Source: Dysgonomonadaceae bacterium zrk40
GTDB taxonomy: Bacteria > Bacteroidota > Bacteroidia > Bacteroidales > Dysgonomonadaceae
Length of the DNA: 64,000 nucleotides
Direction: 5' to 3'
NCBI GenBank assembly: GCA_016916535.1
Contig: CP070276.1
Location: forward strand, 186,001-250,000
Shown: positions 1 through 64,000 of the stretch, one piece after another
How positions within the stretch are numbered: position 1 is the first letter of the stretch
How the letters are laid out: every line of letters begins with the position of its first letter
Made by a program: the position numbers and the translations under genes
Notes under the pieces: model-generated
Seen by the model: the letters and a program-made list of their open reading frames with translations, nothing else
Databases searched by the model: none
Told to the model about the DNA's origin: nothing

Positions 1-314
1 ATTGTATATTGTAAATCCCACACAGCTAGATAAGACCCTAGAACCTTACCAGTACCGACAGCATCTTTTTTAAAGCCACTAACGGTTATCATTTCATTTT
101 TAACTTCGTTAATAACAGCATCAGGAATTTTGTATACAGAGTGAATAAACATTAGAGTTTGATTATACATCTCCTCAGCACTTTTCTCAGGGTAATTTAG
201 TACAAGATATTCTTTGTCATCTTCAGTAAAAAAACCGTCAATAGTAAGTTTGAATTGAGAAAAAACGCTTGTACTAAATAATGAAATTAATAAGAAGATA
301 AATGTCTTTTTCAT
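1..314 (-). CDS. Secreted protein, 3' end outside window; DUF4468-like
   Basis: Only the first 104 codons are inside the window, reading off the left edge. The start at 314 gives a standard secretion signal (MKKTF, then a hydrophobic stretch, then a VFSQ-type cleavage region near residue 20). The mature part begins with a phrase about a phosphorylated-looking DGFFTEDDKEY segment followed by KSAEEMYNQTL and FIHSVYKIPDAV. That layout resembles the N-terminal half of DUF4468 domains of Bacteroidota, which are exported proteins of unknown role. The family call is from pattern memory only. A TAnnTTTG promoter element lies 24 bases upstream. No frameshift is visible in the part present. Confidence 0.6.
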   Translation of the reverse strand, partial: MKKTFIFLLISLFSTSVFSQFKLTIDGFFTEDDKEYLVLNYPEKSAEEMYNQTLMFIHSVYKIPDAVINEVKNEMITVSGFKKDAVGTGKVLGSYLAVWDLQYT

Positions 315-337
315 AATAATTAATTTTGGTTTATTCC

Positions 338-345
338 CAAATATA
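338..345 (-). promoter_or_regulatory. Bacteroidota -7 element for the leftmost gene
   Basis: The minus strand reads TATATTTG here, matching the TAnnTTTG consensus, 23 bases before the ATG at 314. A TTTG lies 16 bases further upstream (362-365), slightly closer than usual. Confidence 0.4.
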
Positions 346-440
346 GCTAACATTTAGGAATCAAACATATAAACCAGTAATTAAAAGATAAATATCAGTA
401 GAAATAGGACGTTTATTAACGAAAAACCATCTCACTGAAA

Positions 441-815
441 TTAAATTTTCACTGCTTCGAACTTGTAGATATCACCTTCTGAATTCCTGTAATCAATCTT
501 AGCTTTGTTACCGGACAGTGACGTGAACTCAAAATATTCCGTTACAGAACCAGATACACCGGTCACAGTATTACCTCCGACAATGTATGTTCCGACATAG
601 CTGTCACCTAAAAAATCAACGTAATACTTGCCATCACTTTTCAATTCAACCATTATTGCACCAGAGGTCAATTCAGTTGTTTCGCCATTCAAGGTGATTT
701 TTGTCACATTCCATTTCCCCACCAAATCAGCCTTGGATAATTCAATATCTCCCTCTTTCTCACAAGAAAATGCCAGCAGTAACACTGCCAAAATCATTAA
801 TACTTTTTTCATCAT
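441..815 (-). CDS. Lipocalin-like lipoprotein
   Basis: A 124-residue protein starting MMKKVLMILAVLLLAFSC, a lipoprotein signal with the lipobox Cys about 18 residues in, so it is expected at the cell envelope facing the periplasm or surface. The mature part begins with the KADLVGKWNVTKITLNG phrase typical of the lipocalin-like domain (Lipocalin_4-type) of Bacteroidota and continues as alternating beta strands to the C-terminus. Ligand unknown. The reading frame is open 24 codons further upstream, but a promoter element at 853-860 falls inside that extension and the lipoprotein signal starts at 815, so the shorter start is chosen. Family assignment is good; function is unknown. Confidence 0.7.
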   Translation of the reverse strand: MMKKVLMILAVLLLAFSCEKEGDIELSKADLVGKWNVTKITLNGETTELTSGAIMVELKSDGKYYVDFLGDSYVGTYIVGGNTVTGVSGSVTEYFEFTSLSGNKAKIDYRNSEGDIYKFEAVKI

Positions 816-852
816 AACATAAAATTTGGACGTAAATAAATTGATAATGGTC

Positions 853-860
853 CAAAAGTA
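853..860 (-). promoter_or_regulatory. -7 element before the lipocalin-like gene
   Basis: The minus strand reads TACTTTTG (TAnnTTTG consensus), 37 bases upstream of the ATG at 815. It supports the internal start of the lipoprotein gene. No clear -33 TTTG is visible. Confidence 0.4.
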
Positions 861-931
861 TCTCAATCGTTTGACAACTACTGTCAATACTGAATAAATC
901 AGATAAAATATCTACCTGACCTTCGTTGAAT

Positions 932-1876
932 TCACACAATTCGCTGGGATAATCGGATGAATGTTTGAGCTACGTCATTTTCATCGGGAATGGGACGATA
1001 AGCCAGGGCGGATAATTCAGATTGGTATTGATCCTTTATCTTGCTCCATAGGGAATCAAAATTGCGAATCAAGGGTGATTCAGCTATGGACCTGCTGGTC
1101 CATCCCGTTGGTTCATCGAACATCATCTTGTCGTGTTCCAAAAGTGTGAGAAATTGCTGTTTAAATGTGTCTGACTGTATGCACTGCATACAATCATCAT
1201 CCTTGGCCAGAAAATACAGATCATAGAAATGCCTGATCTTGGATGAAACAGATGGGACAGGGTCCCGGTCCAGCGAGAAGCGAATGATCGATACCAACTT
1301 CTCCAGGAGCGTTTGTTCCTTGTTCAGGATATTGATCTCGAAGGGATGCAGCTGATATGCATCAATGAACGATTGATTGTACGTCTGGTCCAGAAAGTCG
1401 AACACCATGCTTTGAATAATCCGTTTCTGAAAGGGGATAGGGTTCGCAAATGAGTTGACCTCGACAATCAGCCGGTTGTTGGGGTCGTTCTTCTGAATGG
1501 TTGGGTACCTGAAAAGCGACTTCCTGTAGCGGGAACCTTTGCTTGTGATTCCCTCCTCCTGAAATTCTGTAAGCTCTCCTGTTATCTCCTTTTCGAGATG
1601 ACGAATGATCGTTTTGATTTCATTTCCTGTTTTATGGGTTGTGTTGACAATTGCCAAGTCGACATCTTCCGAGAACCGGTCAATGAGCCGGTATCCTTTG
1701 GAGAGAGAGGTACCACCTTTGAAAATCGCCTCATCGCTGTACTTGCTGCCAGACAATCTACGCAGGAGCAAAGTAATCCAATAATCCTTCTCCACAAAAC
1801 CGATGTTGATCTTGAGATGCTGGGATGCCGCTCTCAGTGTTTGAGAAAAGAGTAGTGAGTCGTGATGCAGATTCAT
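932..1876 (-). CDS. AbiEii-family nucleotidyltransferase toxin
   Basis: Toxin partner of a type IV (AbiE) toxin-antitoxin system. The nucleotidyltransferase core is clear near the N-terminus: the FKGGTSLSK loop followed by the RFSEDVDL metal-binding aspartates, about 15 residues later. AbiEii proteins transfer nucleotides to an RNA target to stop growth during phage infection (established for the family). The upstream ATG at 1888 would overlap the antitoxin gene by 16 bases; the ATG at 1876 makes an exact ATGA overlap with the antitoxin stop and is preferred, giving 314 residues. Translational coupling to the antitoxin is therefore expected. The gene looks intact and full length. The acceptor RNA cannot be told from sequence. 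Confidence 0.85.
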   Translation of the reverse strand: MNLHHDSLLFSQTLRAASQHLKINIGFVEKDYWITLLLRRLSGSKYSDEAIFKGGTSLSKGYRLIDRFSEDVDLAIVNTTHKTGNEIKTIIRHLEKEITGELTEFQEEGITSKGSRYRKSLFRYPTIQKNDPNNRLIVEVNSFANPIPFQKRIIQSMVFDFLDQTYNQSFIDAYQLHPFEINILNKEQTLLEKLVSIIRFSLDRDPVPSVSSKIRHFYDLYFLAKDDDCMQCIQSDTFKQQFLTLLEHDKMMFDEPTGWTSRSIAESPLIRNFDSLWSKIKDQYQSELSALAYRPIPDENDVAQTFIRLSQRIV

Positions 1877-2598
1877 GAGAAATTCCATTTATCGGCCACC
1901 GGGAATGCAAGTTTAAGACCCGGCAGCTTGTATTTGGTAATAGGATTCAAGGAATCGTAAAGCGGCCGAGAAACAGCATCGGCCTGAATAGTGTCGAGAA
2001 GCGTACCCAATAATGCCCTGGCAGAAGGCGGATACTTCAAAGCCAGTCGGACCAGGGAAGACTTTTCAGCATCGGAAAGATCTTTCAAAATTGCTATGAA
2101 GCGTTTGCCGGATTTGCCGACTGTGGTATCGGGAATCTTTTGGATGTAACGAATCGCATCCAGGATCTGCAGCAATGGAATGTTCTCCTTGGTGATGATG
2201 TTGTTTTGTTTGATGAACGATATGGTATATTCGCCTCGTTTGAAAGCAGGACGGACCACGTTCTTGCCGATCTGAATGACATTGCTGAGCTGCGTGGTTA
2301 ATCCCAGGCTGTTGTAAATGCTATAACCGGTGAGGTAACCAACCGTTTTCCCATTCTCATCCAGCAGATCCTTGACCACCTGTGACCGGTCGGGCTGCAA
2401 AGTCCCGAAAGGCGTGGTTTCCGGCTTGTAATACTTGCCTTTGGAAAGCTTGGCAATCTTACCGGCAGCCACCATTCGGTTCAGTGCTTTGATGATTGCT
2501 TCCTTCTGATTCACCTCTGCAGGAAAATCAGCATAGGTGAACACAAATCCTTTCGGAAGCCTGTCAATCGTATATGATATGTAATCAGTTATTTTCAT
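1873..2598 (-). CDS. AbiEi-type antitoxin (DUF6088-like)
   Basis: A 241-residue antitoxin and probable autorepressor. The first 70 residues look like a winged helix (YADFPAEVNQKEAIIKALNR, then AAGKIAKLSKGKYYKP), followed by the antitoxin body with the TGYSIYNSLGLTTQ and RPAFKRGEYTISFI phrases common in AbiEi/DUF6088 proteins. It precedes the AbiEii toxin with an ATGA overlap, so the pair is one transcript. A near-perfect 30-base palindrome lies 32 bases upstream of the start and overlaps the promoter. AbiEi antitoxins of streptococci are known to bind inverted repeats in their own promoter, so autorepression is a strong inference here. Confidence 0.85.
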   Translation of the reverse strand: MKITDYISYTIDRLPKGFVFTYADFPAEVNQKEAIIKALNRMVAAGKIAKLSKGKYYKPETTPFGTLQPDRSQVVKDLLDENGKTVGYLTGYSIYNSLGLTTQLSNVIQIGKNVVRPAFKRGEYTISFIKQNNIITKENIPLLQILDAIRYIQKIPDTTVGKSGKRFIAILKDLSDAEKSSLVRLALKYPPSARALLGTLLDTIQADAVSRPLYDSLNPITKYKLPGLKLAFPVADKWNFS

Positions 2599-2614
2599 AC
2601 AATATTATCCGGGG

Positions 2615-2659
2615 CAAAGATAATAGAATTGTCCAGTTTTTATGCATAAATACTGGACA
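2615..2659 (-). promoter_or_regulatory. AbiE promoter and palindromic operator
   Basis: The minus strand reads TATCTTTG at 2615-2622, a perfect -7 element 17 bases upstream of the antitoxin ATG. Immediately upstream, 2630-2659 is a 30-base palindrome with outer arms TGTCCAGT and ACTGGACA and centre ATGCAT; only one base pair (position 9 from each end) breaks the symmetry. The palindrome covers the promoter spacer and the place of the -33 element, where a bound repressor would block RNA polymerase. Confidence 0.8.
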
Positions 2660-2780
2660 TTTTGATATAATAATAATAATAATTATAGTTTGAACTTCTC
2701 AATTATATGTAAGCCCCCGATAAAATACCCATTTTAGCGAAAATAGTTTTTTCCGATCTTTGCCTGCAAACCTATTTTCT

Positions 2781-3158
2781 ATGAAGCCTGTAAGCAAAGA
2801 AGAATTCCTGGCGATACTGGAACGCCAACAGAAGAGCGGGTTAAGCATCAAGGACTTTTGTGCGAACGAGTCCTATACGGTCTCCAGCTTCCACTACTGG
2901 AAAACCAAGTTCGGACTCACCCGGCCCTATAACAATCATGCGCCGGATGCACCCACGGACATGCTGGCACCAATCAACATAAACCTGCCCATAAAAGCCC
3001 CTGTATCCTCGCCGGCTTCATCCCCTCGCAGCAGTCAGGGAGAGATCAGGATCAAACTACCGGGAGGTATCCAGGTCAGCTTCATTGGTAGTGCCCAGGC
3101 AGAGATCGCGATCAATTTACTGAATCAAATCTGCTCACGCCATGTTCTGCCTGAATGA
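2781..3158 (+). CDS. tnpA: IS66 accessory protein TnpA
   Basis: A 125-residue protein starting MKPVSKEEFLAILERQQ with the helix-turn-helix-like phrase SGLSIKDFCANESY and SFHYWKTKFG typical of the IS66 TnpA (orf1) protein, and the C-terminal IRIKLPGGIQVSF segment. An upstream TTG at 2760 is in frame, but the ATG at 2781 fits the family start. It overlaps tnpB by 17 bases as in other IS66 elements. TnpA is needed together with TnpB and TnpC for transposition. It appears intact although its element is dead. Confidence 0.85.
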   Translation: MKPVSKEEFLAILERQQKSGLSIKDFCANESYTVSSFHYWKTKFGLTRPYNNHAPDAPTDMLAPININLPIKAPVSSPASSPRSSQGEIRIKLPGGIQVSFIGSAQAEIAINLLNQICSRHVLPE

Positions 3159-3693
3159 CACCATGCGCTATTTCCTGTGCCCGGGAAAGACGGACATGCG
3201 AAAAGGGATGAACTCGCTCTGTGGTGTGGTTCAAAACCTGATGGGATATGATGTGCGCATGGGTGATGTCTTCATCTTCATCAATCGAAACCGTACAACC
3301 ATAAAGCTTTTGCATGCGGAAGATGGCGGGTTGGTTCTGTACATGAAAAGGCTCGACGAAGGCACCTTCCGCATTCCCACGTACGATGAGAAGAGTCGTT
3401 CCTATCCCATGCAGTGGCGTGATCTGGTGATGATGGTAGAAGGGATACAGAACAAATCCGTCAGCTCACTGAGGCTAACGCGAAGCTATCTGAACAGCTC
3501 ACCGGGATGCAGCAGCGGATGGATAAGCTGCTGGCACAGATCGCCTGGTTCACCCGCCAGTTCTACGGTCGTAAAAGCGAGAAACTCTCCCAGCTGCATC
3601 CGGGCCAGCTCTCCCTGTTTGAAACGATTGCAGACGAAGAGGAAAGGCTTGCCGAGATCGAAGCGGCCCGTGCTGCTGCCCAGAAGCAGATAG
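3142..3693 (+). CDS. tnpB: IS66 accessory protein TnpB, probably with a read-through tail
   Basis: The first 115 or so residues are the standard TnpB: MRYFLCPGKTDMRKGMNSLC, IFINRNRTTIKLL, and the WRDLVMMVEGI end. Normal TnpB proteins stop shortly after that phrase. Here the frame stays open for about 60 more codons over the 5' part of tnpC, giving 183 residues with a low-complexity, shadow-like tail. Either the original stop was lost or the true end is just a longer overlap. IS66 TnpB has no known enzymatic activity. Confidence 0.7.
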   Translation: MFCLNDTMRYFLCPGKTDMRKGMNSLCGVVQNLMGYDVRMGDVFIFINRNRTTIKLLHAEDGGLVLYMKRLDEGTFRIPTYDEKSRSYPMQWRDLVMMVEGIQNKSVSSLRLTRSYLNSSPGCSSGWISCWHRSPGSPASSTVVKARNSPSCIRASSPCLKRLQTKRKGLPRSKRPVLLPRSR

Positions 3694-4213
3694 AAGAGCA
3701 GACGCAAACAAGGAAAGTCACAAGGCAAAGAAAGAATACTTGTGGATGGTGAGAGCGGTCATGAAGAAACTGGTTTTCTTTTATTACAACGATGGTTCCA
3801 GGTCTCAACAAACCGTAGGTACCCTGCTGAAATCCTTTACCGGTTACCTGCAAAGTGACAGGTGGCAAGCCTACAATGTCTTTGACAAGGAGGATCAGGT
3901 GTGTCTCGTTGGCTGCATGGTCCACATAAGGCGCTATTACGAGAAGGCCTTGAATGAAAATAAAGCACTGGCAGAACATGCCATCCGCCCCGTTGCCCTG
4001 TCTCGAAAGAACTTCATGTTCTGTGGCAACCACGAGGCAGCCGGTAACACGGCCATCATCTGTTCCCTGTTGACCTCATGCAAGGAGCAAGGGGTGAATC
4101 CTCGGGAGTGGCTCATCGATGTGATAGGCAAGATGCCTTATTACCAGAAACCGGGGAATGATGAAAACCTGAAGAAGCTTTTGCCGAATTACTGGAAAAA
4201 CAAAGGAAACTAG
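3450..4213 (+). pseudogene. tnpC: IS66 transposase tnpC, internal deletion and frameshift
   Basis: The N-terminal coiled coil survives in one frame (RQLTEANAKLSEQLTGMQQ, then IAWFTRQFYGRKSEKL), ending at a stop at 3750-3752. The C-terminal part of the DDE domain continues in another frame from about 3717 (SHKAKKEYLW, FYYNDGSRSQQTV, CLVGCMVHIRRYYEKAL) to LLPNYWKNKGN at 4213. A whole TnpC has about 500 residues; about 80 plus 160 remain. The missing centre would contain the zinc finger and the first catalytic Asp. The last two segments join where the two frames overlap, suggesting one deletion event. Confidence 0.85.
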
Positions 4214-4382
4214 CGAATCTCTAGTCAAAATCTAATAATGCTCTAATAAATGCCTATAGGCACTCTAATAATACGCTAACAATTTACTAGAGAACCCGCA
4301 GTTGTCGGAATGAATAATCAGATCAAATCCGTGGGTGCATATGCTCCGGAATAATCAAGAGGTAGTTACTCGGGTGCTTACA

Positions 4383-4801
4383 TTACAAATACCTATACAC
4401 TGTCGTTCTTCCTTCCCCAATTCTTGTTAAGATTTGGTTATCAGTTGCCTCCCGCAAATCCCTGCTTGCCGTTGCAGATGAAATATCTTTAAAGTGGCGC
4501 ATATACTCTTTTCTTGAAAAAGTGTTTTCACCAATCATGTTTCGGAAAAGCTGTATTCTACCCGCTTCTTTTAATGTTACAGGTTGAGATGAAAGCAGGT
4601 CTTCCAAAGAATTGTTACCTGCTCCATTGTCAAGGTGTTACCTTCAATTTCCAATGAAGATTGAATTGTTTTAATCCGGTTGCATCTCCTGAGTTCGGCA
4701 GGTGGATGAAACAGATACGCAGTCTTTACTTCTCCAATTTTTTCGGAAATGGATGCAACCTTTGCCAATATCAAAGGCGTTATTTTATAGGGAGGCTTCA
4801 T
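4383..4801 (-). pseudogene. Fic-family protein, catalytic core deleted
   Basis: Two fragments of one gene lie on the minus strand. The 5' part (4801 down to about 4620) encodes a Fic N-terminal region: MKPPYKITPLILAKVASISE, RRCNRIKTIQSSLEIEGNTL. The 3' part (about 4607 to 4383) encodes the C-terminal winged helix seen after Fic domains: FSRKEYMRHFKDISSATASR, GEGRTTVYRYL. The HPFxDGNGR catalytic motif and about 200 residues between them are gone, and the frames differ at the join. The stop codon sits one base from the IS66 right end at 4381. It cannot AMPylate anything as it stands. Confidence 0.8.
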
Positions 4802-4889
4802 TCGATAATATCATTTGATAGCATCAAAGATATAAAATAAATCTCATACTAATTAATCTCAGCTTGTAGGCCATAGTATTGCAATATAT

Positions 4890-6233
4890 CTACATCAACC
4901 CACTCAAATCTACTTTATAAAACTCAGGTGCTGCATAGCTCTTTTCTAAGAACATTGCCATATAGATTGGCGCGTAAGTAAATTTACCTTCTACACTAAG
5001 ATTGTCATTATTGAAAACAATGGCTTCAGGAAGAATATACTCATCACAGTCCATAATGTTTGACAGGGCGCGATGTACATCATAATCTTTACCTGATTTC
5101 ACCTCTATAGGGATAATTCTTCCTCCTAATTCAATAACGAAGTCAAGTTCCCCACGCTTCTTGTTGTTATAGTAGTAAGGTTCTATTCCATGCGCGACTA
5201 ATTCTTGAGCTACTGCGTTTTCGTATATGGAGCCAAAATTTATATCCTTATCTCCTTTGATAATACGTAATTGTATTCCCTCGGCATATTGAGCCGCAAG
5301 CAAACCAATATCACTTTGAAAAAGCTTAAACAGACTCCTTGAGTGTGAAAGCAACAAAGGAACTTTTGGTTCTTCAATATTATATATAGGCAAAGCAACA
5401 CCTGCATTCTTTAGCCACAAGAAACTATTCTGATAGCGTTCATATTTCGCATGCTCATTCAAGCGTTTCAAAATAAATCGTTTGTTTTTGGCGTTCAGTT
5501 CAGAGGGGATAAGATTAAAGATCTCCTCAATGTTCAACTTATTCTTGGGATCGTACTGTGCAATATCACGTTTGTATAGTCGAATGATATCTTGTTGTAT
5601 GACCATAACCTCTTGCAGGTTGTTGCTCTCAATGTATTTGCTTACAGCTGCAGGCATACCACCCACGACTAAATAGAGACGGAAGAGTTCCATCATCTTC
5701 GAATGAATGAAATCATCTACTGGAGTCCTGTTTTCCCATGAATGGCGTAATGATTCAATAATTTGTTTATTGATACCTACACCAGATATAAATTCTTCAA
5801 AGTCGAGAGGATACATATCCTTTACACCCATATAACCAACAGGCTCTGAACGAAGATCTTTAAGTCCCACGCCAAGCAATGAACCACTTAAGATGTATCT
5901 ATATGAACCCTCATCTACCAAGAATTTAATAGCTGTAACAATTTCCGGATACACTTGAACCTCATCAAAAAAGATTAATGTTTCTCCTTTAATCAACGGT
6001 TTGGTTGTTATTGCAGAAAGTCGAAGTAGAATGTCCGAGCTACTCTTTGCTCCTTTGAAAACAGATACTGCATTTGGATTTTCAATAAAGTTGATTTCAA
6101 CGAAGCTCTTAAAAGTCTTGCCAAATTCGCGAATAGAATAAGTCTTACCAATCTGTCGAGCACCTGTAATAAGGAGAGCATTACGATTTGTTTCGTAATA
6201 ACTACGTATAAGTGAATATATCCACTTTTCCAA
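4890..6233 (-). CDS. AAA-family ATPase with C-terminal DUF4143
   Basis: A 447-residue protein of the AAA_14/DUF4143 type. The P-loop GARQIGKT is at residues 24-31 and the Walker B IFFDEVQ near residue 88-93. The C-terminal half carries the DUF4143 fold and a nuclease-like KRGELDFVIELGG...PIEVKSG pattern (D, E and K spaced as in PD-(D/E)xK folds). These ATPases are abundant in Bacteroidales, usually as single genes; their role is unknown and links to toxin or defence loci are only suggestive. The gene stands between the fic pseudogene and the second IS66 relic, whose remains begin within 70 bases of the start codon, so its native promoter may have been replaced. It appears intact. Confidence 0.85.
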   Translation of the reverse strand: MEKWIYSLIRSYYETNRNALLITGARQIGKTYSIREFGKTFKSFVEINFIENPNAVSVFKGAKSSSDILLRLSAITTKPLIKGETLIFFDEVQVYPEIVTAIKFLVDEGSYRYILSGSLLGVGLKDLRSEPVGYMGVKDMYPLDFEEFISGVGINKQIIESLRHSWENRTPVDDFIHSKMMELFRLYLVVGGMPAAVSKYIESNNLQEVMVIQQDIIRLYKRDIAQYDPKNKLNIEEIFNLIPSELNAKNKRFILKRLNEHAKYERYQNSFLWLKNAGVALPIYNIEEPKVPLLLSHSRSLFKLFQSDIGLLAAQYAEGIQLRIIKGDKDINFGSIYENAVAQELVAHGIEPYYYNNKKRGELDFVIELGGRIIPIEVKSGKDYDVHRALSNIMDCDEYILPEAIVFNNDNLSVEGKFTYAPIYMAMFLEKSYAAPEFYKVDLSGLM

Positions 6234-6300
6234 GAAATATAACGATATAAACGCCGCTTTTCCAAGAAGGTAAATCCGAACGAACTTCTCTAACTCCTTA

Positions 6301-6623
6301 TCCCTTTCGACTAGATACCAGCCTATCGCACGCAGTTATGCCGGAGCATCCCTTCTGGCGGAGCTGATGATAAACAAGTACGTGAATCACCTGCCCTTCT
6401 ACCGCCAGATACAGGTGAAGAAACAGATGGGAGCCAATCTGCCACCACCTTGCCGAGGATGCTGCAGTCATGTACTCGTTGCTGGGGTGCTGCAAGGCTT
6501 CCGATGTGAACTTCCGCGACTGGATGGTGTATGTGCTGAGCCATATACACGACTATGACGAAGACTACACCAGAGATCTTGCAGAACTGCTCCCGGGTAA
6601 CTACTCCAGGAGAAACTCCTAAA
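6301..6623 (+). pseudogene. tnpC: IS66 transposase tnpC fragment
   Basis: Codons from 6301 read RYQPIARSYAGASLLAEL and NKYVNHLPFYRQIQVKKQM, the part of IS66 TnpC just before the DDE core. After GANLPP the sequence jumps, in another frame, to DAAVMYSLLGCCKASDVNF and AELLPGNYSRRNS ending at 6623, the extreme C-terminus of TnpC. The catalytic domain between them is missing. This is the same kind of internal loss as in the first IS66 copy. Confidence 0.8.
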
Positions 6624-6722
6624 AACTCCACATCGACTCCGAATGTTTTGGAGGTTTTTGAAAGTCCACTTTCATATACCAGGAAATAATAAAATCAAAT
6701 ACGGGCATCACCGAATGCTTAC
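6301..6722 (+). mobile_element. Second IS66 relic, right end only
   Basis: Only the 3' part of a different IS66 element remains: a damaged tnpC fragment and a right terminus reading, on the minus strand from 6722, GTAAGCATTCGGTGATGCCC. The GTAAGC start identifies the IS66 end. Its C-terminal protein sequence differs clearly from that of the element at 2709-4381, so this was a separate insertion. No left end, tnpA or tnpB accompanies it. Confidence 0.7.
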
Positions 6723-6879
6723 CCTAAAAAGGGGTAGCTTACACAAATAGAGAAGGCTACAATCCGACTGGCCTAATTGAAATGGGTTGTGTAAATTAAA
6801 CTGTGTCAGGTTGTAATTTATAAATAATTTGGCACTTTTTCCTATTGGGTAATGCTGAGACCTGAGTTTTAGTTGGTCA

Positions 6880-6911
6880 AAAACGGTTAGGGGCGCGCCC
6901 CTGATCGTTTT
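6880..6911 (-). terminator. Terminator after the FRG gene
   Basis: An inverted repeat with outer arms AAAACG/CGTTTT and a perfect inner 14-base palindrome AGGGGCGCGCCCCT (6889-6902), separated by 3-base bulges. On the minus strand it is followed by a run of T. It begins 5 bases after the stop codon at 6916, the expected place for a rho-independent terminator of the FRG gene. Confidence 0.7.
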
Positions 6912-6915
6912 AATC

Positions 6916-8766
6916 TTAAATCCTGATCGATCCAAATAAGTGATTTGATGTTTTGAGATTAATGAAATCTCTCACCAATTTGATTTCCCCGTATGCTTCA
7001 TCCATCTCATCCGGCAGGTAGTCAACAATTGGATTACTCACTATCTCAACAGAACTTACGGCAAGCAATTCATTATACTCTGAATCGTTCATATGCGAAT
7101 AGAATCTGTCTCGCGCATCATTTAAAGCTAATTGGCTGAATTTATTGCTGTTTACAATTATCTCCGCTTTCTTCTCAATCACTTCATCAGGGAAAAGAAC
7201 TTTTGACTTATTGAACATCTTGAAAATTATTGAAGAACATCTTGAATCATGCTTAAAGCGTACTTTAAAAGCTAAATCATTAAAATCTTGATCATTATGC
7301 ATATTAATTGTATAGGCAGACTGCTTAACAGGTCTTGCATTGGGTTGGATTCCTATAGGATGCAAATTCCAATCATTTGTAAATGGATTACTATCCTCAT
7401 ATACATAGAATACCCCCTGTGGTTCTTTTTCAGAAGGGATATAGGATTCTTTCTTAACTCCGTCACCTTTGATATATTCGGTACAAGCAAAAAAAGTGGC
7501 AATCCATTTATCCGTAGTCAAATCCAGATGTTCAGTTTTGGTACCATAATGCTGTGCCAATGCAGTATTATTAATATGCATCTTACAATGTTGCACATCT
7601 CCACTCCTGGTTTGTGTTGACAGGCCCAATTGAAACAATTCTGACAAAGGGTGTTTATTCACAATTCTTGAAAATTCACACAACTTAAGCCTTTCCTTAA
7701 ATATTTTATTTTTGCACTTTAGTCTATGCAAAGAGGATTGACATTTCTCATAACAGGTATTCTGTCCTCTATAATACCAATTTTTCACTCTACATCTTGG
7801 CAAGAAAAGCAACTCATTTTCATAATATGTTACTTTATCCAATTCTTTCCATTCTTCATGAAAAGGAATAGATTTACCAATTGGACTATTGTCATACATC
7901 AATGCATATTTCTCTTCATCGTAAGAAAGAACCTCAAGTAATTCAAATATATTAGGCAACTCTTCTGTATCTTTAACAGTAAAATGACCAAATTTGTGAT
8001 AGAGCATGGATTCTGAAACTTTATAGTCTGGAAAATTATTCCAATACAATCCCCATTCTTCTAAGGTAGGAATGTGTTCATTGGATTCCCTAAAATGCTT
8101 TCGCAGATCATCTGATAAAACCTCTTGGACATTTGTACTTCTATTGTAGTATTTGGGTTCGTCTCTAGAAGGAATTCTCATCTTTATGTTTCCGACACTC
8201 TTGGCCTTTTCTTCAAATAACATTGCTCCATAATAGTCAAAATTCCTATAATTGAATGCTATGAGTCTGTATTGAAGTTGCCGAAAACCTTTGATAAATT
8301 CAACTGTGTTCAATCTTCCAAAATTCACAAACGACTTTTCTGCGTACCACAAAAGAGACAAAGACAAAGCAGGAAATTTAAATTGACACACAACTCCCAT
8401 CATCAGGTTATCGCATGCAAATTGAAGAGCATGATCAAATTGATCGTGATATCCTTTATTTTCAGCCAACATCGATAAAACATAATAAATTTCATCCCAC
8501 ATCTCGTAGCATCTGATAATTTCTGCGACGTCTACCATTGCTAATACAGCGGATTCAATTTCATCACTATTTAATCTTAGCATGGCACGGTTGTAACCAT
8601 ACAATATCTGTAAAAAAGGGGGAGCATCTTCACGAGGCACCACCCGTTCATCGTTGCCCAGATATTTGATAAGAACAGAATCAATTGTTTTTGCTCCATC
8701 AAAATCATTCGAATCAATTGAAACTGCAAACTTATCAACTAGAATACGTAATTCATTGTATATCAT
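6916..8766 (-). CDS. FRG-domain protein with large unassigned N-terminus
   Basis: A 616-residue protein. The FRG domain is at about residues 330-470: YYRGQ at 331-335, then LAQHYGTKTEHLDLTTD at 403-419 and WIATFFACTEY, matching the YRGQ...LAQHYG...LDWT...FFA signature. FRG proteins are frequent in phage-defence islands, but their chemistry is not settled. The first 320 residues show no motif I recognise; the stretch at 60-190 is helical and could be TPR-like. It lies downstream of the type III res gene on the same strand but after a 313-base gap, so it is probably its own unit with its own terminator. A run of eight G sits 26-33 bases before the start on the coding strand. Confidence 0.75.
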   Translation of the reverse strand: MIYNELRILVDKFAVSIDSNDFDGAKTIDSVLIKYLGNDERVVPREDAPPFLQILYGYNRAMLRLNSDEIESAVLAMVDVAEIIRCYEMWDEIYYVLSMLAENKGYHDQFDHALQFACDNLMMGVVCQFKFPALSLSLLWYAEKSFVNFGRLNTVEFIKGFRQLQYRLIAFNYRNFDYYGAMLFEEKAKSVGNIKMRIPSRDEPKYYNRSTNVQEVLSDDLRKHFRESNEHIPTLEEWGLYWNNFPDYKVSESMLYHKFGHFTVKDTEELPNIFELLEVLSYDEEKYALMYDNSPIGKSIPFHEEWKELDKVTYYENELLFLPRCRVKNWYYRGQNTCYEKCQSSLHRLKCKNKIFKERLKLCEFSRIVNKHPLSELFQLGLSTQTRSGDVQHCKMHINNTALAQHYGTKTEHLDLTTDKWIATFFACTEYIKGDGVKKESYIPSEKEPQGVFYVYEDSNPFTNDWNLHPIGIQPNARPVKQSAYTINMHNDQDFNDLAFKVRFKHDSRCSSIIFKMFNKSKVLFPDEVIEKKAEIIVNSNKFSQLALNDARDRFYSHMNDSEYNELLAVSSVEIVSNPIVDYLPDEMDEAYGEIKLVRDFINLKTSNHLFGSIRI

Positions 8767-9079
8767 TAAGCTTGTTCTTTATAAATGACCTCCCCCCCCT
8801 AAAAAGATATTTACGAGTACAATGTTTTGATGTCATACAGATTCTTGATAAGCCACGTGCTCAAAGTGTGTAATGATGTACTTGACCTTCTGTAAAAGCA
8901 ATGGACTTCGTTTACTTCTCCGATTCACTGATTACTCTTTTTTCATTGTTATTCCAATGCCAAACAAAGTTAATAATTTTGTCTAATTCTGAACTGTAAT
9001 GCAAATAGGGAAACGCTTCAATACCATTTTATACATTTCGGATAAATGGTATCAGATAAATCAGCATTAAAAAAGACTT
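8767..9079 (-). other. Gap between res and the FRG gene
   Basis: No gene is seen in this 313-base stretch. It holds a G8 tract on the coding strand (8792-8799), a possible minus-strand -7 element TAACTTTG (8965-8972), and a 9-base inverted repeat ATACCATTT / AAATGGTAT at 9021-9029 and 9044-9052, just beyond the res stop. The last could end the res transcript but has no T-run after it. Confidence 0.5.
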
Positions 9080-11758
9080 TTACATTATTCTGTAATTGGC
9101 GACTAAAAAATTGAATGATACATTTTTGCTCACTGCCGTGTGTGGAATCAACAGGTATTGCCAGGGCTTTCCTCCATTTTGGGAAGTAAATTCAGTGGCA
9201 TTCTTGCAGTAGGTCAATGCTGCGGATGTCTTCTGCAAAACATCGTCGTTCTTCAATTCATTTGAAGCTTTGGTTTCAACCATATAGATCGCATCGTTTG
9301 TTTCTACAACGAAATCAGGTTCGTACTTTTTTGAATTGTTGTCCCAATACATTCTGAACTGATTGGGAGCTGGCCTTAACCATTTCAACACATTGGCATC
9401 GGTCTCCAGAACAAAAGTGAGATCGAGTTCGGTTTTGCTGTCGAACTTATATTCGAAATGACACGCTTTTTCAAATCCCCTGAAAACAAGCTTTGGAACC
9501 AATGCAGGGGGAACAACCTCCCTATAGTCTTTGTAACCAAAATTGATCAACGCAGAAAAGTTCCAAGGTTCGATCTTTTGAAATGGAAGGATGCTCTTCG
9601 CCTTATAATCCGATTGTTGCAGGTTGAAATTCTCAGGCGACTTCATCTGCTGATAGATCTTCTCAGCAATTGTCGCTTTGAACTGGAATATTGTTTGCGG
9701 GAGTTCATCCTTCTTCTCGATTTTCTTCGCTACCGCTTTATATGCCTGGGTAGCCAGGTGGTGCAACAATTCCGCATTGTCGTCATAGTCGATCTCCGGA
9801 TAATCGATGAGTTCCGAAATAATCATTTTTACTGGATGACCATACGAACCGCTCGATTTTGCTTTAAGCGTTTCCACGACCTTGTCTTTAAGACCGAGAC
9901 GAATGATTTCCTGATCCAACGACTGGTAATTCAGGTAGGTGGTGTCCAGGTCAAAAAACCTGAATTCCGCTGTCACATCACCCTGAACCAGGTCCATCCG
10001 TGGTATTTCGATGATAATCTTTTTATATTCATTGACCAATGTATCATATACTTCAACAGCCTCTTTCAGGATATCCCCTGCAAATAGATTCAATTGCCCC
10101 TTGGTGAGGTTCTCTTCCACCTGACGTATTACCTTTCTTTTCACCTCAGGTTTATTCAAATCATTCACATTCCGCACTTCAGGCAGTGCATTAAAGCTGG
10201 GTAGTATATGAATGATGGCCATTTTGGCATCCAAGTTGTTCTGCGCTTTCTGTTTTACCACCTTGTCGGATATTGTGTTTACTTTCTCCTGTTCCTTTTC
10301 AAAGGCTATATCCACAACCGGTTTGGAAGTGACAGGGACCGACTTGTTGCTCAGATCCTCCTCGGGGATCTCGACATAGCTCATTTTATTCAGCAATGAA
10401 TCCGGATCCTGGGCAGCATCTATGACAGCCTGAAAATTCTCGTGGGCGACAACCGTCAACTTATCGATCTTATCTACACCCGTCCGTTTGCCGTCATACG
10501 GCAATCGCAGGCCCCGTCCTATGGTCTGTTCAATAAGTATGGATGCATTTGCTGCTCTCAACGGAACAATCGTGTACAAGTTGGTCACATCCCACCCCTC
10601 CTTGAGCATATTCACGTGAATCACAATTTCAATCTCGTTGTCGGGACTCTCGAGCGAGACAAACTGCGATTCTATATCCTCGTCATTCCGGGTGGAAGAA
10701 TCAATCTGAAGTACCTTACCCATGTACTCTCCCTCGTAAAATTCGGAAGAATTAATCAAATTGTATATCTCCGAGGCGTGGGTAATATCCTTGCAAACGA
10801 CAAGAATGAACGGCTTGACCATTTTCACCTCGTTGTTCAAAGCAAAAATCTCCAGTTCCGTTTTTGTATCCTGATGGATGCTGATCGCATCTTCCAGTTT
10901 GATGATCTCAATCTCCCTGTCGGTCAAGTTACCTTTAATAAAATTCTTCCTTGTTGCAATCGCCGGATTTTTCACATATTTCCCATCAGCCAGGGCCTGA
11001 GCCAACGAATATTCATACACAATATTCCGGAACATATTCCCTGCTTCGTCGAAAGGAGTTGCCGTAAGTTCTATACCCAGTACCGGTTTTAGTTCATTGA
11101 TCGCATTCTTTGAAGCATCAGCGTGATACCTATGTGCCTCATCCATCAGGATCACCAAATCATCTAATTTTGATAGATAATCCCAGTACGACTGACCTAG
11201 GTATTCAGAAAGTCGCTTTATTCTTGGGGCAAGCGAGACGCCACCTCTCCTTGTCCCTCTATTTTCCGAATTGAATTTCGCAATATTGAAGATATTGATC
11301 CTGATCTCCTCTTTCTCATACAATCGGCCTTGTTCATTGTAATTTTCTCCTGTAATTATGACCGGGCGATTGTGTACAAATTCTGAAATACCGGAAAACA
11401 GGTATTTATGATATGTAGGATTACCAAAGTCCTCGATCAGTTTTTCATAAATTGTAAGATTGGGAGCCAGTACGAAGAAGTTTCGGATGCCTTTTTCGAT
11501 ATACAGGTACGATACAATTGCACCCATTAATCGGGTCTTGCCCACACCAGTGGCGATAGAGAAGGCAATTGAAGGAAAGTCACGTTCAAAGTTAGTGCAA
11601 GAAGGATATTGATTTTTCACTTTCTCCAATTCTGTCGAAAGATCAACCTCTTTCTCGAGGGAAAGGATTTCTGTTAACCTGGCAACAATGTCGAGCGACT
11701 CTTGTAAAGGTTCGCGCAGAGAAAGACGCTGCTTGATATAACTTGCTGTACTGTTCAT
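9080..11758 (-). CDS. res: Type III restriction enzyme, Res subunit
   Basis: The ATP-dependent nuclease subunit of a type III restriction-modification system, 892 residues. Helicase motifs are in order: P-loop ATGVGKT at 69-75, MDEAHRYH (motif II) near 206, ELTATPF (motif III), and the TIGRGLRLP motif VI. The C-terminal nuclease carries D815 in YEPDFVVET and E828/K830 in MVETKAS, a normal PD-(D/E)xK arrangement. With Mod it cuts DNA after translocation between inversely oriented unmethylated sites. It starts 57 bases after mod ends, on the same strand, so the two form one operon. Length and all motifs suggest an active enzyme. The recognition sequence is set by Mod and cannot be read from here. 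Confidence 0.93.
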   Translation of the reverse strand: MNSTASYIKQRLSLREPLQESLDIVARLTEILSLEKEVDLSTELEKVKNQYPSCTNFERDFPSIAFSIATGVGKTRLMGAIVSYLYIEKGIRNFFVLAPNLTIYEKLIEDFGNPTYHKYLFSGISEFVHNRPVIITGENYNEQGRLYEKEEIRINIFNIAKFNSENRGTRRGGVSLAPRIKRLSEYLGQSYWDYLSKLDDLVILMDEAHRYHADASKNAINELKPVLGIELTATPFDEAGNMFRNIVYEYSLAQALADGKYVKNPAIATRKNFIKGNLTDREIEIIKLEDAISIHQDTKTELEIFALNNEVKMVKPFILVVCKDITHASEIYNLINSSEFYEGEYMGKVLQIDSSTRNDEDIESQFVSLESPDNEIEIVIHVNMLKEGWDVTNLYTIVPLRAANASILIEQTIGRGLRLPYDGKRTGVDKIDKLTVVAHENFQAVIDAAQDPDSLLNKMSYVEIPEEDLSNKSVPVTSKPVVDIAFEKEQEKVNTISDKVVKQKAQNNLDAKMAIIHILPSFNALPEVRNVNDLNKPEVKRKVIRQVEENLTKGQLNLFAGDILKEAVEVYDTLVNEYKKIIIEIPRMDLVQGDVTAEFRFFDLDTTYLNYQSLDQEIIRLGLKDKVVETLKAKSSGSYGHPVKMIISELIDYPEIDYDDNAELLHHLATQAYKAVAKKIEKKDELPQTIFQFKATIAEKIYQQMKSPENFNLQQSDYKAKSILPFQKIEPWNFSALINFGYKDYREVVPPALVPKLVFRGFEKACHFEYKFDSKTELDLTFVLETDANVLKWLRPAPNQFRMYWDNNSKKYEPDFVVETNDAIYMVETKASNELKNDDVLQKTSAALTYCKNATEFTSQNGGKPWQYLLIPHTAVSKNVSFNFLVANYRIM

Positions 11759-11815
11759 TCTGTTGAATTTATCTTGTGTTCAATAATGGTTCATACGACT
11801 GGTTAATACATATGG

Positions 11816-13678
11816 TCAGTCAAAAAGTCCGGGATAGTCCTTCGGCTTTTTATTGTACTTCTTTTTTTCATCCAATAATTCCTGCACTGAAACACGTTCG
11901 TCAGGAGTTTCGGAATGTTCATCTGAAAGATCTGACTCCTGGACTGGACTGTTGATTATATTAAAGCTATAATCATCTTTTCCAAACTCACATCTGCCCA
12001 ACAACATCTGAGGAATTTTCTTAATCGTCATTCCGGGATACCTATTCTTGCACTCTTTCTGGTACGATTTGCAACAGATCAACAAGGTTTCATCGGGTTT
12101 CATTTCATCTTTGATCTGATCCAATGATTCCATAGTTAAGAATTGTGTGGTTGTATAGATGAAATCTCTTTCCGAGCTTTGCCCTTGTTTCCAAAAGATT
12201 GACTCGTGAGGATTGTATCTGAACCCTTCCTGTTTGGCCATGGCTGCTGCCAACATATCGGCATTGTACTCCTTGCTGATGATCCAATTGTCGAAATTAT
12301 CTTTTTTCAACAAACTGGGAGCAAGGGTGTAGTATTTAAATCCTCCACCACCTTTCCAATTCACGGATTTACTGATACCACCTTGATCCTCTGCATCGAC
12401 CACTCTTTTTAACCTTGGATAACAATGCGTAATAGCGTGCTCTCCAAGTTCAATCCCAATAAAACAACGATTCATTTTTAATGCTGTTGCTGCTGTTGTA
12501 CCTGATCCTAGAAATGAATCCAGAACTATATCGCCTCTATTGGTTGACATTTCAATAATTCTACTGATTAAGCTTTCTGGTTTTTTCCCATTTGGAAATT
12601 GGACTCCACCTTCTTTTGTCAAATTATTAATTGTAGAGGTAGCATCCCAATAGGTTCCGAGCCTATTTTTCTTATACAAAACACCATCTATATTTTCTCC
12701 AATGTCTCTTAACCAAGCGAGTAATCTACATTTTTCACCTTTATAAAATTGCTCATATATGACACCCTTGTTTCTCCCTGTTTTGGGTATATACTCTATT
12801 GATATTAAATCTTCAGCAATATTCAATTCTTTTCTTGAGCGGATTATTCTTTGACGAATAGAAGACTGTGCATCTTTAGCTTCAAAAATTTTACTGGAGT
12901 ACTTATAATATGCATCTTTTTCAGAAATATTTTCCTCTCGTATTACCTGATTAATGGATTTGAAAATTGGATTAATTCTACTATATAATTTAATTTCATT
13001 TTGATCACCGTCTGTTGTAGAACCAATATATTTTTTTTCACCTTCATAATATAGAATTGATGTGTATTTCCAACTTTTTCCTTGTTGTCTATAACCTTCA
13101 ACTAATTCTGCGATAGGAGTTAAATCAAATATTCCTTTAAAATTAGGGAGTGTTCCATAATTTCTTGCATAAATATGAATATATTCGAGATTTTTTTTTA
13201 ATTTTTTATCCTCCCCCCCTCCTGATGCGCCAGCAATATTCTTCATGTTTACAGAAACTGTATTAATAAAGTTATGACGACCAAACACTTCATCCATCAA
13301 TACTTTCAAATAAGCAGCTTCCTCATCATCAATTTGAACAAAAATAGCGCCATCATCTCTTAATAAACTTTTCAATATAACTAGACGTTGATTCATTAGG
13401 TTAAGCCAAACAGAATGCTCCACTCCATCATCATAGTGTTCAAATGCATTTCCTGTATTATAGGGTGGGTCAATGTAAATGCATTTAACTTTGCCCGCAT
13501 AATCCTGTTCCAGTGCTTTTAAAGCCAAAAGGTTGTCCCCGTGGATCAGCATATTCTCCGCATTGGGGTCACCATAAGAGTATTCGGGATTCTCTACCAG
13601 GATGCGGGGTTCAAGTTTGGGTTCATCACCCTTTCCAATCCAGGTGAGCTCGAGTTTTTGAAATGGTTTCTTTGCCAT
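11816..13678 (-). CDS. mod: Type III DNA adenine methyltransferase, Mod subunit
   Basis: A beta-class N6-adenine methyltransferase of 620 residues. Catalytic motif IV, IDPPYNTGN, is at 69-77 and the AdoMet-binding motif DSFLGSGTT at 387-395, the order expected of type III Mod. The region between them (about 150-340) should hold the target-recognition domain. It methylates one strand of an asymmetric site and is needed by Res for restriction. Codons 152-165 contain a dense set of homopolymers on the coding strand: G7 (13213-13219), A6 and A9 (13191-13199), in frame as sequenced, so slippage could switch the gene off. The Abi-like HEPN gene ends 67 bases upstream. Confidence 0.93.
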   Translation of the reverse strand: MAKKPFQKLELTWIGKGDEPKLEPRILVENPEYSYGDPNAENMLIHGDNLLALKALEQDYAGKVKCIYIDPPYNTGNAFEHYDDGVEHSVWLNLMNQRLVILKSLLRDDGAIFVQIDDEEAAYLKVLMDEVFGRHNFINTVSVNMKNIAGASGGGEDKKLKKNLEYIHIYARNYGTLPNFKGIFDLTPIAELVEGYRQQGKSWKYTSILYYEGEKKYIGSTTDGDQNEIKLYSRINPIFKSINQVIREENISEKDAYYKYSSKIFEAKDAQSSIRQRIIRSRKELNIAEDLISIEYIPKTGRNKGVIYEQFYKGEKCRLLAWLRDIGENIDGVLYKKNRLGTYWDATSTINNLTKEGGVQFPNGKKPESLISRIIEMSTNRGDIVLDSFLGSGTTAATALKMNRCFIGIELGEHAITHCYPRLKRVVDAEDQGGISKSVNWKGGGGFKYYTLAPSLLKKDNFDNWIISKEYNADMLAAAMAKQEGFRYNPHESIFWKQGQSSERDFIYTTTQFLTMESLDQIKDEMKPDETLLICCKSYQKECKNRYPGMTIKKIPQMLLGRCEFGKDDYSFNIINSPVQESDLSDEHSETPDERVSVQELLDEKKKYNKKPKDYPGLFD

Positions 13679-13692
13679 TATATTGTTTCTTT

Positions 13693-13700
13693 CAAATCTA
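13693..13700 (-). promoter_or_regulatory. Possible -7 element before mod
   Basis: The minus strand reads TAGATTTG (TAnnTTTG consensus) 14 bases before the mod ATG. No -33 element is visible and the leader would be very short, so mod may instead be co-transcribed with the upstream HEPN gene. Confidence 0.25.
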
Positions 13701-13745
13701 TTAATTGTGTTGAATTATCTTCCTATTATTCTATCATTCTGACCA

Positions 13746-14534
13746 TTATGAATGTATCTCCCTAAAATGTATCAGATCGAAATACAGTCTCTTCATATAA
13801 TACTTTTTTCCCGGATAGTATTTCATCACACATTTTGCGTTCTCGATTTCATACATTACGTGATCGATCCTCTTGGTCCAAAGGTTGAAATCAAGACCAA
13901 ACCAGAAAAAAAACTCTTTGATATATCCGTATATTGATTCAGCCTTATTCAGATTGAATTCAACCGTACCATCATCCTTCATCTTAAAAATGATGGGTTC
14001 ATTGTGGTACACCCGGTTCCTGAAATCGCGCACCTTATCCAGTATCTCGCAAACTTTCTTCCGATTGAATCCCTGAGGTAAATTCACAAAGATGCGCATA
14101 GGAACCCCTTTTAATATTCTCGAATGTGTAACATTAAACAGCGCAGTCCAAAAACCAAAGTTGAGATCAGCGATAATCTTGCCTTGTGAAATGGGTTTGG
14201 GAACATTTTTCATGGATTTTTCAACACTTGATTTAAGAAAGAAATTTTCCTTAATCTTTCCGGTTCGATCTCTATAAATCAAAGCATTATCCATCATAAA
14301 ACCATTTACCTGATTCAAGAGCCAATCGGCGTCATTGAAATGTCGTGATAGTTCTTCATTCAATGCATTTCTTAGGATCACCTCCACCAGTGACAAAAGA
14401 GGATAGAAGGACTGGGACAATCGTACATTCGCCTGATAAAGCTTCAACGCTTTCGGGTAATTGTTCTGACTCACATCCAAGTAGTTTTGCAATCGCGCAT
14501 CAGAAATATATTTCCTTATAGTGCCAATGTCCAC
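13746..14534 (-). CDS. Abi-like HEPN-domain protein
   Basis: A 262-residue protein with the HEPN ribonuclease signature RNRVYHNEPI: R172, polar N173 and H177 form the Rx4H motif. The N-terminal LVEVILRNALNEELSRHF helix and the FWTALFNVTHSRI segment match a widespread family of Abi-like proteins carrying an RNRIAHHEP-type motif. HEPN proteins of this kind are commonly RNases that act as toxins or abortive-infection effectors (family knowledge; not shown here). The gene lies between the SNF2 helicase and mod on the same strand, 67 bases before mod, and probably shares the restriction operon. No separate antitoxin gene is next to it, which suggests the restriction proteins may restrain it (inference). 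Confidence 0.75.
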   Translation of the reverse strand: MDIGTIRKYISDARLQNYLDVSQNNYPKALKLYQANVRLSQSFYPLLSLVEVILRNALNEELSRHFNDADWLLNQVNGFMMDNALIYRDRTGKIKENFFLKSSVEKSMKNVPKPISQGKIIADLNFGFWTALFNVTHSRILKGVPMRIFVNLPQGFNRKKVCEILDKVRDFRNRVYHNEPIIFKMKDDGTVEFNLNKAESIYGYIKEFFFWFGLDFNLWTKRIDHVMYEIENAKCVMKYYPGKKYYMKRLYFDLIHFREIHS

Positions 14535-14679
14535 AGAAATAAAAAGTTAATTATTCAAATAATCCTGAATTTAGTCCTCTCTTTCCTTGTAAATATCATC
14601 TTTGATATATATATTTGCATCGTAATACTTATTCAAGCCTCTTTACATAACCTGTAAACGTAAGTAAGTGAAAAGAATT

Positions 14680-14705
14680 AAGCCCGTTTCGACGGGCTTT
14701 TTTTT
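14680..14705 (-). terminator. Terminator after the SNF2 helicase gene, possibly bidirectional
   Basis: A perfect 8-base stem AAGCCCGT / ACGGGCTT closing a TTCG tetraloop (14680-14699). The helicase stop codon (14704-14706) lies in the flanking A/T run. On the minus strand the hairpin is followed by a moderate T-rich stretch; on the plus strand it is followed by an unbroken T run. It should end the helicase transcript and would stop any plus-strand transcript even better. Confidence 0.75.
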
Positions 14706-17607
14706 ATATCACCCTCCATCTGATCGTGAACACCTCTTTCTGAAGCAGCTTCTGGTTAAGCATCTTTTCAATTTCCGTCAACAGCTTTTCCTTTCTTTCA
14801 TCAATTTCATCCTGAGAAGTAAACAATGATTGCCTCTTCTCGTTGCGTTCCTTCTCCAGTTTCTTTATTTCACGTTGTGCTGCTACTTTTGATTCGAGAC
14901 TGAGCATTTTCTTCGCTTCTGCTCTCCGGAGCTTTATTTCAGCATCAAGATCCTTGATTTCCTTCTCCAGGCTAATCTTCATGTCATCGGCCCACTGATC
15001 GAGCTTGTCCATCTCAATGTCAAAAAAATCTCTGTTTCGCAATGCATTGGTGGTAACAATTTCCTGCCTATATCTGGCGATGTTTTTTGACAGACGTGAT
15101 TCAATTTCAGGATCTAAATATAGCAAATTTTTCTCTTCTGCCTGCAATGAAAAGAGTCTTTGGGCTATTTCGGGCTCAATCTCAGCACCCTCATCCGTAA
15201 TACAGGACAACAATAAATAATCTTCGTTTTCAAACGAGTTGATGCTCAATTGTTCCACCCGCAACCATCCGGAATTGCCTATCAAACCGTTCAATGAGGA
15301 TATGAGCGTAGGGGTGTCGGTATAATTGAATTCGATCATCCGCACCGGTGTGGGAAGCGACTTGCATTCCTGCAAGATGTGTTGAGCCAACTTGTGCCCT
15401 ACCCTGTAGATGTTCGTATCATCCGGGACAATGATATCGCTTTTCTTCTTCCCTTCTTCTGTGCAAAGCATCTTGTAGGAGCCAGAATGAATGGTCACAT
15501 CGTGAAAGGGATTCTCGGGCAGATGAAAGGAGAATTCATTGTCGTTGAAAAATGCATCGTTTTTCAGCACATACTTGGTTAGCTTCCATAACTTCTGTTC
15601 AAAAGTATTCAGGTAGGATTTTGTTTTTTCAAAATTGACCCTCAACTTATCCCGCACCTCTTCATCGAAATTTTCCAACAATGTTGAACGAACACTCTGT
15701 AATTTCTCAGAGATGGTAGGTTTCAACTCTTCCTGAAGATCATCGAAAGCACTTTGAATCTCTTCGGTAGTTCTACATTCCTGGTATATCTGGGCTATTC
15801 TCTTCTCAAAGTCGACACCGTTGCCAATAGCTCCCAGCACCTCATCGCTGGCACCAAAGACACCATCGAACAACCTGAATTTCTGTTCCAACAGTTCATA
15901 TACACGCACATCGGCTTGGTTCCGTATATTGACAAAATTGACCACCACCACATCGAATTTCTGTCCATACCTGTGACAGCGACCTATTCTTTGCTCTATC
16001 CTTTGTGGGTTCCATGGCATATCGTAATTCAGCACCAAAGAACAAAATTGCAGGTTAACCCCTTCAGATGCAGCTTCGGTAGCAATCATTATGGTCGCAT
16101 TGTCTCTGAAATAATCGACTATCGCTGATCGTTTATCTGCTGTGTGTGATCCGGAAATCTTGTCGGTACCTTTATGCTTTTCAAGCCACTGGTTATAGAT
16201 TCGTGTTGAATGAGGATCATTATTTGTGCCATTGAACAGAACAACCTGATCTTTGTATTTTTTCTCTGTCAGGAGATTATACAAATATTCCTGGGTTCTT
16301 TTCGATTCGGTAAAGATCAATGCTTTTTGGTTTGCCCCCAACAGTTGCAACTGTTCAAAAGCCTTGTCCAGCGCAATGAAAAGGTGATCTGCTTTCGAGT
16401 TTTTCTTAATTGCCCTGGCTAGTTCGCGGAATTCTTTCAGAACTTCTATCTCTTCTTTTATTCCCTGGATATCAGCCTCTGAATATTGCTGTTCTTCTTC
16501 CACGATGTTCTCTTCTTCATTATCGACCCACTCATCTCTAGTTTCATTAAACGCCTCATATTCATCGGAGAATAAATCGGCAATATCAGTTTCATGTTTC
16601 TCAACGATGGATTCGAGCCTTCTGACCAATGTTTCGAAAGTACCAAAAATGGCATAGGTTGATGAGGCCAGCAGTTTGCGCAGGATAAGCGTCATCAACT
16701 GCCTCTGACTCCTGGGCAAAGCATACAGTTTTGGTTTCTGTAGGTATTCAGAAACGGCATCATACAATTCCTGTTCTTGATTCCGGGGAATATACTCTTC
16801 GCAGATTGCTCTCCGCTCAGTGTAACTGATGTACTCAAGCACCTGCCGGCGGAGTGTTCTCTTACAAACCGGGTGCAGTCTTTTTTTTAGCTCATAATAA
16901 TCCTCTTCTTCAAGCTGCCGGCTATACTGGCTTTTGAAGCTTTTCAGATCACCAAACACGAAGTCATCGATAATGCTGACCAAACCATACAATTCAAGTA
17001 CTGAATTCTGAAGAGGAGTAGCAGTAAGCAGAACCTTTTTTCTGGGCAGAAGCGATTGTCTGATTGCATTGCCGATTACGTTAGAAGCCTTGTAGACATT
17101 TCTCAACCGGTGCGCTTCATCAATGATCACCAGATTCCAGTTGGTCGATTCAACATAACTCGCTTTTGACTTGGCAAACTGGAATGAACAAATAACAATC
17201 TTGTCCTTCTGATGAAATGGATTGAAGTTTTTCTCCTTGATCTCGTTGTTAAAAGATTTCGTTTCGAGAATAACAGAGGGGAGAAAGAACTTGTCGGCCA
17301 ATTCCTGGCTCCATTGTTTCCTGAGGTTGGAAGGACAAATAATCAACAGGCATCTTTTCCGTTCGGCCCATTGTTGGGAGAAAATGATTCCGGCCTCGAT
17401 GGTTTTACCGAGTCCCACTTCATCGGCCAGGATCGCTCCATTCGAAAGCGGTGACCTGAACGCAAACAAGGCTGCCTCAACCTGATGTGGATTAAGGTCG
17501 ACCTGCGCATCCTGAAGCGAAGCAGTGAATTTTCCCACGTCGTTGGAAGGAAGCTGCCTGGTAAGTTCGTGCGAGAAATATTTGGCGTGATATGAAGTCA
17601 GATTCAT
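14704..17607 (-). CDS. SNF2-type DEAD/DEAH helicase, defence-associated
   Basis: A 967-residue SF2 ATPase of the SNF2/RapA-like group. Motifs: DEVGLGKT at 62-69, IIDEAHRLRN with DEAH at 163-166, LTATPLQN near 195-201, and IGRCHRYGQ as motif VI in the second RecA domain. The last 130 residues are a charged coiled coil (EKEIKDLDAEIKLRRAEAKK and following). Such helicases often stand next to type III mod/res genes or within DISARM-like loci, where they are thought to help recognise or process foreign DNA. None of the other DISARM genes is present. A hairpin follows the stop, so it may be transcribed apart from the HEPN-mod-res genes. The gene looks complete. Confidence 0.85.
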   Translation of the reverse strand: MNLTSYHAKYFSHELTRQLPSNDVGKFTASLQDAQVDLNPHQVEAALFAFRSPLSNGAILADEVGLGKTIEAGIIFSQQWAERKRCLLIICPSNLRKQWSQELADKFFLPSVILETKSFNNEIKEKNFNPFHQKDKIVICSFQFAKSKASYVESTNWNLVIIDEAHRLRNVYKASNVIGNAIRQSLLPRKKVLLTATPLQNSVLELYGLVSIIDDFVFGDLKSFKSQYSRQLEEEDYYELKKRLHPVCKRTLRRQVLEYISYTERRAICEEYIPRNQEQELYDAVSEYLQKPKLYALPRSQRQLMTLILRKLLASSTYAIFGTFETLVRRLESIVEKHETDIADLFSDEYEAFNETRDEWVDNEEENIVEEEQQYSEADIQGIKEEIEVLKEFRELARAIKKNSKADHLFIALDKAFEQLQLLGANQKALIFTESKRTQEYLYNLLTEKKYKDQVVLFNGTNNDPHSTRIYNQWLEKHKGTDKISGSHTADKRSAIVDYFRDNATIMIATEAASEGVNLQFCSLVLNYDMPWNPQRIEQRIGRCHRYGQKFDVVVVNFVNIRNQADVRVYELLEQKFRLFDGVFGASDEVLGAIGNGVDFEKRIAQIYQECRTTEEIQSAFDDLQEELKPTISEKLQSVRSTLLENFDEEVRDKLRVNFEKTKSYLNTFEQKLWKLTKYVLKNDAFFNDNEFSFHLPENPFHDVTIHSGSYKMLCTEEGKKKSDIIVPDDTNIYRVGHKLAQHILQECKSLPTPVRMIEFNYTDTPTLISSLNGLIGNSGWLRVEQLSINSFENEDYLLLSCITDEGAEIEPEIAQRLFSLQAEEKNLLYLDPEIESRLSKNIARYRQEIVTTNALRNRDFFDIEMDKLDQWADDMKISLEKEIKDLDAEIKLRRAEAKKMLSLESKVAAQREIKKLEKERNEKRQSLFTSQDEIDERKEKLLTEIEKMLNQKLLQKEVFTIRWRVI

Positions 17608-17644
17608 ATTCCCATGAAAATTGCATCGATCGATATACTATTTA

Positions 17645-17652
17645 CAAATATA
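17645..17652 (-). promoter_or_regulatory. -7 element before the SNF2 helicase gene
   Basis: The minus strand reads TATATTTG, a match to TAnnTTTG, 37 bases upstream of the ATG at 17607. The surrounding sequence is very AT-rich, so chance matches are likely. Confidence 0.35.
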
Positions 17653-17741
17653 CAATTTTTTTGTTAAAAACTTTTTGCGGGACATCTTTAATCTAGTTTG
17701 AAACCGAATTGTAATATTTATGAAGCTGAAACTCCCAATAC

Positions 17742-18092
17742 TTAAGCTGAAACGATCTTATACTCGGGTATAGAGTCTGAGCTATTTTCATTCAATTCGA
17801 GGGAGTACCCCTTGAAGTTATTTCCTGCATTCGAAACAATTATTCTTCTAAAATCGTGAGAAGTAAGCTTGACCAAGATGTTCTGATCTTTTACAGTGTA
17901 TATATGAAACTTATGTTTTTCATCTTCTTCTGGATCAACATATCCATCTATCAACATACGTTTGTTTTGATCGATTTTTATGAGATGGGATGAGTTATTA
18001 AAATACGCTAACAATATATTCCAGCTTTCTTGGATATCTTTTCCCAACTTTAATCGAAGTAATTCTGATTTTATTTTTTCCAGGTTATTCAT
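17742..18092 (-). CDS. Small protein of unknown function
   Basis: A 116-residue protein starting MNNLEKIKSELLRLKLGK. I do not recognise a family. The first 40 residues look helical; the rest alternates short strands (RMLIDGYVDPEEDEKHKFHI, NILVKLTSHDFRRIIVSN). No signal peptide or membrane segment. An in-frame ATG 39 bases upstream (18131) exists, but a TAAATTTG -7 element (18116-18123) falls between, favouring the start at 18092. It lies 134 bases upstream of the SNF2 helicase gene on the same strand, and the IS4-type element begins just upstream of it, so it may have been cut off from an older operon. It could be a small partner of the helicase (inference). Confidence 0.55.
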   Translation of the reverse strand: MNNLEKIKSELLRLKLGKDIQESWNILLAYFNNSSHLIKIDQNKRMLIDGYVDPEEDEKHKFHIYTVKDQNILVKLTSHDFRRIIVSNAGNNFKGYSLELNENSSDSIPEYKIVSA

Positions 18093-18115
18093 ATTTGCGA
18101 GATTTAAAGTAATGA

Positions 18116-18123
18116 CAAATTTA
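18116..18123 (-). promoter_or_regulatory. -7 element before the 116-residue gene
   Basis: The minus strand reads TAAATTTG (TAnnTTTG consensus), 23 bases before the ATG at 18092. It lies inside the longer reading frame and supports the shorter start. Confidence 0.35.
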
Positions 18124-18131
18124 TAAAACAA

Positions 18132-19515
18132 TACTTCGGTAAATATTCAATTAACTAATTAAAATTCAATGATTTACGCAACATAGTTTAACATAAAAAA
18201 GATGGTTAAGTAGCTGATAATCAGTATCTTTATAGCTGATGAAAGCCTAATAAAGATGGATAAAACCAGCATACTTAACCAATATAGAGGTATCTGTAGT
18301 GATGTTCTTGGTGAACTAACTACGAAGTTAAACAAAAGTTTCAAATCATTCCTTATGGAGACGCTTATTTTGTATCTGGTCATTCCCGGGAGGATTAATT
18401 TCCTACAATTAGGGAGATATGGCAAGTCGTGTGAACAGCGATTTCGCCAGAACTTCTCGAAGGATTTTGATTGGCTGGAGTTTAACTTGTCTTTGTCTGA
18501 TAGGGTATTAACCGGAGATCGCAAGGCTATTGCCATTGATCCCAGTTATATAACCAAATCAGGAAAGAATACCCCTTGGATTGGTTACTTCTGGTCGGGT
18601 GCAGCCGGTCAGGCGAAAAGGGGATTGGAAATCCTGGGAGTGGGCCTTATAGACGTCGACAATAAGGATTGCATCAGTCTACAGGCCGTTCAGACTCCGG
18701 ACCGTCAAACCCTGGAGAGTCGTGATGCCAACCTGATCGACTGGTACCTGCTGGTCATTAAATCGATGCGGGATAAACTCCATCGGACAAGCCGTTACGT
18801 GGTTGCCGATGCCTACTTCGCAAAGAACAACTTCGTTATGGGTCTGCAAGAGATGAAGTTTGATCTGGTCAGCCGTTTCAGGGATGATGCCGCACTTTAT
18901 TATCCAACACTGCAGAAACCAACGGGCAAGAAAGGCAGGCCTAAACTCTACGACGGAAAGATTGATATGGCCAACCTGGATACAACCAGAGTGCAAAAGA
19001 TCAATATTGATAACGGTGATCTCTACACCTTGATAGCCTATTCAAAATCTCTTAAACAGATGGTCAGGCTTGTCGTCTGGTATTCCAAAGATGGGAAAAA
19101 ACCAAAACTGTTCTTCTCTACCAATTCTAAGATGAGCGGGAAGGATGTCATAGAGTATTACCGCACCCGTTTTCAGATCGAGTTTTGCTTCAGGGATGCA
19201 AAAGGCTTCACAGGACTGATGCAATCGCAGGCAAGGGATGTAGCAAAGCTATCGTTCAACTTTAATGCATCTCTTACCTCGGTTAACCTGGCAAAGGTGT
19301 TGGCAAAGGAGAAAGGCATCCCCTTTTCGATGGCATCATGTAAAACAATGATACACAACGCTTATCTGCTTGAACGATTTATTTGCGTGTCTGGCATTAA
19401 ACCGAACAGAAGATTAAATGATAAACTTGTTAAAGAACTCGTGGAGTTTGCAGCCATTGCTGCATGACTCATATAGTAAATTTTTAACGGACTATTGATA
19501 TATAGTAAGGCACAA
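18132..19515 (+). mobile_element. IS4-superfamily insertion sequence, ends not resolved
   Basis: A single intact transposase gene (18256-19467) in opposite orientation to all neighbours marks an insertion between the 116-residue gene and the HEPN gene. The coordinates given are the outer limits set by those genes. I could not find a convincing pair of terminal inverted repeats or a target duplication in the flanks, so exact ends remain open. Confidence 0.6.
18256..19467 (+). CDS. IS4-type DDE transposase
   Basis: A 403-residue transposase of the Transposase_11 (IS4) superfamily. The catalytic triad is readable: D95 in AIAIDPSYIT, D185 in YVVADAYFAK, and E309 in YYRTRFQIEFCFRDAK, the Y-(2)-R-(3)-E-(6)-K signature of IS4 with K315. 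It acts by cut-and-paste of its own element. The frame is intact, so the element may still be active. Its codon use is closer to the GC-richer core genes than to the AT-rich genes on either side, which fits a recent arrival. Confidence 0.88.
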   Translation: MDKTSILNQYRGICSDVLGELTTKLNKSFKSFLMETLILYLVIPGRINFLQLGRYGKSCEQRFRQNFSKDFDWLEFNLSLSDRVLTGDRKAIAIDPSYITKSGKNTPWIGYFWSGAAGQAKRGLEILGVGLIDVDNKDCISLQAVQTPDRQTLESRDANLIDWYLLVIKSMRDKLHRTSRYVVADAYFAKNNFVMGLQEMKFDLVSRFRDDAALYYPTLQKPTGKKGRPKLYDGKIDMANLDTTRVQKINIDNGDLYTLIAYSKSLKQMVRLVVWYSKDGKKPKLFFSTNSKMSGKDVIEYYRTRFQIEFCFRDAKGFTGLMQSQARDVAKLSFNFNASLTSVNLAKVLAKEKGIPFSMASCKTMIHNAYLLERFICVSGIKPNRRLNDKLVKELVEFAAIAA

Positions 19516-20109
19516 TTATTTTATTTTAATATATATCTCTTTTCCTAATTCCGAAATGAAATTTATTGTATCACTTAACATTTGTCCATCAATCGGCCAT
19601 TTACGTCCGGGGTATGATGGATCCATATCTGCTTCATGCGCAATTTTATTTCGTCGGTCAACAACAAGCTTCAATTTAATTTTCAGGTCACCTGCACTTA
19701 TGTGAAAACTTGGGGCCACTTCCTCCCAAACTTTCTTATCGCTTATGAGCCTCAATGCATCAGCAATTTTAATCGGGTCATGAAATGTTAACCAAGAATG
19801 CTTTTGTCTTATATGTGAGGCAATTGTATTGGAAGTGGGTCGTCCTGATTGTGCTATAGAAATTGGAATAGGGTATTCATTAAATGAATTCGTTGCATCT
19901 CTGCGAGCATTAAATATTTCGAGCATCTCTTCTAAAACAAATGAATGAATAAAATGATCAAGGGTACTTACAACGAGTACTATTTGCGCTCTATACAAAT
20001 CTGAAACATCTATGAGATTTGTAGTAAGTTTATCTACTTGTTTAATGGTTGCATTCAAATCTCTTATTCTTGAAATACCATTATTAAATTGAATTATTGA
20101 GTCATTCAT
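19516..20109 (-). CDS. RiboL-PSP-type HEPN protein
   Basis: A 197-residue HEPN protein. The motif DRRNKIAHEADMDP has R153, N154 and H158 (Rx4H), the ribonuclease active site of HEPN folds. An upstream helix LVVSTLDHFIHSFVLEEML and the final DxDP phrase match RiboL-PSP-HEPN domains, which Anantharaman and colleagues linked to RNA-cleaving defence and toxin functions. The start ATG shares one base with the stop of the ParA-type gene before it (TAATG), so the two are translated together. The gene ends at the edge of the IS4-type element, whose right end may have landed within a few bases of the stop. An RNase role is inferred, not shown. Confidence 0.75.
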   Translation of the reverse strand: MNDSIIQFNNGISRIRDLNATIKQVDKLTTNLIDVSDLYRAQIVLVVSTLDHFIHSFVLEEMLEIFNARRDATNSFNEYPIPISIAQSGRPTSNTIASHIRQKHSWLTFHDPIKIADALRLISDKKVWEEVAPSFHISAGDLKIKLKLVVDRRNKIAHEADMDPSYPGRKWPIDGQMLSDTINFISELGKEIYIKIK

Positions 20110-21158
20110 TATGATGTCAAACTTTCAATTCTACTGGCTAAATTTTCAAATATTTGGTCAAATTCATCTCTTTTCGATTGATCCTGAAGTAGAACTTTCC
20201 CCACATGGCCAAATTGCTCATCACTCAACGCAAACACCGGAGTTTTATGATTTTGTGATGTTGCTATTAAGGTATTAAAGTCGGGAATTTGGACTAGGCA
20301 ATAATTACGTGTGAAATCAGCACCTATTTCTAAATATTCAGTAGCGGAAAGAGCCATTCCTATTTCTTGAAGTTTCGGCACAAGACCTTCTGAAACTGCA
20401 ACATTTATTCTGTCTATCCAACCTTGAAATCCTTCAGTTGCTTCCCCTTTTCTGGGTCGATATTTTTGAACTACTGTTCCAAGAAATTTGGGAAACCCTT
20501 TAGGAAAGGGATACGCAGCTTCTTCTAGTTCTTCTAAACTTTGAGCACGCGCTGACCATTGAACCCAGCGAGGGAACACCGACGTTAGTGAGTCAATGGC
20601 CATCTTGGAAAAGTAATCAGGTGCAGTCGGAACTAAAAAATAATCACATGTCATCAATATATTTTGATTTAAAGCTCCAAGGCTTGGATTCATATCAATT
20701 AAAACATAATCAAAATTATGGATTTCGATTTCTTTATTAACGAAATACGAAAATGCACCTGGTACATTTTTAAGTGCTTGTATTGAACTTGACAGTTCTT
20801 GCGCAATACCTAATGTTATTTCATATTCTGAAAAATTTATGTGACCAGGAATCAAATAGAGATTTTCGCGATTACGCACCTCAATTGGTTCAATTGCTTC
20901 AATCAAACGTGGCATAGATTCATACGCTGGCTTTAGTGCAGATTTAATATTACGATCAGGATTATCCAGATAAAATTGTTCAAAGTCATCGTCACCTGAA
21001 TATCCTAATATAAGACCAGTCAAATTGCATTGCGGATCCGCATCTATCAATAGAACCTTATGTCCTTTTTCAGCTAATTTCCACCCTACATTAAAAGTTG
21101 TGGTTGTCTTACTTACTCCACCTTTGTGATTAAATAATGCAATTTTTTTTGTCATCAT
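20109..21158 (-). CDS. ParA-family ATPase
   Basis: A 349-residue P-loop ATPase of the ParA/MinD group. The deviant Walker A is HKGGVSKTT at residues 11-19 (the usual glycine before KT is Ser16), followed by VLLIDADPQCNLT and IDMNPSLGALNQN. The C-terminal 150 residues carry a family-specific extension (PFPKGFPKFLGTVVQKYRP). There is no ParB gene, no partition site and no plasmid replication gene nearby, so chromosome or plasmid partition is unlikely. Instead it is coupled to a HEPN gene by a one-base overlap. The pair may be an ATPase sensor with an RNase effector (inference). 169 bases separate it from the GHKL ATPase gene upstream. Confidence 0.82.
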   Translation of the reverse strand: MMTKKIALFNHKGGVSKTTTTFNVGWKLAEKGHKVLLIDADPQCNLTGLILGYSGDDDFEQFYLDNPDRNIKSALKPAYESMPRLIEAIEPIEVRNRENLYLIPGHINFSEYEITLGIAQELSSSIQALKNVPGAFSYFVNKEIEIHNFDYVLIDMNPSLGALNQNILMTCDYFLVPTAPDYFSKMAIDSLTSVFPRWVQWSARAQSLEELEEAAYPFPKGFPKFLGTVVQKYRPRKGEATEGFQGWIDRINVAVSEGLVPKLQEIGMALSATEYLEIGADFTRNYCLVQIPDFNTLIATSQNHKTPVFALSDEQFGHVGKVLLQDQSKRDEFDQIFENLASRIESLTS

Positions 21159-21327
21159 ATTTTTATGTGATATTTTTGATATAATTGTGCTTTACAGATG
21201 AATATAAGAATAGTAGCCGTCAGCATGGCAATTTCTTTTCAAGTTACATTAAAGCAGAAACAGGCTATATCCGATGAATTTACAACTGTTTGTCTATTGT
21301 TTTTTATATTGTTAGCTCTCGTTATTC

Positions 21328-23706
21328 CTATTCATCAAATGCCATTTTTGTGATATGATGATTTTCATACAATAGAAAAATCGAATAAGGTTTAATCATA
21401 GAAGACACTAATTCATCCACTTCTAATGGTTTTAATTTATCATCCTCTTTTCTCATTTTCTGAAGGATGCTATATAGAAAAAGAGAATGTAAATATATTG
21501 ACAAGAAATATTTGTCAGTGATATATTTTAACTCTTTTTCTGTAGTAATCCTGTTCTTTGAAACAAATTGTTTTAATACAAAAGCATCCATATTAACTAC
21601 AATACCATCTACCAACAGTTCTTTTGAATCATCATCTATTGAACAGATTACTTTGACAATATCATGACCGTCCCAATTAAATTCATACCATGAAATTCCA
21701 TCTTCGCTTTTAGGATTCTCATATGCCTTTTTTGGAGTAGGTAAATTTGGATACGTCTCTGTTTTTTTGTCTTCTATTTTATGAGGTGGACTTATTTTCT
21801 CGTCAACTTTAACAGTAAAGACGCATGTCAAATCATTACCCGGATTACTTAGTGTCGCTTTAATTTCAACTTCATCTCCAATTTGAGCCTGTTCAGTGGG
21901 CTTGACAATAAGTTTGATGGAACCATTTGTTGGACCCTCTCTTTCTACAGTTATTATGTCTACAACTTCGTTTGGACTAGGATTAGATGTTTTAACTACG
22001 TTGTCATTAATATTTCTTTTTTGTAATATTTCTACCTCAAATTGTCCTTTTTCATATGGTCTGAATAAATAATCATCCTCAACATCTGTTTCAAAAAATA
22101 CTTTTCCCTGACTATTAATAGGTATAGTTTTGTATGTTTTGCCATGATTACTATGTTTTAAGTTAAATATTGATGGAAATCTATTAAGTTTTTTTTGTTC
22201 TTCTTTTTTTATTGGTGTTGTTTTTTTTCCTTTAGTTTTCAGAAAATTTAAAGCACCATTTTTCCTAAGTAGATTTATAACATCATCATCAACAGGAAGC
22301 TTTGACAATAAATTAGTGATTAATTCATTATCAGAATCAGAATTCTGGAATATGGCGTTTTTCCAGTCATTGTTTATTTCTTTTAATTGTTCACTTTTTC
22401 GAAGCACTTCAATGATTACATCTCGCAAGTTTTCTGTTTTAGGACCTTGTTTTAAATGAGTTCGATTTGACATAAATAAATCTTGTCGGATGCTTGTCGG
22501 GATTTTTGTGCAATCAACATGAATCAACAGATGTTTTTTTAAAAGAGAAAAACCCAAATCTTGTGAAATAAAAGACTGACCTTCAAATCCATGTACCTGA
22601 CCATTTAGTGTAAAAATAATTGATTTATTTTTGATGAATTCACCATGGTCTACTACCTTGTCAAAAATAATTGCTTCAATATTCACTTCTCCTACAGCTG
22701 AATTTGGGGGGATATTAAATTGTATGATTTTTTGAACTTTATTTCTATCATCAATAGCGATTCTCGTACGATTTCCGAGAAGTGGTTTATCTGGTGTTTT
22801 ACCTGCATAGTCTCTTTTTTCGAAAACAACTAAAGGTAGAGGTAAATTAAACATAAATTGATTCAAATCTCTCCACAAATCAAGTGTAATATCTGAACGA
22901 GACCCTCTTGGTAACTGGTATGAGTAAAGTTTTACAATACTACCACTGGTGAACAATCTATTTTTTAAACCAATATCAATTGAATCTATTAGAAATGAAG
23001 GTATCTTAGAATTTGGACAGAAATATTCATACCAAGTTGCTTTCCCATATTCATACTCTTCTTCCTTAGACAAAGGATGCCTTCTTACAAGGGTAAAACC
23101 TAATTCTCCATTTGATTCAAAATCAGGATGCCTTTTTGAAGCAATTAACTGGTATTTGTTTTCTCCGCAAAAAACGACTGCTCCAGTAGACCCCATATTA
23201 TATTTGCCTTGGACAAAATGGATATTTGTTTTATTGTTACGATGCAGAGAAAGAAATGTGTTATAAAAATTTTCAGGATTTTGACCCTCTCCATTGTCGT
23301 AGATAACTAAAGACGGTTGTTTTTTGTCACCAAATGCTAATACTTGGATATTTTCCGCTAATTCTCTTCTTGATTTTGGGTCAAGTTCTCCTATTTCCCC
23401 ATCCTTTACATTATAAAACAATTCAACTGCCTTCTTCATTGAATTTGGAGCTTCTTTTGATTTTGGATCTAATCCTTTTAATTTACATTCTTTAATAAGA
23501 ATTGCATCTATTGAATTCGTTATTTTTTCAATTAAAGCAGGGACAGGATGATTTTGTTGACTTTCAAAAGTCCCGAAGTTCCCCTTATTATCTCCATATG
23601 GTCTCCAGTTTTCTGACATTTCAAAAATGGCATTTTCAGAAATAATCTTAGTTATTTCATTTTCATCGTGAGTCTTGTACAAATCCCAAAATAATTTTTC
23701 CATCAT
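21328..23706 (-). CDS. GHKL (MORC/Hsp90-like) ATPase, defence-associated
   Basis: A 792-residue protein with an N-terminal GHKL ATPase: N-box EKITNSIDA (E60, N64, D67), G1 box DNGEG at 137-141, and G2 box GKYNMGSTG at 167-175. The residues from about 500 include a KKTTPIKKEEQKKLN linker, a strand-rich Ig-like stretch near 590-645 (LIVKPTEQAQIGDEVEIKAT) and a helical C-terminus. Iyer and Aravind described MORC-type ATPases inside prokaryotic restriction and defence loci; this protein fits that broad class. There is no histidine-kinase or MutL partner domain. It is the first gene of the AT-rich minus-strand row. Substrate and partner are unknown. Confidence 0.75.
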   Translation of the reverse strand: MMEKLFWDLYKTHDENEITKIISENAIFEMSENWRPYGDNKGNFGTFESQQNHPVPALIEKITNSIDAILIKECKLKGLDPKSKEAPNSMKKAVELFYNVKDGEIGELDPKSRRELAENIQVLAFGDKKQPSLVIYDNGEGQNPENFYNTFLSLHRNNKTNIHFVQGKYNMGSTGAVVFCGENKYQLIASKRHPDFESNGELGFTLVRRHPLSKEEEYEYGKATWYEYFCPNSKIPSFLIDSIDIGLKNRLFTSGSIVKLYSYQLPRGSRSDITLDLWRDLNQFMFNLPLPLVVFEKRDYAGKTPDKPLLGNRTRIAIDDRNKVQKIIQFNIPPNSAVGEVNIEAIIFDKVVDHGEFIKNKSIIFTLNGQVHGFEGQSFISQDLGFSLLKKHLLIHVDCTKIPTSIRQDLFMSNRTHLKQGPKTENLRDVIIEVLRKSEQLKEINNDWKNAIFQNSDSDNELITNLLSKLPVDDDVINLLRKNGALNFLKTKGKKTTPIKKEEQKKLNRFPSIFNLKHSNHGKTYKTIPINSQGKVFFETDVEDDYLFRPYEKGQFEVEILQKRNINDNVVKTSNPSPNEVVDIITVEREGPTNGSIKLIVKPTEQAQIGDEVEIKATLSNPGNDLTCVFTVKVDEKISPPHKIEDKKTETYPNLPTPKKAYENPKSEDGISWYEFNWDGHDIVKVICSIDDDSKELLVDGIVVNMDAFVLKQFVSKNRITTEKELKYITDKYFLSIYLHSLFLYSILQKMRKEDDKLKPLEVDELVSSMIKPYSIFLLYENHHITKMAFDE

Positions 23707-24292
23707 ATCAGTTTCTTTATTTCAAATGAAAACTAACGGACGAACGGAAGATTTGCGAGAGATATTCACTATCACTGGTAATCTCGTAAATCCTGTGTTC
23801 AACGATGTCTCCGTGATGCGAATAATTGAATGCAGGATGTAATCCATCATTCGTTCTCCCTACTAACAGAAAGCGATATAGGGAGAAAGTGTTATTAACG
23901 CAATTAAAATCCAACTTTCGTAATTACTAGATTTACAAAATTCTATTATCCCAAAGTAAATGGAGGTGGTTACGATAGATATTAAAATGCGATTACAGTT
24001 ATCTAATCATGCGTTACTCATTAGTATATGTAGTCAAAAACCCAAAGTTAATAAAAAATGTAAATTGAAAAAACAAAATTGTTAATTATTTTTTTCAGTT
24101 TCCCTCTGCACTTTGATCGCTACCTACCAACGATAATCGATTGTGAAATAAGCACCTCGTGTCAGCCCTACTATTTTGTAATTGCTCTTGCTTATATTCT
24201 TTTAAAACCTTATCCTAGGCTTGTGTTATTAAATCTGATACCTCTTTATTCCCCAAAGACCTGAGTCAAGCCGCAAAGATTGGACTAATATT

Positions 24293-24345
24293 TGACACCT
24301 TGTGTCATTCATCTCATTTGTTTAAATGAAAATAGGAACCTATTT
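24293..24345. repeat. Cluster of three palindromes
   Basis: Three inverted repeats in 53 bases: TGACAC-ctt-GTGTCA (24293-24307), TCATTT-gttt-AAATGA (24314-24329) and, directly next to it, AAATAGG-aa-CCTATTT (24330-24345). Each has perfect arms of 6 or 7 bases. None is followed by a T-run, so they are not ordinary terminators. Confidence 0.65.
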
Positions 24346-24358
24346 GGCTAGACATGGG

Positions 24359-24449
24359 CAAGGACTCGGCCTCTGCCTCTCCAATTTTTATGGGAGGGGC
24401 ATGGGAGGGGCTTTGGAGGGGCATTGGAGGGGCACCGGCCCAGTCCTTG
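24359..24449. repeat. Inverted repeat enclosing a G-rich tandem array
   Basis: Arms CAAGGACTCGGCC (24359-24371) and GGCCCAGTCCTTG (24437-24449) pair at 12 of 13 positions. They enclose 65 bases containing a CT-rich segment and the four 11-base G-rich units, which can also pair partly with each other (GCCTCTCC against GGAGGGGC). On either strand the RNA or single-stranded DNA could form a long stem. Confidence 0.6.
24390..24433 (+). repeat. Four tandem copies of a G-rich 11-mer
   Basis: Units are ATGGGAGGGGC, ATGGGAGGGGC, TTTGGAGGGGC and ATTGGAGGGGC, exactly head to tail. The unit length is not a multiple of three and the area has no gene, so it is not a protein repeat. Runs of three and four G in each unit could form a G-quadruplex. 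Confidence 0.85.
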
Positions 24450-24551
24450 TCAAATCCTTTCACAAAAGCTGCACAAAGAGTACCATATTGAACTTCTGCC
24501 GGTATGATCTGAGTGGGTTCATGCAGTTGCGTGGGGCCGCAGGAGGGCAGC

Positions 24552-26150
24552 CTAAAACCCCTCCAGCTCCATGAAGACGGTGGGGAGCAGCAGGAGAAAA
24601 GCGAGGAAAAAGAGCAGCAGTAGGATCTTCCAGAACCACTTAACCCACACGTCGAAGGGTACCCTGGCAATGCCGAGGGCGCCGATCAGCACGGGGGAGG
24701 TGGGGGTGATCATGTTGGTGATGCCGTCGCCAAACTGGTAGGCCATCACGGTGGCCTGGCGCGAGAGGCCGATCACATCGGAGAAGGGTGCCAGAATGGG
24801 CATGGTGAGGGCCGCCTTGGCCGACCCGGAGGGGATGAAGATGTTGATCACCGACTGCATCACGTACATCCCGCCGATGGTGAGTACCTTGCCGGCATCC
24901 TGCATCAACAGCGCCAATGAGTAGAGGATGGTGTCGATGATCCTGCCCTCGGTGAGGATCTGGATGATGCCCCCGGCCAGCGCGATGACAAGTGCCGCGG
25001 TCAGCATATCTTTCACCCCGGCGATGAACTCCCTGGTGATGGCGCCGGCGGTCATGTTGTTGGCGATGCCGGCCAGCAACCCCATGCCGAGGAAGAGTGC
25101 CGAGATCTCCTCGAGGTACCAGCCATAGCCCATCACACCGGTCACCAGGAAGAGGATGGTGAAGAGCAGCAGGTTGAGGATGAAGAGTTGTGCGGACTTC
25201 CTGATGGCGAGGAACGAGGTGACCGCGAACAGGAGGGTGATGGCCGGGATGAGCGGGAGGGTGAGTTCACTTGCCCCCGCCGAGAGGGTGGTGAGGGGAT
25301 AGCGGAAGGAGAGGAACCCCAGGAGCAGCGTCAGCAGCAGGTAGAGCAGCCGGGCACTTCTCCCGGCGGGGAAGCTCAGCTGCTGCGATTCGCTCTCTGC
25401 CTCCCGCTTGCGCCAGTAGGCATCGGCACGATACATGGGGGATCGCTCCGGGTTCTTCTTTACCCTGGCAGCATAGAGCAGGGTGATGACAATCGCGACC
25501 CCTGTCAGGATGACCCAGCTGAAGAGCCTATAGCCGATGCCGGAGAAGAGGGGCAGGCCGGAGAGCCCCTGTGCGATGCCGATGGTGAAGGGGTTGAGCG
25601 TGGCACCGGTGAAGCCGATGTGGGCGGCCACATAGACCATCATCAGGCCGGTGAGCGAGTCGTACCCCATGGAGATGGCCAGCGGCACGATGATGATCAC
25701 GAAGGCGAGCGTCTCCTCGCTCATCCCGAAGATGGAGCCGAAGGCGCTGAAGAGGAGCATCACCAGGATGATCACCAGGTTGTGGACCCCCACCCTGCCG
25801 AGCAACGGATGCTTGTCGAGCCGGGCGGTCACCTGCAGGAAGGAGTAGATGCCGCTGTCCACGGCACGGCTGCTGTTGAGGATCTGAAAGGCGCCGCCGA
25901 TGATGAGCACGAAGGCGATGATGGCGGCCTGCCGTTCGAAGCCGGCAAGAAAGGAGGAGAAGATCTGCCAGCTCTGGGGTGACCGCTCCACGCGGTGGTA
26001 GGAGTTGTCGACCACCACCTCCCTGCTGATCCCCTCCACCTCCACGGTCTCGTAGTGGAATGCTCCCGCGGGTACAATCCAGGTGAGCAGGGCGCAGAAG
26101 ATGATCAGCGAAAAGATGATCACCAGGGTATGGGGCGTCTTCTTCAGCAT
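24552..26150 (-). CDS. YfcC-family membrane carrier
   Basis: A 532-residue polytopic inner-membrane protein with about a dozen hydrophobic segments, beginning with a signal-anchor-like stretch and WIVPAGAF. The phrases FSAFGSIFGMSEETLAFVII, AAHIGFTGATLNPFTIGIAQ and QSVINIFIPSGSAKAALTMP are characteristic of the YfcC/DcuC-like carrier superfamily (C4-dicarboxylate or amino-acid carriers). Substrate cannot be fixed from sequence; peptide-fermenting Bacteroidota often use such carriers for amino acids or dicarboxylates. The DUF3127 gene ends 9 bases upstream on the same strand, so they form a pair. Codon use is GC-rich, unlike the island to the left. Confidence 0.85.
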   Translation of the reverse strand: MLKKTPHTLVIIFSLIIFCALLTWIVPAGAFHYETVEVEGISREVVVDNSYHRVERSPQSWQIFSSFLAGFERQAAIIAFVLIIGGAFQILNSSRAVDSGIYSFLQVTARLDKHPLLGRVGVHNLVIILVMLLFSAFGSIFGMSEETLAFVIIIVPLAISMGYDSLTGLMMVYVAAHIGFTGATLNPFTIGIAQGLSGLPLFSGIGYRLFSWVILTGVAIVITLLYAARVKKNPERSPMYRADAYWRKREAESESQQLSFPAGRSARLLYLLLTLLLGFLSFRYPLTTLSAGASELTLPLIPAITLLFAVTSFLAIRKSAQLFILNLLLFTILFLVTGVMGYGWYLEEISALFLGMGLLAGIANNMTAGAITREFIAGVKDMLTAALVIALAGGIIQILTEGRIIDTILYSLALLMQDAGKVLTIGGMYVMQSVINIFIPSGSAKAALTMPILAPFSDVIGLSRQATVMAYQFGDGITNMITPTSPVLIGALGIARVPFDVWVKWFWKILLLLFFLAFLLLLPTVFMELEGF

Positions 26151-26159
26151 CTGATGGCT

Positions 26160-26519
26160 TTAGAAGGGAGGCTCATCGTAGTAACCGCCCGCGGGTGGGA
26201 AGGGCTCGGCGGACGAAGGGCCGTTGAATTCAGGCGGAACATCTTCCTTCGCGCCGCTTTCGGGGGTGATCTTCCAGGCTTTCACATCGGTGTACCATTT
26301 TCCGTTGAACTCGCGGCTTTCGATGTCGAACGAGATGTCGTAGTTTTGTTCGGGGGTGAGGGTGACCCCGTCGAGCTTGTCGCCCCAGATGGAGACACAG
26401 ACCTTCTTGGGATATTGTCCCGGTGTCTCCACGATGATATCCTGTTTCTTCCACTCTCCGTTACGGCCTTTTCCCGTCTGCAACGGGAGTATCTCTAGCA
26501 GTTTCGCTGTTAATTGCAT
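26160..26519 (-). CDS. DUF3127 protein, OB-fold-like
   Basis: A 119-residue protein starting MQLTAKLLEILPLQTGKGRN. The phrase NGEWKKQDIIVETPGQYPKK and the VCVSIWGDKLD strand belong to DUF3127, a small Bacteroidota family thought to have an OB fold and found near single-stranded-DNA-binding functions; role unproven. The tail is Pro- and acid-rich (FPPAGGYYDEPPF), which recalls SSB tails. The frame stays open 36 codons upstream, but a TATTTTTG -7 element at 26571-26578 lies within that extension, so the shorter start is used. It precedes the YfcC gene by 9 bases. Confidence 0.75.
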   Translation of the reverse strand: MQLTAKLLEILPLQTGKGRNGEWKKQDIIVETPGQYPKKVCVSIWGDKLDGVTLTPEQNYDISFDIESREFNGKWYTDVKAWKITPESGAKEDVPPEFNGPSSAEPFPPAGGYYDEPPF

Positions 26520-26570
26520 GCTTGTCTCTTTTTCTGATTCTCCGGGAGCAGATGGCTCCCGCATAAACGG

Positions 26571-26578
26571 CAAAAATA
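26571..26578 (-). promoter_or_regulatory. -7 element before the DUF3127-yfcC pair
   Basis: The minus strand reads TATTTTTG (TAnnTTTG consensus), 51 bases upstream of the ATG at 26519, between that gene and the terminator of the operon upstream. Confidence 0.45.
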
Positions 26579-26625
26579 ACCATTTTTCCGCTCCGGAGGG
26601 CTCTTTTTCGGGTTTAGTTTTCAAC

Positions 26626-26653
26626 AAAAAACCCGGACCTTTCGGTTCCGGGC
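26626..26653 (-). terminator. Terminator of the 3-keto-sugar operon
   Basis: On the minus strand CCCGGAACC pairs with GGTCCGGG (one bulged A) around a GAAA loop, followed by TTTTTTG. It lies 22 bases after the stop of the isomerase gene. Confidence 0.8.
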
Positions 26654-26675
26654 TTCCTGTGTGGCCAGTGACGGC

Positions 26676-27566
26676 TCAATTGGTGTAGCTCTCTTTTACG
26701 AATGCTGCGTTGTTGAGATAGTCGTAGCTCTCCTGAACACCTTCAAGCGGGGTGCCGGTGTAACGCTCTACCTCTACTACCATGTACTTGGCTCCGGACT
26801 GCTCTACGTTGTTGAAGATGCCTTCAAAATCTACCTTGCCGCTCTTGCCCAGCTCCAGCTCATCCTTGATGTGGAGCACCTCGAAACGACCGGGGTAGTT
26901 GGTAAAGTAGTCGACAGGGTTCTTGCCGCCCTCGCCTACCCAGTAGACGTCCATCTGGAAGAAGACCTTCTCGGGATCGGTGTTGTTGAGCATGTAATCG
27001 TACATCAGCTCTCCCTCCACTTCGGTGAACTCGAAGTTGTGGTTGTGGTAGCCAAAACGGAGGCCGGCAGCGTTGCACTTCTCACCCACCTGGTTGAAGT
27101 AGTCGCAGTATGCCTGCAGGTCGACCAGTGTCTTGGGGGTCGGGATCCAGGCCACCACCAGGTATTTCATCCCGGCATCCTTGTGTGCCTGTATGGCGGT
27201 GTCCCACCATGCCCAGGTCTCTTCCCAGTTGGTGTCGGAAGCGGGGTCGGCCAGCGGTCTGCCCGCGTGTGAGGAGAGCACCTCCATGCCGGCATCCTCG
27301 ATCGATTGCTTGAATTCAGCCGGGGTCAGGTCGTAAAACAAACCGTCGTTGTATCCCGCTGCTTCCACGCCGATGTAGCCCATTTCGGCGGCCTTGGCGA
27401 TGGTGCCTGCATAATCGGCCTTGATGTCGTCGCGCAGGGAGTAAAGCTGCAGGTAGATATCCTTCTTCGGCGCTGCTGCTTCCTCTTTTTTCGCTCCTTG
27501 CGTGCAGGAGGAGAACAGGAACAATCCACTCATCAGTGCGAGGGTTAAGAATTTGATTTTCTTCAT
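26676..27566 (-). CDS. Sugar isomerase/epimerase-like TIM-barrel lipoprotein
   Basis: A 296-residue protein with a lipoprotein signal (MKKIKFLTLALMSG, then LFLFSSC) and an AP-endonuclease-2/xylose-isomerase-like TIM barrel: IYLQLYSLRDDIKADY, GVEAAGYNDG, RFGYHNHNFEF and FQMDVYWVGEGG with likely metal ligands H, E and D. Exported members of this family occur with DUF1080 and Gfo/Idh/MocA genes in 3-keto-sugar utilisation loci of Bacteroides, where one member acts on keto-sugar intermediates. It is the last gene of the three-gene operon, followed by a terminator. The exact reaction is not determined by the sequence. Confidence 0.8.
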   Translation of the reverse strand: MKKIKFLTLALMSGLFLFSSCTQGAKKEEAAAPKKDIYLQLYSLRDDIKADYAGTIAKAAEMGYIGVEAAGYNDGLFYDLTPAEFKQSIEDAGMEVLSSHAGRPLADPASDTNWEETWAWWDTAIQAHKDAGMKYLVVAWIPTPKTLVDLQAYCDYFNQVGEKCNAAGLRFGYHNHNFEFTEVEGELMYDYMLNNTDPEKVFFQMDVYWVGEGGKNPVDYFTNYPGRFEVLHIKDELELGKSGKVDFEGIFNNVEQSGAKYMVVEVERYTGTPLEGVQESYDYLNNAAFVKESYTN

Positions 27567-27631
27567 TCTGTTGACTTTTAGAAACGAATCACCCGGCCCG
27601 GAGGCTAAATGATTGTTGTGTGTGTGTTTGA

Positions 27632-28402
27632 TTAATCGAGTACTTTTAGTTTGATGTTACGGAACCATACATCATCGCCATGGTCCTGCAGGCCGATGAA
27701 GCCTTCCTGGTTTTCACCACCGGCGTTGAGGAAGTTGGGCCAATCCTTGAACTTGCTGTTGGCTACCATCTCATTCCAGTCGTCGGTCCAGAGGTGATAT
27801 TCCACCACGTTCTCGCCGTTCTGCGAGTGTACCACCGTGCCCTTGTAGACCAGCACGCCGCCGGTGTTCCATTCGCCGGCAGGTTTTGCGTTCTGGGGAA
27901 CGGCAGGAACAAGGTCATAGAGGGAGGCGGACTGACGGTTGCCATCCTTGCCCAGGCGGGCATCGGGGTGACGCTCGTTGTCGAGTACCTGGTACTCGGG
28001 GGAGGATTCGTAGATGGGCTTGCCTTCTACCTCTTGTGCCAGATAGAACAGGCCGCTGTTGCCTCCTTCCGAGACCTTCCACTCGAAGGTGAGCTCGAAA
28101 TTCTTGAACTTCTGATCGTAAACGATGTCGCCACCATCGGCTGCACCGGCTTCACCCATGCCCGATCCGTTGATCTTGATGGCGCCCTCTTCGATGGTCC
28201 AGGCTGCCGGCATGTCGGTGCGGTTGTAACCTCTCCAGCCGGTGAAATCTTCCCCGTTGAACAGGGAGATCCATCCTTCGTCGGCAGCTGCAACTTCGGT
28301 GGCTGCCTCCGACTCACTTGTCTTTTTGTTTGCGTTGGTACATGACATAAAAATCATTCCTGATAAAATGAATAAACCAAATAGATAAAATACTTTTTTC
28401 AT
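27632..28402 (-). CDS. DUF1080 lipoprotein, 3-keto-glycoside hydrolase-like
   Basis: A 256-residue lipoprotein (MKKVFYLFGLFILSGMIF, then MSC) with one DUF1080 domain: WISLFNGEDFTGWRGYN, ELTFEWKVSEGGNSGLFYL, EYQVLDNERHPDA, and the closing GFIGLQDHGDDVWFRNIKLK. DUF1080 folds like a lectin/glucanase jelly roll; characterised Bacteroidota members cleave 3-keto-glycosides. The frame is open 25 codons further 5', but the lipoprotein signal begins at 28402. The Gfo/Idh/MocA gene ends 43 bases upstream and the isomerase begins 65 bases downstream. The context supports oxidation followed by cleavage of glycosides in the periplasm. Confidence 0.85.
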   Translation of the reverse strand: MKKVFYLFGLFILSGMIFMSCTNANKKTSESEAATEVAAADEGWISLFNGEDFTGWRGYNRTDMPAAWTIEEGAIKINGSGMGEAGAADGGDIVYDQKFKNFELTFEWKVSEGGNSGLFYLAQEVEGKPIYESSPEYQVLDNERHPDARLGKDGNRQSASLYDLVPAVPQNAKPAGEWNTGGVLVYKGTVVHSQNGENVVEYHLWTDDWNEMVANSKFKDWPNFLNAGGENQEGFIGLQDHGDDVWFRNIKLKVLD

Positions 28403-28445
28403 AAAAACGCTCTTTTTTATATGACTAAACTTGAAACGAAAATGA

Positions 28446-29918
28446 TTATTTGGGCATCGCCGGCAGCTGCCAGCCATTCTTGTAAGTATGCTTGATCATC
28501 TCGTTGGCATAGGCTACCGCATTCACCGGGTCGGTCATGGTCTTGTTGAAGGTGGGGTGACCGTCGGTGATCTTGAAGCCATCTTCCACGATGGTCTGTA
28601 GGGTGGCATCTTGCGGGATGTTGGTGAACTGCATGTTGTTGCCGTCCCACGCCAGCTCCTGGTTGAGCGACTGCAGCCGCACGGCCAGCACGCCCATCAC
28701 CACCATCTCGTTGAAGGGTCCTGCTTCCGAGAAGGGAGAGGCTGTCTCCACACGGTTCTCGGGACTCTCCTTGCAGGCACGTACCCAGTCCATCTCGTGC
28801 GAGAGGGTCACCTCACGCTGCGTCTTGGGGGAGTTGGGTGTGCGACCGGAGACCAGCCACGGGTCCTTGCCGTAGCATCCGCAGATGAGGGTGTCTTTCG
28901 AGCCGTGGAAGATGACGCCGCCACCGGCATCGTTGAGGTTCTTCCCGGCAGGGACTCCTTCGGGGCGCATGGGCTGCAGCCCGCCGTCGTACCAGAAGAC
29001 TTCCACCTCGGGCATCGCCACCTTGGGCAGGTTGTCGCGCCGGGGGAAGAGATATTTCACCATCTGCGCGTTGGGGGCACAGTCGGTCAGCAGCATGGTG
29101 GAGGAACCCTGCACCTTGGTGGGGTAGCCCAGGTTGAGACCCTTGAACACGGGGTGGAGGATGTGGCAGGCCATGTCGCCCAGGGCGCCGGTACCGAAGT
29201 CCCACCAGCCACGCCAGTTCCAGGGGTGATAGATCTCGTTGAAGGGACGCTTGTTGGCCGGCCCGATGAAGAGATCCCAGTCGAGGGTGCGGGGCACCTT
29301 ATGTGCTTCCTTGGGGGTCATGAGTCCCTGCGGCCAGATGGGACGGTCGGTGAAGGTCTCTACTTTTCTCACTTCTCCTATCTGCCCATCGGCAATCCAG
29401 TCGATCACCTGACGCACACCGGCACCGGAGGAGCCCTGGTTGCCCATGCTGGTGGCTATCTTGTGCTTTTTGGCCAGATTGGTGAGCAGTCGCGATTCAT
29501 AGACGCTGTGGGTCAACGGCTTCTGCACGAACACATGTTTCCCCATGGTCATGGCATCGGCGGCAACGATGGCATGGGTGTGGTCGGCGGTGGCCACGAC
29601 AACCGCATCGATCGACTTGCCCAGCTCTTCGTACATCTTACGGTAGTCGTAATATTTCTTTGCATTGGGGAAGTAGTCGAACACCCGTTTGCTGTATTTC
29701 CAGTCTACGTCGCACAAACCGATGATGTTCTGGCTCTCCAGGTTCTTCAGGTTGCTGAAGCCCATACCGCCCACGCCCACGCCGACAATGTTCAGCTTAT
29801 CGCTTGGAGCGGTGTGTCCCAGGTTCTTCCCCAGCACGCTGGAGGGTACAATGGTCAATCCGGCAGCGGCAAAGGCACCTGCTTCCAGAAACTTTCTTCT
29901 TGAGATTTTTGATGACAT
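28446..29918 (-). CDS. Gfo/Idh/MocA oxidoreductase with Tat-type signal
   Basis: A 490-residue NAD(P)-type oxidoreductase. The N-terminus SSKISRRKFLEAGAFAAAG is a twin-arginine signal, so the folded enzyme with its cofactor is exported. Then comes the Rossmann glycine motif VGVGVGGMG, the IDAVVVATADHTHA strand and HVFVQKPLTHSVYESR, the EKP-like catalytic lysine region (QKP here). Exported family members oxidise the 3-hydroxyl of sugars in the first step of 3-keto-glycoside breakdown. It is the first gene of the operon with the DUF1080 hydrolase and the isomerase. Sugar specificity is not visible. Confidence 0.87.
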   Translation of the reverse strand: MSSKISRRKFLEAGAFAAAGLTIVPSSVLGKNLGHTAPSDKLNIVGVGVGGMGFSNLKNLESQNIIGLCDVDWKYSKRVFDYFPNAKKYYDYRKMYEELGKSIDAVVVATADHTHAIVAADAMTMGKHVFVQKPLTHSVYESRLLTNLAKKHKIATSMGNQGSSGAGVRQVIDWIADGQIGEVRKVETFTDRPIWPQGLMTPKEAHKVPRTLDWDLFIGPANKRPFNEIYHPWNWRGWWDFGTGALGDMACHILHPVFKGLNLGYPTKVQGSSTMLLTDCAPNAQMVKYLFPRRDNLPKVAMPEVEVFWYDGGLQPMRPEGVPAGKNLNDAGGGVIFHGSKDTLICGCYGKDPWLVSGRTPNSPKTQREVTLSHEMDWVRACKESPENRVETASPFSEAGPFNEMVVMGVLAVRLQSLNQELAWDGNNMQFTNIPQDATLQTIVEDGFKITDGHPTFNKTMTDPVNAVAYANEMIKHTYKNGWQLPAMPK

Positions 29919-29989
29919 AATTTTTGCAGATATTTTGTGAATATTTTAAGGGTAAATTGTGCAAAATGGGTGGAATGTTGCATCCACGC

Positions 29990-30001
29990 GGTAAATTTAC
30001 C
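29990..30001. promoter_or_regulatory. Perfect palindrome between divergent genes
   Basis: GGTAAATTTACC is a perfect 12-base palindrome in the region between the Gfo/Idh/MocA gene and the acyl-CoA ligase gene. Half of it (GGTAAATT) recurs at 29951-29958. It could bind a dimeric regulator of either operon. Confidence 0.35.
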
Positions 30002-30034
30002 AAAAAAAAACCTATCTTTCACAGATATTTCTCC

Positions 30035-30042
30035 TATTTTTG
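30035..30042 (+). promoter_or_regulatory. -7 element before the acyl-CoA ligase gene
   Basis: TATTTTTG matches TAnnTTTG. It predicts a start of transcription near 30050 and a leader of about 80 bases that would contain the hairpin at 30055-30094. No clear -33 TTTG is seen. Confidence 0.5.
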
Positions 30043-30054
30043 TGAGAAACAGTA

Positions 30055-30094
30055 GAGAATGATGGTGCTCCCCCGCGGGGGCAGTCTCATTCTC
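30055..30094 (+). promoter_or_regulatory. Structured leader of the acyl-CoA ligase mRNA
   Basis: Outer arms GAGAATGA (30055-30062) and TCATTCTC (30087-30094) pair perfectly; inside is the 12-base palindrome CCCCCGCGGGGG (30070-30081). There is no T-run, so it is not a terminator. It does not match any riboswitch I know. The coding start is 37 bases further on. Confidence 0.5.
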
Positions 30095-30131
30095 GACGTA
30101 TGTAAGGCCGACTAATTTAAAGGAATGAACT

Positions 30132-31793
30132 ATGAACCAAAACAGCTTTTTAAACCTTATTGAGCAGAGCGTTCGCACCCACTGGGAGATGCCTGCGATG
30201 ACCGATTTCCAGGGAAAAACCTATCTCTACAAAGATTTTGCACAGGAGATAGACCGGCTGCACGACTTTTTCAGGGAGGCCGGCGTGGAGCGGGGTGACA
30301 AGATCTCCCTCTGCGGGAAGAACTCTGCCAACTGGGCCATCGCCTTCTTCGCCACCCTCTCCTACGGGGCCGTTGCCGTGAGCATCCTCCATGAGTTCGA
30401 CAAGGAGAGCGTGCAGTTCATCGTGGATCATTCCGATTCGAAGATCTTCTTTTCGGATGAGAGTATCTGGAAGGAGCTGGAAAGCGAAAAGCTGCCCAAG
30501 GTGGAGACGGTCTTCTCGCTCGACAACTTTGCACTGCTGACCACCACCTCCGAGAAGCTGCAATCCTTCGCGGCAAATGCGGAGAAGTTTTTCGAGGACA
30601 AGTATGCCAGGGGCTTCTTCGTGAACGACATCTCCTTCCGTACAGACAAGCCTGAGGAGCTGGCGGTGATCAACTACACCTCGGGTACCACCAGCAGCCC
30701 CAAGGGGGTGATGATTCCCTACCGCAGCCTCTGGTCGAACACCAAGTTCGCCAACGACTGCCTGGAGTTCATCCACGCCGGCGACAACATTGTTTGCATG
30801 CTGCCCATGGCACATACCTACGGGCTGGCCTTCGAGATCCTCAACTCCATCTCCATGGGTTGCCACATCCACTTCCTGGGCAAGACCCCTTCACCCAGGG
30901 TACTGCTCGACGCGTTTGCAAGGGTGAAGCCCAAGCTGGTGCTGGCGGTGCCGCTCATCATCGAGAAGATCGTGAACAAGAGCGTGCTGCCCAAGCTGCA
31001 GAAGGGTGCCGCGAAGGTGATGTCGCAGGTACCGCTGCTCAATCAGCTGGTATACGCCAAGGTGCGGAAGTCGATGATTGAGGCGTTCGGCGGCAGCCTC
31101 AACGAGGTGGTGATTGGCGGTGCCGCCATCAACCCCGACGTGGAGAAGTTCCTCCGCAAGGTACGCTTCCCCTACACGGTGGGTTACGGCATGACCGAAT
31201 GTGGGCCCCTGATCTCCTACTCCTACTGGACCGCGTTCAAGGAGCACTCCTGCGGCAAGGTGGTGGACCGGATGGAGGTGCGCATCGACTCAGAAGATCC
31301 GCAGCATACAGTGGGTGAGATTCAGGTGAGAGGTGCCAACGTGATGCAGGGATACTACAAGAACGAGGAGGCCACGAAGCATACCTTCACCGACGATGGC
31401 TGGCTGAAGACCGGCGACCTGGGGGTGCTGGACAGCGAGGGCTATGTCTACATCCGCGGCAGGGACAAGAACATGATCCTGGGACCCTCGGGACAGAACA
31501 TCTACCCCGAGGAGATTGAGGAGAAGATCAACGCCCTGCCCTACGTGAGCGAATCGCTGGCCATCGAGGAGAACAGGAAGATTGTGGCACTGATCGTGCC
31601 CGACATGGATGTGATGAAGGAGCATGGCATCGACAGCAAGCAGATGGAGCATCTTTTCGGGAAGCTGATCGGCGAGATCAACGGCAAGCTGCCCAATTAC
31701 AGCAAGATCGCTTCCTTCCGCCTGCGGGACGAGGAGTTTGAGAAAACACCCAAGCGGAGCATCAAGCGGTTCAAGTACCAGCAGAAGAGTTGA
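30132..31793 (+). CDS. Long-chain acyl-CoA ligase (AMP-forming)
   Basis: A 553-residue ANL-superfamily enzyme that activates a carboxylic acid with ATP and joins it to CoA. Motifs in order: the P-loop INYTSGTTSSPKGVM near residue 192, YGMTECGPL near 355, the hinge DGWLKTGDLG near 420, and the C-terminal catalytic lysine region FEKTPKRSIKRFKY. It belongs to the FadD-like long-chain group by length and GPSGQNIYPEEIE. It stands alone, divergent from the keto-sugar operon, with its own leader and terminator. Chain-length preference cannot be read. Confidence 0.87.
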   Translation: MNQNSFLNLIEQSVRTHWEMPAMTDFQGKTYLYKDFAQEIDRLHDFFREAGVERGDKISLCGKNSANWAIAFFATLSYGAVAVSILHEFDKESVQFIVDHSDSKIFFSDESIWKELESEKLPKVETVFSLDNFALLTTTSEKLQSFAANAEKFFEDKYARGFFVNDISFRTDKPEELAVINYTSGTTSSPKGVMIPYRSLWSNTKFANDCLEFIHAGDNIVCMLPMAHTYGLAFEILNSISMGCHIHFLGKTPSPRVLLDAFARVKPKLVLAVPLIIEKIVNKSVLPKLQKGAAKVMSQVPLLNQLVYAKVRKSMIEAFGGSLNEVVIGGAAINPDVEKFLRKVRFPYTVGYGMTECGPLISYSYWTAFKEHSCGKVVDRMEVRIDSEDPQHTVGEIQVRGANVMQGYYKNEEATKHTFTDDGWLKTGDLGVLDSEGYVYIRGRDKNMILGPSGQNIYPEEIEEKINALPYVSESLAIEENRKIVALIVPDMDVMKEHGIDSKQMEHLFGKLIGEINGKLPNYSKIASFRLRDEEFEKTPKRSIKRFKYQQKS

Positions 31794-31853
31794 TCGTACA
31801 ACCCCCTTAAACGAACTGACACTCCATAAAAAGAACTTATACCCCTTATAATG

Positions 31854-31889
31854 AAGAAGTCCGGGTCTTACGCCCGGACTTCTTATTTT
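31854..31889 (+). terminator. Terminator after the acyl-CoA ligase gene
   Basis: A perfect 12-base stem AAGAAGTCCGGG / CCCGGACTTCTT with a 7-base loop, followed by ATTTTT. It separates this gene from the convergent carB gene ending at 31900. Confidence 0.85.
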
Positions 31890-31899
31890 TATGCTGGTC

Positions 31900-34800
31900 T
31901 CAATACTCGTTCCAGCTTCTGATCTCGATATCCTCCTCACCCATCTTGCAGATGGCGGTGATGAAGGCACTGGCCAGTCGCGAGTTGGTGATCAGCGGGA
32001 TGTTGTAGTCCACCGCACCGCGACGGATGATGTATCCGTTTGTCAGCTCCCGTCGCGTCACATCCTTCGGGATGTTGATGATCAGGTCGAACCGTTTGTC
32101 GGCAATCATCTGGCGGATGTTGTTTTCACCATCTTCATCGGGCCAGTTGACATCGGTGGCGGGGATGCCGTTCTCCTCGAGGAACTTCTGCGTGCCGTGG
32201 CTGGCGTAGAGCTTGTAACCCTGTTCGCCCAGCAGCTTGCAGGCCTCCAGCAGGTCCACCTTCGACTTCACCTCGCCGGAGGAGATGAGGATACCCTTCT
32301 CTTTTTGCGGGAAGCGATAGCCCACAGAGAGCATCGACTTGAGGATGGCATCGTGGAAATCCTCGCCGATGCATCCTACCTCGCCGGTGGAGGACATGTC
32401 CACACCCAGCACCGGGTCGGTGTTCTGGAGGCGGGAGAAGGAGAACTGCGACGCCTTCACGCCGATGTAGTCTAGGTCGAACACCGAGCTGTCGGGTTTG
32501 CGGAAGGGGGCATCGAGCATGATGCGGGTGGCAGTATCAATGAAATTCTGTTTCAGCACCTTCGAGACAAAGGGGAACGAGCGCGATGCACGCAGGTTGC
32601 ACTCGATCACCTTGATCTCGTTGTTCTTGGCAAGATACTGGATGTTGAACGGTCCGGAGATGTTGAGTGCCCTTGCGATCTGCTTGGAGATCTTCTTCAC
32701 GCGGCGCATCGTCTCGAAGTAGAGCTTCTGCGCGGGGAAGACCAGCGTGGCATCGCCCGAGTGGACACCGGCAAACTCCACATGCTCGGAGATGGCATAC
32801 TCCACCACTTCCCCGTTGCGGGCCACGGCATCGAACTCGATCTCCTTGGCGTTTTGCATGAAGGAGGAGACCACCACGGGGAACTCTTTCGAGACGTTGG
32901 CGGCCAGCTGCAGGAAGGTGTGCATCTGTTCGCTGTCGTAGCAGACGTTCATGGCAGCTCCCGAGAGCACATAGGAGGGGCGGATGAGCACCGGGAAGCC
33001 TACCTCCTCGACGAAGCTGTCGATCTCGTCGAAGCTGGTGAGCTCCTTCCAGCGGGGCTGGTCGATGCCCAGCTCATCGAGCATGGCGGAGAACTTGTGA
33101 CGGTTCTCGGCCCGGTCGATGGAGAGGGGCGAGGTGCCCAGGATGGGTACCTCCTGCCGGTGCAGCTTCATGGCCAGGTTGTTGGGGATCTGTCCCCCCA
33201 CGGAGACGATGACGCCCTTGGGTGTTTCGATGTCGATCACGTCGAGCACACGTTCGAAGGTAAGCTCATCGAAGTAGAGGCGGTCGCACATGTCGTAGTC
33301 GGTGGAGACCGTCTCCGGGTTGTAGTTGATCATCACCGACTGGTAGCCGAGCTCACGTGCGGTCTGCACGGCATTCACCGAGCACCAGTCGAACTCCACA
33401 GAGGAGCCGATGCGGTAGGCACCGGAGCCCAGCACGATCACGGTCTCTCCCTCCTCGCGGTGGGGGGTGTAGGCCTTGTCGGAGCCGTAGGTGAAGTAGA
33501 GGTAGTTGGTCTTGTCGGGGTGGTCGGAGGCCACGGTGTTGATGCGGCGCACCACAGGCAGCACCGACAGCTGCTTGCGTCTGTTGCGCACGCGTATCAG
33601 ATCTTCTTCGAGGCTGCCTTCCGGATCTTCCACGAAGCGTGCGATCTGGAAGTCGGAGAAGCCGAGCCGCTTGGCCTCATGCAGCACCTCTGCGGGCAGC
33701 TCTTCAATCTTCTGGTAGGTGGAGAGCACCTTCGAGTAGTTGTGTATGTTCTCCAGCTTCTCCAGGAACCAGCGGTCGATCTTGGTCAGCTCTTCGATCT
33801 GAGCCACGGTATATCCTTTTTCGAGGGCATCGGCGATGGCGAAGATGCGCAGGTCGGTAGGCTTGGAGAGCGACTCTTCCACATTGTCGAAGGTCATCTC
33901 ACGGTTGCCCACGAAGCCGTGCATCCCCTGCCCTATCATCCGGAGCCCTTTCTGGATGATCTCCTCGAACGACTGGCCAATGGACATGATCTCACCCACC
34001 GACTTCATGGAGGAGCCAATCTCGTGGCTCACGCCGTAGAACTTGTTGAGGTCCCACCTCGGGATCTTCACGATCATGTAGTCGACCGAGGGTGCCACGT
34101 AGGCCGAGTTGGGTGTGCCCATCTCGCCGATCTGGTCGAGGGAGTAACCCAGTGCCAGCTTGGTGGCGACGAAGGCGAGCGGGTAGCCCGATGCCTTGGA
34201 GGCGAGCGCCGAGGAGCGGCTCAGGCGGGCGTTGATTTCGATGATACGGTAGTCGTTGGTCTCCGCGTTGAAGGCGTACTGGATGTTGCACTCACCCACG
34301 ATGCCGATGTGGCGTACGGTGCGGCGGGCGATATCCTCGAGTAGCGCGATCTGCTCCTTGTCCAGCGTGATGATGGGTGCCACCACGATGCTCTCGCCGG
34401 TGTGGATGCCCAGCGGGTCGAAGTTCTCCATCGGCACCACCGTGAAGCAGTGGTCGTTCTTGTCGCGGATCACCTCAAACTCGATCTCCTTCCACCCTTT
34501 CAGGCTCTCCTCCACCAGGATCTGGTTGGAGAAGGAGAGGGCGCTCTTGCAGAGCTCGACGAACTCCTCCTCGTTGTTGCAGATGCCCGATCCCTGGCCG
34601 CCAAGGGCATAGGCGGAGCGGACCATGATGGGGAACCCGATCTCATGCGCCGCTCGGAGCGCATCTGCGAGGCTCTCCACGGCGTGCGACAGGGGTGTCT
34701 TGACCTCAATCTCGTTGAGCTTCTTCACGAACAGGTCGCGGTCTTCGGTGATCATGATTGCCTCGACGGTGGTGCCCAGCACCCTCACCCCATGCTTCTC

Positions 34801-35118
34801 CAGCACGCCGCTCTGGTAGAGCTCGGTACCGCAGTTGAGGGCGGTCTGGCCGCCAAAGGCGAGCAGGATGCCGTCGGGCTTTTCCTTCGCGATCACCTTC
34901 TCTACGAAATAGGGGGTGATGGGCAGGAAGTAGACCTTGTCGGCCACCCCTTCGGAGGTTTGTATGGTGGCGATGTTGGGGTTGATCAGGATGGTTTCGA
35001 TCCCCTCCTCGCGCATTGCCTTCAACGCCTGCGAACCGGAGTAGTCAAACTCACCCGCCTGTCCGATCTTCAGGGCTCCCGAGCCCAGTAATACTACTTT
35101 CTTGATTGATTGGTCCAT
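31900..35118 (-). CDS. carB: Carbamoyl-phosphate synthase large subunit, first paralogue
   Basis: A 1072-residue synthase that makes carbamoyl phosphate from bicarbonate, ATP and ammonia delivered by CarA, for pyrimidines and arginine. Both ATP-grasp halves are complete: GSGALKIGQAGEFDYSGSQA at the start of the first and GSGAYRIGSSVEFDWCSVNA at the start of the second, with an allosteric MGS-like domain at the C-terminus (EKGILISSGEVKSKVDLL). It is the distal gene of carA-carB-carB, 85 bases after the other copy. The GSGxLxIGQAGEFDYSGSQ and INPNIATIQTSEG phrases match the eukaryotic CAD type, not the E. coli type (GAGPIVIGQACEFDYSG). Confidence 0.92.
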   Translation of the reverse strand: MDQSIKKVVLLGSGALKIGQAGEFDYSGSQALKAMREEGIETILINPNIATIQTSEGVADKVYFLPITPYFVEKVIAKEKPDGILLAFGGQTALNCGTELYQSGVLEKHGVRVLGTTVEAIMITEDRDLFVKKLNEIEVKTPLSHAVESLADALRAAHEIGFPIMVRSAYALGGQGSGICNNEEEFVELCKSALSFSNQILVEESLKGWKEIEFEVIRDKNDHCFTVVPMENFDPLGIHTGESIVVAPIITLDKEQIALLEDIARRTVRHIGIVGECNIQYAFNAETNDYRIIEINARLSRSSALASKASGYPLAFVATKLALGYSLDQIGEMGTPNSAYVAPSVDYMIVKIPRWDLNKFYGVSHEIGSSMKSVGEIMSIGQSFEEIIQKGLRMIGQGMHGFVGNREMTFDNVEESLSKPTDLRIFAIADALEKGYTVAQIEELTKIDRWFLEKLENIHNYSKVLSTYQKIEELPAEVLHEAKRLGFSDFQIARFVEDPEGSLEEDLIRVRNRRKQLSVLPVVRRINTVASDHPDKTNYLYFTYGSDKAYTPHREEGETVIVLGSGAYRIGSSVEFDWCSVNAVQTARELGYQSVMINYNPETVSTDYDMCDRLYFDELTFERVLDVIDIETPKGVIVSVGGQIPNNLAMKLHRQEVPILGTSPLSIDRAENRHKFSAMLDELGIDQPRWKELTSFDEIDSFVEEVGFPVLIRPSYVLSGAAMNVCYDSEQMHTFLQLAANVSKEFPVVVSSFMQNAKEIEFDAVARNGEVVEYAISEHVEFAGVHSGDATLVFPAQKLYFETMRRVKKISKQIARALNISGPFNIQYLAKNNEIKVIECNLRASRSFPFVSKVLKQNFIDTATRIMLDAPFRKPDSSVFDLDYIGVKASQFSFSRLQNTDPVLGVDMSSTGEVGCIGEDFHDAILKSMLSVGYRFPQKEKGILISSGEVKSKVDLLEACKLLGEQGYKLYASHGTQKFLEENGIPATDVNWPDEDGENNIRQMIADKRFDLIINIPKDVTRRELTNGYIIRRGAVDYNIPLITNSRLASAFITAICKMGEEDIEIRSWNEY

Positions 35119-35178
35119 TCTTAATCTATTTCTTTGCTTTATAATTTTTCTATCTTTTTTCCCTTGTTCAGCTGATCA

Positions 35179-35204
35179 CTGACAACTGATTGCTGACAAC
35201 TGAT
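35179..35204. repeat. Two direct repeats in the carB-carB spacer
   Basis: CTGACAACTGAT occurs at 35179-35190 and 35193-35204, the second copy touching the stop codon of the proximal carB. Related ACTGAT-rich runs are common between Bacteroidota genes. No function is known to me. Confidence 0.6.
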
Positions 35205-38200
35205 CAATACTCCCCCCAGTGCCTGATGCCGATCTCCTCTAACGTGATGCGGCAGAAGGCCTTGATGAAGGCGCTGGCCAGACGCGCGTTGGTGATGAGC
35301 GGGATGTTGTAGTCGATGGCGCCCCGCCGGATGCGGTAGCCGTTTGTCAGCTCCCGCTCGGTAAGGTTCTTCGGGATGTTGATCACCAGGTCGAACCGCT
35401 TCTCCGCGATCATGTCGTTCACCTTCAGCGCTGCTTCCTCATCGTCGGGCCAGGCTACAAAGGTGCTCTCCACGCCATTCTCCGCGAGGAAACGCTGCGT
35501 GCCGCCCGTGGCGAAGAGGTTGTATCCCTTTTGCTGCAGAAGGCGGCAGGCGTCGAGCAGGTCCACCTTCGAGCGGGTACCGCCGGAGGAGACCACGATG
35601 TTCTTCCGGGGGATGCGGTAGCCGACAGCCAACATGGCGGTGAGCAGTGCATCGTCGAAATGGGTGCCGATAGCCCCCACCTCTCCGGTTGAGGCCATAT
35701 CGACTCCCAGCACGGGGTCTGCCTTTTGCAGGCGGGTGAAGGAGAACTGTGAGGCTTTGATTCCCACGTAGTCGAGGTCGAAGGCGGACTTCTCGGGTTG
35801 CTCTACGGGGATCTCGAGCATCACTTTCGTAGCAAGCTCTATAAAGTTTATTTTCAATATCTTCGATACGAACGGGAACGATCTTGACGCTCTCAGGTTG
35901 CACTCGATCACCTTGATGTCGTTCTCCTTTGCCAGGAACTGGATGTTGAAGGGTCCCGAGATGTTGAGTGCCCTCGCAATCTCACGTGTGATCTGCTTGA
36001 TGCGCCGGATGGTCTGCACATAGATCTTCTGTGCCGGGAAGAGGATGGTGGCATCGCCCGAGTGGACACCGGCGAACTCCACGTGCTCGGAGATGGCGTA
36101 GACCACCAGCTCTCCGTTTTGCGCCACGGCATCCATCTCGATCTCCTTGGCCTCCTCCACGAATTCGGAGACCACCACGGGGTAACGGGCCGATACCTCG
36201 GTGGCGAGCGTCAGGAACCGTTCCAACTCATCCTTGTTGGAGCAGACGTTCATGGCTGCCCCGGAGAGGACGTAGGAGGGGCGTACCAGCAGGGGGAAGC
36301 CCACCTCATCCACGAAGCGGTGGATCTCGTTGAGGGTGGTGAGCTCCTGCCAGCGGGGCTGGTCGATCTGTAGCCGGTCGAGCATGGAGGAGAACTTGTG
36401 GCGGTCTTCGGCGTTGTCGATGCTCTTGGCGGAGGTGCCCAGCAGCCGCACGCCGGCGTTGTCGAGCTTCACCGCCAGGTTGTTGGGTATCTGCCCCCCT
36501 ACGGAGACGATGACGCCATGGGGGTTCTCCAGCTCGATGATGTCCATCACCCGCTCATAGGAGAGCTCGTCGAAGTAGAGCCGGTCGCACATGTCATAGT
36601 CGGTGGAGACGGTCTCGGGGTTGTAGTTGATCATCACCGAGCGGTAGCCCTCGCTGCGCACGGTGTTGAGGGCGTTCACCGAGCACCAGTCGAACTCCAC
36701 CGAGGAGCCGATGCGGTAGGCCCCGGAGCCCAGGACGATCACCGAGCGGTGGTCACCCAGGTAGTGGACATCGTTCTCGGTGCCGTTGTAGGTGAGGTAG
36801 AGGTAGTTGGTTTGTGCGGGGTACTCAGCCGCGAGGGTGTCGATCTGCTTGACCACGGGGAGCAGCCCGCGCTTTTTGCGGTAGCTGCGGATGGTGAGGG
36901 GTGCCTCGTCGCTGATCTGCTCCTTCCAGAGGGCGCGTGCCACCTGGTAGTCGGAGAAGCCTTGTTGCTTGGCAAGTTGCAGCAACTCGTCGAAGCCGTT
37001 GTTGTGTGCCGCCCCGAAGTCGATCGCTTCGGGCCGGTATGCTTCGAGCTTTTCGGCCGTCTCAACGATATGATGGAGCTTGCGCAGGAACCACTTGTCG
37101 ATCTTTGTCAGCGCATGGATCTCATCTACTGTGTATCCCTTGCGGAATGCTTTGCTGATGACGAAGATGCGCTGATCGGTAGGCTCGTGCAGAGCCTTGT
37201 CGATGTCATCGATCTTCAGCTCCTTGTTCTCCACGAAGCCGTGCATGCCCAGACCGATCATGCGGAGCCCTTTCTGGATGGCCTCCTCGAAGGTGCGCCC
37301 GATGGCCATGATCTCGCCCACCGACTTCATGGAGGAGCCGATCTCCTTGGAGACGCCGCTGAACTTGCCCAGGTCCCAGCGGGGGATCTTCACCACGATG
37401 TAATCGAGTGCGGGCTCGAAGAAGGCGCTGGTGGAGCGGGTGACCGAGTTTTTCAGGTCGAACAGCCCGTAGCCGAGTCCCAGCTTGGCAGCCACGAATG
37501 CCAGCGGGTAGCCTGTAGCCTTGGAGGCGAGGGCCGAGGAGCGGCTCAGGCGGGCGTTCACCTCAATGACACGGTAGTCTTCCGACTCGGGGTCGAAGGC
37601 GTACTGCACGTTGCACTCACCCACGATGCCGATATGGCGGATGATGCGGATGGCGAGCTCGCGCAGCTTGTGGTACTCGCTGTTGGTGAGGGTCTGCGAG
37701 GGGGCCACCACGATGCTCTCACCGGTATGGATGCCCAGCGGGTCGAAGTTCTCCATGTTGCAGACGGTGATGCAGTTGTCGTAACGGTCGCGCACCACCT
37801 CATACTCGATCTCCTTCCATCCTTTGAGCGACTTCTCGATGAGCAGCTGGTCGGAGTAGTTAAATGCCTTGGTGGCGAGGGCATGCAGCTCCTCCTCGTT
37901 GTTGCAGAAGCCGGAGCCCAGTCCCCCGAGGGCATAGGCGGCACGTACGATGACGGGGTAGTTGAGCGTGCGCGCAGCCGTCAGCGCCTCCTCCATGGTG
38001 GCGGCGGCGAAGCTCTTGATGCTCTTCACCCCTATCTGGTCGAGCTTCTTCACGAAGAGGTCGCGGTCTTCGGTGTCCATGATGGCCTGCACCGGTGTGC
38101 CCAGCACTGCGACGTTGTATTTCTCGAAGACACCCGACTTGTAGAGCTCCACGCCGCAGTTGAGGGCTGTCTGGCCGCCAAAGGCAAGCAGGATGCCGTC

Positions 38201-38506
38201 GGGTTTCTCGCGGGCGATCACCTTCTCCACGAAGAGGGGTGTCACCGGCAGGAAGTAAATCTTGTCGGCGGAGCCTTCGGAGGTCTGCACCGTGGCGATG
38301 TTGGGGTTGATGAGGATGGTCTCCACCCCCTCCTCGCGCAGTGCTTTCAAGGCCTGCGATCCGGAGTAATCGAATTCGCCCGCCTCACCGATCTTGAGGG
38401 CCCCGGAGCCGAGGATCAGCGCTTTCTTGACCTGCAAGGGCCCGGCCGGTGCCGTCTCGTATGGGGTTGTGATTGTTTTGTCGTGGGGTTGTATGCTGTT
38501 GTTCAT
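35204..38506 (-). CDS. carB: Carbamoyl-phosphate synthase large subunit, second paralogue
   Basis: A complete second CarB of 1100 residues, 14 bases after carA. Both ATP-grasp domains (GSGALKIGEAGEFDYSGSQA; GSGAYRIGSSVEFDWCSVNA) and the C-terminal MGS-like domain are present, and no catalytic block appears lost. It differs from its neighbour by an N-terminal tail of about 28 residues and by closer likeness to animal CAD (SLKGWKEIEYEVVRD, NCITVCNMENFDPLGI). The frame is open 56 codons further upstream into carA, but the ATG at 38506 is the first that does not overlap it. Two carB copies may serve pyrimidine and arginine supply under different control (inference). Confidence 0.92.
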   Translation of the reverse strand: MNNSIQPHDKTITTPYETAPAGPLQVKKALILGSGALKIGEAGEFDYSGSQALKALREEGVETILINPNIATVQTSEGSADKIYFLPVTPLFVEKVIAREKPDGILLAFGGQTALNCGVELYKSGVFEKYNVAVLGTPVQAIMDTEDRDLFVKKLDQIGVKSIKSFAAATMEEALTAARTLNYPVIVRAAYALGGLGSGFCNNEEELHALATKAFNYSDQLLIEKSLKGWKEIEYEVVRDRYDNCITVCNMENFDPLGIHTGESIVVAPSQTLTNSEYHKLRELAIRIIRHIGIVGECNVQYAFDPESEDYRVIEVNARLSRSSALASKATGYPLAFVAAKLGLGYGLFDLKNSVTRSTSAFFEPALDYIVVKIPRWDLGKFSGVSKEIGSSMKSVGEIMAIGRTFEEAIQKGLRMIGLGMHGFVENKELKIDDIDKALHEPTDQRIFVISKAFRKGYTVDEIHALTKIDKWFLRKLHHIVETAEKLEAYRPEAIDFGAAHNNGFDELLQLAKQQGFSDYQVARALWKEQISDEAPLTIRSYRKKRGLLPVVKQIDTLAAEYPAQTNYLYLTYNGTENDVHYLGDHRSVIVLGSGAYRIGSSVEFDWCSVNALNTVRSEGYRSVMINYNPETVSTDYDMCDRLYFDELSYERVMDIIELENPHGVIVSVGGQIPNNLAVKLDNAGVRLLGTSAKSIDNAEDRHKFSSMLDRLQIDQPRWQELTTLNEIHRFVDEVGFPLLVRPSYVLSGAAMNVCSNKDELERFLTLATEVSARYPVVVSEFVEEAKEIEMDAVAQNGELVVYAISEHVEFAGVHSGDATILFPAQKIYVQTIRRIKQITREIARALNISGPFNIQFLAKENDIKVIECNLRASRSFPFVSKILKINFIELATKVMLEIPVEQPEKSAFDLDYVGIKASQFSFTRLQKADPVLGVDMASTGEVGAIGTHFDDALLTAMLAVGYRIPRKNIVVSSGGTRSKVDLLDACRLLQQKGYNLFATGGTQRFLAENGVESTFVAWPDDEEAALKVNDMIAEKRFDLVINIPKNLTERELTNGYRIRRGAIDYNIPLITNARLASAFIKAFCRITLEEIGIRHWGEY

Positions 38507-38520
38507 CTTATTCCTCACTT

Positions 38521-39591
38521 TTAAAGCATTTGTACAAAATCCTGGAAGAAGAAGCGGGTGTCGGTGGGTCCACCGGTCGCCTCGGGATGGAACTGCACCG
38601 AGAAAAAGGGTTTGCTCTTGTGGCGTATTCCCTCGTTGGTGCCGTCGTTCATGTTCACGAAATAGGGTTCCCATTCGTTGTTCAGCAGCGACTCATCCAC
38701 GGCGTAGCCATGGTTCTGCGAGGTGATGAAGCATTGGTTGCTGCCCACCTTGCGTACCGGTTGGTTGTGGCTGCGGTGTCCATACTTCAGCTTGTAGGTG
38801 TCGGCGCCGGCCGCCTTTGCCAGCAGCTGGTTGCCCATGCAGATGCCGAAGATGGGTTTCTCCTGCTGCATCGCCTCACGTATGTGTGCCACCGTGGGGC
38901 CGCAGTGGTCGGGGTTGCCCGGCCCGTTGGAGATGAAGAGTCCGTCGTAGTGGAGGGTGCTGAAGTCGTAGTCCCACGGCACGCGTACCAGCCGTACCTG
39001 CTGTTTGAGCAGCTCACGGATGATGTTGAGCTTCACGCCGCAGTCGACCAGCACCACTGTCTTCTCTCCCTTTCCATATTCAATCACCTCGCTGCAGCTC
39101 ACCTTCGCCACCAGGTTCTCCTGCTCGGGATCGTAGAACGCCACCTCATCGTCACTGTCGTAAACGATCTTACCCAGCATGGAGCCCTTTTCGCGCAGCA
39201 CCTTGGTGAGCATGCGGGTATCGATGCCGCTGATGCCGGGGATGCCCTCCGCGCGGAGCCACTGGCCCAGGCTCTCCACGCTGTTCCAGTGTGAGTGCTC
39301 CTCGCAGTAATCCTGCACGATGAGCCCACTGACATGGATGCGGTGGGATTCAAAAAAATCGGAAATTCCGTCTGTTGCGCTTTTGGCGGCAACTCCGTAA
39401 TTTCCGATGATGGGGTATGTGAGTGTTAAAATCTGTCCTTCGTAGGAGGGGTCTGTGAGGCTCTCGGGGTAACCGACCATTGCGGTGTTGAAAACAACCT
39501 CTCCCGATGTGGCCTTTTCAGCTCCAAACGATTGTCCATGAAAAACCATCCCGTTTTCAAGGATCAATCGCACCGGCTTGTATCTGTGCAT
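38521..39591 (-). CDS. carA: Carbamoyl-phosphate synthase small subunit
   Basis: A 356-residue glutamine amidotransferase that feeds ammonia to CarB. The N-terminal CPSase domain starts PVRLILENGMVFHGQSFG; the C-terminal class I GATase has nucleophile C251 in FGICMGNQLL and the dyad H335/E337 in SVQFHPEATG. Asn254 replaces the His usual in GICLGHQ. The surrounding text (GHRSHNQP, SQNHGYAVD, NDGTNEGI) again resembles the CAD amidotransferase. First gene of carA-carB-carB, with a likely promoter element 47 bases upstream. Confidence 0.92.
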   Translation of the reverse strand: MHRYKPVRLILENGMVFHGQSFGAEKATSGEVVFNTAMVGYPESLTDPSYEGQILTLTYPIIGNYGVAAKSATDGISDFFESHRIHVSGLIVQDYCEEHSHWNSVESLGQWLRAEGIPGISGIDTRMLTKVLREKGSMLGKIVYDSDDEVAFYDPEQENLVAKVSCSEVIEYGKGEKTVVLVDCGVKLNIIRELLKQQVRLVRVPWDYDFSTLHYDGLFISNGPGNPDHCGPTVAHIREAMQQEKPIFGICMGNQLLAKAAGADTYKLKYGHRSHNQPVRKVGSNQCFITSQNHGYAVDESLLNNEWEPYFVNMNDGTNEGIRHKSKPFFSVQFHPEATGGPTDTRFFFQDFVQML

Positions 39592-39638
39592 AGTGCCTAA
39601 AATGTTATGTTGAATTGAACCTTATTGATATCGGAATA

Positions 39639-39646
39639 CAAAGGTA
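39639..39646 (-). promoter_or_regulatory. -7 element before carA
   Basis: The minus strand reads TACCTTTG (TAnnTTTG consensus), 47 bases upstream of the carA ATG. A TTTG lies 24 bases further upstream (39671-39674), a little far for the usual spacing. Confidence 0.45.
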
Positions 39647-39738
39647 GCAAAAAAAAGCGAAAAGAGAAACAAACAATCAGCAATCACCCGTTATTTTTAA
39701 CAAAATGACAACGATTGCTCCTATTGCCTTGTTCCTGT

Positions 39739-39948
39739 TCACTCCTCCGGGTGCTCCCTCTGCTCCTTGCTGAAACCGAGGATCCACAACACCACCCCCA
39801 CGATGATCACCACGATGGTGATGATGGGGAAGAATCCGAGCAGGTACTCCCACCCCATCAGGTATCCGAAAAGCAGAAATGCGGCGGCTACGAGTATCGC
39901 GGCAAGGGTTGCCAGCAGCTGTGCCGTGCTCTTTTTGAGTCGTGCCAT
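39739..39948 (-). CDS. Small membrane protein of unknown function
   Basis: A 69-residue protein starting MARLKKSTAQLLATLAAILV with two hydrophobic segments (about residues 10-30 and 35-55) separated by a short GWEYLLGF loop and a charged tail KEQREHPEE. It is probably an inner-membrane protein. The frame is open 36 codons upstream but would start within the promoter region of the SIMPL gene, so the shorter start is used. No family recognised. Confidence 0.5.
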   Translation of the reverse strand: MARLKKSTAQLLATLAAILVAAAFLLFGYLMGWEYLLGFFPIITIVVIIVGVVLWILGFSKEQREHPEE

Positions 39949-40020
39949 AACCTGTAATTGTATCTGTTTTGATTTTTGGAAGCCAAATATAGCATATTTT
40001 TCTGAAAACGCCACTTTTCC

Positions 40021-40040
40021 GCAAAGATGATTATCTTTGC
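40021..40040 (+). promoter_or_regulatory. SIMPL gene promoter within a palindrome
   Basis: GCAAAGAT and ATCTTTGC are perfect inverted arms around gatt. The plus strand contains TATCTTTG at 40032-40039, a full -7 match 32 bases before the ATG at 40072. A regulator binding the palindrome would cover the promoter. Confidence 0.5.
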
Positions 40041-40071
40041 ATGCAAAGGGATTCAATAAAAAATTGCACGT

Positions 40072-40773
40072 ATGAAAAACAGGATCATTGAAGCAGCGAT
40101 CATAGCCGTGGGTATCACCCTGCTGGGTTACATGATTCGCTCGGGAATTGACAGTTTCAAGGAGAGAGACCGCGTGGTGAGCGTGAAGGGGCTGGCAGAG
40201 ATGGAGGTGGCGGCCGACAAGGTGGTATGGCCCCTGATGTACAAGGATATCGGAAACGAGCTGCTCTCACTCTACAACAACATTCAAACGAAGAACAACA
40301 CCATTGTCTCCTTCCTGAAAACCAACGGTATCACTGATGAGGAGATCAGCATCTCACCACCGGAAATCATTGACATGGAAGCGGAGCGTTATGCGGCGCA
40401 GGCACCGCAGTACCGTTACAACGCCACCTCGGTGATCACCGTCAGCTCTGGTGATGTGGAGAAGGTGCGAAAGCTGATAGCCGAACAGACGGAGCTGCTG
40501 AAGCAGGGGGTAGCCATCACCGGCGGTGATTATCGTTACAGCATCCTCTACGAGTTTACCGGATTAAATGCGATCAAGCCCAATATGATAGAGACGGCCA
40601 CAAAGAATGCACGAGAAGCTGCCGAGAAGTTTGCAGTGGACTCGGGCAGCAAGCTGGGCAAGATACGCGATGCATCGCAGGGTCAGTTCACCATCACCGA
40701 CCGTGATGCCAACACCCCATACATCAAGAATGTACGGGTGGTGACCACGGTGAATTACTACCTGAAGAATTAA
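40072..40773 (+). CDS. SIMPL-domain (DUF541) protein
   Basis: A 233-residue protein with one N-terminal hydrophobic anchor (IIEAAIIAVGITLLGYMI) and an extracytoplasmic SIMPL domain: VVSVKGLAEMEVAADKVVW, then SPPEIIDMEAERYAAQAP and the closing NVRVVTTVNYYLKN. SIMPL proteins are periplasmic or membrane-bound, form large assemblies in some bacteria, and have no agreed biochemical role. It is convergent with the Nudix-type regulator, with only 12 bases between stops. Confidence 0.85.
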   Translation: MKNRIIEAAIIAVGITLLGYMIRSGIDSFKERDRVVSVKGLAEMEVAADKVVWPLMYKDIGNELLSLYNNIQTKNNTIVSFLKTNGITDEEISISPPEIIDMEAERYAAQAPQYRYNATSVITVSSGDVEKVRKLIAEQTELLKQGVAITGGDYRYSILYEFTGLNAIKPNMIETATKNAREAAEKFAVDSGSKLGKIRDASQGQFTITDRDANTPYIKNVRVVTTVNYYLKN

Positions 40774-40785
40774 GGATCTCCTCTG

Positions 40786-41478
40786 TCAGAGAGAGAATCG
40801 TTTACCTTTTTCAAGGAACAGCGCATATTTGTCGGGGTTGAAGGTGTAGTAGTAGGCTCCCCGTTTGGAACTCTCCTTGTCTTTGTCCTCCAGCTTGTCC
40901 AACAGATCCATCGTGGTGAGCTTCTTCCGAAAGTTGCGTTTGTCGAGCGGCATCTGGAAGATTGCCTCATAGAGCTCCTGCAACACCGGCAGTGTGAACT
41001 TCTCCTTGAAGAAGTTGAAGATCACCGGCTCTGTGGAGACTTTGTAACGAAGGAGTCGCAGGGCATCGTCCACCATCTTGTTGTGGTCGAACACCAGCTG
41101 CGGCAGCTCATTGATATTGGTCCACCTGGCATCATACTCCCTGGCAAGTGAGGTATCGAACTGTTCCATCTTCACCAGCCCGAAGAAGGCAACAGAGACG
41201 ACCCTGTCGCCGGTATCCCTGTGGAGATCACCGTAAGCTCCTACCTGCTCCATGTATATATTTTTCTGCCGGGTGAAATTGAACAGGATATTCTCGGCGG
41301 TTTCATTCAGGGTTTCCTGTTCATCCATAAAACCTCCCATCAGCGACCATTCGTTCTTCATCGGCTCCACAGGACGACGGGTCAACAACAGATGCAGCTC
41401 TTTGTTGCGGAAACCGAGGATGATGCAATCGACGGCAATCAGGAAACGACTTTTGTTGGAGTAGTATGCTGGTATCAT
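40786..41478 (-). CDS. Nudix-fold transcription regulator (NrtR/AraR-like) with dead Nudix box
   Basis: A 230-residue protein with an N-terminal Nudix fold (residues 10-140) and a C-terminal winged helix (about 150-225: EKFTLPVLQELYEAIFQMPL, DKRNFRKKL). The Nudix box GX5EX7REUXEEXGU is degenerate: G49 and E55 are present, but positions expected to be R63, E64, E67 and E68 are N, I, N and F. Catalysis is therefore unlikely. Proteins of this layout in Bacteroides (AraR) sense sugars and repress or activate sugar genes. It sits next to galK, a sugar carrier gene and galM, so it is a good candidate for their regulator. A terminator separates it from galK. Confidence 0.82.
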   Translation of the reverse strand: MIPAYYSNKSRFLIAVDCIILGFRNKELHLLLTRRPVEPMKNEWSLMGGFMDEQETLNETAENILFNFTRQKNIYMEQVGAYGDLHRDTGDRVVSVAFFGLVKMEQFDTSLAREYDARWTNINELPQLVFDHNKMVDDALRLLRYKVSTEPVIFNFFKEKFTLPVLQELYEAIFQMPLDKRNFRKKLTTMDLLDKLEDKDKESSKRGAYYYTFNPDKYALFLEKGKRFSL

Positions 41479-41496
41479 CTCACAGTAAGGTGAAAA

Positions 41497-41556
41497 ATAA
41501 AAAAAAAGAGAAAAGTTGGGAGGAGACCCTCTTTGCGATGAATCTCAACTCCCAAC
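41497..41556 (-). terminator. Terminator of the galM-MFS-galK operon
   Basis: On the minus strand GTTGGGAG (41556-41549) pairs with CTCCCAAC (41522-41515) around a 26-base loop that has its own GAGA/TCTC pairing, followed by a long T-rich run. It begins about 20 bases after the galK stop. Confidence 0.65.
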
Positions 41557-41577
41557 CCTGAATTATGTTGTCTGTTC

Positions 41578-42726
41578 TCAGAGCTTACGGGCACCGTCGC
41601 TGATCACCACGTCGTATACCTTTGGCTCATGTCCATATTTGGCCTTGAACTGTGCCTTGGCATCGCTGATGAAGGAGTCGTAGAGTGTATCTTTCACCAG
41701 GTTGATGGTGCAGCCGCCAAAGCCTCCACCCATCACACGAGAGCCTGTGACACCATGTGCACGGGCTACATCGTTGAGGAAATCGAGTTCTTCGCAACTC
41801 ACCTCGTAGAGCTTGCTCATGCCGTGATGTGTCTCGTACATCTTCTGACCTACGGTTTCATAGTCGCCCCGTTGCAGTGCATCGCTCACATCTCTCACCC
41901 GTTGTGTCTCTTCGATCACATATTCGGCACGCATGAAGTCTTCCGCAGAGATCTCATCCTGCACCTCTTTGAGCATCTCCATCGATGCATCACGGAGGAA
42001 TTCGACTTCGGGGTGACGCTTAGCGATGGTACGGGCTACGTACTCGCACGACTCACGTCGTTTGTTGTAGGCCGAGGAGGCCAGTTCATGTTTCACCACC
42101 GTGTCGAGCAGCACCAGCTTGTATCCTTTAGGGTCAAACGGGTAGTAGGCATGCTCCATCGACTTGGTATCGAGACGGATGAGATGGCCCTTCTTGCCAA
42201 AGATGGAAGCGAACTGATCCATGATGCCGCACTTCACACCCACGTAATTGTGTTCGGTGCTTTGACCGATGCGGGCCAGCTCAAACTTGTCGATGCCCAG
42301 TTGCAACAGGTCGTTCAGTGCAAAGGCATAGGTGCTTTCCAGTGCGGCCGATGAGGACATTCCGGCACCCAGGGGCACATCGCCCGAGAAAGCGGTGTCG
42401 AACGTTTTCACGCTGCCACCCCGCTTGATGATCTCACGGCAAACGCCAAAGAGAAATTTAGCCCATCCCTGGTTGGGGAGATCCTCCTCGTTGAGTCCGA
42501 ACTCGGCGTACTCATCGAGGTCGACGGCGTAGGCTCTCACCTTGTCGCCATCATTGAAACGGATGGCGGCAATCATGCCTTTGTCGATGGCACCGGGAAA
42601 GACAAAGCTCCCATTGTAGTCGGTATGTTCACCGATCAGGTTGATGCGTCCCGGTGAGGTGTATACTTCGGGGCTATCCTGACCGAATTTTTCCTGAAAG
42701 ATATTGATGATTTCGTTTTTGGTCAT
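41578..42726 (-). CDS. galK: Galactokinase
   Basis: A 382-residue GHMP kinase that phosphorylates galactose at C1 in the Leloir pathway. The galactokinase signature GRINLIGEHTDYNGS is at 26-40, the ATP-binding GHMP motif GDVPLGAGMSSSAALE near 115-130, and the C-terminal motif SRVMGGGFGGCTINL near 335. It lies 29 bases after the sugar carrier gene, which follows galM, so the three form one operon for uptake, anomer conversion and phosphorylation of galactose. Length is normal. Confidence 0.95.
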   Translation of the reverse strand: MTKNEIINIFQEKFGQDSPEVYTSPGRINLIGEHTDYNGSFVFPGAIDKGMIAAIRFNDGDKVRAYAVDLDEYAEFGLNEEDLPNQGWAKFLFGVCREIIKRGGSVKTFDTAFSGDVPLGAGMSSSAALESTYAFALNDLLQLGIDKFELARIGQSTEHNYVGVKCGIMDQFASIFGKKGHLIRLDTKSMEHAYYPFDPKGYKLVLLDTVVKHELASSAYNKRRESCEYVARTIAKRHPEVEFLRDASMEMLKEVQDEISAEDFMRAEYVIEETQRVRDVSDALQRGDYETVGQKMYETHHGMSKLYEVSCEELDFLNDVARAHGVTGSRVMGGGFGGCTINLVKDTLYDSFISDAKAQFKAKYGHEPKVYDVVISDGARKL

Positions 42727-42755
42727 AATGTTGATAGAAATGTTGAATACTCTTT

Positions 42756-44105
42756 TTAGTTTTCTGCAGGCATGCTCTGCGATGCTGTTTCTACTGGAAG
42801 CTCATCTTCGTCTGCCACAGAGATGTTACGATTGACATTCTTCGAGCCAACGACGGCATAAAAGAAGAGATAAGCAAGACAGATCAGTATTACCCAGTAG
42901 CTGGGGAGGTAACCGGCAGCGTCGGCCATGCCTCCCTGAATGGCGGGAACGATTCCCCCACCGGAGACAAGCACCATAAAGATTCCGGAAGCAGCAGCTG
43001 TGTATTTGCCCAGACCTTCCACGGCGAGGTTAAAGATGCCACCCCACATGATTGAAGTACAGAGGCCAACCAATACGATGTACATGGCATTGATGGGAAC
43101 CTCAGCAAATCCGAACGAGAGAGAACCGGCATTGCGTTCCAGCACCGGCAGGGAGACCATGGTAGAGGTAGAAGAGAAGATGGCCAGCAGAATCAATACC
43201 ATCCCAACAAAAGAGGTGACGGTAAGCATGGCTTTGCTGGAAACCTTACTGCCAATGGAGGCACCGATGAGACGGCCTGCAAGCATCAACAGCCAGTAGG
43301 TTCCTGCTACAACACCGGCAATGGTTTTACCCACTTCGGGATGATCGGACAACCAGTAGATCATCACACCGGGTGTTCCCACTTCCACACCAACGTATAC
43401 GAAGATGGCAACAGCACCCAGCACAAAATGTCTGAACTTGAGGGCTCCGGTCATCAGCTGTTTGAGAGACTCCTTGTTTTTGGTTACGTAGGGTTCGGGA
43501 ATGTTCACCGCAAGCAGCACAAAAAAGACCACTGCGAAGACACCCATTGCAATGTACATTACGGGAAATACATCTTTGATGTTGGCCTTGGCCGCTTCAC
43601 CAATCAACACTCCCACAAAAGCAGGGGTAAAGGTAGCCATCACCGAATTGAAAGAACCTCCCACCTGTATGAGCTGATTCCCTTTGTTGCCACCACCACC
43701 GAGCGTGTTGAGCATCGGGTTGACCACGATGTTGAGCAGACACATGGAGAAACCGGCGATGAATGCACCCAGGAGGTAAACACCAAAAGCGGAGCTTTGA
43801 GGAGAGTGGCCTGAGAGATATTGAACAAAGATGCCCAGGAAACCAACGGCAATGGCAATAAGCGCTGTTTTCTTATACCCCACACGCTGCAACAGGATAC
43901 CACCCGGTATTCCCATCACGGCATATGCAATGAAGTTGGCTGCATTACCCAGCAACCCCTGAAAGTTGGAAACGCCGAACTGTTCTTTCAATACCTGTCC
44001 CATTGGTGCGGCCAGATTGGTCACGAATGAGATCATTCCGAACAGTGCAATCATCATAATGATGGGCACGATTCGAGTTGTAGACTGATTTGTTTTAGTG
44101 TTCAT
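42756..44105 (-). CDS. Sugar:H+ or Na+ symporter, FucP/GluP-type MFS
   Basis: A 449-residue MFS carrier with 12 predicted membrane segments. The phrases SFVTNLAAPMGQVLKEQFGV, GNAANFIAYAVMGIPGGILL and GFSMCLLNIVVNPMLNTLGGG belong to the FucP/GluP family of fucose, glucose and galactose symporters. Placed between galM and galK, so galactose (or glucose/galactose) is the likely substrate. The tail carries acidic residues (ADEDELPVETASQ). Inner-membrane protein. Confidence 0.88.
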   Translation of the reverse strand: MNTKTNQSTTRIVPIIMMIALFGMISFVTNLAAPMGQVLKEQFGVSNFQGLLGNAANFIAYAVMGIPGGILLQRVGYKKTALIAIAVGFLGIFVQYLSGHSPQSSAFGVYLLGAFIAGFSMCLLNIVVNPMLNTLGGGGNKGNQLIQVGGSFNSVMATFTPAFVGVLIGEAAKANIKDVFPVMYIAMGVFAVVFFVLLAVNIPEPYVTKNKESLKQLMTGALKFRHFVLGAVAIFVYVGVEVGTPGVMIYWLSDHPEVGKTIAGVVAGTYWLLMLAGRLIGASIGSKVSSKAMLTVTSFVGMVLILLAIFSSTSTMVSLPVLERNAGSLSFGFAEVPINAMYIVLVGLCTSIMWGGIFNLAVEGLGKYTAAASGIFMVLVSGGGIVPAIQGGMADAAGYLPSYWVILICLAYLFFYAVVGSKNVNRNISVADEDELPVETASQSMPAEN

Positions 44106-44150
44106 TACAAAAAAATTAATTTAGCTATTCGCTTGCTTTGTTGATAACTG

Positions 44151-45224
44151 TTATATAGAGAATTTATAAGTTGTGCGTGACTCAAACTCCTCACCGGGAC
44201 GAAGGATGGTGGTCGGATAGTCCGGTTTGTTGATGCTGTCGGGATAATGTTGTGTCTCGAAGCATACTGCCGATCGGCAGGGATAATGCTTGCCCTGCTT
44301 ACCGGCGAAGTTACCGGTCATCCAGTTGCCGGTATAGAGCTGGAGACCCGGCTCAGTGGTGTAGATCTCCATCTTGATCCCTGTTTTGGGTGATTCGCAG
44401 ATGCCGGCATAAGCATATTCTCCCGGCGCTGGTTTCTCCAGCACGAAGGTGTGGTCATATCCATTGCCAAAGCGGAGTTGTTCAAAATCATCGTTGATGC
44501 GTTCACCAATGCTGAAGGGTTGTGTAAAATCCATCGGGGTGCCTTTCACCGGCTGCGGATCACCATAAGGGATGGCGGTCTCATCGGTGGGCAGATAGGT
44601 TTCGGCATTGAGCATCAGCAGATGATCTCCGATAGAGGGATCACCCTGTCCGGAGAGATTGAAGTAGGTATGGTTGGTGAGGTTGAGAATGGTGGTCTTG
44701 TCGGTTTCAGCCTTGTAGATGATGTCCAGTGCATCGTCCTCGGTGAGTGTGTAGATAATGGTGACCGAAAGATTGCCCGGATAACCCTCCTCCTCGTCGG
44801 GTGAGCGGTAGAAGAGCTCTATGCTGCTTTCACTCACCCTTTTCACTTCCCACACCAGGGCATTGAATCCCTTTAATCCGCCGTGCAGGTGGTTAGGGCC
44901 GTTGTTGACAGCCAGCTGGTAACTGACACCCTCGAGGGTAAACTGTCCTTTGGCTATTCGGTTTCCGACCCTGCCGCAAACAGCCCCAAAATAGGGCTCC
45001 TCGGAGGTGAGATAATCATCGATAGAGGGATGTCCCGTCACCACGTCGGTCAGTTGACCCGACTTGTCGGGAACCATCAGCGAAACGATCTTTGCACCGT
45101 AGTTGGTTACCGTGACCTCACAGCCTCTCTTGTTTGTCAAAGTGTATAACCCGGTTTGCCTGCCATCCACACTTTTTTCAAATGCTTCCGCAAGCAAACC
45201 GGATTTGCTATACATTGCTTTCAT
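44151..45224 (-). CDS. galM: Aldose 1-epimerase (mutarotase)
   Basis: A 357-residue mutarotase that interconverts alpha and beta anomers of galactose. Key motifs: CGRVGNRIAKGQF, GPNHLHGG with a catalytic His near residue 107, LNLTNHTYFNLSG with the second His near 182, and GLQLYTGNW near the catalytic Glu region. No signal peptide, so cytoplasmic. It is the first gene of galM-MFS-galK; the 194 bases upstream hold its promoter region, including an imperfect TGTT-gtat-AACA symmetry at 45328-45339. Confidence 0.93.
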   Translation of the reverse strand: MKAMYSKSGLLAEAFEKSVDGRQTGLYTLTNKRGCEVTVTNYGAKIVSLMVPDKSGQLTDVVTGHPSIDDYLTSEEPYFGAVCGRVGNRIAKGQFTLEGVSYQLAVNNGPNHLHGGLKGFNALVWEVKRVSESSIELFYRSPDEEEGYPGNLSVTIIYTLTEDDALDIIYKAETDKTTILNLTNHTYFNLSGQGDPSIGDHLLMLNAETYLPTDETAIPYGDPQPVKGTPMDFTQPFSIGERINDDFEQLRFGNGYDHTFVLEKPAPGEYAYAGICESPKTGIKMEIYTTEPGLQLYTGNWMTGNFAGKQGKHYPCRSAVCFETQHYPDSINKPDYPTTILRPGEEFESRTTYKFSI

Positions 45225-45418
45225 GTAATTCTCCTGGTTTTAAAGATAAGATTGAGATGAAGATTGATCTTTTGTAAAAGTGATGTAAAATTAACACAGT
45301 TTTTATTTATGGCCTAAACAAAAAGTGTGTTGTATAACATATAACCAATAATTAACATTTGATCTTACCGGTTGCACCATTCAAAAAACCTTGCTTTTTC
45401 AATCTTATCTGGTTTATA

Positions 45419-46735
45419 TCAATTATTCAAAAATTCAGTATGTATCTTATTCTTTCTGCTGACCAACACCTTGTCGATACGGTTACCGTCGAGATCAACG
45501 ATTTCGAAATGCAGGTTGTCATAGTCAAAGGTGTCACCCACGACAGGCATCTTGTTGATGCATGCGAACACGAAACCGGCCACGGTGGCGTAATCGATCT
45601 TGTCGAAATCGACAATGAACTCTTCGTCGATGCGGGTCAGGGTCTCTATGGGAGCCTCACCGCTCACCAGCGCCGAGTGTTCGTCACGCTGAAAATAGAG
45701 TGGATCGGCCGTCGACTCATCACTCTCCTCGGGGATGGTACCCACCAGGTTTTCAAAGATGTCATGTATGGTGATGATGCCATCGAGGCTGCCATACTCG
45801 TCAACCACCACCGCCACGAACCTGCGTATGTTCTTGAAGTTCTCCAACACCTTTTGTGCGCGCAGGGTACTGGGCACGATGATTGGCTCCATGATGAGAT
45901 CTTCAATCCCGAAGGCTTCGCGGTTGTAAAGACGCAGAAGCAAATCGCGCACGGTGATGGTCCCCACGAACTCATCGATGGAGCCGTGACAGGCAAGTAT
46001 CTTGCTGTGCCTTGTCTCCAGCAGATCATGTATGATCTCGTCCCTCCCCTTGTCGATGTCTACCCACTCCACATCGGTGCGGTGTGTCATCAGGTGTATC
46101 GCCTTCTTGTCGGAGAAATAAAACACCTGCTCGTGGATGATGTTCTCCTCCGCATCGATCACACCCTCACGGGATGCGGTCTTCAGCATTGCCCGCAGCT
46201 CCATCTCCGAAACCACCTCACTTCGGGGTCTGATGCCAATCAGCCTGTTGATGAGATTTGTGGAAAAGGAGAGCACCTTCACGAATGGGTAGAAGACAAT
46301 GCTCACCAGGTGAATGGACGGGGCCACAGCGATTGCCAGCTTCTCCGGGTTGTTCAGTGCCATGGTCTTGGGCACCAGCTCGCCGATCACAATGGAGAGA
46401 TAGGTGATAAGGACCACCACCACCACCATGGCAATGACATCGGCAAATGGGGCCAAGGGCGCGAACTGTTGGAAGAAAGGTACCAGGTATTGGGCAAAAG
46501 CTTGTCCACCGTAAGCACCATTGATGATGCCAATCAGGGTAATCCCCACCTGCACCGACGACAGGAAGTTATCCGGTTGGGCGCGCAGTGAGAGGGCACG
46601 TCGTGCGCCCTTGCTTCCTTTTTTACGTTCTGACTCCAGCTTGTTTTTTCTGGCCGACACGATGGCGATCTCAGAGAGTGCAAAGAAGCCATTGAGCAGG
46701 ATCAGCAGGAAAATGATGATGATGTCTAACCACAT
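45419..46735 (-). CDS. CNNM/CorC-family membrane protein with CBS pair
   Basis: A 438-residue protein often labelled hemolysin-like. Order of parts: CNNM (DUF21) membrane domain at about 1-190 with the conserved IIFLLILLNGFFALSEIA start, a CBS pair at about 205-335 (HLMTHRTDVEWVDIDK, EDLIMEPIIVPSTLRAQ, VVVDEYGSLDGIITIHD), and a C-terminal CorC/HlyC domain (FDKIDYATVAGFVFACINKM). CNNM proteins are Mg2+ exporters or regulators of divalent cation flux. It is a single gene between the nucleotidyltransferase and galM on the same strand. Confidence 0.9.
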   Translation of the reverse strand: MWLDIIIIFLLILLNGFFALSEIAIVSARKNKLESERKKGSKGARRALSLRAQPDNFLSSVQVGITLIGIINGAYGGQAFAQYLVPFFQQFAPLAPFADVIAMVVVVVLITYLSIVIGELVPKTMALNNPEKLAIAVAPSIHLVSIVFYPFVKVLSFSTNLINRLIGIRPRSEVVSEMELRAMLKTASREGVIDAEENIIHEQVFYFSDKKAIHLMTHRTDVEWVDIDKGRDEIIHDLLETRHSKILACHGSIDEFVGTITVRDLLLRLYNREAFGIEDLIMEPIIVPSTLRAQKVLENFKNIRRFVAVVVDEYGSLDGIITIHDIFENLVGTIPEESDESTADPLYFQRDEHSALVSGEAPIETLTRIDEEFIVDFDKIDYATVAGFVFACINKMPVVGDTFDYDNLHFEIVDLDGNRIDKVLVSRKNKIHTEFLNN

Positions 46736-46769
46736 AATCTGTTGGTTCGGGAAGAGTGTTCCCTATGTT

Positions 46770-47672
46770 TTACCAGAGGGGAGAGGGATAGCGGCCCTCA
46801 TCTACCAGCTCTTTCAGTCGTGCCACCACTGAGGGCCGATCTTCGGCATAGGTAACGCCGAACCAGCTGGAGGGTGTATCAAGCACCTTCACACTTACGC
46901 TGCCCTCAACAATGAGGTGATTCACCAGCAGCGGAATGAAATATTCAGCCTTGATGTTCTCTGCATTCTCATTGAGGAACCGCACGAAATAATCGTCTGA
47001 ATAGCGGAAGTAGTCGGGGGTGAAACCCCACATGTTCATTGATACAGGTGTATGATCGTCAATGGCCACCCATTGATCGTGTTCATCCTTATAGCTGACA
47101 CGACCCTCTACACGCATCACCTGGGTACGTTCCACCACACCGGTGAGGTTACCCTCTGCATCGGTCTCGCAGACACCGCGTGCCACGGTACCACTTTCGG
47201 AGAGGGTGTTGCCCACACGGTAGCCCACCATGCAGTAAAGGTTTTCGCTCTCAGCCAATTTTTTCAGGTAATCACCCAGGATGGAAAAGCTCTCACGCCC
47301 GTAGAAATCGTCGGCGTTAATTACGGCGAAGGGTTCATGGATCACCTCCTTGCCCATCATCACCGCGTGGTTGGTACCCCACGGCTTCACCCTGTCGGGA
47401 TGGGGGGTGAATCCTGCCGGCAGGGCATCCAGTTCCTGGAACACCAGCTCTACCGGTATCTTTTTCTCGTACTTTTTAACGATCTTATCCCTGAAATCAG
47501 CTTCGAATGATTTGCGGATCACGAAGACCAGCTTACCGAAACCGGCGTTCACCGCATCATAGATGGAATAATCCATGATAGTCTCACCCGACGGACCCAC
47601 TCCGTCCATCTGTTTCAGGCCACCGTAACGGCTGCCCATCCCTGCTGCCAGTACAAATAATGTAGGTTTCAT
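46770..47672 (-). CDS. Sugar-phosphate nucleotidyltransferase-like protein
   Basis: A 300-residue protein with the nucleotidyltransferase signature AAGMGSRYGGLKQMDGVGPS at 9-28 and the metal-binding INADDFYGRESF near 117-128. It resembles UTP- or other NTP-dependent sugar-1-phosphate transferases but is shorter than GalU and has its own C-terminal region (WFGVTYAEDRPSVVARLKEL). The exact sugar and nucleotide are not determined. An in-frame ATG 36 bases upstream exists; the start at 47672 puts the motif at the usual distance from the N-terminus. Confidence 0.82.
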   Translation of the reverse strand: MKPTLFVLAAGMGSRYGGLKQMDGVGPSGETIMDYSIYDAVNAGFGKLVFVIRKSFEADFRDKIVKKYEKKIPVELVFQELDALPAGFTPHPDRVKPWGTNHAVMMGKEVIHEPFAVINADDFYGRESFSILGDYLKKLAESENLYCMVGYRVGNTLSESGTVARGVCETDAEGNLTGVVERTQVMRVEGRVSYKDEHDQWVAIDDHTPVSMNMWGFTPDYFRYSDDYFVRFLNENAENIKAEYFIPLLVNHLIVEGSVSVKVLDTPSSWFGVTYAEDRPSVVARLKELVDEGRYPSPLW

Positions 47673-47799
47673 TCGCTTTATTTTCTTTGGTTGTTGTTTG
47701 AAGCACAAATGTACACTATTTTAGGCAAACAGTCGGAACGAAAAACGATAAAAATCGGCAACAATGGTGCATCATTACAGGAGGTGAATGCAAAAAAGC

Positions 47800-47807
47800 T
47801 ATCTTTG
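47800..47807 (+). promoter_or_regulatory. -7 element before arfB
   Basis: TATCTTTG matches TAnnTTTG, 26 bases upstream of the arfB ATG. The -33 region lacks TTTG. Confidence 0.45.
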
Positions 47808-47833
47808 CTTGTCAGTTCTTATAAAAACGTGAT

Positions 47834-48241
47834 ATGCCGATTGACTTGAACAAACTGGTAGCCGAATGTACCTTTCAGACTGCACGCAGCAGCGGTAGCG
47901 GGGGGCAGAACGTGAACAAGGTGGAGACGAAAGTGATCCTGCTGTTTGATGTATCAGGCTCTCAATCGCTCACCGATGAGCAAAAGCAATTGTTATCGGA
48001 GCGAATGAAAAACAGAATTACGAACGGTGGGATCCTGCAGCTCTCATGCGAAAGAGAACGCAGCCAGCTGATGAACAAGAAAAGTGTGGTTCGTCAGTTT
48101 GAAAATTTACTGCTGAGTGCACTCAAACCGGTCAAAAAGAGAAACAAGACCAGGCCTACAGCAGCCTCGGTGCGAAAACGACTGGAGAAGAAAAAGCAAA
48201 TTGGGGAGAAGAAAAAAAGACGCAGCGATATTGATTATTGA
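47834..48241 (+). CDS. arfB: Alternative ribosome-rescue peptidyl-tRNA hydrolase ArfB
   Basis: A 135-residue release-factor-like protein. The GGQ motif in SSGSGGQNVNKVETKV (GGQ at 23-25) hydrolyses peptidyl-tRNA on ribosomes stalled without a stop codon, and the Lys/Arg-rich tail (KKRNKTRPTAASVRKRLEKK and following) enters the empty mRNA channel. Length and tail match ArfB/YaeJ, not RF1/RF2. Convergent with the pseudouridine synthase gene, 10 bases between stops. Confidence 0.92.
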   Translation: MPIDLNKLVAECTFQTARSSGSGGQNVNKVETKVILLFDVSGSQSLTDEQKQLLSERMKNRITNGGILQLSCERERSQLMNKKSVVRQFENLLLSALKPVKKRNKTRPTAASVRKRLEKKKQIGEKKKRRSDIDY

Positions 48242-48251
48242 AGCCGGCAGC

Positions 48252-48941
48252 TCACGATGGGTTGTTCACTTGCTCAAAAGCCTTCCAGAGATTGTCATCC
48301 ATCAAGGGTGCCGTAACGTTGATCAGCTCTTTTGATACCGGATGGACAAAAGAGATGCTCCGGGCATGAAGACTGATGCTGCCATCAGGGTTGGAACGTT
48401 CTGCCCCATATTTCAGATCTCCCTTGATGGGACACCCTATTTTCGCCAGCTGACAACGTATCTGGTGATGTCTACCGGTTTCCAGTTTTATTTCCAACAG
48501 GTGATACTTCTCTGAGGATGCGATCAGCTTATAACGCAAAACCGCCTTTTTCGTATTGGGTTTCTCACTGAGGTAAGCAGTCGACTTGTTGTTCTTTTCG
48601 TTCTTGATCAGGTAGTGAACCAAGATATCCTCCTCCAGCGGTGGTCGTTTTTTCACCACTGCCCAGTAGGTCTTGTCCACCTCCCCTTTACGGAACAGCT
48701 CATTGAGCCGCGACAACGCCTTGCTGGTGCGGGCAAACACCACCACCCCACTGGTAGGCCGGTCGAGACGGTGTGTCACCCCGCAAAAGACGTTGCCGGG
48801 CTTGTGGTACTTCTCCTTTAGATACTCCTTTACAATATCAGAAAGAGGCTTGTCACCGGTCTTGTCGCCCTGGACAATCTCCCCCGGTAACTTATTGACA
48901 ATGATGATGTGATTGTCCTCGTACAATACGGTCATACCCAA
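48252..48941 (-). CDS. RluA-family pseudouridine synthase
   Basis: A 229-residue RNA-modifying enzyme. The catalytic motif THRLDRPTSG has Asp60; KLETGRHHQIRCQLA is the second conserved block. There is no S4 domain, so the target may be tRNA or rRNA as in the RluA/RluC/TruC group; the exact uridine is unknown. It starts directly after the fabG stop and is probably the last gene of tetR-fabG-pseudouridine synthase. An alternative ATG lies two codons in. Confidence 0.88.
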   Translation of the reverse strand: MGMTVLYEDNHIIIVNKLPGEIVQGDKTGDKPLSDIVKEYLKEKYHKPGNVFCGVTHRLDRPTSGVVVFARTSKALSRLNELFRKGEVDKTYWAVVKKRPPLEEDILVHYLIKNEKNNKSTAYLSEKPNTKKAVLRYKLIASSEKYHLLEIKLETGRHHQIRCQLAKIGCPIKGDLKYGAERSNPDGSISLHARSISFVHPVSKELINVTAPLMDDNLWKAFEQVNNPS

Positions 48942-49700
48942 TCAGGTATTCATCCCGCCGCAGACGTTGATCACCTGACCGCTCACGTACGAAGAGAGGT
49001 CGGACGCGAGGAAAACCGCTGTATTCGCAACATCTTCAGGCGTACCTCCACGGCGCAGCGGGATCTGCTTGGCCCACTCGTTGCGCACCTCTTCCGAAAG
49101 GGCACCGGTCATCTCGGTGATGATGAATCCCGGGGCGATGGCGTTGGCACGGATGCCTCTCGAGCCAAGCTCCTTGGCAATCGATTTGGCCAATCCGATC
49201 ATCCCTGCCTTGGATGCGGAATAGTTGGACTGTCCGGCATTACCTGAGACACCCACCACTGAGCTCATGTTGACGATGCTGCCTGATTTCTGACGCATCA
49301 TGATGGGGGTGATGGCATGAATGAAGTTGAATGCCGATTTCAGGTTCACGTTGATCACCGCATCCCACTGCTGCTCGCTCATACGCATCATCAGGCCATC
49401 TTTGGTGATGCCTGCATTGTTGATCAGGATATCGATGCGTCCAAAATCCTTCATGATCTCCTCCACCACGCGGTGGGTATCATCAAAGTCGGCCGCGTTG
49501 GAGGCGTATCCCTTGCATTTCACACCCATGGAGGCGATCTCATGTTCGGTAGCTTCTCCCGCTTCGTCGATCTTCAGGTCTGTGAATGCAATATTTGCAC
49601 CTTCGGATGCGAACCTGAGTGCGATGGCTTTACCAATACCCCTGGCTGCTCCGGTGATGACTGCTGTTTTTCCTTCCAGTAACTTCATATAAATATTCAT
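48942..49700 (-). CDS. fabG: 3-oxoacyl-ACP reductase FabG-like
   Basis: A 252-residue short-chain dehydrogenase. NADPH motif TGAARGIG at 16-23, NNAG at 94-97, and the catalytic Tyr160/Lys164 in NYSASKAGM, with the RGIRANAIAPGFI block typical of FabG. It reduces 3-oxoacyl-ACP in fatty-acid synthesis. The ATG at 49700 overlaps the TetR stop as ATGA; an internal ATG (49688) is also possible, but the overlap favours the first. Being co-transcribed with a TetR regulator rather than with fabD/acpP suggests a special or regulated role. Confidence 0.9.
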   Translation of the reverse strand: MNIYMKLLEGKTAVITGAARGIGKAIALRFASEGANIAFTDLKIDEAGEATEHEIASMGVKCKGYASNAADFDDTHRVVEEIMKDFGRIDILINNAGITKDGLMMRMSEQQWDAVINVNLKSAFNFIHAITPIMMRQKSGSIVNMSSVVGVSGNAGQSNYSASKAGMIGLAKSIAKELGSRGIRANAIAPGFIITEMTGALSEEVRNEWAKQIPLRRGGTPEDVANTAVFLASDLSSYVSGQVINVCGGMNT

Positions 49701-50290
49701 TTTTTTGTGTAAATTCCCTTGAAGAGGATACCGGCAATGATTTCCCTGTCCTCTTTCTTGTTGTAATCGAGTCGCATGGCTCCTCGTATGGTTGGTACTT
49801 CCAATCCTTTAAAGGCATAATGAAGGATCTCGGCGGTCTGACGGGCATCTTCAAGCTGGAAGATACCCTTGTCGAGGCCATCTTGTATGATCAATTCCAG
49901 GAAATGGATCTCTTTTCGGTCGAATTCTTTCCGCACGTTTTCCACCTGCCAAATATCGCGAAAGAAATCGGCCCGCAGGGTACCGTTGCGGGTTACTACC
50001 TCCTTGATGGCACTCAACCGGGTGAATGCCATCAGGATCAGCTTCTCATCCGCCGGAATGTCACGCAAGAGCACCTCCTCCAGCTTACCGTAGAGGACAT
50101 TCAGTTCCGACTCAATCACGGCCTTGAAGATGTCATACTTGCTGCTAAAATAGGTGTAGAGGGTTCGTCTGCCACGGTGTGAAGCTTCAGCAATGTCATT
50201 CATCGTGGTATTCTCGAGTCCTTTTTTTGCGAAAAGTTGTCGAGCCACATCTATAAGATTCTTTTTGGTTTTAGAAATAGCTGATGTCAC
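49697..50290 (-). CDS. TetR-family regulator
   Basis: A 197-residue repressor-like protein. The N-terminal HTH reads LIDVARQLFAKKGLENTTMN, IAEASHRGRRTLYTYFSSKY, the classic TetR DNA-binding pattern; the rest is a helical ligand domain. It is the first gene of an operon with fabG, coupled by an ATGA overlap, so a fatty-acid or acyl-CoA ligand is plausible (inference). An imperfect palindrome covers its own promoter. Confidence 0.9.
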   Translation of the reverse strand: MTSAISKTKKNLIDVARQLFAKKGLENTTMNDIAEASHRGRRTLYTYFSSKYDIFKAVIESELNVLYGKLEEVLLRDIPADEKLILMAFTRLSAIKEVVTRNGTLRADFFRDIWQVENVRKEFDRKEIHFLELIIQDGLDKGIFQLEDARQTAEILHYAFKGLEVPTIRGAMRLDYNKKEDREIIAGILFKGIYTKK

Positions 50291-50294
50291 GTTG

Positions 50295-50336
50295 TTTGCA
50301 CATTAATAGTATATATGTGTAAAAATAGTACAAAGA
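50295..50336 (-). promoter_or_regulatory. tetR-fabG promoter with probable TetR operator
   Basis: Arms TTTGCACAT (50295-50303) and ATGTGTAAA (50315-50323) match at 8 of 9 positions around an 11-base spacer. On the minus strand they lie between a TTTG -33 element and a TACTATTA -7-like element 19 bases apart. A TetR dimer here would block the promoter. Confidence 0.5.
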
Positions 50337-50367
50337 TTTCAGAAAAAGAAAGCAAAGACAAAAAAAG

Positions 50368-50946
50368 TTATTTTTTCGCTTTCTCAAGGAGCGTGGTAGC
50401 TTCACACACTTCTCTGTACCAATCTTCGCCGAACCTCCGTATCAGTGGCTCCCGCAGGAAGCGGTAGAGGGGCACCCCCTCCTTGCGTCCCAACTTCACA
50501 GCAGGGCGGCAGACCGACCACTGGTGGTAATTGACGGCAGTATAATCGGCATACTCTGTCAATCGTATCGGATAGAGATGACAGGATATCGGTTTTTGTA
50601 CCGTTGTTCTACCCTCTCGGTAAGCGGTATCGATGGCACACTTGCAGATACCGTTTTCATCGAAGTAGGTAAAGACACACTCCTCTCCGTTTATGATGGA
50701 GGTAACCAGCTCACCATCGGTGTCGGTGTAGGAGATCCCCTGTGTTGATATCAGCTCCTGCGCTTTGGGTGAGAGATCATCCCAGATTTCGGGCAGTATT
50801 TCCTGTATCTGATCATGCTCCTCTCTGGTGAGAGGTGCGCCCGATTCGCCATCCACACAGCATTGACCTTTGCACTTACAGAGGTCACAGATGAACTGTG
50901 CTTCAAATATATCGTTCGAGAGAAGTGTATTTGCGATTTGTATCAT
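50368..50946 (-). CDS. DUF3109 cysteine-rich protein
   Basis: A 192-residue DUF3109 protein with conserved cysteines near the N-terminus (ICDLCKCKGQCCVDGESGAP) and in the middle (GEECVFTYFDENGICKCAID, KPISCHLYPIRL, WSVCRPAVKLG). The cysteine spacing resembles YkgJ-type zinc- or iron-binding domains. The family is widespread in Bacteroidota and of unknown function. Start overlaps the CPBP gene stop (ATGA). Confidence 0.85.
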   Translation of the reverse strand: MIQIANTLLSNDIFEAQFICDLCKCKGQCCVDGESGAPLTREEHDQIQEILPEIWDDLSPKAQELISTQGISYTDTDGELVTSIINGEECVFTYFDENGICKCAIDTAYREGRTTVQKPISCHLYPIRLTEYADYTAVNYHQWSVCRPAVKLGRKEGVPLYRFLREPLIRRFGEDWYREVCEATTLLEKAKK

Positions 50947-51848
50947 TGTTGTTGGGTTGTTGTCTGTTGTTGGGTCGTTCTACTCCTTTTCATCAATAGG
51001 TGAAACAGCAGCAGCGTGCCCAGTGCACTCATCACTGCTGTGATCAGGAAAGGCAAGGTGAGCGGTAACTCATCCAGCTTCCGGAACCAGGATGCATCAC
51101 CCCAGAAATAGTGGAGGAGGATCACCGAGGCGTTGTTGACAAAGTGAAAGAGAATGGGAATCCAGAGATTGCGACTGTAAAGAAAGAGGTAGCCCAGCAA
51201 TGCCCCCAGCAGCATCCTGGGCAGAAAGCCGTAGAACTGGAAGTGCACCAGGCTGAAGATGGCCGCCGTGATCCAGACAGCGGCATGACCGCTTCTGAGC
51301 CATTCCCCCAGCAGTTGTTGCAGTGCTCCCCGAAAAAAGAGCTCTTCGGAGAGCGCTGCCAGCAGCGCCACCACCAGCAGGTTTAGCAGCAAGCCCCCCA
51401 CACTGTTGAGCGAGAGGATCTGTTGTGTGGTCTCCATCGCTGCATCTTCCATTGCACGCATGGTTTTTTCCAGTTCACTGAACGCTTCCGGCAGCACCAT
51501 CTGACTGTTCCATTGTGAAAGAAAAGAGGTAAAGGGGTAAGAAATGAGAAAAATGGCCAGCGTGTAGAGGATGTGACCTCCCCAACTAACGTTGTCTCTC
51601 ATCCCGAGGTAACCGGTTCCATTTCTATCGATGCTGTAGGCGAGCAACATTGCAGGCACCACAAAGACTAAAAAAGACTGTACCACGGTACCGATGTAGA
51701 TCATCTTCACAGCATCCCCGTCACCACCATTCGTCACCGTTCCTATGAGCGTGATCAGGCCACCCGCAAGGATCAAGCCTATCAGCATCAGCAAGAAAAG
51801 GAAAATGATCCGGGTGCCCGTGGTCATTGAATGAAGGGGGTTGTACAT
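50943..51848 (-). CDS. CPBP-family intramembrane metalloprotease-like protein
   Basis: A 301-residue membrane protein with about eight hydrophobic segments. The CPBP (Abi/CAAX protease) motifs are present: SEELFFRGALQ (EExxxR), FSLVHFQFYGFLPR, and HFVNNASVILLH. Bacterial members are linked to bacteriocin self-immunity or membrane protein processing; no bacteriocin gene is nearby. The C-terminus ends TTQQQTTTQQQ, produced by an 11-base repeat TGTTGTTGGGT at 50947-50957 and 50965-50975. Coupled to the DUF3109 gene by an ATGA overlap. Confidence 0.85.
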   Translation of the reverse strand: MYNPLHSMTTGTRIIFLFLLMLIGLILAGGLITLIGTVTNGGDGDAVKMIYIGTVVQSFLVFVVPAMLLAYSIDRNGTGYLGMRDNVSWGGHILYTLAIFLISYPFTSFLSQWNSQMVLPEAFSELEKTMRAMEDAAMETTQQILSLNSVGGLLLNLLVVALLAALSEELFFRGALQQLLGEWLRSGHAAVWITAAIFSLVHFQFYGFLPRMLLGALLGYLFLYSRNLWIPILFHFVNNASVILLHYFWGDASWFRKLDELPLTLPFLITAVMSALGTLLLFHLLMKRSRTTQQQTTTQQQ

Positions 51849-51938
51849 GAATCGATATCTTTTTGCGGCAAAGATAGGGATTTTTTGGGAGATGGGTGCA
51901 GGAGGCTGGAAGTGGGATACGGGAGAGATACAAAATAT

Positions 51939-51971
51939 TTTTTGCAGATTGGAAGAATAACACTATTTTTG
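51939..51971 (+). promoter_or_regulatory. Promoter of tig-clpP-clpX
   Basis: TTTG at 51939-51942 and TATTTTTG at 51964-51971, separated by 21 bases: the clearest full match to the Bacteroidota housekeeping promoter in the window. The tig ATG follows 72 bases later. Confidence 0.75.
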
Positions 51972-52043
51972 CACTCTTATTTCAAAACTATATCAAACGG
52001 TTGAAATATACCTACTTTCAACTTAAAAAAATCATTCATCCCA

Positions 52044-53465
52044 ATGAAGTCAACACTGAATAAAACGAGCGATGTAAACGGAACCATCGTCATAGAACTG
52101 GAAAAAGAGGATTATCAGGAAAAGGTGGAAAAATCGCTGAACCAGTACCGTCAGCGTGCCAACATCCCCGGCTTTCGCCAGGGCAAGGTGCCCAAGAGCG
52201 TGATCCGCAAAATGTATGGTAAAGCGGTGCTGGTAGACGAGATCAACAAAATAGTCTCAGACGAGCTGGGCAATTTCATCCGCGAGAACAAGCTGAAGAT
52301 CCTGGGTGAACCGATGGCTGACGACAGCGAAGAGAAACAGGTGGACCTGGAGAAGGATGAGACTATGAGCTTCTACTTTGATGTAGCCCTCACCCCGGAG
52401 TTTGAGCTGACGCTCGACAAAGAGACCGAGCTGACCTGGTACAACGTGAAACTGGAGGCAGACCTGCTCGACAAACAGATGGATGGCTACCGTCAAAACT
52501 ACGGCACCTACGAAGCCGTTGAAGAAGAGGCCAAGGATACCGACCTGATTAAAGGCACCCTCACCGAGATGGAAGGGGAGCAGGTGAAAGAAGGAGGAGA
52601 GGTGATTGAAAATGCCATCCTGATGCCCTCCTACGTGAAAGATGAAACCACCAAAAATAGCTTCATCGGCGCCAAGGTGGGTGACAGCATTGTTTTCAAC
52701 CCGTTGAACGCCTACGACAACAACAAGGCCGAGGTAGCCTCTCTGCTGCAGACCACCAAGGAGCAAGTTGGTGAAATCACTTCCGACTATCGTTTCGACA
52801 TCAAGGAGGTAACCCGTTACAAGGAAGCCGAGATGAACCAGGAGCTGTTCGACAAGGTGTTGGGAGAAGGAGTATCCACATCGGAAGAGGATTTCCGTGA
52901 GAAGGTATCCGCAGAGCTGACACGTCAGTTCAAGCCAAGCGTGGACCACCTATTCATTCACCAGGCAAAGGATCTGATCGTGGAGAAGATGAAGGATGTC
53001 GCTTTCCCCGATGAGTTCCTGAAACGTTGGCTGCTGGAGAGCAGTAGTGAACGCACCGAGGAACAACTGGAAGAGGATTACCCCAGGATCCTGGAAGACC
53101 TCAAGTTCCACATCGCCAAGCAGAAGATCGTAGATGAGAACGAACTCAAGGTAGAGTATCAGGATATCGAGGCACTGGCAGCCGAAGTAGCCAAAGCTCA
53201 ATTTGCACAGTATGGCATGAGCAACCTGCCGGCCGATGTATTGCAGAACTACACCAAGAGCCTGCTCGAAAAAGAGGAAACGGTTCAGAACCTGGTGGAA
53301 AGAGCCACAGAGGACAAGGTGATCGAATGGCTGAAGGCCAACGTGACCGTAGTGGAGCAAGAGATTGAATCAAAAGCATTCAACGATCTGATGAGCGAGC
53401 ATTCCCATACACACCATGAAGAGGTGGAGGATGAGACGGCCGCAACAGATGCATCAGAAGAATAA
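52044..53465 (+). CDS. tig: Trigger factor
   Basis: A 473-residue ribosome-bound chaperone. The ribosome-binding signature IPGFRQGKVPKSVI is at 41-54; the middle PPIase-like region (about 150-245) and the long helical C-terminal arms follow, ending in an acidic, His-containing tail (EHSHTHHEEVEDE). Longer than E. coli Tig (432). It folds nascent chains at the tunnel exit. It is the first gene before clpP and clpX, an arrangement shared with many bacteria. Confidence 0.93.
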   Translation: MKSTLNKTSDVNGTIVIELEKEDYQEKVEKSLNQYRQRANIPGFRQGKVPKSVIRKMYGKAVLVDEINKIVSDELGNFIRENKLKILGEPMADDSEEKQVDLEKDETMSFYFDVALTPEFELTLDKETELTWYNVKLEADLLDKQMDGYRQNYGTYEAVEEEAKDTDLIKGTLTEMEGEQVKEGGEVIENAILMPSYVKDETTKNSFIGAKVGDSIVFNPLNAYDNNKAEVASLLQTTKEQVGEITSDYRFDIKEVTRYKEAEMNQELFDKVLGEGVSTSEEDFREKVSAELTRQFKPSVDHLFIHQAKDLIVEKMKDVAFPDEFLKRWLLESSSERTEEQLEEDYPRILEDLKFHIAKQKIVDENELKVEYQDIEALAAEVAKAQFAQYGMSNLPADVLQNYTKSLLEKEETVQNLVERATEDKVIEWLKANVTVVEQEIESKAFNDLMSEHSHTHHEEVEDETAATDASEE

Positions 53466-53515
53466 ACTGATAGAACAGATCTACATTCAACAAGTTGAAT
53501 TAAAAAAAGAGCTAT

Positions 53516-54190
53516 ATGCAAGACGATTTCAGAAAATATGCGGTGAAGCACCTGGGCATGAACGGCTCCAGGCTTGACAGCTACATCAATATCACCAGCC
53601 AGGGTGGCGGTTACATCTCCCCTACCATCATTGAGGAGCGTCAATTAAACGTGGCACAGATGGATGTCTTCTCACGACTGATGATGGACCGCATCATCTT
53701 CCTGGGGACAGCCATCGACGACTATACAGCCAATGTGATTCAGGCACAGCTGCTTTACCTCGACTCGGCCGACCCGGGTAAAGATATCTCAATCTACATC
53801 AACTCACCCGGAGGATCGGTATATGCCGGTCTGGGGATTTACGACACCATGCAGTTCGTATCGAGCAACATCTCCACCATCTGTACCGGTATCGCTGCCT
53901 CTATGGCGGCCGTATTGCTGGTGGCCGGGAGTGAAAAGAAACGGTTTGCCCTCACCCACTCGCGCGTGATGATTCACCAGCCACTGGGTGGCGTTCAGGG
54001 CCAGGCTTCTGACATCGAGATCACGGCACGTGAGATCGCAAAGATCAAGCAGGAGCTCTACCAGATCATCTCCTCCCACTCGGGCAAGTCGGTTGAAGAT
54101 GTGGCACGCGACTCCGACCGTGACTTCTGGATGACCGCAGACGAGGCTAAGGCCTACGGCATGGTAGATGATGTGCTGGTAAGAAAATAA
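53516..54190 (+). CDS. clpP: ATP-dependent Clp protease proteolytic subunit
   Basis: A 224-residue serine protease subunit. Catalytic S129 in [13 protein letters not shown] and H154 in [11 protein letters not shown] are in place, and the third residue, Asp, lies in the [10 protein letters not shown] segment near 200. Forms a 14-mer chamber with ClpX. The N-terminal 30 residues are longer than in E. coli and probably contain a propeptide. 50 bases after tig, 10 before clpX. Confidence 0.95.
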
Positions 54191-54200
54191 CAACACCCGG

Positions 54201-55442
<1,242 letters not shown>

Positions 55443-55507
55443 GGCTCTTGATGTTCGACGGATAGAACAAAACCCGCTGATTCACAAACAGCCGGTTCCC
55501 GACAGAT

Positions 55508-55537
55508 AAAAAACGCATGGTCTCCCTGCGTTTTTTT
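55508..55537 (+). terminator. Terminator of tig-clpP-clpX
   Basis: AAAAAACGCA (55508-55517) pairs with TGCGTTTTTT (55527-55536) around a 9-base loop; the right arm is itself the T-run. A classic rho-independent terminator. Confidence 0.85.
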
Positions 55538-55557
55538 CGTGCATTCCCCGTTTTGTT

Positions 55558-55588
55558 ATTGTATATATGAAATACTTTTTTAATTTTG
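55558..55588 (+). promoter_or_regulatory. recQ promoter
   Basis: ATTG at 55558-55561 (TTTG-like) and TAATTTTG at 55581-55588 with 19 bases between. The recQ ATG lies 47 bases downstream. Confidence 0.6.
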
Positions 55589-55635
55589 TATCAACCTTTC
55601 GGTGACAACCTTCTTATCGCAGGGACACGGGCACA

Positions 55636-57837
55636 ATGGGAAAACAAGATTCAATACACAAGGGTTTAAAGAAATATTTTGGCTTTGATACTTTCAAAGG
55701 CAATCAGGAAGCCATTATTGCAAGCATCCTCTCCGGCAAGGACACCTTTGTGCTGATGCCGACGGGAGGAGGCAAGTCGTTGTGTTACCAACTGCCTGCC
55801 CTGCTGATGGAGGGTACCGCCATCATCATCTCCCCACTGATCGCGCTGATGAAAAATCAGGTGGATGCCATGCGCAACTACAGTGAAGAAGACGGCATTG
55901 CCCATTTTCTCAACTCCTCGCTCAACAAGCAGGAGATTGAAGAGGTGAAACGGGATATCCTTTCCGGCAAAACCAAGATGCTTTACGTTGCGCCAGAGTC
56001 ACTCACCAAGTTGGAGAATGTGGAGTTCCTGCGCTCCGTACCCATCTCCTTTTACGCGGTGGATGAAGCCCACTGTATCTCTGAGTGGGGACATGACTTC
56101 AGACCCGAATACCGGCGCATCAGACCTATCATAGCAGAGATATCCCCCCGTCCCATCATCGCACTTACCGCCACGGCAACCCCCAAGGTGCAACATGACA
56201 TACAAAAGAACCTGGGAATGAGCCATGCAGCCGTCTTCAAATCGTCCTTCAACCGTCCCAACCTGCATTATGAAGTAAGACCCAAGACGGAACATATAGA
56301 CAGGGAGATCATCAAATACATCCTCTCACAGGGAAGAAAATCGGGAATCGTCTATTGCCTAAGCCGAAAGAAGGTGGATGACTTTTCCAAGATCCTGCAG
56401 GCAAACAATATCAGGGCACTCCCATACCACGCTGGCATGGATGCAGCAACACGCAGCTCCAACCAGGATGCCTTCCTGATGGAGAAAACAGATGTGATTG
56501 TCGCAACCATCGCCTTTGGCATGGGGATTGACAAACCAGACGTACGATACGTCATTCATTACGACATCCCCAAGAGCCTGGAGGGTTACTACCAGGAAAC
56601 CGGGCGTGCCGGACGTGACGGAGGTGAAGGCAGATGCATTGCTTTCTACTCCAATAAAGATCTGCAGAAGCTGGAACGCTTCATGCAGGGTAAGCCCGTC
56701 TCTGAACAGGAGATAGGCAAACAACTGCTGCTGGAGACAGCAGCATATGCCGAGACATCGGTATGCCGGAGAAAGATGCTGTTGCATTACTTCGGCGAAG
56801 AGTATGATGAAACAAACTGCGAACATTGTGACAATTGTTTAAATCCAAAGAAGAAAGTGGAAGCGAAAGAACTATTGATTACGGTATTGGAAGCAATTTC
56901 AGTATTGAAAGAGAAACAGAAAGCCGATTACCTGACCGATTTCCTGACCGGAAAAGAGACTTCTGATATTGAAACATACGGACACAACGAACTGGATGAA
57001 TTTGGTTCCGGTTCAGATGAAGAGTCCGATACCTGGGAGACCGTGATCCGACAGGCCCTTCTGGACAACTACATCAAGAAGGACATCGAAAATTACGGCA
57101 TCCTCAAGATTACCAAGAAAGGGAAAGATTTCCTGAAGAACCCGGTCTCATTCAAGGTCACCAGAGATGATGAAGATGAGGACGATATCTCAGATCTGGA
57201 AAGTGACGATTCAGATGTGCTCGGTGCAGCTGCCGGCAGTGGCGGTGCAGCCGACCCGGTGCTTTTCTCCATGATGAAGGACCTGAGGAAAAAGTTGTCG
57301 AAGAAACTGAATGTACCCCCCTATGTAATCTTCCAACCTTCCTCGCTGGAAGCGATGGCCACCTCCTATCCCATCACACTGGATGAGTTGCAAAATATTC
57401 CGGGAGTGGGTGCCGGCAAAGCAAAGCGTTACGGCAAAGAGTTTGTAGACCTGATTCGCAAACATGTGGAGGAAAATGACATCACCCGTCCCGAAGACCT
57501 CCGCGTGAAAACGGTCGCCAATAAATCGAAGCTAAAAGTATCGATTGTGCAGGCCATCGACCGCAAGGTGGCTCTCGACGACCTGGCAGAATCGAAAGGC
57601 ATTGATTTTAACGAGATGCTCGCTGAAGTGGAAGCGATTGTCTATTCGGGTACCAAGATCAACATCGACTACTTTCTCAATGAGGTGATGGATCAGGATG
57701 TGCTGCAGGACATCTATGCCTACTTCAAAGAGGCGGAGACAGATAACCTGGAAAGCGCACAGGAAGAGTTCCCGGATTATACCGATACTGAAATCAGACT
57801 GGTACGGATCAAGTTCTTCTCCGACATGGCCAACTAA
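55636..57837 (+). CDS. recQ: RecQ DNA helicase
   Basis: A 733-residue 3'-5' helicase for recombination and repair. Helicase core: MPTGGGKSLCYQLPAL with the P-loop at 42-48, AVDEAHCISEWGHDFRPEY, TATATPKVQ, and QETGRAGRDGG (motif VI). The zinc cluster follows (CRRKMLLHYFGE, NCEHCDNCLNP), then a winged helix, and an HRDC domain near 555-625 (FQPSSLEAMATSYPITLDEL). The last 100 residues form an extra helical domain often seen in Bacteroidota RecQ. Confidence 0.94.
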   Translation: MGKQDSIHKGLKKYFGFDTFKGNQEAIIASILSGKDTFVLMPTGGGKSLCYQLPALLMEGTAIIISPLIALMKNQVDAMRNYSEEDGIAHFLNSSLNKQEIEEVKRDILSGKTKMLYVAPESLTKLENVEFLRSVPISFYAVDEAHCISEWGHDFRPEYRRIRPIIAEISPRPIIALTATATPKVQHDIQKNLGMSHAAVFKSSFNRPNLHYEVRPKTEHIDREIIKYILSQGRKSGIVYCLSRKKVDDFSKILQANNIRALPYHAGMDAATRSSNQDAFLMEKTDVIVATIAFGMGIDKPDVRYVIHYDIPKSLEGYYQETGRAGRDGGEGRCIAFYSNKDLQKLERFMQGKPVSEQEIGKQLLLETAAYAETSVCRRKMLLHYFGEEYDETNCEHCDNCLNPKKKVEAKELLITVLEAISVLKEKQKADYLTDFLTGKETSDIETYGHNELDEFGSGSDEESDTWETVIRQALLDNYIKKDIENYGILKITKKGKDFLKNPVSFKVTRDDEDEDDISDLESDDSDVLGAAAGSGGAADPVLFSMMKDLRKKLSKKLNVPPYVIFQPSSLEAMATSYPITLDELQNIPGVGAGKAKRYGKEFVDLIRKHVEENDITRPEDLRVKTVANKSKLKVSIVQAIDRKVALDDLAESKGIDFNEMLAEVEAIVYSGTKINIDYFLNEVMDQDVLQDIYAYFKEAETDNLESAQEEFPDYTDTEIRLVRIKFFSDMAN

Positions 57838-57907
57838 TCAGTTTGCAACAATTTAAACATATTCACACCAGTATCGTTATGATAGAAAGACGAAAGGTGT
57901 TTGGATC

Positions 57908-59848
57908 ATGAAATATTTACAAGAGATAAATAGTCCCGACGATCTTAAGAATCTCAAGATAGAACAACTGGAAGAGGTTTGTGCAGACCTGAGGGAATTC
58001 ATCATCGATCATCTCTCCCACAACCCGGGACATTTTGGTTCCAGCCTGGGCACCGTTGAGCTGACCGTTGCGTTACACTATCTGTACAACACCCCCTACG
58101 ATCGCCTGGTATGGGATGTGGGACATCAGGCTTACAGCCACAAAATCCTTAGCGGGAGGCGCGATCGCTTTCATACCAATCGGAAACTGGGAGGCATCTC
58201 AGGATTTATCAACCCATCCGAAAGCGAGTATGATACCTTCTCGGTGGGACATGCTTCCACCTCCATTTCAGCCGCGCTGGGCATGGCTGTTGCTGCATCG
58301 TTGCGCAAGGAAGAAGATCGCCACGTGGTGGCCGTGATTGGTGATGGCTCAATGACCGGCGGTTTGGCGTACGAAGGACTCAACAACGCCTGCTCACAAC
58401 CCAACAACCTGTTGATCATCCTTAACGACAACAACATGTCGATTGATAACAACGTGGGCGGGTTACAGGATTACCTGGTGAAGCTGACCACCTCATCGAA
58501 GTATAACAAGGTAAGACATGATGTCTACCAGGGGTTCCGTCGTCGCAACCTGATCTCCGAGCGCGACAAAAACAGGGTGCTGCGTTTCAGCAACAGCATC
58601 AAGTCGCTGCTCACCAAAGAACAAAACCTCTTCGAGGGATTCAACATCCGCTATTTCGGTCCGGTAGATGGACATGACCTGCCCGGGCTGATCCGCATCC
58701 TCTCCAACATCAAGGAGATGAAAGGTCCCAAGATGCTTCACATCAAAACCGTAAAGGGTAAAGGTTATGAGCCGGCTGAGCGCTCGGCCACTGAATGGCA
58801 TGCTCCCGGCCTCTTCAACAAGGAGACCGGAGAACGCAAGGTGAAGAAGTGTCTGGACCAACCGCAGGCCTACCAGGATGTCTTCGGTCATACCCTAGTG
58901 GAGATGGCCAAGGAAAACGATTCAATTGTGGGGGTGACCCCCGCCATGCCTACCGGTTGTTCCATGATTTACCTGATGAAGGAGATGCCGGAACGGGCAT
59001 TCGATGTGGGAATCGCCGAAGCACATGCGGTAACCTTCTCCGCCGGCATGGCCAAAGAGGGGATGATTCCCTTCTGCAACATCTACTCTTCCTTCATGCA
59101 GCGTGCCTACGACCAGGTAATCCACGACGTGGCACTGCAGAAGCTGAAGGTGATCATGTGCCTCGACAGGGCGGGTCTGGTAGGTCCCGACGGCCCCACA
59201 CACCATGGTGCGTTCGACCTGGCTTACCTGCGTCCTATTCCCAACCTTGTGATCTCTGCACCATACAATGAGCATGAGTTACGCAACCTCATGCACACCG
59301 CCGTATATGGCAATGACGGCCCCTTTGTAATCCGTTATCCCCGTGGCCAGGGACAGCTTTCCGACTGGCAAAACAAACCCGTGATAGTTCCCATTGGCAA
59401 GGGAAGAAAATTAACTGAGGGAAACGATGGGGCACTGCTCTCCATCGGTGCCATTGGCAACAGCGGTGCCAAGGCGATCGAGATGGCGGGAGAAAAAGGG
59501 ATCAGCCTGGCCCATTACGATATGGTATTCCTCAAACCGATCGACCAGGAGTTGTTGCATGAGGTGGCTTCCCGCTACCCCGTGGTGATCACGCTGGAAA
59601 ATGGTACGGTAAACGGTGGCCTGGGAAGTGCTGTTTCTGAGTTCCTCTCAGACCACAACTACACAAACGTCAGGCTGCTCAGAATCGGAATCCCCGACAC
59701 GTTTATAACCCACGGATCCATCAGTGAGCTGCAACAAATCGCAGGCATCGATGTAGAAGGGATCCTGAGACAGATTGAGTCTTTCTGCCTATCTACATCC
59801 GACTCACACAATCCGTCAGAGAGAGGGTACAGACACCTTGTTGATTAA
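57908..59848 (+). CDS. dxs: 1-deoxy-D-xylulose-5-phosphate synthase
   Basis: A 646-residue thiamine-diphosphate enzyme that joins pyruvate and glyceraldehyde-3-phosphate in the first step of the non-mevalonate isoprenoid pathway. [20 protein letters not shown] at the N-terminus, the ThDP motif [19 protein letters not shown] with GDG at 145-147, and the [15 protein letters not shown] block of the pyrimidine domain near 425. The trkA ATG follows 20 bases after the stop, so these genes are probably co-transcribed. Confidence 0.95.
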
Positions 59849-59867
59849 CAATATTGAAACATCTTCA

Positions 59868-61205
59868 ATGAAAATACTTATTGCCGGTGCAGGCGCCGTT
59901 GGTACACACCTTGCGAAGTTGCTCGGACAGGAAAATCATGACATCACCCTGATGGACGAAGACAAAGATCGGCTTGCCATCATACGGGACAACTCCGACG
60001 TGCTCACCTATGTAGGGAAATGCACTTCGCTCAAAGATCTCACCGATGCCGGCACCGGAGGTGCCGACCTTTATATCGGTGTGACACCCGAAGAGTCGAA
60101 GAACATCACCTCCTGTATGCTGGCCTCCAACCTGGGAGCGAAGAAAACACTGGCCCGTATCGACAACTACGAATACCTGCTGCCTAAGAACAGTGATTTC
60201 TTCGAGAAGCTGGGCATCCACTCCATGATCTATCCGGAGCTTATTGCAGCCCGTGAGATCGCCATGTCGCTCAAGAAGCCCTGGACACGCTTCTGGTGGG
60301 AGCTATGCAACGGCACCGTGATTCTGGCTGCTGCCAAGGTGCGTGAGAATGCCCCCATCGTCAGCAAATACCTCTATGAGTTGATGGAGGAAAACAAGCG
60401 CTTTCACCTGGTTGCCATCAAACGCAACAACACTACGCTGATCCCCAGAGGGAATGATCAGGTGTTGCCCAACGACATCATCTACTTCACCTCACTGCGC
60501 AAGCATATCGATACCCTTTCGGAACTGCTGGGCAAGAAATCGTTCGAGACAAAGAAGATCATGTTCATGGGAGGCAGCCGCATCACCATGCGCACCATCC
60601 AGCAGCTGCCGCAGAACATCAGTGTCAAGATCATCGAGAAAGACCGCGAGCGGGCGGAGATGCTGGTGGAGATGGCTCCGCCAAACGTCACCGTCTTCGT
60701 GGAGGATGGTCGTAACAGTGAGTTTTTGCTGCGGGAGGGGATCACCGAGACCGATGCCTTCCTTGCCCTTACCGCCAACTCGGAAGCCAATATCCTGGGC
60801 TGCATGATGGCAAAGCAGTATGGTGTAAAGAAAACAGTGGCAGAGGTGGAGAACCTCGATTACATCTCCATGGCGGAACGGTTTGACATCGGCACGGTGA
60901 TCAACAAAAAGCTGATTGCCGCCAGCAAGATTTACGAATTGCTGTTGAAGGCGGATGCCTCCAACATCAAGAGCCTCAACATCGCCGATGCCAACGTGGG
61001 TGAGGTGACCGCTAAGCCCAACTCAAAGGTGACCAAGAAACTGATTAAAAACCTGAACCTACCCTCCGACATCACCTTCGGAGCCCTGATCCGCAACGGT
61101 GAGCCAATGCTTGTGGATGGTGACACCCTGATAGAGCCCTACGACCAGGTGGTGGTTTTCTTCCTTAACAAATCACTCAAAAGCATCGAAAGCCTCTTCA
61201 ACTGA
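59868..61205 (+). CDS. trkA: Trk potassium uptake system NAD-binding protein
   Basis: A 445-residue cytoplasmic gating protein with two RCK halves: the first Rossmann motif MKILIAGAGAVGTHLAKLLG at 1-20 and the second KKIMFMGGSRITMRTIQQLP near 230. Each is followed by a TrkA-C domain. It binds NAD(H) and gates TrkH. The frame is open 31 codons upstream inside dxs, but the Rossmann strand begins right at the ATG at 59868, which is the true start. TrkH follows 76 bases later. Confidence 0.93.
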   Translation: MKILIAGAGAVGTHLAKLLGQENHDITLMDEDKDRLAIIRDNSDVLTYVGKCTSLKDLTDAGTGGADLYIGVTPEESKNITSCMLASNLGAKKTLARIDNYEYLLPKNSDFFEKLGIHSMIYPELIAAREIAMSLKKPWTRFWWELCNGTVILAAAKVRENAPIVSKYLYELMEENKRFHLVAIKRNNTTLIPRGNDQVLPNDIIYFTSLRKHIDTLSELLGKKSFETKKIMFMGGSRITMRTIQQLPQNISVKIIEKDRERAEMLVEMAPPNVTVFVEDGRNSEFLLREGITETDAFLALTANSEANILGCMMAKQYGVKKTVAEVENLDYISMAERFDIGTVINKKLIAASKIYELLLKADASNIKSLNIADANVGEVTAKPNSKVTKKLIKNLNLPSDITFGALIRNGEPMLVDGDTLIEPYDQVVVFFLNKSLKSIESLFN

Positions 61206-61281
61206 TCCTGATCAGAGGCTACAACACTGAAGCAAACAACATTTGAAGTCGGCAGGATAACAGGAATCTGAACAAAGAAAT

Positions 61282-62748
61282 ATGCGGAGATTCAACTATC
61301 GGTTTGTTCTGAGCAGCATCGGACTGCTGCTGATGATTGAAGCGCTCTTCATGCTCTTCTCCGCGTTCGTGGGCGAATATTTCCGGGAGAGAGCGGTCAC
61401 AAGCATCTACCACTCCACGTTGATCACCTTCCTCTCCGGTGCCCTTTTCACCTTCCTGGGCTGGAAGAGAAACCGCAAGCGGGGCAGCATCAGTAAACGG
61501 GAGGTATACCTCACCGTGACACTCTCCTGGGTCATCCTGGCTCTCTTCGGAACGCTTCCCTTTCAGCTGAGCGGTGCCATACCCTCCTTCACCAACGCCT
61601 TTTTTGAGAGCATGTGTGGTTTCACCACCACCGGCAGCTCTACATTGCTCAACATCGAAGCCTTTCCCAAATCGCTTCACTTCTGGCGCAGCTTCACCCA
61701 GTGGATCGGCGGCTTCGGCATCATCATCTTCGTGATGTCATTCATGCCGGTGTTCGGGGGGAGCTCCGGGCAGTTCTTCGATGCTGAAGCTACCGGCATC
61801 GCCGAGGATATGTTCCGTCCCCGCATCACCGAGGTGGCACAGCGCATGGCTCTCACCTACCTCACCCTCACCCTTGTTGGCTTCCTCTTTCTATGGGCGG
61901 GCCCGATGGATGCGTTCGATGCTGCCTGTCATACCCTCTCGGCGGTCTCCACCGGCGGCTTTTCCACGCGGCAGGCCAGCATTGCCTTTTTCAACTCTCC
62001 CTACACCGAGTATGTGATCACCCTGCTGATGTTCTTCGGCGGCACCAACTTCATGCTGCTCTACACCTTCTTCACCCGGTTCAAACTTTCAATCTTCAGG
62101 GAAGAGGAGTTTCGCTGGTACCTGGCCATCATCCTGCTTTTCACCCTGCTCATCACCTTCCTGCTCCTCACCACGGGTGAGATGAGCGGACTGGAATCCA
62201 CCTTCCGCACGGCGCTCTTCCAGGTGGTGGCGGCGGTCACCACCACCGGCTATGCCACCATCGATTTTCAAATGTGGGGACATGTCTACTGGCTCCTGCT
62301 GCTTGCCATGATTCTCTTCTGCGGCAGCGAGGGATCCACCTCCGGAGGCATGAAGATCTCGCGACTGGTGGTCCTCTTCAAGAGCACCATGCTGGTGTTC
62401 AAAAAGCAGGTGCACCCCGACGCGCTCTACCGGGTGAAGCTCAACGGCAATGTGATCACCGGCAGCGTTTCCGCCAAGGTGCTGGCCTTCGTCTTCCTCT
62501 ACCTCTCACTGGCAGCCTTCAGCGCGCTGGTGCTGAGTTTCACCGGCATGACCTTCGACGAGTCGATCGGCGTCTCCATCTCCACCATCAGCAGCTATGG
62601 CTTTGGCCTTGGCTCCTACGGCCCCAGCGGCAATTTCGAGTCGGCAACTCCCTTTGCCAAGTACTACCTCACCTTCCTGATGCTGGTGGGGCGCCTCGAG
62701 GTCTTTACCGTGCTCTCCCTCTTCATCCCGGGATTCTGGAAGAGGTAG
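61282..62748 (+). CDS. trkH: TrkH potassium channel-like transporter
   Basis: A 488-residue inner-membrane protein of the Trk/Ktr/HKT superfamily. The four pore repeats are visible, for example MCGFTTTGSSTL near 110-121, LSAVSTGGFSTR, VVAAVTTTGYATIDF and ISTISSYGFGLGSYG, each with the selectivity glycine. It takes up K+ with TrkA. It converges with clpB, 10 bases between stops. Confidence 0.93.
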   Translation: MRRFNYRFVLSSIGLLLMIEALFMLFSAFVGEYFRERAVTSIYHSTLITFLSGALFTFLGWKRNRKRGSISKREVYLTVTLSWVILALFGTLPFQLSGAIPSFTNAFFESMCGFTTTGSSTLLNIEAFPKSLHFWRSFTQWIGGFGIIIFVMSFMPVFGGSSGQFFDAEATGIAEDMFRPRITEVAQRMALTYLTLTLVGFLFLWAGPMDAFDAACHTLSAVSTGGFSTRQASIAFFNSPYTEYVITLLMFFGGTNFMLLYTFFTRFKLSIFREEEFRWYLAIILLFTLLITFLLLTTGEMSGLESTFRTALFQVVAAVTTTGYATIDFQMWGHVYWLLLLAMILFCGSEGSTSGGMKISRLVVLFKSTMLVFKKQVHPDALYRVKLNGNVITGSVSAKVLAFVFLYLSLAAFSALVLSFTGMTFDESIGVSISTISSYGFGLGSYGPSGNFESATPFAKYYLTFLMLVGRLEVFTVLSLFIPGFWKR

Positions 62749-62758
62749 CTGAAAGCTG

Positions 62759-64000
62759 TTAGTTTGTAAAGAATACAGTGTCATCGACGGCGTCGATGGT
62801 GATTGGTTGCGACTTATCCACCGAGCCTGCCAACAGCTCCTTCGAGAGTTGGTTCAACACCTTGCGCTGGATCACCCGCTTCACGGGGCGTGCCCCGAAC
62901 TCGGGATCGAAGCCGGCCTGCGAGATGCTCTTTACCGCCTCCTCACTGTAACGCAGCTCGATACCATTCTCTGCAAGCATCCTGCGCACACCCTCCAGCT
63001 GCAGGCGGACAATCTGTGTGATCTCCTCCTCCTTCAGCGGGGCAAACATGATGATGTCGTCGATACGGTTCAGGAATTCGGGCCGTATGGTCTGTTTGAG
63101 CATCCCCAGCACCATGTTCTTCGTATTCTCCACGATCTCCTCACGGTTGACGGGTGTAATCCGCTCAAAGTTTTCCCTGATCACGTTTGATCCCATGTTG
63201 GAGGTCATGATGATGATGGTGTTCTTGAAGTTGACCACCCTCCCCTTGTTGTCGGTCAGCCGACCGTCATCGAGCACCTGCAGCAAGATGTTGAACACAT
63301 CGGGGTGTGCCTTCTCAATTTCGTCGAACAGCACCACCGAGTAGGGCTTGCGGCGGATCGCCTCGGTGAGCTGTCCTCCCTCGTCATATCCCACATATCC
63401 CGGAGGGGCACCAATCAGGCGCGTGGCACTGAACTTCTCCTGGTACTCGCTCATGTCGATGCGGGTCATCATGTTCTCATCGTCGAAGAGGTACTCCGCC
63501 AGCGCCTTGGCCAGCTCGGTCTTCCCCACCCCGGTGGTGCCGAGGAAGATGAAGGAGCCGATGGGCCGCTTGGGGTCGCTCAGCCCGGCACGGTTGCGCC
63601 GCACGGCATCAGAGACTGCCGTGATCGCCTCCTCCTGGCCGATCACCCGCCGGTGCAGCTCCTCCTCGAGGTGCAACAGTTTCTCCCGCTCGCTCTGCAG
63701 CATCTTGCTGACGGGGATGCCGGTCCAGCGTGATACCACGTCGGCGATATCCTCGGCATCCACCTCCTCCTTGATCATTGCGCTGGCACCCTGCCGCTCG
63801 TGCAGTTGTTGCTGCAACGCTGCAATCTCATTCTCCTTCTCCTTGATCCTGCCGTAGCGCAGCTCGGCCACCTTGCCGTAGTCACCTTCACGCTCCGCTT
63901 TCTCCGCTTCGAAACGGGCATCTTCAATCTCAATCTTGGCCTGCTGGATGCGGTTGATCAGCTCCTTCTCCGACTGCCACTTGGCTTTGTAGTCTGCCTC
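62759..64000 (-). CDS. clpB: ClpB disaggregase, 3' part
   Basis: The C-terminal 413 codons or so of ClpB; the gene runs off the right edge. The visible part starts in the coiled-coil middle domain ([40 protein letters not shown]), then the second AAA+ domain: [13 protein letters not shown], Walker [37 protein letters not shown], and the D2-small domain [19 protein letters not shown]. It rescues aggregated proteins together with DnaK. No break is seen. Confidence 0.95.

Follow-up and report, generated by a model that had tools for sequence, protein, structure and literature searches.

A non-coding stretch in the window analysed here (a single stretch of 64,000 nucleotides from Dysgonomonadaceae bacterium zrk40) raises the question of what a set of palindromes and a G-rich tandem array are doing at the edge of a low-GC region. 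The first-pass annotation, made from the letters alone, had considered a structured RNA, a recombination or attachment site, and a protein-binding array, and could put a name to none of them. Much of its description held. The stretch lies between gene ends at 23706 and 24552, the GC content changes there from ~33% to 50-62%, no T-run follows the hairpin, and none of the Rfam covariance models run against the stretch gave a family above its gathering score. The four tandem G-rich 11-mers were found at 24391-24434 and are far above chance (the two-unit 11-mer motif was observed 3 times vs 0.04 expected). The 13-base inverted repeat reported around them is present but imperfect, with CAAGGACTCGGCC and GGCCCAGTCCTTG agreeing at 12 of 13 positions within a larger 27-nt pair at 85%. 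Fold prediction arranges the whole as a hairpin in the order left arm, anti-repeat, AT-rich loop, four 11-mers and right arm (Table 1).

The palindromes and the array had been read as one cluster. All the parts are present and share the non-coding stretch, but the palindromes are distinct from the array. The three palindromes had been called perfect; each has a spacer of 2-4 nt. They exceed chance: their joint score was reached neither in 1000 dinucleotide shuffles of these 62 nt nor in any other 62-nt tile across the window. Palindrome 1 (TTGACAMCTTGTGTCATT) has four near-matches in the genome vs 0 for a reversed control, is present in several relatives too, and may be a regulator site. We rejected it as a component of every element, given that it adjoins only the window copy, one other copy in the same genome (c678) and the related site in G009; elsewhere it stands without arrays.

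Table 1 Features discussed in the text, by position in the window or, where stated, in G000:C1
Feature	Position	Strand	Remark
Long ORF, weak HATPase match	21328-23706	minus	left neighbour
Palindrome 1 TGACACCTTGTGTCA	24293..24307	.	arms 6, spacer 3; separate recurring motif
Palindrome 2 TCATTTGTTTAAATGA	24314..24329	.	arms 6, spacer 4; not conserved
Palindrome 3 AAATAGGAACCTATTT	24330..24345	.	arms 7, spacer 2; not conserved
Recurrences of palindrome TTGACAMCTTGTGTCATT	window 24293-24307; G000:C1:677694, 1997109, 3007828		
Dispersed hairpin element	24349..24457	+ (GGAG-rich strand)	covariance-model match; one of 13 copies in its own genome
Left outer arm CAAGGACTCGGCC	24359..24371	+	12/13 pairing with 24437-24449
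Anti-repeat TGCCTCTCCAA	24374..24384	+	covariation with first and last direct units
AT-rich loop TTTTTA	24385..24390	+	AT-rich here in own-genome copies
11-mer unit 1 TGGGAGGGGCA	24391..24401	+	
11-mer unit 2 TGGGAGGGGCT	24402..24412	+	
11-mer unit 3 TTGGAGGGGCA	24413..24423	+	
11-mer unit 4 TTGGAGGGGCA	24424..24434	+	best partner of the anti-repeat
Right outer arm GGCCCAGTCCTTG	24437..24449	+	pairs with left outer arm CAAGGACTCGGCC
DcuC-family transporter gene	24552-26150	minus	right neighbour
Second-family loci (examples)	G000:C1 139030-139290 (L342), 303361-303612, 252154-252350		

The array proved to be one copy of a dispersed element. The first-pass annotation had proposed a search of the genome and its relatives for the 11-mer, and had named a lack of conservation in relatives as a sign against its reading. 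A search of the genome with the 168-bp stretch returned a dozen partial copies, and a covariance model built from 12 own-genome copies detected 13 full copies in the 3.47-Mb chromosome, including that of the window. The element measures ~109 bp and is longer where extra 11-nt-phased units flank it. With a broader model, the family was matched in 20 of the 39 genus genomes searched, own genome included, with 14 copies in G003 and 13 in G023; conservation in relatives is thus evident. Across an order-wide sample, 4 of 119 genomes were matched (again including its own), and the sequence family therefore appears mostly genus-bound. When named genomes were scanned for the exact pattern, the matches fell mainly in Proteiniphilum and other Bacteroidales, two of these records being the same loci as in the same-genus genomes G009 and G018, which suggests a place for the window in or near Proteiniphilum (Dysgonomonadaceae). 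The phage records searched gave no match, and a phage contig (L068) with a similar 11-mer stretch and no other link was set aside. One contig binned as Methanobrevibacter (L063, JADLKP010000032.1) breaks off within a copy almost identical to the window element; the contig was probably mis-binned and broken at the repeat. Among 52 copies in eight genomes, none overlapped a gene predicted by a home-made gene caller, and the orientations of the neighbouring genes (++, 13; --, 13; -+, 12; +-, 11) showed no bias.

The copies are built of outer arms, one anti-repeat, an AT-rich loop and three to five direct 11-nt units. Aligned copies are 109 (38 copies), 98 (10), 110 (3), 120, 108 or 87 nt long and thus differ mostly by whole-unit steps. 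Their autocorrelation has maxima at lags 11, 22 and 33; the central segment for this analysis was picked partly by lag 11, and the same maxima appear, weaker, in flanks of 45 nt (left) and 55 nt (right) that played no part in choosing the element centre. The unit is spelled differently from genome to genome: TTGGAGRGGCA in the genome under study, ACGGAGGGATA in G003, ATGAAGAGGAT in G023 and its relatives, TCGGAGAGGAG in G009, ATAAGGAGGAT in G002 and ACGAAGTTACA in G058. Unit identity is 0.759 within an array, 0.750 between copies of one genome and 0.521 between genomes. In addition, units at the same position match better between copies than units at different positions in all four genomes compared (permutation P 0.001, <0.001, 0.01 and 0.022). 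These two patterns indicate that whole elements were copied within each genome, and the copies of one genome descend from a common array.

Occupied and unoccupied sites were also compared between species. The aminotransferase/ileS site (c2130) is filled in the genome under study and in its nearest relative, G054, and the element is absent in more distant species. At a second site (L300), G023 and G060 carry the element and G008 does not, and a third (L302) is empty in G004. At an orthologous site (L299), the unit letters have turned over, with the phase and the hairpin kept. Sites have thus been gained and lost between species. Neither exact ends nor target-site duplications could be fixed at filled vs empty sites, because the flanks of these sites are too diverged. 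Short (~109 bp, where MITEs span 50-1000 bp), non-coding, multicopy (13 copies) and intergenic (0 of 52 in genes), the family has these general traits of a MITE, and the outer arms, taken as terminal inverted repeats, are imperfect in the window family. No autonomous parent sharing the ends of the element emerged from a DNA search of the genome. The Y1/RAYT transposase family (PF01797), for which control genomes gave matches, is absent from this genome, and a RAYT/Y1 enzyme was rejected as the mobiliser on that ground.

The element has a hairpin, an 11-nt phase and an intergenic placement, has dispersed by copying, and is gained and lost. We consider it probable that it is a short non-coding dispersed repeat, a non-autonomous element of the MITE/BOX/BrickBuilt kind, whose 11-nt units are putative protein-binding sites. 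Its spread would be that of a MITE-like element, in the broad sense of the term: mobile but non-autonomous, with the enzyme acting in trans. The units, each of one helical turn, may be bound by this enzyme or by a different DNA-binding protein; slippage by whole units would alter the length of the array, and the genome-specific spelling could stem from successive copying bursts, from co-evolution with the binding protein, or from both. The protein-binding array of the first-pass annotation remains plausible as part of this explanation, in which binding is a step that we infer.

Alternatively, a regulator or a nucleoid-type protein could assemble along the chromosome on these units, with a subunit at each helical turn; the arrays would then serve the cell and not be selfish, and the common unit of a genome would follow from recognition of all its copies by a single protein. 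The strict 11-nt phase and the genome-wide dialects fit such an array, as does the DNA-type covariation described below if the anti-repeat is merely an inverted site. Units are, moreover, more alike between copies (0.75) than are the arms (left 0.43-0.71, right 0.54-0.68). It is nevertheless an unlikely explanation: the copies show neither an orientation bias nor a common promoter position, many genomes of the genus had no match at the sensitivity used, close relatives have empty sites, and the same genome harbors a second family that is built alike but has an unrelated unit.

The hairpin itself is real. Across a set of 20 diverse copies, pairing of the anti-repeat is seen in 80.9% of cells with the first unit and in 91.4% with the last, and the observed two-sided changes and covariation score were reached by 0 of 500 shuffles. 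When the partner was slid by one column, pairing fell to about half of all cells. The anti-repeat also fits its own first unit better than the first units of other genomes in 49 of 54 copies. Mismatches of both kinds are equally depleted relative to shuffles (G-T, 48 vs ~72; A-C, 44 vs ~68). RNA pairing tolerates one of these mismatches and not the other, and the pairing therefore looks constrained on DNA, not on RNA. The slid control and the G-T/A-C symmetry were weighted most, because sequence relatedness inflates covariation counts.

Of the structured RNA that had been suggested for this locus, the hairpin thus stands, backed by covariation, but the RNA level is opposed by the equal depletion. 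A small RNA, a 3'-UTR element or a Rho/intrinsic terminator would agree with the stable predicted fold of the stretch (minus strand, -44.7 kcal/mol, z -2.9; plus strand, z -1.7), with a C-rich minus strand whose 11-nt spacing is reminiscent of Rho-loading sites, and with the terminator hairpins that adjoin several copies. We regard such a role as improbable, given that G-T pairs are no more favoured than A-C mismatches, that orientation bias is absent, with 12 of the 52 copies lying between divergent genes, and that both a T-run and an Rfam match are lacking. The lack of orientation bias speaks against a Rho-loading or terminator role of the C-rich strand, which was rejected, and the combination expected of an intrinsic terminator (a GC hairpin plus T-run in fixed orientation 3' of a gene) was not seen. 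The FopS paralogous small RNAs of Bacteroides, which have a single-stranded 5' part and a terminator, differ in architecture and were discarded as candidates.

Purely local, neutral slippage combined with hairpin-templated repair (quasi-palindrome correction), involving neither spread nor a binding protein, would produce length changes by whole units, co-variation of anti-repeat and repeats on DNA, and an orthologous site with turned-over letters in a kept phase such as the one found. However, the units within an array are no more alike than those of dispersed copies in the same genome, units match by position between copies, and the arms are common to the copies. Furthermore, a lag scan of 0.91 Mb of the genome gave 13 strong clusters at lag 11 and none at lags 10, 13, 17, 19 or 20. 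Judging from these sequence comparisons, slippage alone fails to explain the unit pattern, and we hold this account to be very improbable; the neutral variation in 11-mer number that the first-pass annotation had named as a further sign against its reading is not the pattern observed.

The low-GC island next to the element (window 14704-23706) encodes a DISARM DrmD-like helicase (E 6e-202), a ParA-like ATPase, a HEPN protein, the long ORF with a weak HATPase match and a DDE transposase, and is possibly a defence island. Part of the left flank (24273-24309) is common to the relative G009 (the same record as G043). There too it lies downstream of the DcuC-family gene, but the array beside it is another one and runs in the opposite direction; the contig of this relative ends at that point, short of the island edge. 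The earlier proposal of an island-specific attachment or recombination site at this border, consistent with the position of the element at the GC change and with the transposase and DrmD-like helicase of the adjoining island, is largely refuted and in our view scarcely credible, as an element with 12 further copies elsewhere in the chromosome, wide occurrence in the genus and a flank shared with G009 is neither unique to island borders nor set in a flank of its own, and an attachment site is therefore not supported.

The second dispersed family in this genome has an 11-nt unit, ATTAGAACCAT, an anti-repeat, TTCTAAT, and ~29 loci genome-wide, and some of the lag-11 clusters belong to it. Its longer copies carry terminator-like 14-bp inverted ends (AAGAGGCTGTCTCA ... 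TGAGACAGCCTCTT), and these ended copies are more like a classical MITE than is the window family. Intergenic arrays of other unit lengths were also seen in the 0.91 Mb, namely heptamers (TATAAGC-like, 16 clusters; e.g. G000:C1 583286) and octamers (GTTATTAC/CTACAATT-like, 13 clusters; e.g. 24656). Two-sided 11-nt inverted arrays, such as TCACCTCCGTC xN facing ACGGAGRGGCA, occur in other Bacteroidales (L057, L059, L061, L047 and L054, from rumen MAGs and G029), which suggests a wider class. Tentatively, and with more doubt than confidence, we propose that Bacteroidales harbor a general class of dispersed hairpins on an 11-nt ruler, in which families with unrelated units (here GGAGNGGCATT and ATTAGAACCAT) share the build of one anti-repeat and several direct 11-mers. 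Behind the common build would stand a trans-acting system, so far undescribed, that copies DNA, or binds it, in steps of 11 nt or one turn, with the machinery of each genome setting its own unit dialect.

To our knowledge, interspersed repeats of non-model Bacteroidales have hardly been described. The family offers a compact, testable case, as the spelling of the unit is common within a genome and altered between species while the phase and the hairpin are kept. This dialect pattern points to a DNA-binding or mobilising factor, as yet undescribed. We find the shared 11-nt build with unrelated letters the most intriguing part. Such arrays also explain contig breaks in assemblies, and call for caution before they are read as island borders or RNAs.

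Several known systems resemble the element in part. The tandem 11-bp ParR sites of the parC centromere of plasmid R1 have the same unit length; unlike parC, the present element has many chromosomal copies in varied gene contexts and a hairpin. A paper related to the parC/ParR 11-bp sites is available (PMC9426499). The REP/BIME sequences associated with RAYT are likewise dispersed intergenic hairpins that differ between genomes (PMC2817692). Unlike in those systems, the genome studied here has no Y1/RAYT gene (PF01797), which sets the family apart from REP/RAYT, as does its 11-nt array, a build that REPs do not have. BOX elements of Streptococcus pneumoniae consist of stem-forming outer modules around variable tandem inner modules, with a boxB of ~45 bp and without an internal anti-repeat. 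The present family resembles them in being interspersed and in having outer stem modules and variable internal units, in a comparison by architecture; BOX belongs to a different phylum. The BrickBuilt MITE of Porphyromonas gingivalis has ~19 intergenic copies, 23-nt repeats, 12-bp IS5-like terminal inverted repeats and some target-site duplications (PMC4596501). Like BrickBuilt, some of whose sites are polymorphic between strains (PMC4596501), the family occurs in Bacteroidales, is intergenic, holds tandem repeats inside an inverted-repeat element without an internal transposase, and occupies sites that differ between species. In this comparison, made by description and not by sequence, it differs in its unit of 11 nt instead of 23, in the hairpin inside the array and in that no duplication was found. 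Without claiming membership in either, we regard BrickBuilt and BOX as its nearest known counterparts by architecture.
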